Virus record (IMG/VR): IMGVR_UViG_3300027974_000095
Location: 1 to 32,186 of that record
Strand: one strand, 5' to 3'
From: a virus
Length of the DNA stretch: 32,186 nt
Shown here: positions 1-32,186 of the stretch, one piece after another
Layout of the letters: each line of letters starts with the position of its first letter
Position numbering within the stretch: position 1 is the stretch's first letter
Program-made: the position numbers and the translations under genes
The notes under the pieces: generated by a model
The model's database searches: none
What the model was told of the DNA's origin: nothing
The model's input: only the letters and a program-made list of their open reading frames with translations

Positions 1-116
1 CTAGGATTCTTGTCACCGTTGCCGCGGCCATGCCCAGGTACAGGGCAGCTTGCAAGCCAGTTCCCGTTCACCTTCTTGGCGTTGCCTAAGGCTTTGGCTA
101 TTGTTTCAGTGTCCAT
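1..116 (-). CDS. Phage primase, N-terminal zinc-finger part (cut by window edge)
   Basis: Only the first 38 codons are inside the window; the frame runs off the left edge. After the ATG at 116 the peptide begins MDTETIAKALGNAKKVNGNW and continues with CPVPGHG then GDKNP. A Cys (C24) and His (H29) five residues apart, followed by a D-x-NPS-like turn, is how CHC2-type zinc-finger domains of phage primases and primase-helicases begin (family knowledge). The gene would make RNA primers or unwind DNA at the fork. It lies downstream of the SSB-like gene across a strong terminator, so it may be expressed at a lower level or by read-through. The ribosome binding site is weak. The Toprim/helicase parts cannot be seen, so primase versus primase-helicase fusion is undecided. 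Confidence 0.6.
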   Translation of the reverse strand, partial: MDTETIAKALGNAKKVNGNWLASCPVPGHGRGNGDKNP

Positions 117-140
117 GTTTTTGTTCTCAATTTTTAGAGG

Positions 141-169
141 AAAAAAAACCGGTGGGGATCAGCCACCGG
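141..169 (-). terminator. Rho-independent terminator after the SSB-like gene
   Basis: Read on the minus strand, CCGGTGG (169-163) pairs with CCACCGG (155-149) around a 7-nt loop, and is followed directly by eight T (148-141). A GC-rich 7-bp stem plus T8 is a textbook intrinsic terminator. It sits 16 nt past the stop of the SSB-like gene and 25 nt before the primase ATG, so it would reduce transcription from the early leftward operon into the primase gene. Confidence 0.8.
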
Positions 170-184
170 CCACCAGATTACTGG

Positions 185-757
185 TTAAAAGAACTCTTCG
201 TCATCCATCACTGGTGCAGGCGCTGGCTTGGCCGCCTTGCGTACAGGTGCTGGCGCTGGCTCAACAAAGTCCTCGCCATCCGCACTCATCCCCGCGGGAC
301 GTGCAACCCAACCCGCCAACTTGAAGTTCGGCACCCGCGTATTGCCCTTACCAACCTTCTCGGCTGTGCTGTTAACGTACTCGATGACCGGCAGCTTTCC
401 ATCAAAGTCATCGGCAGCTTTCTCGCACTCGTTGTAGATCTTCTCAAAACCCTTGCATGGACCGTAGGCGTTGGCGCTCCAATCAACCAAGCCGAGTTCC
501 TTTGAGTACAACGTCACCACAAACCCGCGCTTGTAGCCCTCGCCAGGCGACTGGCTCTTAGCGCCAAGCACCACATCCGGCTGCCAATCGCGTACACCAG
601 CACCAATCATCAGCCAGCCGGTCTGCACCGAGTCCAGGTCCATGACCACCTTCTTGAGTTGGATTTCCTCACCATCGCGGTTCGTCCAGGCGTTAGCTTG
701 GGGTGCAAAGCGGATGTAGCTGTTATTACTACCGTTGTTGTTTGAAAGATTAAGCAT
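185..757 (-). CDS. Single-stranded DNA-binding protein-like, with acidic tail
   Basis: This 190-residue protein is predicted to coat single-stranded DNA during phage replication. The N-terminal 150 residues contain beta-type stretches with aromatics (for example GWLMIGAGVRDWQPD and RGFVVTLYSKELG). They are followed by a Pro/Ala-rich linker (about 165-184) and an acidic tip ending MDDEEFF. A flexible linker plus an acidic, Phe-terminated tip is the signature by which bacterial and phage SSBs recruit partners (established for SSB and T7 gp2.5-like proteins). The OB-fold itself is inferred. An AGGAA ribosome site precedes the ATG at 757. It is the fifth gene of the leftward operon, directly after the nuclease, and is followed by a terminator. 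A ssDNA-annealing protein is the main alternative. Confidence 0.68.
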   Translation of the reverse strand: MLNLSNNNGSNNSYIRFAPQANAWTNRDGEEIQLKKVVMDLDSVQTGWLMIGAGVRDWQPDVVLGAKSQSPGEGYKRGFVVTLYSKELGLVDWSANAYGPCKGFEKIYNECEKAADDFDGKLPVIEYVNSTAEKVGKGNTRVPNFKLAGWVARPAGMSADGEDFVEPAPAPVRKAAKPAPAPVMDDEEFF

Positions 758-791
758 TTCAGTTCCTAAAGTAACGGGCTTGCGCCCAAAG

Positions 792-1847
792 TTAGATGTC
801 AGAGGATTCCAACATCTTTGCCAGAGTCAGTCCAGAGGACACTTTCTCTGTCAAATCGTCGAGCAAGTGCTTGTCGCCCTTGCTTAGTAGTTTTTCAGCT
901 TGCGCTGGCGTTATCGGTTCGCTCTTGTACAGCTTGGCGGTTTCAATCGGCAAGTCGCTGATGTCGATGTCTGCCTTCCACTTGCGAATAGCGCGTTTTG
1001 GTACTAGGTTCCAACCTGGCACTGCACCACCACCTTCTAGGCGAGTAAACGCCACCTTCTTCAGTTCCTCGTAAAAAGCCTCCACCAGTTCGCCCTGCTC
1101 CAACCAGGTGGCAATCTCGCTCTCTGTGAGTTCCTTTGTAGGCGCCAAAGGCAACTCGTAAGCCTTCTCGCGCAGGGCTGGGCAGTGTAGCTTGGCGGGA
1201 CAGTACTTGCAGGCATCGCGCGACGGTGTAGGATAGGCGTTCATTGTCGCAATGTCGTTGACCGCCTTCATCAACTCGTTATCCCGCCACTGCAGCAAGT
1301 CGTACAGGCTCATCTCGTGAGTACGGTTGGCGCCGACCTGGGGCTGGACAATCGTTAAGCGAATCGTCTGGAAATCACCCAGTTCACGCATCATGGCAAG
1401 AGCGTAAATCTTTAGCTGTGCGCTGTCTGCGCTGACAAAGTTGCGGCCCGTCTTCAAGTCCACGATCTCGATGATGCTGTCCTTGACGCTGTACCCGACA
1501 ACGTCGCACGTCCCTGCCAATTGCAACTGCATAGTGTCGAGCACCGTCCCGTGCTGCTCCACCAGAACCCGCCCCAGGTCAGTCTCCAGGCGCTTGATGG
1601 TGTCCAGGTGTAGCTGCGCGAATTCAGCGTTCTGCTCAGTGATGCGGATGCCCTCCACCAGGGTACCGATGGAGTTCTTCGGGTCATCCTCTGTCTGCCA
1701 GCACGTCTCTGCCAGCGCGTGGATGGCCGTGCCAATCTGCGCTGCCTCACCACTTGGTGACTCGGGGATGCCGACACTCAGGTGGACACTGGCCGGACAA
1801 GCCATCCAGCGTGCCGCGGCGCTCGGCCTTAGTTTGATACGTTCCAT
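792..1847 (-). CDS. RecB/Cas4-like PD-(D/E)XK nuclease (DUF2800-type)
   Basis: The 351-residue product looks like the DUF2800 phage family, a PD-(D/E)XK exonuclease related to Cas4 and AddB. Visible motifs in order are: C17 in an early CPAS motif; GTAIHALAE (39-47, with H43); a motif II Asp (D115) in GTCDVVGYS; IVDLKTGR (128-135, with D130 and K132); a helix with Q144 in QLKIYALA; and a Cys cluster CKYCPAKLHC (C213, C216, C222). C17 plus the three late cysteines matches the four ligands of the Fe-S cluster that closes such nuclease domains. The predicted role is end resection for recombination-dependent replication, together with the adjacent SSB-like and RuvC-like proteins. Its start overlaps the end of the preceding 73-residue gene by 19 nt. 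All key residues appear intact. Confidence 0.82.
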   Translation of the reverse strand: MERIKLRPSAAARWMACPASVHLSVGIPESPSGEAAQIGTAIHALAETCWQTEDDPKNSIGTLVEGIRITEQNAEFAQLHLDTIKRLETDLGRVLVEQHGTVLDTMQLQLAGTCDVVGYSVKDSIIEIVDLKTGRNFVSADSAQLKIYALAMMRELGDFQTIRLTIVQPQVGANRTHEMSLYDLLQWRDNELMKAVNDIATMNAYPTPSRDACKYCPAKLHCPALREKAYELPLAPTKELTESEIATWLEQGELVEAFYEELKKVAFTRLEGGGAVPGWNLVPKRAIRKWKADIDISDLPIETAKLYKSEPITPAQAEKLLSKGDKHLLDDLTEKVSSGLTLAKMLESSDI

Positions 1848-2050
1848 TTTTCTCTCTCTCTTTCGTGGTCGTTTGAAATGATTGCGTAGGCTTGTTTGCG
1901 TACTTCGGCGGTGACCGCGTGACCCAAGTCCTCGGGGTCTAGCAGGCGCTTTAGCAGGACAGTCTTATCGCGTGAGGACTCGCGCTCCTTCTCTAGCTGA
2001 GTCCCCAGCCAGATAATGTGCTCGCGCATAGTTTTGAGTTGGTCAAGCAT
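1829..2050 (-). CDS. Small coiled-coil protein of unknown function
   Basis: This 73-residue, charged, strongly helical protein has a Leu/Glu/Lys/Arg-rich N-terminal half (MLDQLKTMREHIIWLGTQLE) compatible with a coiled coil. I do not recognise the family. Its start lies inside the last codons of the RuvC-like gene (8-nt overlap), and its end overlaps the nuclease start by 19 nt. It is therefore translationally coupled on both sides and almost certainly a real gene. No separate ribosome site is visible. Its position suggests an accessory to the recombination module, which is inference only. Confidence 0.6.
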   Translation of the reverse strand: MLDQLKTMREHIIWLGTQLEKERESSRDKTVLLKRLLDPEDLGHAVTAEVRKQAYAIISNDHEREREKWNVSN

Positions 2051-2516
2051 GGCGAGTGATGTACCAATAGGCTATCAAAGCAGCATCTGCGCGGCCATCA
2101 TCCTTGGCACGCTTGAACAGTTCAGCGCGTGTCGGGAACAGTTCCATTGCACGCATACGGCTGGCATCCTTGCCCGCTGCACGGCCTACAGCCTTCGTCC
2201 AGGTGGCAGGGGTGACATAGGTGCTGGGCAATTTAAGACCCGCCACAACGCCTTCTATGATGCCTGCTGACCGCCCAAAGTTAAACATACTGCTAACACC
2301 CTGACCAGGCATTGCGCCAACCTTTTCAATCGCAACGTGAGAGTTAGGATAGCCTTCCAATATGTCGCGTAATGTGACGGCGCTGATATGCCGTTTCTTT
2401 GTCTTGCCAGAGTCCACTTCCAATGTAGGCATATCCACTACGCTGTGCAATACGTTGTCCCTATATATGGCAATTGCGCCACTGATGCCTGGGTCAATGC
2501 CGACGGTGTAACTCAT
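2043..2516 (-). CDS. RuvC-like Holliday junction resolvase
   Basis: The 157-residue protein has the RNase H-fold resolvase signature. It begins with VGIDPGISGAIAI (D8), has an acidic residue after the third strand in VAIEKVGAMPGQG (E64), and ends with DDGRADAALIAYW (D140, D144). These four acidic residues correspond to the catalytic Asp-Glu-Asp-Asp set of RuvC, and the length matches bacterial RuvC (about 170). The predicted function is cutting four-way junctions, either in recombination intermediates or to debranch DNA before packaging. The ATG at 2516 overlaps the TGA of the upstream regulator (ATGA), so the two are co-translated. The protein would be cytoplasmic. Confidence 0.87.
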   Translation of the reverse strand: MSYTVGIDPGISGAIAIYRDNVLHSVVDMPTLEVDSGKTKKRHISAVTLRDILEGYPNSHVAIEKVGAMPGQGVSSMFNFGRSAGIIEGVVAGLKLPSTYVTPATWTKAVGRAAGKDASRMRAMELFPTRAELFKRAKDDGRADAALIAYWYITRHA

Positions 2517-2743
2517 TGCTCACGCTCCTTCTGCAGCATCAACAACCTGACTTCCACCAGCGCGTCGCAAGCCTCTTGCAGCTTGATGACTGCGCTGTAC
2601 AGTGGCACTACCTTGCCGGTGCTCCAGCGGCTCACCTGAGCCTTGTCAATGTTTGCGGCGTAAGCGACATCGGACAAAGTAAAGCCTGACCGTTCCGCTT
2701 TCTCGCGGATGGCTCTGATTGCTTGTTGTGTAGTGGATTCCAT
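2513..2743 (-). CDS. XRE/Cro-like helix-turn-helix regulator
   Basis: This 76-residue DNA-binding protein has a helix-turn-helix at about residues 22-41 (TLSDVAYAANIDKAQVSRWS), the pattern of XRE/Cro-type repressors, followed by an extra helical C-terminal segment that could dimerise. It is the first gene of the leftward early operon and starts at 2743 behind an AAGGAG ribosome site (2757-2762). It faces the rightward early operon across a 139-bp control region with promoter-like elements on both strands. The inference is that it represses one or both promoters, as Cro- or CI-like proteins do. No CI-type cleavage domain is present. Whether this means a lysogeny switch cannot be told, because no integrase lies in the window. 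Confidence 0.75.
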   Translation of the reverse strand: MESTTQQAIRAIREKAERSGFTLSDVAYAANIDKAQVSRWSTGKVVPLYSAVIKLQEACDALVEVRLLMLQKEREQ

Positions 2744-2771
2744 GATTAGATTATCATCTCCTTGTTGATGG

Positions 2772-2801
2772 ATTATACAAGGAAATGTCTAGGTGTTTTC
2801 C
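2772..2801 (-). promoter_or_regulatory. Putative promoter of the leftward early operon
   Basis: On the minus strand a perfect -10 hexamer TATAAT (2777-2772) lies 10 nt before the AAGGAG ribosome site of the regulator gene. The expected -35 position (about 2795-2801) reads GGAAAA or GAAAAC, a poor match. This would suit an activated or tightly regulated promoter. It is called from the consensus alone. Confidence 0.5.
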
Positions 2802-2824
2802 CTAATGCATTTCGCAACTGATGT

Positions 2825-2854
2825 TTGTGATGTATGTGTCATCTATTATATGAT
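2825..2854 (+). promoter_or_regulatory. Putative promoter of the rightward early operon
   Basis: TTGTGA (2825-2830) and TATGAT (2849-2854) are separated by 18 bp and match the sigma-70 -35 and -10 boxes in 4/6 and 5/6 positions. Transcription would start near 2861, about 22 nt before the first rightward ATG at 2883, which has AGGAA just upstream. Confidence 0.5.
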
Positions 2855-2866
2855 GCTACTGTCATC
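2829..2866. promoter_or_regulatory. Paired operator-like boxes GATG-N7-CATC
   Basis: Two 15-bp boxes of the same form lie at 2829-2843 and 2852-2866: GATG, seven bases, CATC. Both share TGTCATC at the right end and are preceded by T. They are 23 bp apart (about two helical turns); the first lies between -35 and -10, and the second overlaps the -10 and start site of the rightward promoter. A one-mismatch copy (GATT-N7-CATC) is at 2744-2758, next to the regulator start codon. This is the layout expected for repressor binding sites; the protein that binds is inferred to be the adjacent XRE-like regulator. Confidence 0.5.
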
Positions 2867-2882
2867 AACCACTAGGAACAAC

Positions 2883-3185
2883 ATGAAACTTACAGACCGT
2901 CAACGCAGCCAGCTACGCGCTGCTGCCGTATTCGGAGGCGACCACGTCAGCAAGGTCGCCGCCGCTTTGCAGCTAGAAAACCCCGAGGCATTCTGGCAGG
3001 AGCGTGAACTGCACCAGCGTAACTTCTGGCATGAGCCTATGTCTTACGGGTTTACATTGCCGCACCGTAGCTTTGTCCATAAATATGTGCCTGGCCGTAG
3101 GAATGAATACGGTCTTGAGCAGCGTCAGATCATGGCGCAAAACCATTACCTCACCATCACCCGCCAGATCGGAGTCGGCGAATGA
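2883..3185 (+). CDS. First rightward early protein, unknown function
   Basis: This 100-residue protein starts MKLTDRQRSQLRAAAVFGGD. The ATG at 2883 is chosen over the in-frame ATG at 2793 because AGGAA lies 5-8 nt upstream and because the upstream stretch covers the control region. The N-terminal 35 residues form a helical, possibly helix-turn-helix-like segment (residues about 8-32); the rest is rich in Arg, His and aromatics. I do not recognise the family. As the first gene after the putative switch it would be made immediately after infection. The stop overlaps the next start as ATGA. Confidence 0.6.
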   Translation: MKLTDRQRSQLRAAAVFGGDHVSKVAAALQLENPEAFWQERELHQRNFWHEPMSYGFTLPHRSFVHKYVPGRRNEYGLEQRQIMAQNHYLTITRQIGVGE

Positions 3186-3268
3186 AATCCTTAATTCTTG
3201 ACGCGCTGCTTTCCAGCGCAATCCTTGCTGGCCTAGCTTACGTTATTACACAATGGTGGTTCCTATGA
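3182..3268 (+). CDS. 28-residue single-span membrane peptide
   Basis: The ATG at 3182 overlaps the preceding stop (ATGA) and has GGAG 7 nt upstream. The peptide is MKSLILDALLSSAILAGLAY followed by VITQWWFL. It is almost entirely hydrophobic after Lys2, with one transmembrane helix (about 3-27) and an aromatic C-terminal end. The stop at 3266-3268 overlaps the start of the next gene. The coupling on both sides and the proper ribosome site support a real gene. The function is unknown; small membrane peptides in phage early regions are often involved in host takeover or superinfection exclusion, but nothing specific is seen here. Confidence 0.55.
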   Translation: MKSLILDALLSSAILAGLAYVITQWWFL

Positions 3269-3513
3269 TGAATCCTTTAGAGATCGAGATCAAACGCACC
3301 GTGTTCGCGCACCTGCCTGCGGTTGGCGACTTTGGCATCCTGTCACGCGGTGACCTGGCTACGGTGCTGCACACGGCTTGCACTGAGGCGGCCCTCGCAG
3401 GCTGGGCGCGTGGCGCTGAGTCTGCCCAGAAACGCTTGGACCAGGAACTGGAGATGTTGCGTACAGAACTGAAGTCCCTTCAGACTGAACTGGCGTATGC
3501 CAAGGCGAATTAG
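3265..3513 (+). CDS. Small protein with C-terminal coiled coil, unknown
   Basis: The product is 82 residues if it starts at the ATG 3265 (81 from 3268); both overlap the upstream stop, and an ATG at 3253 is also in frame. It has no signal or membrane segment. The C-terminal third (about 55-80) contains heptads of Leu, Glu and Gln, for example LDQELEMLRTELKSLQTELA, and should form a coiled coil. The family is not recognised. It sits inside the cluster of small rightward genes, between two tiny membrane peptides. Confidence 0.55.
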   Translation: MMNPLEIEIKRTVFAHLPAVGDFGILSRGDLATVLHTACTEAALAGWARGAESAQKRLDQELEMLRTELKSLQTELAYAKAN

Positions 3514-3595
3514 CCTAGTCGTTGTGGCGCTCTGCGCCATGCTCTTTATGTTTGATTCACCGGAGTACCAACAATGGATAACGATGATGAAATAG
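3497..3595 (+). CDS. 32-residue membrane peptide overlapping both neighbours
   Basis: The frame from ATG 3497 gives MPRRISLVVVALCAMLFMFD then SPEYQQWITMMK. This has the positive-inside N-terminus and single hydrophobic segment (about 5-19) of a small membrane protein. It starts inside the end of the previous gene (17-nt overlap) and ends 22 nt inside the next gene, bridging a gap of 60 nt that otherwise holds nothing. The ribosome site is weak, so translational coupling would be needed. The positively charged start plus hydrophobic span argues for reality, but its short length leaves doubt. Confidence 0.38.
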   Translation: MPRRISLVVVALCAMLFMFDSPEYQQWITMMK

Positions 3596-3759
3596 AGTCC
3601 TGGGCCAGCCTGGTCCTGGGACTGATAGCGTGGATATTTTTCTTCATTGGCCTGATGGCCGTTGTAGCCGCAGCCTGCATGGCCTGGGGCTACTTCACAT
3701 ATCAACCACTTTGCGGCAGCATTGCCGCCTTATTTACCCAGGAGTGCAAATTAACATGA
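3574..3759 (+). CDS. 61-residue membrane protein, unknown function
   Basis: The protein has an acidic N-terminus (MDNDDEIE) and then a long hydrophobic stretch (about 10-43, SLVLGLIAWIFFFIGLMAVV and on) that could cross the membrane once or as a tight hairpin. A short tail with two cysteines follows. GGAG lies about 9 nt before the ATG at 3574. It overlaps the start of the next gene by 4 nt. This is the third hydrophobic product in under 600 bp of the rightward operon. The family is not recognised; the location fits an early inner-membrane protein, not a lysis protein, because the lysis genes lie elsewhere. Confidence 0.6.
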   Translation: MDNDDEIESWASLVLGLIAWIFFFIGLMAVVAAACMAWGYFTYQPLCGSIAALFTQECKLT

Positions 3760-4220
3760 CCGGATTTGATTCAAAGCAGCGCATGGCTGCGGACAAAAAC
3801 AACTGGAAGCGCGGCAGCATAGCCTTGGCAAGACAACTATGCTATGAAATAGCAGGGGCAACCAACGGAGATGACGACATAAGCGGATGCGAGTACGGCA
3901 GCGTGGATATAGCCGAGATTCTTTCGGCAGAAATTGAGAGATTGCGTGAAGCCTTGGCACAGCCAGCGCAGGAGCCTGTGGCGTTGGTAATTGATGGTGT
4001 GCTTGTGAAATCTGCTTTGCCTGAAAAGTACACAGGGCATCTCTACACCACCCCACCACAGCCAGCGCAGGAGCCTGACGCACTAACCATCGCATACCAG
4101 TCGGGCTTTTACGATGGCAAGAAAGCAGCACTGGCCGGGCGCGAGTGGAACTTCTGCGAACGTTGCGGTAAACGCACAAACGATATCCACACTTGCACAC
4201 CACCACAGGGGGACGCATGA
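3756..4220 (+). CDS. Ea22-like early protein with zinc-binding C-terminus
   Basis: This 154-residue protein starts at 3756 (MTGFDSKQRMAADKNNWKRG), with AGGAG upstream and ATGA overlap with the previous gene. The middle has the modular style of the phage Ead/Ea22-like family: an EIERLREAL helix, then QPAQEPVALVIDG, then an LPEKYTGHLYTTPP segment and a second QPAQEP (69-74 and 102-107). The C-terminus has CERC (C134, C137) and later H145 and C147, a possible zinc knuckle. Ea22-like proteins are early, dispensable phage proteins of poorly known function. The duplicated QPAQEP segment is encoded by a 21-bp direct repeat, suggesting growth of the region by slippage or recombination. Confidence 0.55.
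   Translation: MTGFDSKQRMAADKNNWKRGSIALARQLCYEIAGATNGDDDISGCEYGSVDIAEILSAEIERLREALAQPAQEPVALVIDGVLVKSALPEKYTGHLYTTPPQPAQEPDALTIAYQSGFYDGKKAALAGREWNFCERCGKRTNDIHTCTPPQGDA
3958..4077 (+). repeat. 21-bp direct repeat, 99 bp apart, in the Ea22-like gene
   Basis: The same 21 bases (CACAGCCAGCG followed by CAGGAGCCTG) occur at 3958-3978 and 4057-4077. The spacing of 99 bp is 33 codons, so the copies stay in frame and encode the two AQPAQEP-type segments. Each copy also contains AGGAG, a ribosome-site-like core, although no start codon follows at a useful distance. Confidence 0.85.
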
Positions 4221-4378
4221 TTTGCCCAACTTGCTCCGCGTGGACTCGCACACTTGAGACTCGGCACAAATACGACAACGAAGTTTATCGCCGGTATGAG
4301 TGCGCCAATGGCCACCGGTTCTCAACAATGGAAAGAGTGAAAGTAGAACGTGCAGCCAACCCGCCTAAAGCAGATTGA
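4217..4378 (+). CDS. Zinc-ribbon protein, NrdR/Ogr-like
   Basis: This 53-residue protein starts at 4217 (ATGA overlap) and begins MICPTC. C3, C6, C29 and H33 form a CxxC...CxxxH zinc site; the segment between them reads ETRHKYDNEVYRRYEC, followed by NGHRFSTMERV. This arrangement is very close to the N-terminal zinc ribbon of the NrdR regulator and also resembles Ogr/Delta-type phage transcription activators. The ATP-cone domain of NrdR is absent. The predicted role is nucleic-acid binding or contact with RNA polymerase as an early regulator. The following gene starts inside its 3' end, so the two are coupled. Confidence 0.6.
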   Translation: MICPTCSAWTRTLETRHKYDNEVYRRYECANGHRFSTMERVKVERAANPPKAD

Positions 4379-4736
4379 GAGCGCCCTCAGAAAGCGCCCT
4401 ATGACTTGCGTGGAGTTGGCCGCCACCGTGTTCCTGTCAGAGCGTGCGGTTGAGCACAACATGAATAGGATGCATGAGCGCGGCCAGGTCCATGTCGCAG
4501 GCTGGGAGCGTACTGCTGGATCATTTGCTCGTGTCTATGCTTTTGGAATAGGCGCTGATGTCCCCAGGCCAGAGCGTAAATCTGTGCGCGAGAGGGTCCA
4601 GCGTTTGCGTAAGCGCGAGTCCCAGGAGGACAAAGACTTTCGGCTGGCGCGTGAGCGTGGCAAGCGCAGGAAGATCAAGGTTGATCCGCTGATGGCGGCT
4701 TTTTATGGAGCCAGCAAGCCGCCAATTTCTTTTTGA
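4350..4736 (+). CDS. Winged-helix-like basic DNA-binding protein
   Basis: The 128-residue product starts at GTG 4350, overlapping the zinc-ribbon gene by 29 nt. Residues about 5-55 look like a winged helix (LKQIESALRKRPMTCVELAA, then SERAVEHNMNRMHERGQVHV), with helix-turn-helix and wing. The second half (about 75-115) is highly basic (RERVQRLRKRESQEDKDFRL, RERGKRRKIKV). This combination suggests a DNA-binding regulator or a nucleic-acid-bound accessory protein. It is the last gene of the rightward operon. Its final 34 nt overlap, tail to tail, the last gene of the late operon, with no terminator visible between them. The start codon is uncertain because the ribosome site is weak. Confidence 0.58.
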   Translation: MQPTRLKQIESALRKRPMTCVELAATVFLSERAVEHNMNRMHERGQVHVAGWERTAGSFARVYAFGIGADVPRPERKSVRERVQRLRKRESQEDKDFRLARERGKRRKIKVDPLMAAFYGASKPPISF

Positions 4737-5611
4737 TACGGCAAAAGAATGTCCTGCACAGCCTTGGATTGTTCGCTTAAATGCTTATCAAAATCCAACA
4801 TCTTTGCTATCTTCTCGTCCGGTAAGTCTACTTTGTACAGGTTGCCGGTGTTGCGAATTACGTTAGCGGTGTTTTCTATTTCTGCGGGCGGTAGACCGGC
4901 ATCTTTTGCAAAAGACCTAAACGCGCTTTCGCCACCATTTTTACGCCAATATTTAGCAACATCACCTAATGGGCCTTGTGCCGTTGAAAGTTGTTCAGCA
5001 TAGCCTCTAGCAACATTAGGGCTTTCCGCAGTGTAGATGCCATGCCCATAAGCCTGTGCGCCTTCACCTGTACCAATTTTGCTTGCGTCAAACTCGCCTA
5101 GCGGATTCCTTGGCGTTGGTGGCAATGTGTGCGGCGTGCCGTGATACACATCCAATGGGCTTATGGTGCGGTTACCCATAGCGCCTAGCATCTCAGCAGG
5201 CAAACCGCCACGCTTCATAATTTGCGGCACAACGCGCTCCGCTAAACGCTCGCCAGCCCGACCTGTTGCCATTGCGCCTTCACCGGCCATGCGTGCTGCT
5301 GGCCGCAAAGGTATCGCGCTGAGTGCTGCCGCTTCGGGAATGATTGGAGGTATCCGCGCATCTGACAGCAGGCCGCCGGCGTAGCTAAGAGCGTTCTGCG
5401 CCATCTGGCTGCGCGGCTGGTAGGTGTTGCGCTCCATGAACCTACGGGCCTCTTCCTCGGCAATACGGACACCTTCCGGCGTGCCGTACCTTCCGCTTCT
5501 GACGCCCTTGTAGACGCCGTATGGCATCCCTACCATCCCAGAGACAGCACCAGTGCCAAGCATGGCGCCTGTCTCGCCAATCGCCTCCAGGTAGTCGAGC
5601 AGTCCGGCCAT
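4703..5611 (-). CDS. Virion-associated protein with truncated ADP-ribosyltransferase-like domain
   Basis: This 302-residue protein is the last gene of the late operon. Residues 1-100 are Gly/Ala-rich and helical, like internal virion proteins. From about residue 152 there is an ART-type region: DVYHGTPH (154-161, H157), FDASKIGTGEGAQ (174-186), YGHGIYTAE (188-196), then NLYKVDLPDEKIAKMLDFDK (257-276). Tyr-His-Gly-Thr followed by a G-x-G-x-Y motif matches the first two parts of the H-Y-E class of ADP-ribosyltransferases (PARP and diphtheria-toxin group), and this exact style occurs in phage polyvalent and ejection proteins. Family members, as I recall them, go on to a third strand (a GI-x-Y-x-D region and a SNYVVFD-like motif), but this protein stops soon after the KMLDFDKHLSEQS region. 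It may be inactive, or completed in trans. Confidence 0.6.
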   Translation of the reverse strand: MAGLLDYLEAIGETGAMLGTGAVSGMVGMPYGVYKGVRSGRYGTPEGVRIAEEEARRFMERNTYQPRSQMAQNALSYAGGLLSDARIPPIIPEAAALSAIPLRPAARMAGEGAMATGRAGERLAERVVPQIMKRGGLPAEMLGAMGNRTISPLDVYHGTPHTLPPTPRNPLGEFDASKIGTGEGAQAYGHGIYTAESPNVARGYAEQLSTAQGPLGDVAKYWRKNGGESAFRSFAKDAGLPPAEIENTANVIRNTGNLYKVDLPDEKIAKMLDFDKHLSEQSKAVQDILLPYQKEIGGLLAP

Positions 5612-5614
5612 CGT

Positions 5615-7675
5615 CTAGTCTCCGAGTAGTCCAGGTACAAGTTGTCCGGCGGTTGCTGATCCACCGGCCTGCCTAACTTGTTGCTGCAACGCTCTGCGAC
5701 GCAACTCATCCATGATAGGCGCAACATTCAGCAGTGCCTGCTGCTGCACGTTAAAGCTAGGGTTTAGCAGAATGTCAGACAACTTTTGGGCGACGTTCTC
5801 GTTTATACCTTGCAGTCGCGGAGCCAGTTGACGCGCCATGCTCATGCCGCCACCCAGCAAGTCACCACGCGCCATCTGAGCGCCGGAGGCTATGATCTCA
5901 GTCGCTGACGGCCCTTGCAGTTCTGCAATATCCTGCTGAATAGGAGCAGTCGGAGAACCACCCTCAATTCTTGCCCTGGTCACACCCATCTGGCGCTCAC
6001 GCTCCAGGTTCTTGATGAAAGTCTCGTACTCACCAGTTGAGTTGAAGATGGTGCGCATACGGTCACGCATCTCACGCGAGTTGAGAAACTTATCCGCAAT
6101 GTTTCCTGTTTCGCGCATCCCATAGATTTCATCACGCAAAGACTGCACTGCACCCAGACGGTACATCTGCTGCTCAGATTCACCTGAGAACTTTTTAAGT
6201 TCGCGGTTGATCTCTGATGGTGACTTCTTTAAGAAGTTTTTTGAACCAATCTCTAGCGCATCATTAAGCAGTGACTCATCAGAAAATGTGCTGAGCGCCT
6301 TGCCATAAACAGGGACTTTTTCAGTTATGGCGTCGCGCAAAGATATGCGCAAGTTATCTAAGTCACTTGCTTGGGATAACTTGCCATCAAGTTTTGCTTT
6401 GTTCGCAAGGCCGCCAACGTACTTGTACGCCTTGTCCAGCATAAGCATCGAGTTGTCAGGCAGATCAGCGTAATCAGGCAACCTGCGAGCCTCGCTGATA
6501 GCAAACTGAATGTCTTTAGACTTCTTCAATAAATTGTCAATGGCAAATGAGTTGATTTCACCAGCGGCATATGCCTGGTCGTAAAGTGGAGATGCCAGCA
6601 TCGATCTACGCTTCTTGATCTCATCAGCCACCTCGTAAATGTCACGCTCACCAATGGCCGTCAGGTCAGTGATGTCCTTCGTAATCCTCGGACCAGACGC
6701 CACCGCACGCTCTGTAAGCATCTGACGCACGTCAGTCTGGCTGGCATTAGGGATAGCCATCGCTCCACGCGCTAGGCGTCGCATAGACTCGCCGCCGTAG
6801 TCCGCAAGCGTCTCATCTCGCGGCCCATAAGTCTTGATGATCTGAGCCTGGCGCTGGGCTAGTTCTGCTGGGGCTACGCCCTCCTGCGCCAACTTCTTAG
6901 CCAGCAACTCCTGCGCTCTCTGGGTAGCTGTTTGCGGAGTGATAAGGCCAGCGGCTTCCAACCCAGCCCTTCCACCTCCAACCACTGCCTTGCTTACAAC
7001 GGGTGACCCTGCGCCCAGCACTGTGCCTACAGTGCCTCCAACAACCGCGCCAGTTAATCGGTTTTGCAGTCCACCCTCAGACGCACCAGCACCAGACAAC
7101 GCACCAGTTCCTGCACCGACCTTTGCTCCGGTCACGATCTGACGGAAAAGACCTGGTATCGCGGCCACCGTCCTGGCGACGTTGGATGCAGCGACTGGTG
7201 CAGTGGCTCCACCAGTGAACGGGGCAGCAGCAATTGCGGCCACCGTAGGGATCAGGCCACCAACCAACTCACCAGTGAATGCCCGTCCAGGGTACTGCTC
7301 CTCGTAAGATTTAATGCCAGCACGAACCCTTGCAAGTTCCTGCTCATACGCTGACTTAGGCTTCGCGCCAGTGACCAACCCACTCAGAGTCTGCTGCGCG
7401 TCAAATGCGCTCATGCCAGAACTCATCATGGCTTTCGCTGCGGCTTCAATCTCGTCTGCCGTGTTGAACGTCAACCCTTGCAGCAATGAGCGACCAAAGC
7501 CAGCATTGACAGCAGGACCGCCAAGGTCCTTCATCTTCCTAGACGCCTCTTCGTACCTGGTCGGGGTGTAACCCTCAGTCTTCAAATACTCAGCAAGTGA
7601 TGCGTTATCAACTCCCTGCGCTTGCAATCTACGCACATTCTCTTGTACCCGTTCAAGATTCGACATATCAGCCAT
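5615..7675 (-). CDS. Large internal virion / DNA-ejection protein
   Basis: This 686-residue, mostly helical protein has a short N-terminal region with a degenerate helical repeat (VQENVRRLQAQGVDNASLAE). It then has GFGRSLLQGLTFNTADEIEA, a motif I associate with podovirus-type virion proteins. Next comes a long Gly/Ala/Val-rich hydrophobic stretch (about 120-250) that could insert in a membrane, and a charged coiled-coil-rich C-terminal half. Large helical proteins with amphipathic glycine-rich segments, grouped after the tail hub, are typical of ejection proteins that form a channel through the cell envelope in short-tailed phages (T7 gp14-16 or P22 gp7/16/20 as functional analogues). Direct homology to those is not claimed. 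An AGGGG ribosome site precedes the ATG at 7675; the next gene begins 3 nt after its stop. Confidence 0.55.
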   Translation of the reverse strand: MADMSNLERVQENVRRLQAQGVDNASLAEYLKTEGYTPTRYEEASRKMKDLGGPAVNAGFGRSLLQGLTFNTADEIEAAAKAMMSSGMSAFDAQQTLSGLVTGAKPKSAYEQELARVRAGIKSYEEQYPGRAFTGELVGGLIPTVAAIAAAPFTGGATAPVAASNVARTVAAIPGLFRQIVTGAKVGAGTGALSGAGASEGGLQNRLTGAVVGGTVGTVLGAGSPVVSKAVVGGGRAGLEAAGLITPQTATQRAQELLAKKLAQEGVAPAELAQRQAQIIKTYGPRDETLADYGGESMRRLARGAMAIPNASQTDVRQMLTERAVASGPRITKDITDLTAIGERDIYEVADEIKKRRSMLASPLYDQAYAAGEINSFAIDNLLKKSKDIQFAISEARRLPDYADLPDNSMLMLDKAYKYVGGLANKAKLDGKLSQASDLDNLRISLRDAITEKVPVYGKALSTFSDESLLNDALEIGSKNFLKKSPSEINRELKKFSGESEQQMYRLGAVQSLRDEIYGMRETGNIADKFLNSREMRDRMRTIFNSTGEYETFIKNLERERQMGVTRARIEGGSPTAPIQQDIAELQGPSATEIIASGAQMARGDLLGGGMSMARQLAPRLQGINENVAQKLSDILLNPSFNVQQQALLNVAPIMDELRRRALQQQVRQAGGSATAGQLVPGLLGD

Positions 7676-7684
7676 TTTTTACCC

Positions 7685-9751
7685 CTATGGTTTCGGTAGC
7701 AAATCAAACTTTTTCCACCAATCATTAGCCTTAATCGGAGTTGATTCTTTGACAACTTCGCCTGGTGGCTTGATGCGCTTAAATGGGTCAAAGACAATCT
7801 GCTCTGGCTTGAGACCATATGCTTTTGCCAGTTCGCTGTAACGCTCTCTTACATCATTAGCCATTGTTCGTTGAGACTCAATTATGAGCCTTGCCTGATT
7901 TAGAAAATCAGCACGCACATTCGGGTCTAACTTTTCACCAGCAATAATCGAGTTGTACTTAGCCCTAATAGATTCTGGAACACTTCCAGCATTTTGCGCA
8001 CTGGCCTGCTCACCTTGCATAACCGTAGAGTGAGGGTCAAGAATTTTCATGTAGCCGTAAATAAGCGAAATGTCGCCAGCGCCTGATGGGTTTAGAGCCG
8101 CAACTTGTACCTTCTCAAATGCTTGGGCAAGTTTTACAAATGGCTCCATGTTCCTGGTGAACTCACCACGCAACTGCTCATCATTCTTGAATGATGTACC
8201 AGGGATAATTTGAGTCATCCCTGGTGCGGCTTGACGCCCACCAGGTGGAGGTGCTGCACCGGCAGCGCCAGCCGCAGCAGGAGGAGGCGCTTTGCCTCCT
8301 ACCATAGTCCCACCGCCACCACCTCCTCCATACACATAGAACCCTGTATCGGCGCTTCCAACAATTTGCGGAGCAAGTCCTTTGGTGAAAGATGTCCCAG
8401 CAGGAATTTTATCTTTGTCAATGAATTTGATTGAACCGCCGACATCAACTTGCACCATTTCCTTGGCTGGTCCAATGCCTGTAGCTGTTTTGAATGTGCC
8501 ATCATCCATCTGGTTGACCAGCACTTGTTTCCCAGATACATCGGTCACCTTGATGGGAGCGCCCATGGGTTTAGCCGCTGGCGTTACCGTTCCTTCGCTG
8601 AACAATACAGTCCCGCCTGATTCGGTACGCTGGTAATATTTGCCATCACTCCCTCTGAACGGTTCACCAACCGGTTTATCTATTGGAGATACACCCTTGA
8701 ATGGGATAGTCCCTCCAGACTTTAGACGCGAGTAAAAGTTTCCATCATTACCTCTGAATGGTTCGCCAATCACCTCGTCAGTAGGCTTAATTTGCTTTGC
8801 CAAATCAGCGTATTTTTTTGCTGTTTCAGCATCACCATACTGAGCCGCAATGCTTGACGCATTCATGTACCTATCGTGCAATATATCTGCCTGACTCATA
8901 GGTGCAGCAGCACTAGGAGTACCAATCATGGCAGCGCGGGCCACTGTAGGGCCAGCTTGTCCACCTGGGGCATTGATAGCCTGCTCTGGAGAGATGGCTG
9001 CACCAGGCATAGCCGGAGCGCCTTCTCCAATCAATGCACCACTGATGCGTGCTTGGATGTCTTTTAGACGCTTCGCGTCATCCATCTTCTGCTTCATCGT
9101 CATGCTCGTGAGTAGATTCTGTTGCGCTGCCGTGTAGCCCTTCTGACCAGCGCCATACGCCTCACCAAGCGCCTGGCCAAGTCCTACAGGAGTACGACTT
9201 GGGCCTGATGCCGCAAGTAGTTGCATGGCCGCAGACATCAACCCCTGGTTCTGTAGCTGCGCTCTTTGCTCCGGTGTTATGTACTCGTCCAGCGCGGATG
9301 CACCGCCAAACATATCACCCAGCAGGCCGAGTGTGCGCTGTGGTGCTGCTCCACCATATGCCTGTTCAAATGTCTGCAATGGCGCTTCCATAGTCTGCTC
9401 AACTTGCGGTGCTGCTTGCACTTGCGGTTGTGCAGACAGCGGCTGCATCTCGCCACCCATATCCATCAGTCCTGCGCTAGGAGTGAATCCCATGCCAGGC
9501 ACATTCGGATACAGATTAGCCCCTAGTGGATCACGCCGCTTCTGGTAAAAAATGTCAGGGCCGGTACGCGAAACGTATTGCGGGGTTGACATCTGGTCGA
9601 TGTAAACCGGATCTCCAGGCATACCAGTAATCTCGGGACGGTTCATGCGTGCCAGAATGTCTTGAATCTTAGGACGATACGGCTGGTTGTATCTACCTAC
9701 ACCGAGTCCGCTACCGAGATAATATTGAGTTGGGTCAAATTGTGTTGCCAT
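7685..9751 (-). CDS. Large virion-associated protein with internal beta repeats
   Basis: The 688-residue protein starts at ATG 9751 (MATQFDPTQYYLGSG), with AAGGGG upstream; an earlier in-frame start at 9808 would run into the preceding gene. The N-terminal half is rich in Pro, Gln, Ala and Met, with low complexity. A duplicated 33-residue unit follows, beginning GEPFRGNDGNFYSRLKSGGT (G329) and GEPFRGSDGKYYQRTESGGT (G362), with a weaker third copy (GAPIKVTDVSG). Then comes a Gly/Pro/Ala-rich linker, and the last 150 residues are helical (LAQAFEKVQVAALNPSGAGD). That C-terminal region resembles domains found in phage internal or tail-tip proteins. Its place between two other virion proteins supports a structural or ejection role; the precise function is unknown. 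Confidence 0.5.
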   Translation of the reverse strand: MATQFDPTQYYLGSGLGVGRYNQPYRPKIQDILARMNRPEITGMPGDPVYIDQMSTPQYVSRTGPDIFYQKRRDPLGANLYPNVPGMGFTPSAGLMDMGGEMQPLSAQPQVQAAPQVEQTMEAPLQTFEQAYGGAAPQRTLGLLGDMFGGASALDEYITPEQRAQLQNQGLMSAAMQLLAASGPSRTPVGLGQALGEAYGAGQKGYTAAQQNLLTSMTMKQKMDDAKRLKDIQARISGALIGEGAPAMPGAAISPEQAINAPGGQAGPTVARAAMIGTPSAAAPMSQADILHDRYMNASSIAAQYGDAETAKKYADLAKQIKPTDEVIGEPFRGNDGNFYSRLKSGGTIPFKGVSPIDKPVGEPFRGSDGKYYQRTESGGTVLFSEGTVTPAAKPMGAPIKVTDVSGKQVLVNQMDDGTFKTATGIGPAKEMVQVDVGGSIKFIDKDKIPAGTSFTKGLAPQIVGSADTGFYVYGGGGGGGTMVGGKAPPPAAAGAAGAAPPPGGRQAAPGMTQIIPGTSFKNDEQLRGEFTRNMEPFVKLAQAFEKVQVAALNPSGAGDISLIYGYMKILDPHSTVMQGEQASAQNAGSVPESIRAKYNSIIAGEKLDPNVRADFLNQARLIIESQRTMANDVRERYSELAKAYGLKPEQIVFDPFKRIKPPGEVVKESTPIKANDWWKKFDLLPKP

Positions 9752-9761
9752 CTTGTTCCCC

Positions 9762-10511
9762 TTATCCAAAGTATCCGAGCAGGCCACCAAGCAAAGCGCC
9801 GGTTCCACCGTAGTCTGCGCCGCCTAGACGTTGGCCTGCCAATGCCCCACCAAGTCCACCAGCAGTACGGTTCTGGTAGTACGGTTGCGTACTCGTCATC
9901 CCGAGGTTGGGTAGGTTAATTCCAAGTGCTCCAGATGCAATCCCCAGCTTCTCCACCCCAATGTTGCGCAGTGCATCCATCTGGGCCTGCTCCAACTGCT
10001 GACGCGCACTACCAAGTCCCATTACTGCCTGTCCTCCTGAGATATTTGCTCCTTTTGCGTACTGAGCCAGACCAGCAGCAGTGTTATATCCACTCGCACG
10101 CATCTGCGCGGCAGTGTCAGCCGCCTGCTTAATGGCTGCTGCATTTGTCAGTGACTCTGCAACGCCCTGGCGTGATCCACCAAATGCCTTAGCAGCAGTC
10201 GCAGCCTGACGGTCTCGCAGTTGCTGAGTCTGCAAAGCGCCACCGACATCACCCAGAGCACGCTGGATAACGTCTGTTTCGTAGGGGTTCATAAACTGCT
10301 GGATGGACTGACCCGTAAACGGTGTCAGAGCCTCGTTTGTGACTTGCTGCTCTCCCGCCGTATACAGAGGATTGAAACCAGCAAATTGCCGTACTGGCAA
10401 CGCACCAGCAACGCTCTGAGCCTGCCCTAAGTTGCGGAGATACGCCTCTTTAAGACTAGGATCAATTGATGTGGTGCTGGTTGTAGTTCCAGATGCGCCG
10501 CCTTTAGACAT
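9762..10511 (-). CDS. Internal virion protein, FGGSRQG family
   Basis: This 249-residue protein is taken from the ATG at 10511 (MSKGGASGTTTSTTSIDPSL) because AAGGAG lies 6-7 nt upstream and because it then clears the end of the preceding gene (stop at 10522); a start at 10541 would overlap it. Residues about 25-130 contain LRNLGQAQSVAGALPVRQFA, MNPYETDVIQRAL and AKAFGGSRQGVAESL, a pattern I recall from conserved proteins of aquatic podoviruses. The C-terminal part is Gly-rich (GGLGGALAGQRLGGADYGGT). High Ala, Gln and Gly content and predicted helices fit an internal, membrane-active ejection protein comparable in size to T7 gp14. The function is inferred from size, composition and position. 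Confidence 0.5.
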   Translation of the reverse strand: MSKGGASGTTTSTTSIDPSLKEAYLRNLGQAQSVAGALPVRQFAGFNPLYTAGEQQVTNEALTPFTGQSIQQFMNPYETDVIQRALGDVGGALQTQQLRDRQAATAAKAFGGSRQGVAESLTNAAAIKQAADTAAQMRASGYNTAAGLAQYAKGANISGGQAVMGLGSARQQLEQAQMDALRNIGVEKLGIASGALGINLPNLGMTSTQPYYQNRTAGGLGGALAGQRLGGADYGGTGALLGGLLGYFG

Positions 10512-10521
10512 ATCGTTCTCC

Positions 10522-11418
10522 TTACATTTCGAGCAAGCCAAGCAGCTTACCCTTTGAAATCTTGCCCGAGTTAATGGCCTGCATCAACTCAATACCGTAC
10601 TTCTTGACCGCCTTGTCGTTGATGACAAACTCGCCATCCTTGAGCGCAGCGTATCCATCATCAGGACCCATTGGGTCTGGGCCTTGCAAGTGCTGCATGG
10701 TTACATGACCGCCTTCGTAATATCCTGTACCTGTACGCAATGCTGCTCGTGTAGCAGATGATTGAGAACTAAGCATCCCTCCACCTCCAGTAATAGCGCC
10801 ATTGCCTTTCCCACTACCGCCATCTTCTCCATCTGATTGGCTACTCTCTCGAATAGGTTGTCGAGCAGCCTCTCTTGCTGCAGCCTCTGCTGCTATTTGC
10901 TGGGGGGTTACTGGTACAAATCCACCAGTTGCTTGTGCAGCTTGTGCAGGGTCTCTAACAGTATTTACAGAACCTAAATTTGTTGTAAATAACGCATTCA
11001 TATTAGGAGGGCCACTATCTTGAACAGTGGTAGGAATTATTCCTTTTGCAATTAGATTTTGGTTACTTACAAAATCAGGATTCCCATATTTTTGCGCTAA
11101 TCCCAAAAGTCCTGTATTGCTAAACAGGTTTTGACCAATTTGTGTAACTTTTGCCCAGCTTGGATTATTAGCATAAAAAGTTGCCTTTTCTGCATCAGAC
11201 ATAGCAGTCCAAGTAGGGTTGTAATCTACAACCCTACCACCTGGACCGGTCATAGCAGACTGCTCCATGATGTCAGCGTAACTATTTACTGGAGCAATGT
11301 ATTGTTGTGGTTGCGATACGTTATAGCCGCCGGTATAAGTAGATGGGTAACCAGTGAAAGAAAACGGCTGCGCCTGCTGGTACTGCGCCATGATCTCAGC
11401 GTAACGGTTCCTGTCCAT
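10522..11418 (-). CDS. Virion-associated protein with conserved C-terminal phage module
   Basis: The 298-residue protein starts at 11418 behind AAGGAG. The N-terminal half is rich in Gln, Tyr, Pro and Asn. A disordered Ser/Gly segment (about 190-230) follows. The last 60 residues form a compact module: YYEGGHVTMQHLQGPDPMGP, DDGYAALKDGEFVINDKAVK and KYGIELMQAINSGKISKGKL. Modules of the type G-E-F-V-I plus a helical tail are common in phage virion-associated proteins. It lies in the run of internal/tail proteins after the gp10-like hub. No enzymatic motif is seen. Confidence 0.48.
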   Translation of the reverse strand: MDRNRYAEIMAQYQQAQPFSFTGYPSTYTGGYNVSQPQQYIAPVNSYADIMEQSAMTGPGGRVVDYNPTWTAMSDAEKATFYANNPSWAKVTQIGQNLFSNTGLLGLAQKYGNPDFVSNQNLIAKGIIPTTVQDSGPPNMNALFTTNLGSVNTVRDPAQAAQATGGFVPVTPQQIAAEAAAREAARQPIRESSQSDGEDGGSGKGNGAITGGGGMLSSQSSATRAALRTGTGYYEGGHVTMQHLQGPDPMGPDDGYAALKDGEFVINDKAVKKYGIELMQAINSGKISKGKLLGLLEM

Positions 11419-11778
11419 CTACAACTCCTTAGACAAGATATGCCACTTCGGTGCATATCCCTCATCTTGCAAAAATGTCCTGGCCCAACCCTTACGGCCA
11501 GCCAAGGTAACTCGCGTGCAACCATTCTGCTTTCCCCAAGACTCGATGTATGGTCGCATAATCTTGAGTTCATCTAGGTCGCCGCCAGCAAGAAAATAGT
11601 GCAGATTCTTGAGTCGCGGATAGACAATGATCTCTGTAATGACTGCGCTATTGATCCCAGGCCAAAACTGGAATCTTCCTTCCTCCACACCCTGCGCAAC
11701 ATCTTCAAGAGTGTGAGTGCCTGCCGAGTATTCTAAAGCCGCTTTGACGTATTGTGCCAACCGCCAGAAATCATCCAT
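11419..11778 (-). CDS. GNAT-like small virion-region protein
   Basis: Starting at ATG 11778 (TAATG overlap with the tail-hub stop), the product has 119 residues, MDDFWRLAQYVKAALEYSAG onwards. The middle has strands (AVITEIIVYPRLKNLHYFLA) and the C-terminal half a helix-strand-helix pattern (YIESWGKQNGCTRVTLAGRK, GWARTFLQDEGYAPKW). This resembles the last part of the GNAT acyltransferase fold, where a Gly-Arg-x-Gly-Trp turn precedes a helix and an E-G-Y-x-P element. Similar short GNAT-like proteins occur among podovirus structural genes. The acetyl-CoA loop is not clear, so enzymatic activity is doubtful. A longer start at 11829 exists but would lie inside the hub gene. Confidence 0.5.
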   Translation of the reverse strand: MDDFWRLAQYVKAALEYSAGTHTLEDVAQGVEEGRFQFWPGINSAVITEIIVYPRLKNLHYFLAGGDLDELKIMRPYIESWGKQNGCTRVTLAGRKGWARTFLQDEGYAPKWHILSKEL

Positions 11779-13259
11779 TACCGTTTCCCTGCCGCCGTAG
11801 CCTCCAGGCGCATCACGCCAACCCGCCAATCCTGCGGGGAGCTCCCCGTAACCTTCATCTTTACTGACCGTCCTGAGAACCTGGCGTCGGTTGGCTGCTT
11901 GGCGCTGTAAGGGCCGTAGCTTGATTCTGCCGATGTCGGGTACAACCTGGCCGTGAATGAGATAGCGACATCTCCCAGAGTCTGCTCGTCCGGGATTACC
12001 GACCTGACGGCCATGACGTTGTCGCCGTTGCCCAACTCAATCGGGCCTGACTGCGCGTAGGGAGAAACAGAGTCATAAGCAAACCCGATTTCATGGTCAT
12101 AGATATACCCGTCGGTGCTGACAAACATTGGGTTGGTGAATACAGCCCGATCAGTTCCAGCAGTTCTCGCCATCAGCCCGTAGTACCAGGTGCCTTCACG
12201 ATAGTTGTAGGTGACATAGCTATCATTCTCGTTAGAGGATAACGATGGGTAGAACCAAGTTACCTCACCATACTGCGAGTTATGGACCGCATAAACCTTA
12301 GACGCCTGAGACAGATTTAGATTGTTGAAAATGTAATCACTCACGTCGCACTGCATTGGCTTGACAAACCCATCATATGACCAGAATCCTGATGTTGACA
12401 TCCACATAGCGGACGTGTCGATGGCGGCAACGGCCTGCGCTGAGATGACGCCGCACCCGCTGCCTATCTTCTCAAAACTGTAGATGTATGGCAGGCCGAT
12501 GTAGCTTGCGACGTGCGCATCCACGTCTGTGAATAGGATATTGACTCCGCGCACGCGCTTGCCGCACTTCAGAGCGCCAACCGTTGCAATCTCAAAGTCG
12601 CCTGCCTGGTTGGTGGCTGCAGCCGTCCAGGTTGTATTGTTCTCCTGATCCGACCACTTCACCAGGCGCGGGTTACCCGACGCGCCCAGAGCAAACATGA
12701 TGCGCTCGCTGGTGACCATTACAGCAGAGCAGCTTGTCGGCGCGTTGGTGATGACCGCCGCCAGCGTAGGCGTAGCAAAACCCAATTGCCACTCGTACAG
12801 CTTACCGTCAGCATTGCTGCAGCCAACCAGGTACTCTCCCCAAGTATCTAGGCTCCAGGTAGTGGCCGGTGTAGCAGCCCCAGTGTCAGGCCGCTGAGTG
12901 CCGTAGGCGTAGTAGCCATAGGCTGCTTTGCCATATCCTGTTTGTACAACTGAACTGGCTATGCCAGGTGTAAACCCGGTAGGCGTGATGTCCTTCAAGA
13001 CTCCAGCGGCAGACATAACGTACAGCTTTGATTCCGTACCGGCTCCGATCCAACGATCTCCACCGTTATCACGCCAGGTGATTAATCCTCGGCACATCCC
13101 CGTCATCTGAGACGTGGAATGCTTTTGCCAGCCACCAATAGGTCGCAGGGTATTCTCAAACCAGCGCACCAGGTTGGAGTCGTACCAGCGTCCCATTGCC
13201 TGGTACTCAGTACCGTTGCGGTAGACGCCTGGTGGGATTTTGAGAGGAATAAGTGCCAT
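11778..13259 (-). CDS. Tail hub / packaged-DNA stabilisation protein (gp10-like)
   Basis: This 493-residue beta-rich protein begins MALIPLKIPPGVYRNGTEYQ and continues RWYDSNLVRWFENTLRPIGG. I recall this N-terminus from many aquatic podoviruses, where it is annotated as packaged-DNA stabilisation or tail accessory protein, comparable with P22 gp10. Repeated beta-strand blades with Trp and Tyr (for example LITWRDNGGDRWIGAGTESK, WSLDTWGEYLVGCSNADGKL and MWMSTSGFWSYDGFVKPMQC) suggest a beta-propeller. Such proteins form the hub or nozzle below the portal and adaptor, plug the DNA exit and carry tail fibres. Its position before the internal virion proteins agrees with that role. Confidence 0.65.
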   Translation of the reverse strand: MALIPLKIPPGVYRNGTEYQAMGRWYDSNLVRWFENTLRPIGGWQKHSTSQMTGMCRGLITWRDNGGDRWIGAGTESKLYVMSAAGVLKDITPTGFTPGIASSVVQTGYGKAAYGYYAYGTQRPDTGAATPATTWSLDTWGEYLVGCSNADGKLYEWQLGFATPTLAAVITNAPTSCSAVMVTSERIMFALGASGNPRLVKWSDQENNTTWTAAATNQAGDFEIATVGALKCGKRVRGVNILFTDVDAHVASYIGLPYIYSFEKIGSGCGVISAQAVAAIDTSAMWMSTSGFWSYDGFVKPMQCDVSDYIFNNLNLSQASKVYAVHNSQYGEVTWFYPSLSSNENDSYVTYNYREGTWYYGLMARTAGTDRAVFTNPMFVSTDGYIYDHEIGFAYDSVSPYAQSGPIELGNGDNVMAVRSVIPDEQTLGDVAISFTARLYPTSAESSYGPYSAKQPTDARFSGRSVKMKVTGSSPQDWRVGVMRLEATAAGKR

Positions 13260-13261
13260 GA

Positions 13262-13915
13262 TTACACCGATAGGTTGGATACAAACGACAGTGTAACGAT
13301 GGCAGACGGTACTGATGGCCTGGTCGGGGAAGTGCCTGCCGGATACTGCTCAATCGTCACGCCGACATCAGTAGGGCGCCACATTATTTCTACATAGTCG
13401 TTTGCGTTGAGGCTTAGATAATAATTTATAGCGGAAATTGTGTGGAACGGGTCGCCAACGCCTTTTCTTGGCGCAAACCCAAACCTTGAGTTTGACTTGT
13501 CAGCGTTAGTGCCATTCTTTCTGAACCAAACGTCAACGTCCTGGGATGCGTTTGTCGTGTTTGTAAATTGGATGGAGAACTGTATGTTGTAGATGCCAGA
13601 CTGCGATACGTTCAGCCTGGATGAGTTTGAGAGAGTGACGCCATTGCTAAAGTCGGTGGTGTCAAACGTAACGGCGTAGGCCGTTGTGGTGTTAGCCGCG
13701 ACCTGGTCTGTGGAGTCCTGGAACGCGCCATATGGAGCATTGAGGTACTTACCCCCACGCGGTCCGAATAACGCTCCCAGCGCGTTTGTGACGCGGGTGG
13801 CGTAGTTTCCGATGTTGCTGAACGTCTGGCTGAAGAACAGGCGGTCATAAACCTCGCCAGGGTTGCCGAGATTCGGCTGCGCTGGCGTTGTGATCTGGCC
13901 GCTGTAGTCGCTCAT
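13262..13915 (-). CDS. C1q/TNF-like jelly-roll tail protein
   Basis: The 217-residue protein has an N-terminal attachment-like segment (about 1-60) followed by a C1q/TNF-type beta sandwich. Recognisable strands are TTAYAVTFDTTDFSNGVTLS, RLNVSQSGIYNIQFSIQFTN, DVDVWFRKNGTNADKSNSRF, NYYLSLNANDYVEIMWRPTD and the last SAIVTLSFVSNLSV. In phages such domains trimerise and serve as tail-spike tips or head/tail decorations that touch sugars or proteins. The gene lies between the endolysin (4-nt ATGA-type overlap) and the tail hub, so a hub-attached fibre is likely. The receptor is unknown. Confidence 0.6.
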   Translation of the reverse strand: MSDYSGQITTPAQPNLGNPGEVYDRLFFSQTFSNIGNYATRVTNALGALFGPRGGKYLNAPYGAFQDSTDQVAANTTTAYAVTFDTTDFSNGVTLSNSSRLNVSQSGIYNIQFSIQFTNTTNASQDVDVWFRKNGTNADKSNSRFGFAPRKGVGDPFHTISAINYYLSLNANDYVEIMWRPTDVGVTIEQYPAGTSPTRPSVPSAIVTLSFVSNLSV

Positions 13916-14250
13916 ATGTTTCGTTCAAAGTGTGGGCAGTCCAGCAACGATTTGAAATTGCCTCCCCAGCGGTTCTTTTGGTGCAGGCTTTCCCAATAGG
14001 CGCCAATCGGAGCCAGGATAGCTTTGTTCCAGATGATCTTCCCGTCCTTGAAGAAGTTCAAATCCATTGCGCACCGCTTGAGGTGGATACTGTTCATGGT
14101 CTTGCTGCGGCCAGTTTTGACGTAGATAGCTTGCTGTTCTGGAGTACGGGCAAGTTCCCCACCCGTGACCATGAAGCCTTGGTCAGTTGCGTGTTGAATT
14201 AACTTGCACATATCCAGCAGGAATGCTGCTTGTTCTTGACTAAGGCTCAT
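13912..14250 (-). CDS. Endolysin, M15 peptidase (VanY/L-alanyl-D-glutamate type)
   Basis: This 112-residue cell-wall endopeptidase would cut peptide cross-links in peptidoglycan at the end of infection. Zinc ligands of the M15 family are visible as S-x-H and A-x-D in MNSIHLKRCAMDLNFF (H56, D63) and as the final histidine in CPHFE (H107). D104 or E109 is the likely general-base position. An N-terminal helix and QGFMVTGGELARTPEQQ match the common start of phage M15 lysins. There is no signal peptide or cell-wall-binding domain, so it needs a holin for release. Its ATG overlaps the stop of the two-span membrane protein as ATGA. It ends with ATGA overlap to the C1q-like gene. Confidence 0.88.
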   Translation of the reverse strand: MSLSQEQAAFLLDMCKLIQHATDQGFMVTGGELARTPEQQAIYVKTGRSKTMNSIHLKRCAMDLNFFKDGKIIWNKAILAPIGAYWESLHQKNRWGGNFKSLLDCPHFERNI

Positions 14251-14492
14251 ACCACCTCCGATTGTTTGGGTTCTTCATCTGTTTCGCCGTGGGACAACTT
14301 TACACCCGCCAGTAGGCCGATAAAGCCACCTACGATGGTTTGAAATGCTGGGCTGATAAGTTTAAAAATTTCAGCGTTGTCCACTTTTTCGTCAAACAAT
14401 CCAGCCATCAGCACCGCGACCATTCCGATGATTACTACGCACAGAGTAAAGCTGACCATGAGAGTCACAAGGAAAGTCAGCTTGGCTTTCAT
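14247..14492 (-). CDS. Two-span holin-like membrane protein
   Basis: This 81-residue protein has two hydrophobic segments: about 5-32 (LTFLVTLMVSFTLCVVIIGM onwards) and 47-67 (ISPAFQTIVGGFIGLLAGVK). It has a charged N-terminus and an acidic, polar tail (SHGETDEEPKQSEVV). Size and topology fit class II holins or antiholins. It is directly upstream of the endolysin and directly downstream of the other holin-like gene, with ATGA overlaps to both. Having two holin-type genes in series is common in phages, where one acts as holin and the other as antiholin or pinholin; which is which cannot be said. Confidence 0.6.
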   Translation of the reverse strand: MKAKLTFLVTLMVSFTLCVVIIGMVAVLMAGLFDEKVDNAEIFKLISPAFQTIVGGFIGLLAGVKLSHGETDEEPKQSEVV

Positions 14493-15001
14493 TTATTGCT
14501 CCTCATCTCTGCCAGCTTCTCTACAGTCCTTGCGCAAAAATAAGCGCCCATAATCAGCTGCCCCCAATTTCCCAACAATGTTACGTAACTTTCGTTGGCG
14601 TTATAGCCAAAAGCCGACATCATGGCAAACAAGAAAAAAGCAAAAAAGACGGCAATCAGCGCCATTGGGCGGATATTCTTTGAGAGCCATGAATCAGAGT
14701 TCATGTCCGCTTTCCAACGGTCTGTGACGTTCTCTGCATCGCTCTGCGCGGCCTTGGCCAGCAGTTCCAACTCAGCCAACTCCAACTTGGCCTTCTCAAT
14801 ACCCAACTCCAGCAAGCGTTCCTCATGGTCGTATTGCAATTGCCGCAGCTTGGCAACGTCTTCGGGAGTGGGATTGTCGGGAATCTTCACGCCCAAAGTG
14901 TTTTCAACGACTTCTTTGCCCTTGGCCTGAATAGCAGAGGACAGCAGTCCCAAGCCGTTTTCTGCCAACGTGCCTAGCAATGCGCCAAGAATTGGAATCA
15001 T
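14489..15001 (-). CDS. 3TM-type holin
   Basis: The product has 170 residues from the ATG at 15001, which shares one base with the upstream stop (TGATG); the codon at 15004 is TTG and belongs to that stop region. The pattern is that of the 3TM phage holin family: a hydrophobic/amphipathic N-terminus (MIPILGALLG), a charged helical middle (about 47-100, with LRQLQYDHEERLLELGIEKA), then SWLSKNIRPMALIAVFFAFF (105-124), and a last span with YVTLLGNWGQLIMGAYFCAR ending RTVEKLAE. The RP-before-span element and the aromatic Y-F-x-x-R-T ending are diagnostic in my memory of this family. The predicted role is to form the lesion that lets the M15 lysin reach the wall. Confidence 0.72.
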   Translation of the reverse strand: MIPILGALLGTLAENGLGLLSSAIQAKGKEVVENTLGVKIPDNPTPEDVAKLRQLQYDHEERLLELGIEKAKLELAELELLAKAAQSDAENVTDRWKADMNSDSWLSKNIRPMALIAVFFAFFLFAMMSAFGYNANESYVTLLGNWGQLIMGAYFCARTVEKLAEMRSNK

Positions 15002-15491
15002 CAAAAACCCCTATTTGTGATAACGTGAAATGCAACGCTAACCAATGGAACAATGATAGCGGACGCACCGGTAATCCACAGTGTGTTCATAATAATTGTT
15101 ACCTTCATCTCTTTGTCCTTCTGCTTACGCTCCGCGTCTTCTCTTTCCAGCGTATTGCGTTCCTTAATCATCCTAGTGCGCTCTGCCATCATCTCTTCCC
15201 ACACTGGAGCATTGCCTGAGTAGAAAAGAATGTCCTTCAGTTCTTTCTCATGTTCTCGCAATGCTTTGGAGGCCATTGCAATCTGGAGAGCCTGAGAACT
15301 TATCTGTGCATCTGTCTTCCCTATGCTTGCAATCCGCGCCTTGCTGCTTGCTAGGTGAACTGTATCCGCTGCTTGATAAAAACTGCTGAATTCTTTATAG
15401 AGGCTGTGGATGTCTTTACCAAGAGCGACCGCTTTTTTATGCCAGCTACAGCACCTTGCGCCATAGCAAATGCCGTGAATGGGTCAATCAT
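15001..15491 (-). CDS. Frameshift-encoded coiled-coil membrane protein of the lysis region
   Basis: Two overlapping frames make one protein. Frame 0 starts at ATG 15491 (ATGA overlap with the upstream stop) and reads MIDPFTAFAMAQGAVAGIKK before a stop at 15351-15353 after 46 codons. A -1 shift at 15432-15438 joins it to the frame that is open to 15001: KK-AVALGKDIHSLYKEFSSF and on, 163 residues in all. The joined protein is coherent: an amphipathic N-terminus, a charged coil (about 95-130, with MMAERTRMIKERNTLEREDA) and one transmembrane span (about 134-158, TIIMNTLWITGASAIIVPLV). The only ATG in the second frame (15276) has no ribosome site. The N-terminal style (DPFTAFA-x-AQ) recalls a conserved protein of aquatic phages. 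A true frameshift or a missing base in the A-run are both possible. Confidence 0.65.
15432..15438 (-). other. Slippery heptamer A_AAA_AAG for -1 frameshift
   Basis: In the zero frame from ATG 15491 the codons read GGC ATA AAA AAG CGG, so the heptamer A AAA AAG is in the exact phase required for tandem slippage of two lysine tRNAs. This is the strongest known bacterial -1 site (dnaX, IS3-family transposases). After the shift the next codon is GCG and the reading frame stays open for 143 more residues. A clear downstream hairpin is not obvious; AAGG about 15-18 nt upstream is a distant Shine-Dalgarno-like element. Confidence 0.6.
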
Positions 15492-15655
15492 TTTTTGTTC
15501 ACTACCGCCCACCGGCAGATGCGTCCATCTTTGTCCACGAATTCGTTTGCACCCATCTTTTTGTCCTCATCTTTTTTAGGAATACGACAAACCAAAACGG
15601 TCTTTGTTTCAGTGTTGGGCCACGGGCTTTCCGCTGAGACAAGTTGGTCGATCAC
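15488..15655 (-). CDS. 55-residue protein between lysis-region genes, unknown
   Basis: This small gene starts at GTG 15655, overlapping the upstream stop (GTGA), and stops at 15488-15490, overlapping the next ATG (ATGA). The peptide begins VIDQLVSAESPWPNTETKTV (first residue made as Met) and contains LVCRIPKKDEDKKMG and DKDGRICRWAVVNKK. It is soluble and basic at the end, with two cysteines (C23, C47). It fills what would otherwise be a 160-nt gap and keeps the unbroken chain of stop-start overlaps, which is strong support. The family is not recognised. Confidence 0.62.
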   Translation of the reverse strand: MIDQLVSAESPWPNTETKTVLVCRIPKKDEDKKMGANEFVDKDGRICRWAVVNKK

Positions 15656-15885
15656 TTGTCGGCCTTGTTCTCCAGCTTGTCAAAGATGCGCTCTAGGGTA
15701 GCGTCAATCTTGTCTAGTCGGCTCTCAATGTCTGCCTTACTAACGTAGTTCTTTGGAAGATCAATCTCAATATGCTTGATGTCTTCTTTAAGCGTCTTGA
15801 CCGAGTCCCATATCTCTTTGCACCACCAGCCAACCGCGACCAGGATCGCGCCTCCGATGAAATTAAACATTGGCTGGAATTCCAT
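15652..15885 (-). CDS. Membrane-anchored coiled-coil protein (lysis region)
   Basis: The 77-residue protein has one N-terminal transmembrane segment (about 8-22, NFIGGAILVAVGWWC). A helical charged domain follows with KEIWDSVKTLKEDIKHIEID, LPKNYVSKADIESRLDKIDA and TLERIFDKLENKADK. An N-terminal anchor followed by a coiled coil and an LPKNYV-x-KxD element is common in small phage proteins next to lysis genes (hemolysin XhlA-like or i-spanin-like in shape). It could act as an inner-membrane accessory for lysis, but no lipoprotein partner with a lipobox is seen nearby, so a spanin role is unproven. It starts 2 nt after the stop of the 95-residue gene and ends with GTGA overlap. Confidence 0.6.
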   Translation of the reverse strand: MEFQPMFNFIGGAILVAVGWWCKEIWDSVKTLKEDIKHIEIDLPKNYVSKADIESRLDKIDATLERIFDKLENKADK

Positions 15886-15887
15886 GA

Positions 15888-16175
15888 TTAGCCCTTGGGA
15901 TATTTGGCTTTGACTGCTTGGCAGTCAGCTATGTACTTGTCAATCTGCGCTTGGTCGCCCTTCACAACGCCGTCAAGGTAGTCGGTCATGGGTGGGTACT
16001 CAGCAGTACGTTTCTGTGCGTAGGTCAGCGCGGCTGCTGCAGCAGATTGTTCAGCAGCACGAATTGCGGATGCTTCTTCATCCGCAATCTGAACGCAACC
16101 AACGGGTAAGTAAGACTCGTACTCGGTTGAATCAAGCCAATGCAATTTGTTTTGGCTGTCTTTATAGTGTGGCAT
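15888..16175 (-). CDS. Small tail-fibre-associated protein, possible XkdW-like
   Basis: This 95-residue soluble protein has N-terminal MPHYKDSQNKLHWLDSTEYE, a Gly-Cys turn (LPVGCVQIADEEA), an Ala-rich helix (about 34-58) and a conserved-looking end (PPMTDYLDGVVKGDQAQIDK, then YIADCQAVKAKYPKG). The ending resembles a motif common in small phage proteins next to tail-fibre genes (XkdW type in my memory), which may help fibre assembly. It follows the fibre gene at 16185 by 9 nt and precedes the lysis-type genes, marking the tail-lysis boundary. The function is inferred from position. Confidence 0.5.
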   Translation of the reverse strand: MPHYKDSQNKLHWLDSTEYESYLPVGCVQIADEEASAIRAAEQSAAAAALTYAQKRTAEYPPMTDYLDGVVKGDQAQIDKYIADCQAVKAKYPKG

Positions 16176-16184
16176 TTTTAACCC

Positions 16185-17471
16185 TTAACGCAAAATATAA
16201 GCAGAAAGCAATACTGCAGTACCACCACCTGACCAAGACCATGAACAATTGGGAGGCAGTGGTAATGAGTAAGTAAGTGCTTGATTGAGAAGTCCACCAG
16301 AACCATTTGCCACAGTTACTCCGTTTACAGTAAAAACTGGAGACGAACCTGATGCAATTCTACAAATTAATATTAAATACTGCGTTTTCCCGCTAGTGTT
16401 GTAATAGGTTGTTCCATAAGCTGTAGTGCTTTCGTTATTCCAAGTTTGGCTATATCCAAGCGAACTCATTGAGGCTAATGCCTGACCACCTTGTCCTTGA
16501 ATGGTAGATGGTGTAGTGGCCCAAGTTCCTGCGGTTGCTTGGGTGGATTCAATGTAGCCAATCACACGATAAGCAAGTGATGTACGGGCGGTGGTAGAGT
16601 AGATTACGCTTGCACTGTCAGCCGCACCCACGCCGCCTTCAGCAGTGGTGCTAATCAGGTTTGTTTCATCAAGTTGAGTGCCGCCAGAGATGTTGACCGC
16701 TGCTAGTTCAATTGTGCCTGCGTTATTCAGCGCAATTACCACAATACGGGATTGCTGCGCCGATACCGTTCCAAGAGTTGATCCACTTGAAATTACCAAG
16801 TTAGCGGGTGTTCCAGACACTGTGGTAACAGTCCCGCTGGTAAGCGTAGTAGAACGAAAATCTAGAGTCAATGCGGACGCAGAAATAGTCAACGCACTTG
16901 AAGCAACTGATGCAGAAATTGCTCTAATTTGTGTAGCTGACGGCACCTCTTGATAATCCCAAGATGCTGCCGTTGTACCTGTAATCAAAATACAAGTAAA
17001 CGTAACGTACTTTCCTGCTGCAACAACCAGGACCGTGTTAGCGCCAGATGATTGAACAGTTACAGCACCAGTAGAGTTATTCCTAATGAAGTAACTCATG
17101 CCAAGTGCAAGAGTTGACGTGACAGGCAGCACTACAGTCTGGGTGGTGGTTCCCGTGAAAAACTGCTGGTTGGCGCTTGTGACGGTCAGAGTTGTAGTGC
17201 CTGCCGCAGTCGCCGTAGTCGCATACCCGAGTTTCGGGTTGTCAATGATTGGGACAGTCAGCGTTGTAACGCCTGTAGCAGTAAGCGCACCGGCCACCGC
17301 CAGCGTCTTGCCTGCCCCCACATTGAGACCAACGCTAGTTCCAGTTCCAGCCGCATCAAACACTGAGTCAATTAACCCCATGTCCGTATTTATCTTCGTA
17401 CCCCAAGTGTCAGTTGAGGCTCCGACCTCTGGCTTGGTAAGAAGTAGATTTGTGGTGGTCGTATCAGCCAT
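16185..17471 (-). CDS. Tail fibre protein
   Basis: The 428-residue protein begins [20 protein letters not shown] and continues with [17 protein letters not shown] and [20 protein letters not shown]. This N-terminus is among the commonest in tail-fibre or structural proteins of aquatic phages and probably attaches the fibre to the tail. The rest is Ser/Thr/Gly-rich beta structure (for example [20 protein letters not shown] and [20 protein letters not shown]), ending in a possible receptor-binding tip with [20 protein letters not shown]. No peptidase or lyase domain is visible. Host-range function is inferred from family habit. Confidence 0.7.
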
Positions 17472-17478
17472 GATTACC

Positions 17479-18282
17479 TCATTGGGTTGTCCAATCCTTA
17501 GACGTTCCGCTTACAGATGTCCAAGGGTTGGTGTTGTCGGAAATTATAGTCCAGCTACCTGTATTTGGGGACTGCGTAGTCCATGACGTGGTTGATGTCC
17601 CAGAGTCTGTCCACGTGTCTGGATTGATTGGTTCTGGCTCCCACTTGAGTCGCTGAGTGATGAAGTCCATTGCATCAAGGTACTCAGCAATTGCTGCAAT
17701 GTATTCCAGGCCACCAGTCAAATCATCAACTGCCACCAACGTATCGGATCCAAACGCCATAGCCTCAAGCGCAGCCGTCATAGCGTCTTGCACGCTTACG
17801 CCTTCAGCAATAGGAGCCTCCATAATCATCAGTGAGACAGATGAATCTGATGCTGATCCTGACTCGGATATAGATGCTACAACTACAAAGAAAGAAGTCT
17901 GAGAATCTGATGCAGAACCTGATTCAGAGGCAAAAGCCACTGCGACAATGTTTTGTTCAATTGATTCAGTTGCAGTGCCAGATTCAATTATTGATGCTAT
18001 TAGGTCAACAACATAAGACAACGAATCGGATGCTGATCCTGACTCAATAATTGACGCTCCTACTGTCAGCGCATAATTCTGCAAGTCAGACGCAGATACA
18101 GACTCAGATATGCTGACCGGAAAATCAAATCCAGAGATGATTGAATCTACAGCACCAGAATATCCGTATAGACCCAATCCATAGAAACCTTTACCGTATC
18201 CACCTTCTCCTATAGATACGGCATAAATTGAACTACCCAGCGAACTGAATGGAGCCTGGCCAATCGCTGAGATTCCAAACAT
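17479..18282 (-). CDS. Tandem-repeat tail/adhesin protein
   Basis: This 267-residue protein has three parts. The N-terminal part (about 1-55) is Gly/Tyr-rich ([19 protein letters not shown]). The middle has six tandem 20-residue repeats with consensus [11 protein letters not shown] followed by nine variable hydrophobic residues and Ala. The C-terminus (about 220-267) has Trp at roughly 10-residue intervals in Thr/Ser/Asn surroundings (TWTDSG, SWTTQS, SWTIIS, PWTSVS, DWTTQ). The repeats are likely to form a beta-helix or stalk, and the Trp repeats a binding or trimerisation tip. It lies among tail-fibre genes, so an adhesin role is likely. I know no named family. Confidence 0.6.
17783..18117 (-). 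repeat. Six 60-bp tandem units in the adhesin gene
   Basis: Units recur with exact 60-bp spacing. On the plus strand their cores begin at 17843, 17903, 17963, 18023 and 18083, with a degenerate sixth at 17783. Each core reads roughly GAATCTGATGCTGATCCTGA and encodes ESGSASDS; the third and fifth are more diverged. The spacing has no indels, so the 20-residue protein period is strictly kept. Confidence 0.88.
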
Positions 18283-18289
18283 TTCACAC

Positions 18290-18652
18290 CTATTCTATCA
18301 ATGTCCAAGACAATGTTGCCTCGTCCCAATCATACATATTGCCGTCTGTAGGCATAGGCGTTGGCGGTTGCCATAGGCAGGTATCCTCATTCAGCGTCCA
18401 GCTATTGTATGGCTTTGGCGGTATAAACGCATCCCTTTGGGAGTCGTAGGTATATCCGATGCCAGCGTAGTTTTTGCGGCGGCTTCCATTGAAGGAGGTT
18501 TGTTTCCAAAAAGGATAGCCATTACTCCACTGAACTAAAAATGCAATACCTTTGGCTTCCATCTCAACGCCGTTTACCAACAGTTCGTTGTTATGGACGC
18601 AATTCACTTCCAGCACTACATTGTTTTCGTCAAGTTTTGCAAAATGTGCCAT
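18290..18652 (-). CDS. Conserved tail-associated protein, unknown function
   Basis: This 120-residue protein begins MAHFAKLDENNVVLEVNCVH. It contains PFWKQTSFNGSRRKNYAGIG then YTYDSQRDAFIPPKPYNSW, and ends in Trp/Pro-rich sequence (LWQPPTPMPTDGNMYDWDEA). I recall this family from many marine and freshwater phages, always near tail-fibre genes, but without a proven function; it may be a fibre-tip or assembly factor. It ends 7 nt before the repeat-adhesin gene and starts 2 nt after the stop of the glycine-rich gene. Confidence 0.55.
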   Translation of the reverse strand: MAHFAKLDENNVVLEVNCVHNNELLVNGVEMEAKGIAFLVQWSNGYPFWKQTSFNGSRRKNYAGIGYTYDSQRDAFIPPKPYNSWTLNEDTCLWQPPTPMPTDGNMYDWDEATLSWTLIE

Positions 18653-18654
18653 GA

Positions 18655-20082
18655 TTAGAACGTGATTGACCCGTTACCAGTAAATTTATACACCCGGTAG
18701 CCACCGGCAGTCGTAACTGTTGGAGAACCTGTTGTGGAAGCGGCTAAAGGGTAAGAGTCTGCATAACGAATAACGACAATACCTGAACCACCTGTACCGC
18801 CATTGGAATCGCGGCTACCACCAGCACCGCCTCCAGTATTTGCACCTCCGCTTTGACCAACAAGTTTTGTGGTTGAGCTTGCATTGTTACCGCCACCACC
18901 GCCGCCGCCTGCGCCCCCCGGGTAAAAGTCGGTTGCTGTGGTAGAGGTAGAAACACCAGCGCCGCCGCCAGCAAAGTATTGCCCAGAACTTGTCAGCGCA
19001 ACGCCGGTAGTTGTAGCTGTGGCTGCGGCGCTCATTGTGTACGCACCAGTTCCTCCGGGGGTGTAAAAATACACCGCAGTTCCAGAGGCTATCGTACTTA
19101 ATACTGAGTTGCTAATTGTAATTGTTGTACCAGCAATAGCAGTAACGTAAGTATCAGCACGAATACCTACAGATGGGGTTGGCGTATTGTTGTTTAAAAC
19201 TTGCGCCCCATTGCCAGCTACCAATTGACCCACTACAATTCCTGTTGCGCTAGTTACTGAAATTGTTTGCTGCGCTGATGCTTGAACCGCAGTTGCGTTG
19301 GCGCTTAGTGTGGTGTTTGCTATTGATGACCCCGTTGCGCCATAAAGCTGTTCAGTAATGTATGTACTTGCTGGAATGCCGGTAGCTGTTGCAACTAATA
19401 CACCCGGCCCAATTGAACCAGTGGTAATTGCCGTGACAGTCAAAACAGTTGTTGATGCAATATTTCCTGTTCCAGAAAACGTAGGAAGTATTGCGCTGCT
19501 CGTGCCAATACCGCCCGCCGTTGTAGTTCCAACTGCACCAGCGCCGCCGCCGCTACCACCTGCTAACGCAGATGGGCCAAGACTACCTGCAAAACCTTGC
19601 CCTGTTGTTCCAGCGCCGCCAGCCTGTGTATTTGAACCGCCGCCACCGCCAGAACCTCCAGTCCTTCCAGTTGCGTTTGCTTGTGGGTAGCCCCCAGCAC
19701 CGCCGCCGCCAGTAGAAGTGATAGACGAAAAAACAGATGGGTTTCCATCGCCGCCAACAGACGCTGCACCCCCACCGCCGCCGGTTATGTAAACGCCCGC
19801 TGTTCCTCCACCGCCAACGGTAACAGTTAAAGCTGTGCCAGACGCAACAGCAAAACCAGTTGCTGTTCTATAACCGCCAGCACCACCGCCACCGCCAACT
19901 TGCCCGCCTCCACCACCGCCGCCAGCAACTACAAGGTATTCAACGGCTGAAGGAGCATATCCGGGCCAAGAACTTGCTTGCCTAGCTTGCATAGCTTCTG
20001 TTTGCGTCCATATTCCAACCGCAGCAGAACCGCTGGTAGGCGCAGCCGTAGCAGACAGAATGGAACCTTTGTAACGATTCAT
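18655..20082 (-). CDS. Glycine-rich tail adhesin
   Basis: The 475-residue protein starts MNRYKGSILSATAAPTSGSA. After an N-terminal attachment-like region it has VEYLVVAGGGGGGGQVGGGG and many further polyglycine blocks (about 60-180 and 370-430), separated by beta-forming segments (SVTSATGIVVGQLV, TYVTAIAGTTITIS). It ends GGSGIVVIRYADSYPLAAST. Polyglycine domains beginning E-Y-L-V-V-A-GGGG and ending G-G-S-G-I-V-I-I-R-Y are a known phage/bacterial surface module, and glycine-rich sandwiches form the receptor-binding tips of T-even gp38-type adhesins. It is therefore a strong candidate for host-range determination. The stop-start overlap with the upstream gene (TGATG-like at 20082-20084) supports the start. 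Confidence 0.65.
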   Translation of the reverse strand: MNRYKGSILSATAAPTSGSAAVGIWTQTEAMQARQASSWPGYAPSAVEYLVVAGGGGGGGQVGGGGGAGGYRTATGFAVASGTALTVTVGGGGTAGVYITGGGGGAASVGGDGNPSVFSSITSTGGGGAGGYPQANATGRTGGSGGGGGSNTQAGGAGTTGQGFAGSLGPSALAGGSGGGAGAVGTTTAGGIGTSSAILPTFSGTGNIASTTVLTVTAITTGSIGPGVLVATATGIPASTYITEQLYGATGSSIANTTLSANATAVQASAQQTISVTSATGIVVGQLVAGNGAQVLNNNTPTPSVGIRADTYVTAIAGTTITISNSVLSTIASGTAVYFYTPGGTGAYTMSAAATATTTGVALTSSGQYFAGGGAGVSTSTTATDFYPGGAGGGGGGGNNASSTTKLVGQSGGANTGGGAGGSRDSNGGTGGSGIVVIRYADSYPLAASTTGSPTVTTAGGYRVYKFTGNGSITF

Positions 20083-20453
20083 CAGCTAATAGCCTCGTAG
20101 GTAGAGACCATTTCAATTGCGTTGGTAGTGCCTGATGTCACCACTATGGACTGCGCCTCACCGACGTAAAGCATAGTACTTTTGTCAACCACAATCAAAG
20201 AAGAGTTACCCGGAACGCTAGTTTGAAATGTTAGACGGTACGCTGTACCGCCACCGCTAATTGCGCTGTTGATGGACACTGTAATGGTCGCAGCACTTGC
20301 CGTGACGTTAGTTGCCATCATGGTATCAACCTTGTTAACTGTGCCCGCTGCTGGTGTCAGTGCAGTCCATGTGGTTGCCGTTGTAGTTGTCGGCACAAGG
20401 TAGGTAGTCGCTCCAAGGATGGAGGACAGGTTGGCCATATTCGGGTTTGCCAT
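20082..20453 (-). CDS. Small beta-rich tail protein
   Basis: This 123-residue protein is rich in Thr, Ser, Ala and Val with alternating hydrophobics (TATTWTALTPAAGTVNKVDT, SAATITVSINSAISGGGTAY, GNSSLIVVDKSTMLYVGEAQ, SIVVTSGTTNAIEMVSTYEA). It is a compact beta-sandwich of the kind found as short tail or decoration proteins in aquatic phages. It has no catalytic motif. It lies in the fibre cluster and shares bases with the next gene's start. The exact role is unknown. Confidence 0.5.
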   Translation of the reverse strand: MANPNMANLSSILGATTYLVPTTTTATTWTALTPAAGTVNKVDTMMATNVTASAATITVSINSAISGGGTAYRLTFQTSVPGNSSLIVVDKSTMLYVGEAQSIVVTSGTTNAIEMVSTYEAIS

Positions 20454-20462
20454 ACGATTCCT

Positions 20463-20813
20463 TTAGATTCCAAATACCATCGCCAATACGATAGATTTGC
20501 CTTCTGTAACTGAATTATTTGCAGGGTAGGTCACAAACACATCTTTTGTGCCAGCAGAGAATGATACCAATGAGCCAGCATTGCTAGATGACAAGACCGT
20601 GGTACGGGAAAGCGTTGTTCCAGATGATGTATATGTACCAATTCCAACTTCCCACTCTGAACTACTTTGTCCAGCAATTGTGTAGTAGGTTGAGTTTCCA
20701 TTACCAACCGCAGAAAACGATTGGAATCCTGACGTTGCTCCAGCTAAAGTGACAGTGCCAGTGCCAGTTGTAACGGTTGTCTCTTTGACACGATCAGCAA
20801 TTACAAGTGCCAT
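20463..20813 (-). CDS. Small tail-fibre module protein
   Basis: The 116-residue protein begins MALVIADRVKETTVTTGTGT and continues with LAGATSGFQSFSAVGNGNST and YYTIAGQSSSEWEVGIGTYT. This sequence is very common in phages as a stand-alone protein or as a domain inside tail fibres. The C-terminus (GTKDVFVTYPANNSVT) completes a beta fold. It may be a collar or baseplate-like decoration unit. It is preceded by the 184-residue gene and lies upstream of the glycine-rich adhesin. The structural assignment rests on family memory. Confidence 0.55.
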   Translation of the reverse strand: MALVIADRVKETTVTTGTGTVTLAGATSGFQSFSAVGNGNSTYYTIAGQSSSEWEVGIGTYTSSGTTLSRTTVLSSSNAGSLVSFSAGTKDVFVTYPANNSVTEGKSIVLAMVFGI

Positions 20814-20846
20814 AGCAACAAACCTTTACTTTTGCAGTTCACATGG

Positions 20847-21401
20847 TTATACCGATGCTGTGTAGGTCACGTTTAATGTGTCACCAGACTGCACAGCACG
20901 GTTACCGGCCGTGAAACTACCAGCAGAGTACAGTGTCCCCGTGGTTCCGCTTTTAGTGCTCACAGTATTCAAAAAGCAGCCTGCAATGGTTGCAGTGGCG
21001 TTGATAGTGAACGCCGTTGCAGTAGATGCCTTGGAACCGGCAGAGGCAGCATTCCAACTAACAGACGGGCGCGTAGCATTTGAATACGCAACGCTTTCAG
21101 TCCATCCTGCGTGAGATGCCATAGTGTCACCAGCGGAATATGTGGGGGTTGATGCTCCATCAACCAATCCCATAAACCAAGCTGCGGTATACGCGCTGCC
21201 AGCAAATTGGTTATCTAATAAATTGGTTTTTCCAACGGTTACAACTAGGTTGGGGATTGACTCAGCCCACTTGATATTCCCGTCTTGGTCAAAACAGGTA
21301 ACCTCATAAAAACCGGTTGCCCCAATGCTTTCCTGCATAGACGTTTGACGTGATATTGAAACACTAGATTCATCTTTACTATTGACTCGTTCAGAATGCA
21401 T
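20847..21401 (-). CDS. Conserved phage structural protein (tail/decoration)
   Basis: This 184-residue protein starts at 21401 with GGAG about 10 nt upstream; an in-frame Met at 21338 (MQESIGATGFYEVTCFDQDG) is where family resemblance begins. The core contains IKWAESIPNLVVTVGKTNLL, AYTAAWFMGLVDGASTPTYS and AGDTMASHAGWTESVAYSNA, then SFTAGNRAVQSGDTLNVTYT at the end. This is a widespread phage protein with N-to-C beta strands, seen among head-tail or tail genes, of unproven function. It is the first gene of the tail/adhesin cluster after the adaptor. Confidence 0.55.
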   Translation of the reverse strand: MHSERVNSKDESSVSISRQTSMQESIGATGFYEVTCFDQDGNIKWAESIPNLVVTVGKTNLLDNQFAGSAYTAAWFMGLVDGASTPTYSAGDTMASHAGWTESVAYSNATRPSVSWNAASAGSKASTATAFTINATATIAGCFLNTVSTKSGTTGTLYSAGSFTAGNRAVQSGDTLNVTYTASV

Positions 21402-21427
21402 TTTGGGTTCTCCGATATGGGAAAATT

Positions 21428-22048
21428 TTAACCGAAAGACCTTGCGCGTGACTTCAATACGCCACCACTGGTAGCACCACGCTCATCTGCAATTTGCAGT
21501 TCCTCAATGCCAGTTTTGTACAGGCCGGCCCACACTTGAATTCTTGCATCATCCTGTAGGTAAGGCGCGGCCTGGAGCAGTGAACCGTACAGGTATACGT
21601 CAGGTGCTTTGGTAAGCAGCCAGTTAGTGGTGTTTGATGTGGATAGCTTGCTGAGTTTTGCGTAGTAGATCAACTCGCCCGTGTAGCTAGAGTCTGGGAT
21701 TGGGACAACGCGAATCTGCGACCCGACAACGCCAAAGAATTTAGGTTTTCCGCTGGATGTGTATGTTGTCAGCAAGTTATCTAGGCTGTCAATGGTCTCA
21801 AACTGCAACGGCGTGACGGGATTGGTGTCTAGCTTAAACGTCCGCGCCTCCAGAAAGTCTCCAGGCGTTGCGTTGTACTCTGCGTCAATGGTGGCCGTGG
21901 CGCGGGTAATCATCTGCGTGGTGCGCAGAGTGCGCTCCATCTGCGCTTCTGCGAGAGAAACAAAGTCGGTGATGGCAGTCGTGAGATCGCTACGGTTGAG
22001 CCAATCGGCGACCGAGGCTTTCAGTTCAGCGTAGGTGCTAAGTGCCAT
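21428..22048 (-). CDS. Head-tail adaptor protein (SU10-type)
   Basis: The 206-residue helical protein begins MALSTYAELKASVADWLNRS and continues DFVSLAEAQMERTLRTTQMI. It has a DFLEARTFKLDTNPVTPLQF region and a C-terminus with LYGSLLQAAPYLQDDARIQV and YKTGIEELQIADERGATSGG. This is the pattern of the phage adaptor family named after phage SU10, which forms a ring of subunits beneath the portal and joins it to the tail hub. Location between capsid and tail genes, and pairing with an SU10-type capsid, support it. Its start overlaps the end of the glycosyltransferase gene by 11 nt. Confidence 0.75.
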   Translation of the reverse strand: MALSTYAELKASVADWLNRSDLTTAITDFVSLAEAQMERTLRTTQMITRATATIDAEYNATPGDFLEARTFKLDTNPVTPLQFETIDSLDNLLTTYTSSGKPKFFGVVGSQIRVVPIPDSSYTGELIYYAKLSKLSTSNTTNWLLTKAPDVYLYGSLLQAAPYLQDDARIQVWAGLYKTGIEELQIADERGATSGGVLKSRARSFG

Positions 22049-22703
22049 GCTCTGCCTTTTCCTTTTCGATGTCGCGCATCATCCAGGTGTGATCGTGCTT
22101 AAACTCAAACGTCCCGATGTGGCCGATCTCTTTGCTCACGTCGTGGTCTATGTAGATTTTATACCCTGCCGCCTTCGCCTTTTGGCAGAAGAAAATATCC
22201 TCTCCGATGTAGCCTCGTGCATCGGTGCGCCAGGGAGTCTCAAACCAAGGTTCTGTCAGCTTCTCAAAGACGTTGCGCTTAATCAGCATCACGCCCATGC
22301 CGATGCTGCCCACTTCCTCAATGCCGGTTGACTCTGGCATGGTGTAGATCAGTTCGCGCTTGCCATCAGAATCGTACTTCTGCGCAGTCGGGCCGGTAGG
22401 GATGCGTCGGCGTGCGCAGTTGGTCGCCACTATGTCTAGGTCATGCTTTAGCAGGCGCTCTACCATGTCCTGCGGGAACGTCATGTCGGAGTCGATAAAC
22501 AGGATATGGGTGCAGCCCTCGGCCATCGCATCCAGCGCCAGGTCGGCACGCTGGTTCTGTATTAGCGTTCCCTGCATGATTTTCAAACTCACTGCATCTG
22601 TCGTGTTCAGCGTGTGGTAGCAGACCATATTCACCAAGCAATAGGTAAAGTTGGCGTGGACCATGTCCCGCGCTGGGGTGCAGACTGCAATGTAGTTATT
22701 CAT
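22038..22703 (-). CDS. GT-A-type glycosyltransferase in the head module
   Basis: This 221-residue protein looks like a nucleotide-sugar glycosyltransferase of the GT-A (family 2-like) fold. Visible parts are IAVCTPARDMVHANFTYCLV at the start, TLIQNQRADLALDAMAEGCT, then HILFIDSDMTFPQDMV with the metal-binding DxD (D71, D73), VGSIGMGVMLIKRNVFEKL, and YIGEDIFFCQKAKAAGYKIY with the acidic E-D motif. It is in the structural operon between the capsid-side gene and the adaptor, overlapping both. This suggests modification of virion proteins or of host surface glycans late in infection; the target is unknown. It has no membrane segment. Confidence 0.7.
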   Translation of the reverse strand: MNNYIAVCTPARDMVHANFTYCLVNMVCYHTLNTTDAVSLKIMQGTLIQNQRADLALDAMAEGCTHILFIDSDMTFPQDMVERLLKHDLDIVATNCARRRIPTGPTAQKYDSDGKRELIYTMPESTGIEEVGSIGMGVMLIKRNVFEKLTEPWFETPWRTDARGYIGEDIFFCQKAKAAGYKIYIDHDVSKEIGHIGTFEFKHDHTWMMRDIEKEKAEHGT

Positions 22704-23014
22704 ACTTGTCCAGGTCTCGTTCTGAAAAATCTGTTGTCGGGGTCATTTAGCCAGCGCTTCATATAAGCCTGATCGTCCAGCTTGCCCTCGGCCTTGAGTT
22801 TGTAGTAGACGCCCTCTGGGATGCTGGCGACGTGATGCCACTCGCCCTTCCAGTTTGCGCGCTCATCTACTTGATTGAAATCTGCCTTGTTTGCTTCAAC
22901 AACTGCTGTGACATCCTGCCGAGTCTGAATTGTTGCCTGGCCGGTTTCATCGTTGTAATGCCAAAAGCGGGTGATACCCGCTTCATTGTTCTCGTCAAAT
23001 ACTTGATTATTCAT
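22700..23014 (-). CDS. Small conserved protein downstream of capsid, unknown
   Basis: This 104-residue protein begins MNNQVFDENNEAGITRFWHY and contains VDERANWKGEWHHVASIPEG, VYYKLKAEGKLDDQAYMKRW and a terminal LNDPDNRFFRTRPGQV. I recall similar short proteins next to capsid genes of podoviruses, without known function. The charge pattern is mixed, with a mostly helical middle; there are no Cys. It begins just after the strong terminator that follows the capsid gene and overlaps the glycosyltransferase start (ATGA). A capsid- or connector-associated role is possible. Confidence 0.5.
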   Translation of the reverse strand: MNNQVFDENNEAGITRFWHYNDETGQATIQTRQDVTAVVEANKADFNQVDERANWKGEWHHVASIPEGVYYKLKAEGKLDDQAYMKRWLNDPDNRFFRTRPGQV

Positions 23015-23019
23015 TCGTT

Positions 23020-23049
23020 AAAAAAGGGATCAGGTTGCCCTGATCCCTT
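23020..23049 (-). terminator. Strong rho-independent terminator after the capsid gene
   Basis: Read on the minus strand, AAGGGATCAGG (23049-23039), loop GCAA, CCTGATCCCTT (23034-23024) form a perfect 11-bp stem, and the T-run extends to 23020. It lies 7 nt past the capsid stop and 5 nt before the next ATG. It would let capsid mRNA accumulate above tail mRNA, with downstream genes served by partial read-through. Confidence 0.92.
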
Positions 23050-23056
23050 CCATTGA

Positions 23057-24019
23057 TTACGACGTAATCAGGTCAGCGGCCAGGCCGTGGGCGTTCTCGG
23101 CCAGCACCTTGTGACCCCACTCCACCAGCAACATACGCTTCTCAGCGTCGCCGGTCTTAGCGAGTTCAATTTGCTGGTAAGGACGCAGCACAACCATCTT
23201 GGCGTACTCAGGATCGAGTACCCAGGCGTCACGCTCACGTTGGAACCTGTTCGCAATAACGGCCACGGTTCCGAAATCGCTGACGTAAAGATCCACGGCG
23301 CCAATTAAAGTTGCAGGTTTTTCACCACCATTGATGTTGAAACGGCTGGAGGCGATACCAGAGAATCCGCTGACGCGCTGCTTGTTAACAGGGCCTGTCA
23401 TCAGAATCTTGGGAGCGCCACCAGCAGCCCACACTTGCTGAATCACATTCTTGAGAATGGTCTCAGTAAAGGTACGCACAGTGCCGTCAGTACGGGCGCT
23501 GTTTGGCAGCGTGGTGTACGACGGGTTAGTGCCATCAGTCTGCTTGTCTACGTTGGTCTTAACCCACGCGCCCAGAGATGCAGTACCGCGTGCAACGCTG
23601 GTGCTACCAGCAGCAGCCACCGCGCCATTCAGCATGGTGAACTCTTGGTCACGTTTCAGTTCAGCGCTACGCTTGGCGATCTGGTAAGCCAGTTCGCTGC
23701 GACGGCCAGCCTTGTTGACCACCTCTTCAGTCGCGGACAAGATGATGGTCTTGCGCGAAATCTGGGCGTAGTTTTGCAGGCGAACGGTTGCGGTAACAGC
23801 GTCAAAAGAGGCGACATCGTCACCCTCGATCTGCTTGTTGGCAGCGGCTGCAGCCAGGGTATCGCTTTGGAATTCAAACAGCGAGTTGCTGATTGATTCG
23901 CGTCCGATGTTACTCATGTAGGGAGTTTCTTCGGGTGCGATATTGGTGATGATGTTGGACAGGTCTTCACGGATACCTTTGGCGTCAAAGGTGGTGAAAG
24001 TATTGGTTACGATTGCCAT
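23057..24019 (-). CDS. Major capsid protein (SU10/DUF5309-type, HK97 fold)
   Basis: This 320-residue protein forms the icosahedral shell. The start MAIVTNTFTTFDAKGIREDL, then SNIITNIAPEETPYMSNIGR, FQSDTLAAAAANKQIEGDDV and RLQNYAQISRKTIILSATEE match my memory of the DUF5309/SU10 major-capsid family. Later parts include the long helix (SELAYQIAKRSAELKRDQEF), the P-domain strands (AAGGAPKILMTGPVNKQRVS, DLYVSDFGTVAVIANRFQRE) and a C-terminal end with MLLVEWGHKVLAENAHGLAA. Length and order fit the HK97 fold. It follows the scaffold gene by 7 nt and is followed by a terminator, as expected for the most abundant virion protein. No delta domain separate from the scaffold is visible. Confidence 0.9.
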   Translation of the reverse strand: MAIVTNTFTTFDAKGIREDLSNIITNIAPEETPYMSNIGRESISNSLFEFQSDTLAAAAANKQIEGDDVASFDAVTATVRLQNYAQISRKTIILSATEEVVNKAGRRSELAYQIAKRSAELKRDQEFTMLNGAVAAAGSTSVARGTASLGAWVKTNVDKQTDGTNPSYTTLPNSARTDGTVRTFTETILKNVIQQVWAAGGAPKILMTGPVNKQRVSGFSGIASSRFNINGGEKPATLIGAVDLYVSDFGTVAVIANRFQRERDAWVLDPEYAKMVVLRPYQQIELAKTGDAEKRMLLVEWGHKVLAENAHGLAADLITS

Positions 24020-24026
24020 GATTTAC

Positions 24027-24983
24027 TCACTTTAATAAAAGTTCAATTGCGGAGACCGCGTCTTGTACGCGGCCACTTTTTGCAAGACGTTGTTTTGCAC
24101 GCGTTGACTCGCTTGTCGTGGAGACTCGACCTGCTGCACCTGGCTTGGCTGGTCTGGGGCCATTGTTGGTCACCGGCTTGATGTTGCCCCGCTTGGACAT
24201 CATCTGCTCGTACAGTGCCGCTTTACGCAACACGTTCACGACGCGGTGATCAAAAATGTTCTTCAGTTCATCAGGTTGGAATCCTGCCTTCTGGCCGAAT
24301 TCAATGAGTAGCGCCTTCTCTGCCTTGGCCTTGGCGGGGTCTTTCCACTCGGGTAAGACTTCCATCAATCTTTCTTGCTCTTGAGCAAGAAATGCCTGCA
24401 TCGACTGCGCCTGTTCTGCGCGTGAGATTTCTGCAAGACGCTGCTGTTCGCTCTGAATAGCCGCGTACTTGGTCTGGTTCTCTCGCACCAACTCCTTCTG
24501 CCTCACCCACTCGATGGGGTCTTCTTGATAAAGACGGTCCCAATCAATCTGAGGCTCTGCTGCCTGCTGAACCTGTTGCTCCAATGCTCCCAACAATTGA
24601 GCGTACTGCGCACGCTCGGCGCGGATGGCCTGACTCTCTTGCTCGACTTGCTTGCGCACCTCGGCAATCTGCTGGGTCTTCCGCGTATAGTCTTGAGTTC
24701 GTGAGTAACCTTGTTGGAGTTCGTCAAGCGTTACAGAAACTTCCTTACCGTCTACCTTGACGGTGAAAGTCTGCGGCTCTTCGATCTCCTCTGGTTCCTC
24801 ATCTTCCTCTGACTGTTCGGTAGGTGTTTCATCGTCCGATGCGTCTGCATCACCGGACAATTCTTCATCCACCGCCGCCTCAGTTTTTTGAGATAACGCC
24901 TCGTCGGTTGACTTTTCTCCCTCGTCGGGAAGTATGGCCGTGAGTGCCTGGACTGCTGCGTCCATGTTGAGTGATTCTGTCAT
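24027..24983 (-). CDS. Capsid scaffolding protein
   Basis: The 318-residue protein is acidic and then highly helical. Residues about 20-72 are rich in Glu, Asp, Ser and Thr. Next comes TFTVKVDGKEVSVTLDELQQ, a GYSRTQDYTRKT element and a long coiled coil (about 100-210, very rich in Gln, Glu and Ala). A helical tail ends with a basic segment (KPGAAGRVSTTSESTRAKQR). The V-K-V-D-G-x-E-V...L-x-E-L-x-x-G-Y-x-R sequence is a recurrent feature of scaffold proteins in podoviruses. Position directly before the capsid gene completes the case. It should line the procapsid and leave before maturation; the basic C-terminus would contact the shell. Confidence 0.8.
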   Translation of the reverse strand: MTESLNMDAAVQALTAILPDEGEKSTDEALSQKTEAAVDEELSGDADASDDETPTEQSEEDEEPEEIEEPQTFTVKVDGKEVSVTLDELQQGYSRTQDYTRKTQQIAEVRKQVEQESQAIRAERAQYAQLLGALEQQVQQAAEPQIDWDRLYQEDPIEWVRQKELVRENQTKYAAIQSEQQRLAEISRAEQAQSMQAFLAQEQERLMEVLPEWKDPAKAKAEKALLIEFGQKAGFQPDELKNIFDHRVVNVLRKAALYEQMMSKRGNIKPVTNNGPRPAKPGAAGRVSTTSESTRAKQRLAKSGRVQDAVSAIELLLK

Positions 24984-25231
24984 TTATTAACCCGTTCCAG
25001 CGCACGCTGCGCCACTTTTGCGTTGTCGATGGTCTTTGTCAGTTCACCTTTGAGGTTGTCTATTGCCCTCAACATGGACCAGGCCATCTCGCGTTTCGCG
25101 GATTCTTCGGGTTTGCTGCTCTTGAAAATCCAGAGTTGTTCGTTCTCAATCTTGCTTAGTGCCGTGTTGAACGTCTCGTCCTCTAGGAGTTCCTGTGCCT
25201 TGCGGCCAGAGCGAATTACTTGATCTGTCAT
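24980..25231 (-). CDS. Small helical protein between portal and scaffold
   Basis: This 83-residue helical protein begins MTDQVIRSGRKAQELLEDET and contains FNTALSKIENEQLWIFKSSK, PEESAKREMAWSMLRAIDNL and KGELTKTIDNAKVAQRALER. I recall homologues at the same place in other podoviruses, apparently conserved with the head module, without known function. It overlaps both neighbours as ATGA. A minor head-assembly factor is likely from context. Confidence 0.6.
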   Translation of the reverse strand: MTDQVIRSGRKAQELLEDETFNTALSKIENEQLWIFKSSKPEESAKREMAWSMLRAIDNLKGELTKTIDNAKVAQRALERVNK

Positions 25232-27351
25232 GCCATTCCAGGTTGGTTGATGGTTGCCTCTCGATTCATGCTGGTGACAGCTTGAATCTCAGCGTTGCTG
25301 ATTTGTGCGTTGTACTTTAACTCAATTTCGTATTTCTTTAGTAGTCCATCCTGCGCCAGTTGATCGCGCCGGAAATCATCGTCTCGGATCATCTGCTCGC
25401 GCTTGAGTTCCAACTCGGCTGCCTTCTTCTGGATGTCGGCCTCGATGGACTTGGCCTGTACCTCGGCCAGCACCTCCTCGGGTGTCGGTTTGGGAGGTGG
25501 TGGCGCTGGCGATTGATAGTCGGCGGGGATATCGTTAAAGAACTGACTGGAGTCCTTGAACCCGCTAAGTTCCACAATCTTGCGCAGTGTGCTGGCGTAC
25601 ATGGACGGGGTCACCAGCGGGTTCTGGGCGCCGAGTTGCGTCAGAGCCTCCTGCTGCTTGCCGCTGATCATCATCAGAGCCTGCAGGCGCTCGTTGGTGT
25701 CTCCATTACCCAGGCCAATGTTGATGCTCACGTCCATATTCGCGTTCCAAGCGCGGGGATCAATCTCCACAAACTTGTCGCGCAGGCGAATCATGCGGGG
25801 CTTGTCTTGGTGGGTCACCATCAGGAACAGGATGCCCTTGAATAATTTTTTCATGCCCTCGGCCATCATCCGAGCCGTGAGTTCGATGCGACCCTGGGAC
25901 GCGCTGATGGTGGCGGCCACCGCAGCCTTGGTGCTGGACTGCAATGCGTCGGCGTTCAGACCCATCGCGGCCTTGCTCATGCCGGTGCGGTCTTCCTTGA
26001 TCTGGTCGATGTAGTCCAGCATCGGGAACGCGGCCTGGCCCACAAACGGGCTGGAGAACGGCTGCACCATGCCAGGCGCACGCATACGAATGATGGCGCC
26101 GGTCTCGTTGTTCAGCACGTCATCCATGTTGACCTGGCCCTCTACCACCGCAGTGCGCGGGTGGATGGACTGCGCCAGAGAGTCCAGCGTGTTGCGCAGA
26201 ATCTCTGACTTGATCTCCTGGATGTCATGCGTGATGTCGAATATGGACATCGCCTCGATGGGGCTGGTGTGTGGCTCGGGGTCGCAGGGGAAGTCCACAA
26301 ACGGGATGTAGGACGCGGGTAGGTTGCGCACAACCTTGTAGCCGGAACCCATGCAGCAGATTTTGCGCAGTTCGGGGATGCCGTCGCCGTCGTAGTCGAT
26401 GCGCTCATACGCCTCGATGTACAGGACGCGACGCTGCATGGGGTTGGCGCTATCGGTCTGCCCGACCGCGGTCGCCAGCGGTTGGCGTGCTAGGTACTCT
26501 TCGTTATCGTCCAGGTCGGAGGCGGTGACGTTGTCCAGCACCTCGTCCTCGTCGTATCCCATTGCCACCAGTTCGGCGACAGTCGCCATCTTGCGGTGCG
26601 CGATCAGGCTGCAATCGTCAAAAGAACGCGCTCGGCGGTCGATCAACAACTCCTCTGGCGGCACTGCCATGATCTTGATGCGCCCATCCTTGGTCACGCG
26701 CTTGATCTGCACGTCGTGCAGCATGGGAGTCGGTGGCATCGCCATCATCTGCCCCGTCATAGGGTCAATCTGGGGCTGCATGGGTGGCGCGTCGGGGTCA
26801 GGGTACGAAACCACAATCTTGACCTCGGCCTGCTCCTGCATCAGTATTTGCAGGGTCTGCTCATCCAGGCCGGTGAAATCGGTTATCTCCACCTTCTCGG
26901 AGTCCTCCCACCAGAACTTAGCAATCCCGCACTTCCGGACCAGGCTATCCTTGAAGATGGCGTAGGTGGTCATGAAGCCGTTGTTGTCACGGTTGAATAC
27001 AAAATTTGCGTAGTCGGTGGCCTGCTTGGCGTGTTCTACGTCTGCCTCAGTCTCGGGGACGTACTCAACGGTGTTCTCACTAGAGAAAAACACCCGCATC
27101 AGGCTGGGCATCATGGCCGATACGGTGTCGCGCACCTCCATCGCCACTACCTGGGAGCGCCCGTCTTCCTCATTCCCAAACGGGTCACCACGGTAATAAG
27201 CAGTACCCATCGCCCGAATAGGCGAGATGTCGGAGTCGATGTAGCTAACGGCGTCGGTCAGGTCTTGCCCGATGATCGCCTCCAGTTCGGTGTCATCCAT
27301 AGGCTCTTGCGCGGCCACGTCGGTGGTAATTGGCAATTCGTTCATGTTCAT
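25228..27351 (-). CDS. Portal protein
   Basis: This 707-residue protein should form the dodecameric portal at the packaging vertex. The N-terminal region (AIIGQDLTDAVSYIDSDISP, AYYRGDPFGNEEDGRSQVVA, MEVRDTVSAMMPSLMRVFFS) is a signature of P22-like/SU10-like podovirus portals. The middle contains beta-rich wing elements, including a Met/Pro-rich insertion (about 190-215), then AYERIDYDGDGIPELRKICC. The stem-clip region has SIFDITHDIQEIKSEILRNT and AAMGLNADALQSSTKAAVAA. The C-terminal 80 residues are helical (AEVQAKSIEADIQKKAAELE), which suits a barrel domain. Size matches P22 gp1 (725). It lies between the terminase-side genes and the scaffold. The long open frame on the opposite strand is a shadow of this gene. 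Confidence 0.9.
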   Translation of the reverse strand: MNMNELPITTDVAAQEPMDDTELEAIIGQDLTDAVSYIDSDISPIRAMGTAYYRGDPFGNEEDGRSQVVAMEVRDTVSAMMPSLMRVFFSSENTVEYVPETEADVEHAKQATDYANFVFNRDNNGFMTTYAIFKDSLVRKCGIAKFWWEDSEKVEITDFTGLDEQTLQILMQEQAEVKIVVSYPDPDAPPMQPQIDPMTGQMMAMPPTPMLHDVQIKRVTKDGRIKIMAVPPEELLIDRRARSFDDCSLIAHRKMATVAELVAMGYDEDEVLDNVTASDLDDNEEYLARQPLATAVGQTDSANPMQRRVLYIEAYERIDYDGDGIPELRKICCMGSGYKVVRNLPASYIPFVDFPCDPEPHTSPIEAMSIFDITHDIQEIKSEILRNTLDSLAQSIHPRTAVVEGQVNMDDVLNNETGAIIRMRAPGMVQPFSSPFVGQAAFPMLDYIDQIKEDRTGMSKAAMGLNADALQSSTKAAVAATISASQGRIELTARMMAEGMKKLFKGILFLMVTHQDKPRMIRLRDKFVEIDPRAWNANMDVSINIGLGNGDTNERLQALMMISGKQQEALTQLGAQNPLVTPSMYASTLRKIVELSGFKDSSQFFNDIPADYQSPAPPPPKPTPEEVLAEVQAKSIEADIQKKAAELELKREQMIRDDDFRRDQLAQDGLLKKYEIELKYNAQISNAEIQAVTSMNREATINQPGMA

Positions 27352-27638
27352 TTCTTATTCCTCTTGGATATTGCTTTGGCCTTGGCTCGCGCATCAGCCT
27401 TAGATGACGCACCCCACGCTTTCAAACTCAGCAGCAAGCGCGTTGGCTCGCCGTCTTTCATCTCAGCACCTGGCATATTGCCCATTCTCGCAAGGAATGA
27501 CGCCCTGCGCGGGTTATCGCCAGACTTCACCGGCGCTTTTAGGTTCATGCCCTCGGCCTTGGCGCTGGCGCGTCCCTTGGCATTCAATCCTCCGCTCGGA
27601 CTCTTTCCCTCTTTACGCTGCCACGCTGGTGTCTTCAT
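27348..27638 (-). CDS. Small basic conserved phage protein (DUF6321-like)
   Basis: Taken from ATG 27638 (ATGA overlap with the methyltransferase stop), the product has 96 residues: MKTPAWQRKEGKSPSGGLNA then KGRASAKAEGMNLKAPVKSG, FLARMGNMPGAEMKDGEPTR and a Lys/Ala/Arg-rich end. I recall this strongly conserved, basic protein family (annotated DUF6321) in many phages, located near terminase or portal. Its high positive charge suggests binding of DNA or of acidic head proteins. The function is unproven. Confidence 0.65.
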   Translation of the reverse strand: MKTPAWQRKEGKSPSGGLNAKGRASAKAEGMNLKAPVKSGDNPRRASFLARMGNMPGAEMKDGEPTRLLLSLKAWGASSKADARAKAKAISKRNKK

Positions 27639-28150
27639 TTGATGCCCCAAAAATACAGGTCTCGTGGAGACTGATTTTCGCTAAATTCATGCCGTGAAAA
27701 CCTCTTGACCAACAAACCAAAGTGTCCGGCCTCCAGGTTCATGTAGTAGTCATTGGTAAAAGGCGCATCAGCCGGTGATGTTCTCGTTGTCCCATGCTCA
27801 CGCCGGCCGGTAGTAGCGCAAGAAAATACAACCAGGCCGCCCACCTTTACCAGGTCAACCATCTTGGAGAATGTTTTGTGCCAGTGCCGGTCATGCTCAA
27901 AGCACTCGCACGATATGGCTACATCAAAATGTCCATCCGCATATGGCAACTCATGCCCCGCGCAGACAATGTCAACTCCCTTGCCCTTTCCTAAGTCGCA
28001 ACCTACATACTCTTCACAATTAACAAAGAAGTCACGCACGGTGCCGTTAATGTTCAATGAGCCAATCTCTAAAACCCGACCACCCGAAAAAAACTCAGGG
28101 AATTGAGCCTTTACGCTACTGACAAAATCAATTTGTGCCTGGTGGCTCAC
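27635..28150 (-). CDS. SAM-dependent methyltransferase (class I)
   Basis: The product has 171 residues from GTG 28150, which overlaps the upstream stop (GTGA) and has AGAGGAG about 9 nt upstream; a start at 28195 would lie inside the previous gene. The class I fold is visible: GGRVLEIGSLNINGT (motif I, E-x-G, residues 23-37), YVGCDLGKGKGVDIV (acidic D52), LPYADGHFDVAISCECFEHD (motif IV), VKVGGLVVFSCATTG. Resemblance is to methyltransferase-type-11 proteins rather than to DNA methylases, and no target-recognition domain is present. It pairs with the preceding glycosyltransferase, so the two could modify one glycan or lipid, perhaps a capped sugar. The substrate is unknown. Confidence 0.78.
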   Translation of the reverse strand: MSHQAQIDFVSSVKAQFPEFFSGGRVLEIGSLNINGTVRDFFVNCEEYVGCDLGKGKGVDIVCAGHELPYADGHFDVAISCECFEHDRHWHKTFSKMVDLVKVGGLVVFSCATTGRREHGTTRTSPADAPFTNDYYMNLEAGHFGLLVKRFSRHEFSENQSPRDLYFWGIK

Positions 28151-28842
28151 TTGAACCACTCCTCTGCATAGTGTGGCCGGTTCTGCAATAGCCACGGTAT
28201 AGCCGCCCTGGTCAGGGTCTCACCATTCAATCCAATGGTCTGGCTGCCAACGTGATGCACATAAGACCGACTCAGGTAATGATTAAAACCCGCCGCACGC
28301 AAGTCTTCGCAGTGGACATCATCCGAGTACCAATTCAGTGGTGGGAACTTAAAGCAGTCCCAGGCGTCGCGGCCAATCCACGCAAATATGGGGCTGACTA
28401 CCTCCATTGGCACGATGGCGTCCTCGTAGGGATACCGGAAGTAGTTCAGCTTCTGGTCAAAGGGATTGCTGCGAATGTTCTGCACTGGCCTGGCTGCATC
28501 GCAACGCGCAGAAACCCAGCCCACTGGCTCGCCGGTTTCAGCCTTTAGCTGCCGGACATCCTCCACCAGCATCCGGTAGCTGGTGGGCGTCAGGACAATA
28601 TCGTCATTAGCGCAGATCACAGACTCAAAGCCATCAGCAAAGGCGCGGTCCATGACGTTGTTGTAATCGTCACCAAAATTGTGCGCTGCACCAAACACTT
28701 TTAGGTCGGTGTCAAAGCCGCCAATCACTGACTCTGGACCGCGCAAGTAGACAGGCACCTCGGGACAGTATTCGGCAATACTTGCAAGCATCACCCGCAA
28801 ACCCTTGCCATGCACTGTCGAGATGCAGATCGGTGAGATCAT
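28147..28842 (-). CDS. Glycosyltransferase-like protein (GT-A fold)
   Basis: This 231-residue protein begins ISPICISTVHGKGLRVMLAS, then shows a Rossmann-like run (CPEVPVYLRG), HNFGDDYNNVMDRAFADGFE, and VICANDDIVLTPTSYRMLVE with a metal-site-like NDD (79-81). A later WYSDDVHCEDLRAAGFNHYL contains acidic residues and HHVGSQT a histidine, typical of GT-A family 2 enzymes that finish with an E/D-D and a His. Compared with canonical GT2 proteins the start is short and lacks the usual polar VSI-x-TPxxNR element, so assignment is good but not certain. It is co-translated with the methyltransferase (GTGA) and the 51-residue gene (ATGA). Confidence 0.68.
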   Translation of the reverse strand: MISPICISTVHGKGLRVMLASIAEYCPEVPVYLRGPESVIGGFDTDLKVFGAAHNFGDDYNNVMDRAFADGFESVICANDDIVLTPTSYRMLVEDVRQLKAETGEPVGWVSARCDAARPVQNIRSNPFDQKLNYFRYPYEDAIVPMEVVSPIFAWIGRDAWDCFKFPPLNWYSDDVHCEDLRAAGFNHYLSRSYVHHVGSQTIGLNGETLTRAAIPWLLQNRPHYAEEWFK

Positions 28843-28994
28843 TTCTTCTTTACTGGCTTGGCCGTCTTAGCCGCCTTACGAAAGTCGGCCGCGCTGGGAG
28901 CCGCCTTGCTACCGACCTTGTTCATCTTCTCACCGGAGCCAGCCGCGATACGTTTCTGCTTGGCGTTGATGTTTGCGTACAGACCTGGCTTCAT
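28839..28994 (-). CDS. 51-residue basic phage protein
   Basis: The peptide from ATG 28994 begins MKPGLYANINAKQKRIAAGS, continues with GEKMNKVGSKAAPSAADFRK and ends AAKTAKPVKKK. It overlaps its neighbours on both sides as ATGA (28991-28994 and 28839-28842). Proteins starting GLYANI-x-AK-x-KRIAAGSGEKM are a very common small basic phage family next to terminase or portal genes, as I recall, without known function. The Lys/Arg/Ala-rich composition suggests nucleic-acid contact or packaging. Confidence 0.75.
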   Translation of the reverse strand: MKPGLYANINAKQKRIAAGSGEKMNKVGSKAAPSAADFRKAAKTAKPVKKK

Positions 28995-29476
28995 TCCTCT
29001 TCCCCCTCTAGTTCCGTGTCCATAGACTCTTCAGAGTCCTTACTACCGTCGTTCGGGCCTCCGACAACCCATGCATCGCACGTCCGAGTAGCTGCGCACT
29101 TGAAGTCGAAAATCTCGCAATAGCCGAGGTCAGCGAGTTGTATAGTTCCCCAAGGGTCTGCTTCATTTCCAATTCCTTTAGCAATGCACTGCTTGATTGA
29201 GTCCTGCACGTTAAACGCTGCGCAGTTACCGCAGACGCTCTTCTTGGCATCCTCCACGCTCACGTCCCAGGTGTCAGCCTTCTTCTTCCAGTAGGCCGTG
29301 TTGGGCAGCGCGGGATTCTCAGGACCGTAGGCTGCAGTGGTGATCGCCTTCGCCCGGTTCTTCAGATTCAGCACAACGTCCTGGGTAGGCATAGGACACT
29401 TCGCCACCTCTTTGGCTGGAGTCATCATCTGGTTCATCGCAGCCTTGTACTTGGCGGGTACGTCGCGTGTAGCCAT
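28991..29476 (-). CDS. Cysteine-rich protein, possible Fe-S or zinc protein
   Basis: This 161-residue protein has seven cysteines, six of them in the C-terminal half: C27, then C82 and C85 in VCGNCAAFNV, C97, C120 in LGYCEIFDF, C127 and C133 in FKCAATRTCDAW. Spacing C-x2-C...C...C...C-x6-C-x5-C with Gly, Tyr and Trp around resembles small high-potential iron-sulfur-type proteins and zinc proteins seen near phage terminase genes. The N-terminal 70 residues are helical and basic; the tail is very acidic (ends DTELEGEEE). It is unlikely to be a disulfide-rich secreted protein, since there is no signal peptide. The role is unknown; overlaps on both sides show it belongs to the packaging operon. 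Confidence 0.62.
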   Translation of the reverse strand: MATRDVPAKYKAAMNQMMTPAKEVAKCPMPTQDVVLNLKNRAKAITTAAYGPENPALPNTAYWKKKADTWDVSVEDAKKSVCGNCAAFNVQDSIKQCIAKGIGNEADPWGTIQLADLGYCEIFDFKCAATRTCDAWVVGGPNDGSKDSEESMDTELEGEEE

Positions 29477-29643
29477 TACATCTTCCCCTTCATAGGTTTG
29501 GACTTGCCAGCCTCAGAAAGCGCAATTGCAATCGCCTGCTTGGGATTCTTCACGACGCGCTTGGTCATGCCAGAGTGCAGCTTGCCTGACTTGTACTCGC
29601 CCATCACCTTCGCAATCTTTTTCGCGGCCTTGTCAATCTTCAT
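29476..29643 (-). CDS. 55-residue basic protein (DUF6496-like)
   Basis: The peptide begins MKIDKAAKKIAKVMGEYKSG, then KLHSGMTKRVVKNPKQAIAI and ALSEAGKSKPMKGKM. K-V-M-x-E-[YF]-K-x-G-x-L-H-S-G...V-x-N-x-K-Q-A-I-A-I-A-L-S-E-A is the core of the DUF6496 family found in phages and bacteria (family memory). It starts 28 nt after the terL stop; its stop shares one base with the next ATG (TAATG at 29474-29478). Another small basic protein in the packaging region; the function is unknown. Confidence 0.78.
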   Translation of the reverse strand: MKIDKAAKKIAKVMGEYKSGKLHSGMTKRVVKNPKQAIAIALSEAGKSKPMKGKM

Positions 29644-29670
29644 AGATTACCCCTTCAGTTGGATGCGCAA

Positions 29671-31098
29671 TTATGCTACGCGAGGCAGATTTCTGCGCAG
29701 CGGCTTGTTCCAGGACACCTTCGCACCGCCAAATGCACCGATTACCGCGTCTGAGGCAAACGTCAGGCAGAACGCATCAGCGCGGTCAGGACTCGGGAAA
29801 CCGCGCTTTCTGATCTCGTCCTTGCCCTCAATCTGAATCTTTCCGCTGGACGTGAACGAATACCGGACGATGGCGAGTTCACTGACCAGCGCCTCGTCCC
29901 TGGGCATCTTGCAGTCGCGGCCCTCCAGCCAGGCTTTGGCCTTGTGCCATAACTCAGCCTTCAGATTCCTGTACGTCGCGCCCATCGCTGGACTCTCGGA
30001 CACGTTGATGCCGCGACAAGGCAGATTCAGTTCCCGCAGCCTGTCAACCACTCCCGCGCCCAGGCCGATGCTATCCACCAGGATTTCCATTGGCCTCTCT
30101 GACGGCGGCAGCGCCTCATACTCGGAGACCACCGCGCCGGTGAGTTGCATCAGGTCCAGGTTCTTCCAGGTCTTGATCGGCTCGGTCACCGCGTTCCCCT
30201 TGCGCTTGCAGAGCGCCGACCTATCTGATCCAAACCTGGCAACGTCCAGACCCCAGACCATTGGCGCCGACTGACTCGGCTCAACGTCCCTCTGCTGCGC
30301 CATCTCCAGCAACTCCATAGGGATGACGGTATCATCATCTGAGCGCGGGAACTCCCCAAGCACCCTGATTCGGTAGGCATTGCTCTCCTCGCCGTAGCGC
30401 GCCGCCATCTCCCCCAGATACGCCTCTGAAACCCGGGGGGAGTCGGCGCAGGACACCTTCATGGTGATCCAATCATCCTTCAGCCGGTTGTGGGTGTCGT
30501 AAAAGAAACCCGTGGAGCGCACCGGGTTACCCAGCAATAACGTCACCGCCTTGTGACCCGACATTGAGCCTGCTGCGGCTTCGAACACCGCCTCGGGGAT
30601 ACCGGACGCCTCGTCGGCCACCAGCATGACGTTGTCACTGTGAACCCCTTGCAACGCCTCGGGCTGCTCTGCTCGGCTAGTCCTGGCCGAGATGAACGCC
30701 TCGTTGGGTGCCTCCTTGACCTCAACCCTGTCCTGCTTGACATCCAACTGGTCGGCCAGCATGGGAGGCAACTGCTTAACCCACCGCTTCAGTTCCGCGA
30801 ACAGGGCGTCGTAAAGCTGGCTTGACGTTGGCGCTGTAACGACAATCTTTACAGGGAACCGCAGGAACAGATACCACAGCATTGCCCAGGCCGACGCGGT
30901 ACTCTTGCCCACGCCGTGGCCGGAGCGTACGCTAATGCGTCGGTTTCCAGCCGCAATGTGATTCAGAAACTCTACTTGCCAATTGTCAGGCTCAGTGTTC
31001 AGCACCTCCCTGACAAACAGCACGGGGTCATTCCGGTAGCGCAGGGCGAACTCAATAAACGGGTTATCGGGAACTTCCAAATTTTTTTTTGTAGCCAT
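29671..31098 (-). CDS. terL: Terminase large subunit
   Basis: This 475-residue protein is the packaging motor. ATPase: Walker A SGHGVGKST (59-67), a coupling-type TAPT motif (88-91), Walker B VMLVADE (157-163, D162 and E163), and a GNPVRSTGFF motif (190-199) like the coupling segment of terminases. Nuclease: WGLDVARFGSD (D285), EILVDSIGLGAG (D342) and SPDRADAF (D438, D441), the three acidic sites of the RNase H-like domain that cuts concatemers. It is shorter in the N-terminal region than T4 gp17 but matches podovirus and P22/Sf6-size large subunits. The start at 31098 has no good ribosome site and is followed by an A9 run. It follows terS across a 341-nt gap. Confidence 0.95.
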   Translation of the reverse strand: MATKKNLEVPDNPFIEFALRYRNDPVLFVREVLNTEPDNWQVEFLNHIAAGNRRISVRSGHGVGKSTASAWAMLWYLFLRFPVKIVVTAPTSSQLYDALFAELKRWVKQLPPMLADQLDVKQDRVEVKEAPNEAFISARTSRAEQPEALQGVHSDNVMLVADEASGIPEAVFEAAAGSMSGHKAVTLLLGNPVRSTGFFYDTHNRLKDDWITMKVSCADSPRVSEAYLGEMAARYGEESNAYRIRVLGEFPRSDDDTVIPMELLEMAQQRDVEPSQSAPMVWGLDVARFGSDRSALCKRKGNAVTEPIKTWKNLDLMQLTGAVVSEYEALPPSERPMEILVDSIGLGAGVVDRLRELNLPCRGINVSESPAMGATYRNLKAELWHKAKAWLEGRDCKMPRDEALVSELAIVRYSFTSSGKIQIEGKDEIRKRGFPSPDRADAFCLTFASDAVIGAFGGAKVSWNKPLRRNLPRVA

Positions 31099-31439
31099 AG
31101 TGCGTTGTCAGGTAGGGGGTAGGGGGTCAGTGGAAACGTGGGATCGGTGAGTGTTTAGGTGCTGCCACAACCGCCCCGCCGCCACGGCCAGACGGGGGGG
31201 GGTCGGGCGCCCGCGGCCAGGGAGCGGCCACCTGGCGACGGGCTGCAGCCTGTGGACAACTCAGCACGCTGCGCGTCCCCTCTGACGCTGCGCTATGGTG
31301 CGCGTAACCCGTTGATTCGATTGAGTATTCTGCTGCGCGTCTGAACTTAGTTCATCTGCGCTACTTAATACAGTGTCCATTATGTGAATGAAAACAGGGT
31401 GTTTATGCCTGTTTCTGCTTAATCCTTGAGCAAATGCAC
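31099..31439. other. 341-bp non-coding tract between terS and terL
   Basis: I see no gene here; open frames in it are short and lack ribosome sites. The terL-proximal half (31099-31260) is clearly more GC-rich than the rest of the window. It has G-runs on the plus strand (two tandem TAGGGGG units at 31113-31125 and a G9 run at 31194-31202) and a 6-bp inverted repeat, GCCAGG...CCTGGC (31216-31221/31231-31236). A single CTGTGGACAACT at 31250-31261 resembles the boxes in terS. The terS-proximal half is AT-richer and contains a 7-bp hairpin, AAACAGG...CCTGTTT (31392-31414), without a T-run. No convincing promoter for terL was found. A packaging, replication or leader-RNA role is possible but unproven. 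Confidence 0.55.
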
Positions 31440-31886
31440 TCATTCTGTGGATAACTTAGGCACTACATCTGTGGATAACTGCTCGACCACCTCGACGTGG
31501 CGCAGCGCCTCCATGCGTAAACCCTGGATGCTGATGTTCACGGCCTGCGCCTTGTCAGTGCCGTAGGTCTTCCGATCCCACCTCTCGGCCAGCCACTGGC
31601 GCGTTTTGATCTGGTAACCAGCCTTGCCCTGGTTGGCGTCATCGACGCTGTCCGCAATGGTCACTAGCTCGCAAGCGAATTTGTCTGCCGCGAGCGTGCG
31701 CGCGCGCGTTATTTTAGCGCTGTAGTCGTTATCTTCGATCCAGATGTCGAGCGCACGCTTACTGACGCCCATCCCGATGCAAATGTCCGATATGGATTTA
31801 CCCTCCTCAAACATTAGGAAGATCATCTCCTCATCGAGTTCGTTGAGCAATGCCACGTCACGGTGGACTTTCGGATTCCCAGGCAT
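31440..31886 (-). CDS. terS: Terminase small subunit
   Basis: Taken from ATG 31886, which shares a base with the preceding stop (TGATG), the protein has 148 residues; a start at 31901 is also in frame. Residues about 27-55 (EEGKSISDICIGMGVSKRAL, then DIWIEDNDYSAKI) form a helix-turn-helix for DNA recognition. The centre (ARTLAADKFACELVTIADSV, GYQIKTRQWLAERWDRKTYG) is the oligomerisation part typical of Sf6-type small terminases, where a helix ends in W-x-x-x-K-x-x-K-Y-G. The C-terminal segment has a duplicated LST-D/E motif (138-140 and 145-147), encoded by 13-bp repeats. It would bind the pac or cos site and load the large subunit. Confidence 0.85.
   Translation of the reverse strand: MPGNPKVHRDVALLNELDEEMIFLMFEEGKSISDICIGMGVSKRALDIWIEDNDYSAKITRARTLAADKFACELVTIADSVDDANQGKAGYQIKTRQWLAERWDRKTYGTDKAQAVNISIQGLRMEALRHVEVVEQLSTDVVPKLSTE
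31444..31480 (-). repeat. Two exact 13-bp repeats with TTATCCACA in terS 3' end
   Basis: Read on the minus strand, AGTTATCCACAGA occurs at 31480-31468 and 31456-31444, 24 bp apart (eight codons). The core TTATCCACA (31478-31470 and 31454-31446) equals the consensus DnaA box. A related AGTTGTCCACAGG is at 31261-31249. They could be DnaA sites or terminase-recognition repeats, since small-subunit binding sites often lie in or near terS. Confidence 0.7.
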
Positions 31887-31966
31887 CAGACGGCCCTCCA
31901 ATCGTTTTCAGTCACTTCCAGCACCCTACGTACCACCTCGTCCCATAAGTCACGTCCTGCGCTCAT
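31886..31966 (-). CDS. 26-residue peptide upstream of terS, doubtful
   Basis: A small frame from ATG 31966 encodes MSAGRDLWDEVVRRVLEVTE followed by NDWRAV. It overlaps the previous gene by 17 nt and its stop overlaps the terS start (TGATG). AAGGG lies about 8 nt upstream. It has an amphipathic helix (LWDEVVRRVLEV). Its perfect place in the overlap chain is the main support; such a short product may serve mainly to couple translation into terS. Confidence 0.38.
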   Translation of the reverse strand: MSAGRDLWDEVVRRVLEVTENDWRAV

Positions 31967-32147
31967 TCTTAGCCCTTTCTGCTGCCTTTGTGTCGAACAA
32001 CTTGCCTCCCTTGAATGGTTTGCTGATGTCGATATCGTTCTCCATCTCCTCAAACCCGCTGGAGCCTTGCACCGTTACGGGAACCATTGTCGTACCTGGT
32101 ATCGCTGACTTGATCCCGCGTACCTGAGTCAGAGTCGGACCCGTCAT
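31950..32147 (-). CDS. Small protein upstream of terS, unknown
   Basis: From ATG 32147, with GGAGG 6 nt upstream, the product has 65 residues (MTGPTLTQVRGIKSAIPGTT, then MVPVTVQGSSGFEEMENDID, ISKPFKGGKLFDTKAAERAK). It has no Cys and no membrane segment. The frame stays open to the right edge, so a longer form cannot be excluded, but the strong ribosome site favours this start. A different frame ends with TGA at 32147-32149, overlapping this ATG, and could be the tail of another gene outside the window. The family is not recognised. Confidence 0.5.
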   Translation of the reverse strand: MTGPTLTQVRGIKSAIPGTTMVPVTVQGSSGFEEMENDIDISKPFKGGKLFDTKAAERAKNERRT

Positions 32148-32186
32148 CACCACCTCCAGTTCCGCGAGTGTCCAGATCGACCTCGC

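Follow-up and report, generated by a model that had tools for sequence, protein, structure and literature searches.

The window, by which we mean the whole stretch of 32186 bases that was analysed (IMG/VR virus record IMGVR_UViG_3300027974_000095), encodes an SU10-type portal and a terminase together with a head protein and a scaffold. The nearest match of the terminase in the phage collection is ctjtQ328 (MW202879, 69%). An earlier note, made from the letters of the DNA alone, had placed the gene studied here in a lysis region. This is supported, as a gene of the holin family phrog_3427 follows directly downstream, then a gene with a weak holin match and then an M15 endolysin (Table 1). The holin gene has an SD-like motif of its own, AGGGG at 15012-15008. 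A scan for promoters and terminators gave 2 and 5 sites, respectively, which is inside the range given by shuffles.

Table 1. Features of the locus, in window positions except for the last row, which refers to two other loci
Feature	Position	Strand	Remarks
77-aa protein	15652..15885	-	PHROG phrog_462 (lipoprotein); weakly phrog_1193 (hemolysin)
55-aa ORF, upstream	15488..15655	-	no family match; stop overlaps the ATG of the frameshift gene (ATGA)
0-frame ORF, 46 codons, predicted short product	15351..15491	-	ATG 15491, TAG 15353-15351
Putative slippery heptamer A_AAA_AAG	15432..15438	-	0-frame codons ATA AAA AAG
Spacer between heptamer and stem	15427..15431	-	5 nt
Proposed stem, 5' arm	15412..15426	-	offsets 65-79; RNAalifold, pair counts, covariation
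Proposed stem, 3' arm	15368..15383	-	offsets 108-123, bulged base 15371; RNAalifold, pair counts, covariation
-1-frame part, residues 21-163	15001..15432	-	stop TGA 15003-15001
Holin-family gene, next after the frameshift gene	14489..15001	-	phrog_3427, 6.8e-15; Pfam GTA_holin_3TM below cut-off
81-aa protein	14247..14492	-	weak holin match, phrog_785, E 0.044
Endolysin, Peptidase_M15_4	13912..14250	-	
Variant region	L213 ~1622-1700; L217 ~4521-4600	reverse	

The reading of the frames was repeated and agrees with the earlier description: the heptamer lies within the 46-codon frame in the register that a -1 slip requires, the -1 frame, read from the last base of the heptamer, stays open as far as 15001, which gives a fusion of 163 aa, and the stop-start overlaps are present (GTGA at 15655, ATGA at 15491 and TGATG at 15003-14999). 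The -1-frame part consists of a charged helical portion and a C-terminal hydrophobic segment. The fusion matches phrog_32327 with residues 1-146 at 7e-13 and, weakly, phrog_2990, both of unknown function. As AAAAAAG occurs five times in the window when both strands are counted, the heptamer alone proves nothing; what counts is its conservation.

Relatives were collected by an IMG/VR similarity search with the 163-aa protein, the seed peptides of which do not touch the slippery site, and the best 80 of 449 were used. In 78 of these 80 contigs ATAAAAAAGC is identical and stands in the -1 relation, so that the proposed alignment of homologues did find A_AAA_AAG conserved with an out-of-frame downstream part. 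The two exceptions among the best 80 are L047, the DNA of which begins inside the site, and L002, which carries a variant described below. When the similarity-search genes of at least 485 nt were clustered at 97% identity, the site was present in 57 of 58 clusters. Pattern scans gave at least 119 stretches with the frameshift form and 23 with an in-frame form; with all loci pooled there are at least 197 of the former and 24 of the latter, with some contigs under two locus ids. The 178 full frameshift loci correspond to 91 distinct genes, of which 8 of 494 nt were dropped; from the remaining 83 genes of 491 nt we took 72 representatives with less than 97% identity to each other, differing by up to 32% in ungapped nucleotide identity. 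In these 72 the invariance of the heptamer is partly due to selection, since the pattern scan required it, and 78/80 is the unbiased figure. The carriers are a group of uncultured bacterial viruses. In bacterial and archaeal genomes 61 stretches fit the peptide pattern and none of them encodes a relative, so neither a host nor a prophage can be named.

The arrangement could also arise if one A were missing from a run of seven through a sequencing or assembly error, the gene truly being read in a single frame, and close sisters indeed carry ATAAAAAAAGC in one frame (L208, L210, L219). The agreement of 78 of the 80 contigs used (best 80 of 449) speaks against this, and contigs of a single data set, 3300027759, hold both the in-frame form with seven A (L219) and the out-of-frame form with six A (L009, L046), which argues against an assembly artefact. 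In addition, a stop codon of the 0 frame is kept in all representatives, as described below. This explanation, which the earlier note had offered as the competing one, is not credible and we give it next to no chance.

To locate the constrained frame, non-synonymous and synonymous changes were compared for single-change codons in the 72 representatives. Positions are given as offsets, offset k being window position 15491 minus k. Before the site frame 0 has a ratio of 0.14 and frame -1 one of 152. From the site to offset 215 the values are 0.10 for frame -1 and 8.6 for frame 0, and beyond offset 215 they are 0.14 and 7.1, respectively. The -1 frame is free of ATG for 52-80 codons past the site, and it is the only frame that is constrained there. 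The first ATG of this frame lies at offset 215 in 19 of the 72 representatives and at offset 299 in the other 53. The constrained stretch just past the site must therefore be reached via a change of frame.

A pair of genes, one for a short peptide and the other for a protein whose translation begins in the -1 frame, either independently or by re-initiation, would be suggested in the window by the ATG at 15276, the first one past the heptamer, which opens a 91-aa ORF. GTG or TTG codons also precede the first ATG of the -1 frame in 33 of the 72 relatives, mostly at offsets 230-287, with four at offset 68 and one ahead of the site. Against this stand the strong constraint between the site and offset 215, the shifting position of the first ATG and the fact that both parts form one protein in the single-frame homologues (87 loci). 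None of the SD-like motifs tested was found ahead of the first -1-frame ATG in any of the 72, which bears out the earlier statement that the second frame is without a ribosome site of its own, for the ATG starts tested. An independent ATG start in the -1 frame was therefore rejected, as the constraint precedes the ATG and no SD-like motif accompanies it, and we regard the two-gene explanation as a whole as very improbable.

In all 72 representatives the 0 frame is closed by a TAG at offset 138 (window 15353-15351). This stop could be avoided silently through the overlapping -1-frame codon, yet it is kept, also in five representatives in which the -1-frame residue is Ile or Val and not Leu. Codons ending in A account for 104 of 758 Leu, 253 of 1100 Ile and 104 of 634 Val codons elsewhere in the gene. 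A stop kept in all 72 can be understood only if ribosomes do read the 0 frame, and both frames look as if they were translated. Nineteen of the 72 carry an extra TAG at offset 63, the second codon past the heptamer. These same representatives still keep the TAG at offset 138. A functional peptide encoded by the 0-frame tail was considered and rejected, as the residues of the tail vary (frame-0 ratio 8.6) and 19 representatives stop at offset 63; what this tail retains is solely its stop at offset 138.

Suppressed silent variation near the site was not counted as evidence. In 7-codon windows the observed/expected values fall to 0.66 at offsets 51-73 and to 0.57 at 98-118, and the windows in between are near 1.0. 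The lowest value of the gene, 0.47, lies at offsets 290-310, and a minimum of 0.47 is reached by shuffled codon columns in 248 of 2000 cases.

Stimulatory structures generally begin 5-8 nt downstream of the slippery site (according to PMC4066793 and PMC5009743). RNAalifold, run on 22 sequences without a given structure, returned a stem between offsets 65-79 and 108-123, which starts at offset 65 and thus 5 nt past the heptamer, within this distance, and contains a silently covarying pair. In the 72 sequences (56 distinct rows) 94.8% of the cells of the stem are paired, compared to 35.0-56.9% when the 3' arm was slid. The pair 67-121 is C-G in 37, U-A in 33 and C-C in 2 of the 72; both offsets are third positions of Ala codons and the change of the pair is silent. 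With an r2 of 1.0 over 70 two-state rows it ranks first of 2415 site pairs, these being the pairs of two-state third positions, and the next reaches 0.74. Two-state sites lying between 67 and 121 show r2 values of 0.00-0.33 with them, except for offset 112 (0.63-0.64), and offset 124, just beyond the stem, reaches 0.74 with 67/121. As offsets 112 and 124 track the pair, some of the linkage may be due to shared ancestry. On a tree built without these columns offsets 67 and 121 change nine times each, and the four independent contrasts on well-supported branches are all concordant (p 0.125).

Changes on both sides were seen in 2 of the 15 stem pairs, a number reached by 47 of 500 shuffles, and the count of further pair types in the stem is not raised (500 of 500 shuffles). 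The folding energy past the site is close to that of codon-randomised versions, with a mean z of -0.29 and 40% of the versions at least as stable; control windows elsewhere gave z values of -0.72 to 0.45. An unusually stable fold was therefore rejected. The named pairs of the stem are more complete than in the codon-randomised versions (14.2 against 11.4 of 15), and 8-12 of these pairs are formed in the single-frame sisters. Because the folding energy is not exceptional, the case for the stem rests on pairing and covariation, by which it is partly demonstrated at the sequence level, and it most likely acts as stimulator of the slip. Four of the 72 representatives (L091, L092, L190, L195) disrupt part of the stem. 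Their sequence past the site is divergent and a different hairpin is possible.

The stem also bears on slippage during transcription, in which a share of the mRNAs would receive one more A at the run. A run of A is indeed present, and such slippage would change the frame in an identical manner. RNA polymerase slippage usually requires longer runs, however, and here the run has just six A, is invariant in length and always followed by G in 78 contigs, and a stem 5 nt downstream suits ribosomal slippage better. We hold transcriptional slippage to be improbable.

The gene 15491-15001 is thus best read as one gene with a conserved programmed -1 ribosomal frameshift, with a probability of about 0.92 on the strength of the DNA comparisons. 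The frameshift proposed earlier is supported by the conserved heptamer, the switch of frame constraint, the lack of an ATG that would explain it, the kept 0-frame stop and the covarying pair of the stem. Among these, the conservation of the site, the switch of the constrained frame and the retention of the stop are established by comparison of the relatives.

A start codon followed by an open frame was looked for in a total of 112 loci (23 in-frame pattern stretches, 80 others and 9 phage records). The protein is encoded in a single frame in 87, the frameshift form was found in 20 and five showed neither, namely L204, L237 and L257, in which a start is lacking, and the variant loci L213 and L217. 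Outside the frameshift clade the examined homologues with a complete start are all read in one frame (87 loci). The same holds for the nine annotated phage records opened, out of 13 matching ones: Limnohabitans phage DC31, HMO-2011, the Roseobacter phages CRP-2, CRP-4 and CRP-345 and four Manatee Spring genomes. According to the earlier note, programming would be refuted if the homologues all read through in a single frame and had no slippery site. This applies solely outside the frameshift clade and, inside it, to the one variant lineage L213/L217; within the rest of the clade the slippery site and the shifted frame are the rule.

Residues D3 and P4 do not vary among 38 distinct single-frame proteins. 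When these proteins were placed in a quick tree with 24 frameshift proteins, one change of state was needed, with an SH-aLRT of 97 for the split, although the tool warned of long branches among distant rows. This fits a single origin of the frameshift, for which the tree may be taken as partial evidence. AlphaFold predicts, with low confidence, an all-helical structure for the single-frame sister L235 (mean pLDDT 68.5, pTM 0.49). Directly downstream of a single-frame homologue, L211 encodes a second family-like protein (9901-10674) with the N-terminus MDPLTLFALANGAVSAVKAGCKLYKDIK or similar, which is also found in L216, L218 and L221 and has no PHROG match.

The neighbours were followed by tblastn, the counts being loci with some contigs counted twice. 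Where the DNA of a frameshift locus reached far enough on the side concerned, the holin of the window was detected in 113 of 139 loci and the endolysin in 126 of 139; upstream, 150 of 171 loci had the 55-aa ORF and 117 of 171 had the 77-aa protein. In single-frame loci the searches with the neighbours of the window gave 0 of 14 and 0 of 16. In the sister L206 the gene is followed directly by a phrog_3427 holin and an Rz-like match lies upstream, and an annotated lysozyme or peptidase lies within ~1 kb downstream in 6 of the 9 phage records. The next ATG and the -1-frame stop share one base in 67 of the 72 representatives.

Several sisters read ATA AAA AAA GC at the site, with seven A. The loss of one A from such a run would disrupt the frame and create the heptamer at once, and the frameshift form plausibly originated in this way from a single-frame ancestor. 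This also fits 'savior' frameshifting, in which a fixed indel is rescued by a slippery site that has no regulatory value; it shares the frameshift with the programmed reading and differs from it in purpose, so that confidence in the one does not exclude the other. The single-frame homologues show that the full-length protein alone suffices in other phages. Runs of A easily gain and lose bases, however. The frameshift form has nevertheless been maintained across 72 representatives with differences of up to 32%, all of them retain the 0-frame stop, and the pairing of the stem lies above the slid controls. We consider a mere rescue possible and on the unlikely side.

In the variant the site reads ATC AAA AAG GCC in one frame and the -1 heptamer is lost. 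L213 is the same contig as L002 and L217 comes from another data set; a scan for the variant form matched these two alone. Both have one extra T after codon 4, which gives GAT CCT TTT CGT TGC in the ATG frame. Translation would either start at a TTG four bases further in, at the expense of the invariant D-P, or shift by +1 on UUU_CGU, which belongs to the slip site of influenza PA-X (described in PMC3498833).

For the programmed frameshift the following course of events can be proposed. Ribosomes would initiate at the ATG 15491, read 20 codons and meet A_AAA_AAG, where a fraction would slip back by one base as tRNA-Lys re-pairs from AAA_AAG to AAA_AAA, most likely assisted by the stem 5 nt further on. 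The heptamer is among the most efficient ones in E. coli (according to PMC4066793 and PMC5009743). Slipped ribosomes would produce the 163-aa helical protein with its C-terminal membrane segment. Those that do not slip would end at the TAG 15353, or in the 19 relatives at offset 63, yielding a peptide of 46 or ~21 aa from the N-terminus. In this way the slip would limit the quantity of full-length protein. The -1-frame stop and the holin ATG overlap, so that solely shifted ribosomes would reach the holin start by termination coupling, and the slip may also tune holin synthesis, though the holin has its own SD-like motif. The efficiency of the slip, the fate of the short peptide and the effect on holin and lysis are things we infer.

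What the ratio is for, be it dose control, coupling to the holin or timing of lysis, we state with far lower confidence than the frameshift itself; our best guess is that it sets how much of the membrane protein is made and is perhaps coupled to the holin. A combined reading, in which the slip rate is a timer of lysis and L213/L217 replaced the lost -1 heptamer by a +1 site, appears doubtful to us. Ribosome load or the state of tRNA-Lys would then set the output of holin via the overlapping start, strong selection for part-time decoding would stand behind the replacement, and the +1 site would be CCU UUU CGU, with UUU_CGU in common with influenza PA-X.

E. coli dnaX uses an upstream SD too, whereas an upstream SD-like motif is not conserved here, being present in 47 of the 72 representatives. 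Such an upstream stimulator is absent from some known cases of frameshifting (PMC5009743). The dnaX gene has the identical A_AAA_AAG followed by a stem loop, but there the shifted frame gives the shorter product and here the longer one, an outcome that is likely for fewer bacteria in the case of dnaX (both according to PMC5009743). Insertion sequences of the IS3/IS911 type in bacteria have A-rich heptamers as well, followed by a hairpin or a pseudoknot (PMC4066793); in difference to these, the gene described here is no transposase and its short product has merely ~21-46 aa. Recoding in tailed phages, as in the tail-assembly chaperone (lambda G-GT) and the capsid (T7/T3), yields one N-terminus with two C-termini (PMC5009743, PMC7881722), like here. 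However, the slip lies at codon 20 near the start of a lysis-region membrane protein, and this protein is encoded in a single frame in many other phages. For the RNA phage MS2 a frameshift was proposed to bring ribosomes to the lysis gene, the shifted ribosome reaching the overlapping start (PMC10885494), whereas in our case the protein itself is the product of the shift, and the next start is only perhaps reached.

With PHROGs of unknown function and with holin and endolysin as neighbours, the gene does not resemble a tail-assembly chaperone. The fusion itself has no match to a holin family; the downstream neighbours do. It contains no cysteine, hence no lipoprotein signal as in an o- or u-spanin, and no N-terminal TM as in an i-spanin, as hydropathy peaks at the C-terminus (1.5-1.9) and reaches 0.9-1.1 in the N-terminal part. 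An i-spanin with a C-terminal TMD has been named as a possibility (PMC6139136).

No DNA phage with a programmed frameshift in a membrane protein of the lysis region was found in literature that lay mostly outside subscription journals and bioRxiv. In the accessible text of PMC5009743 'holin' has 0 occurrences and 'lysis' is confined to the reference list, and the accessible parts of PMC5506516 and PMC3080317 describe no such case. The mechanism is known and the setting would be unreported, for which a search of this scope is weak evidence.

For annotation this means that an ORF finder shows at this locus just one frame of 53 or 46 codons and another of 91 codons, which concerns at least 78 contigs with the same arrangement. 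Conserved programmed frameshifting in tailed phages would be extended to a membrane protein adjoining lysis genes, and the single-frame relatives of the same protein may serve as a natural control for the benefit of part-time decoding.
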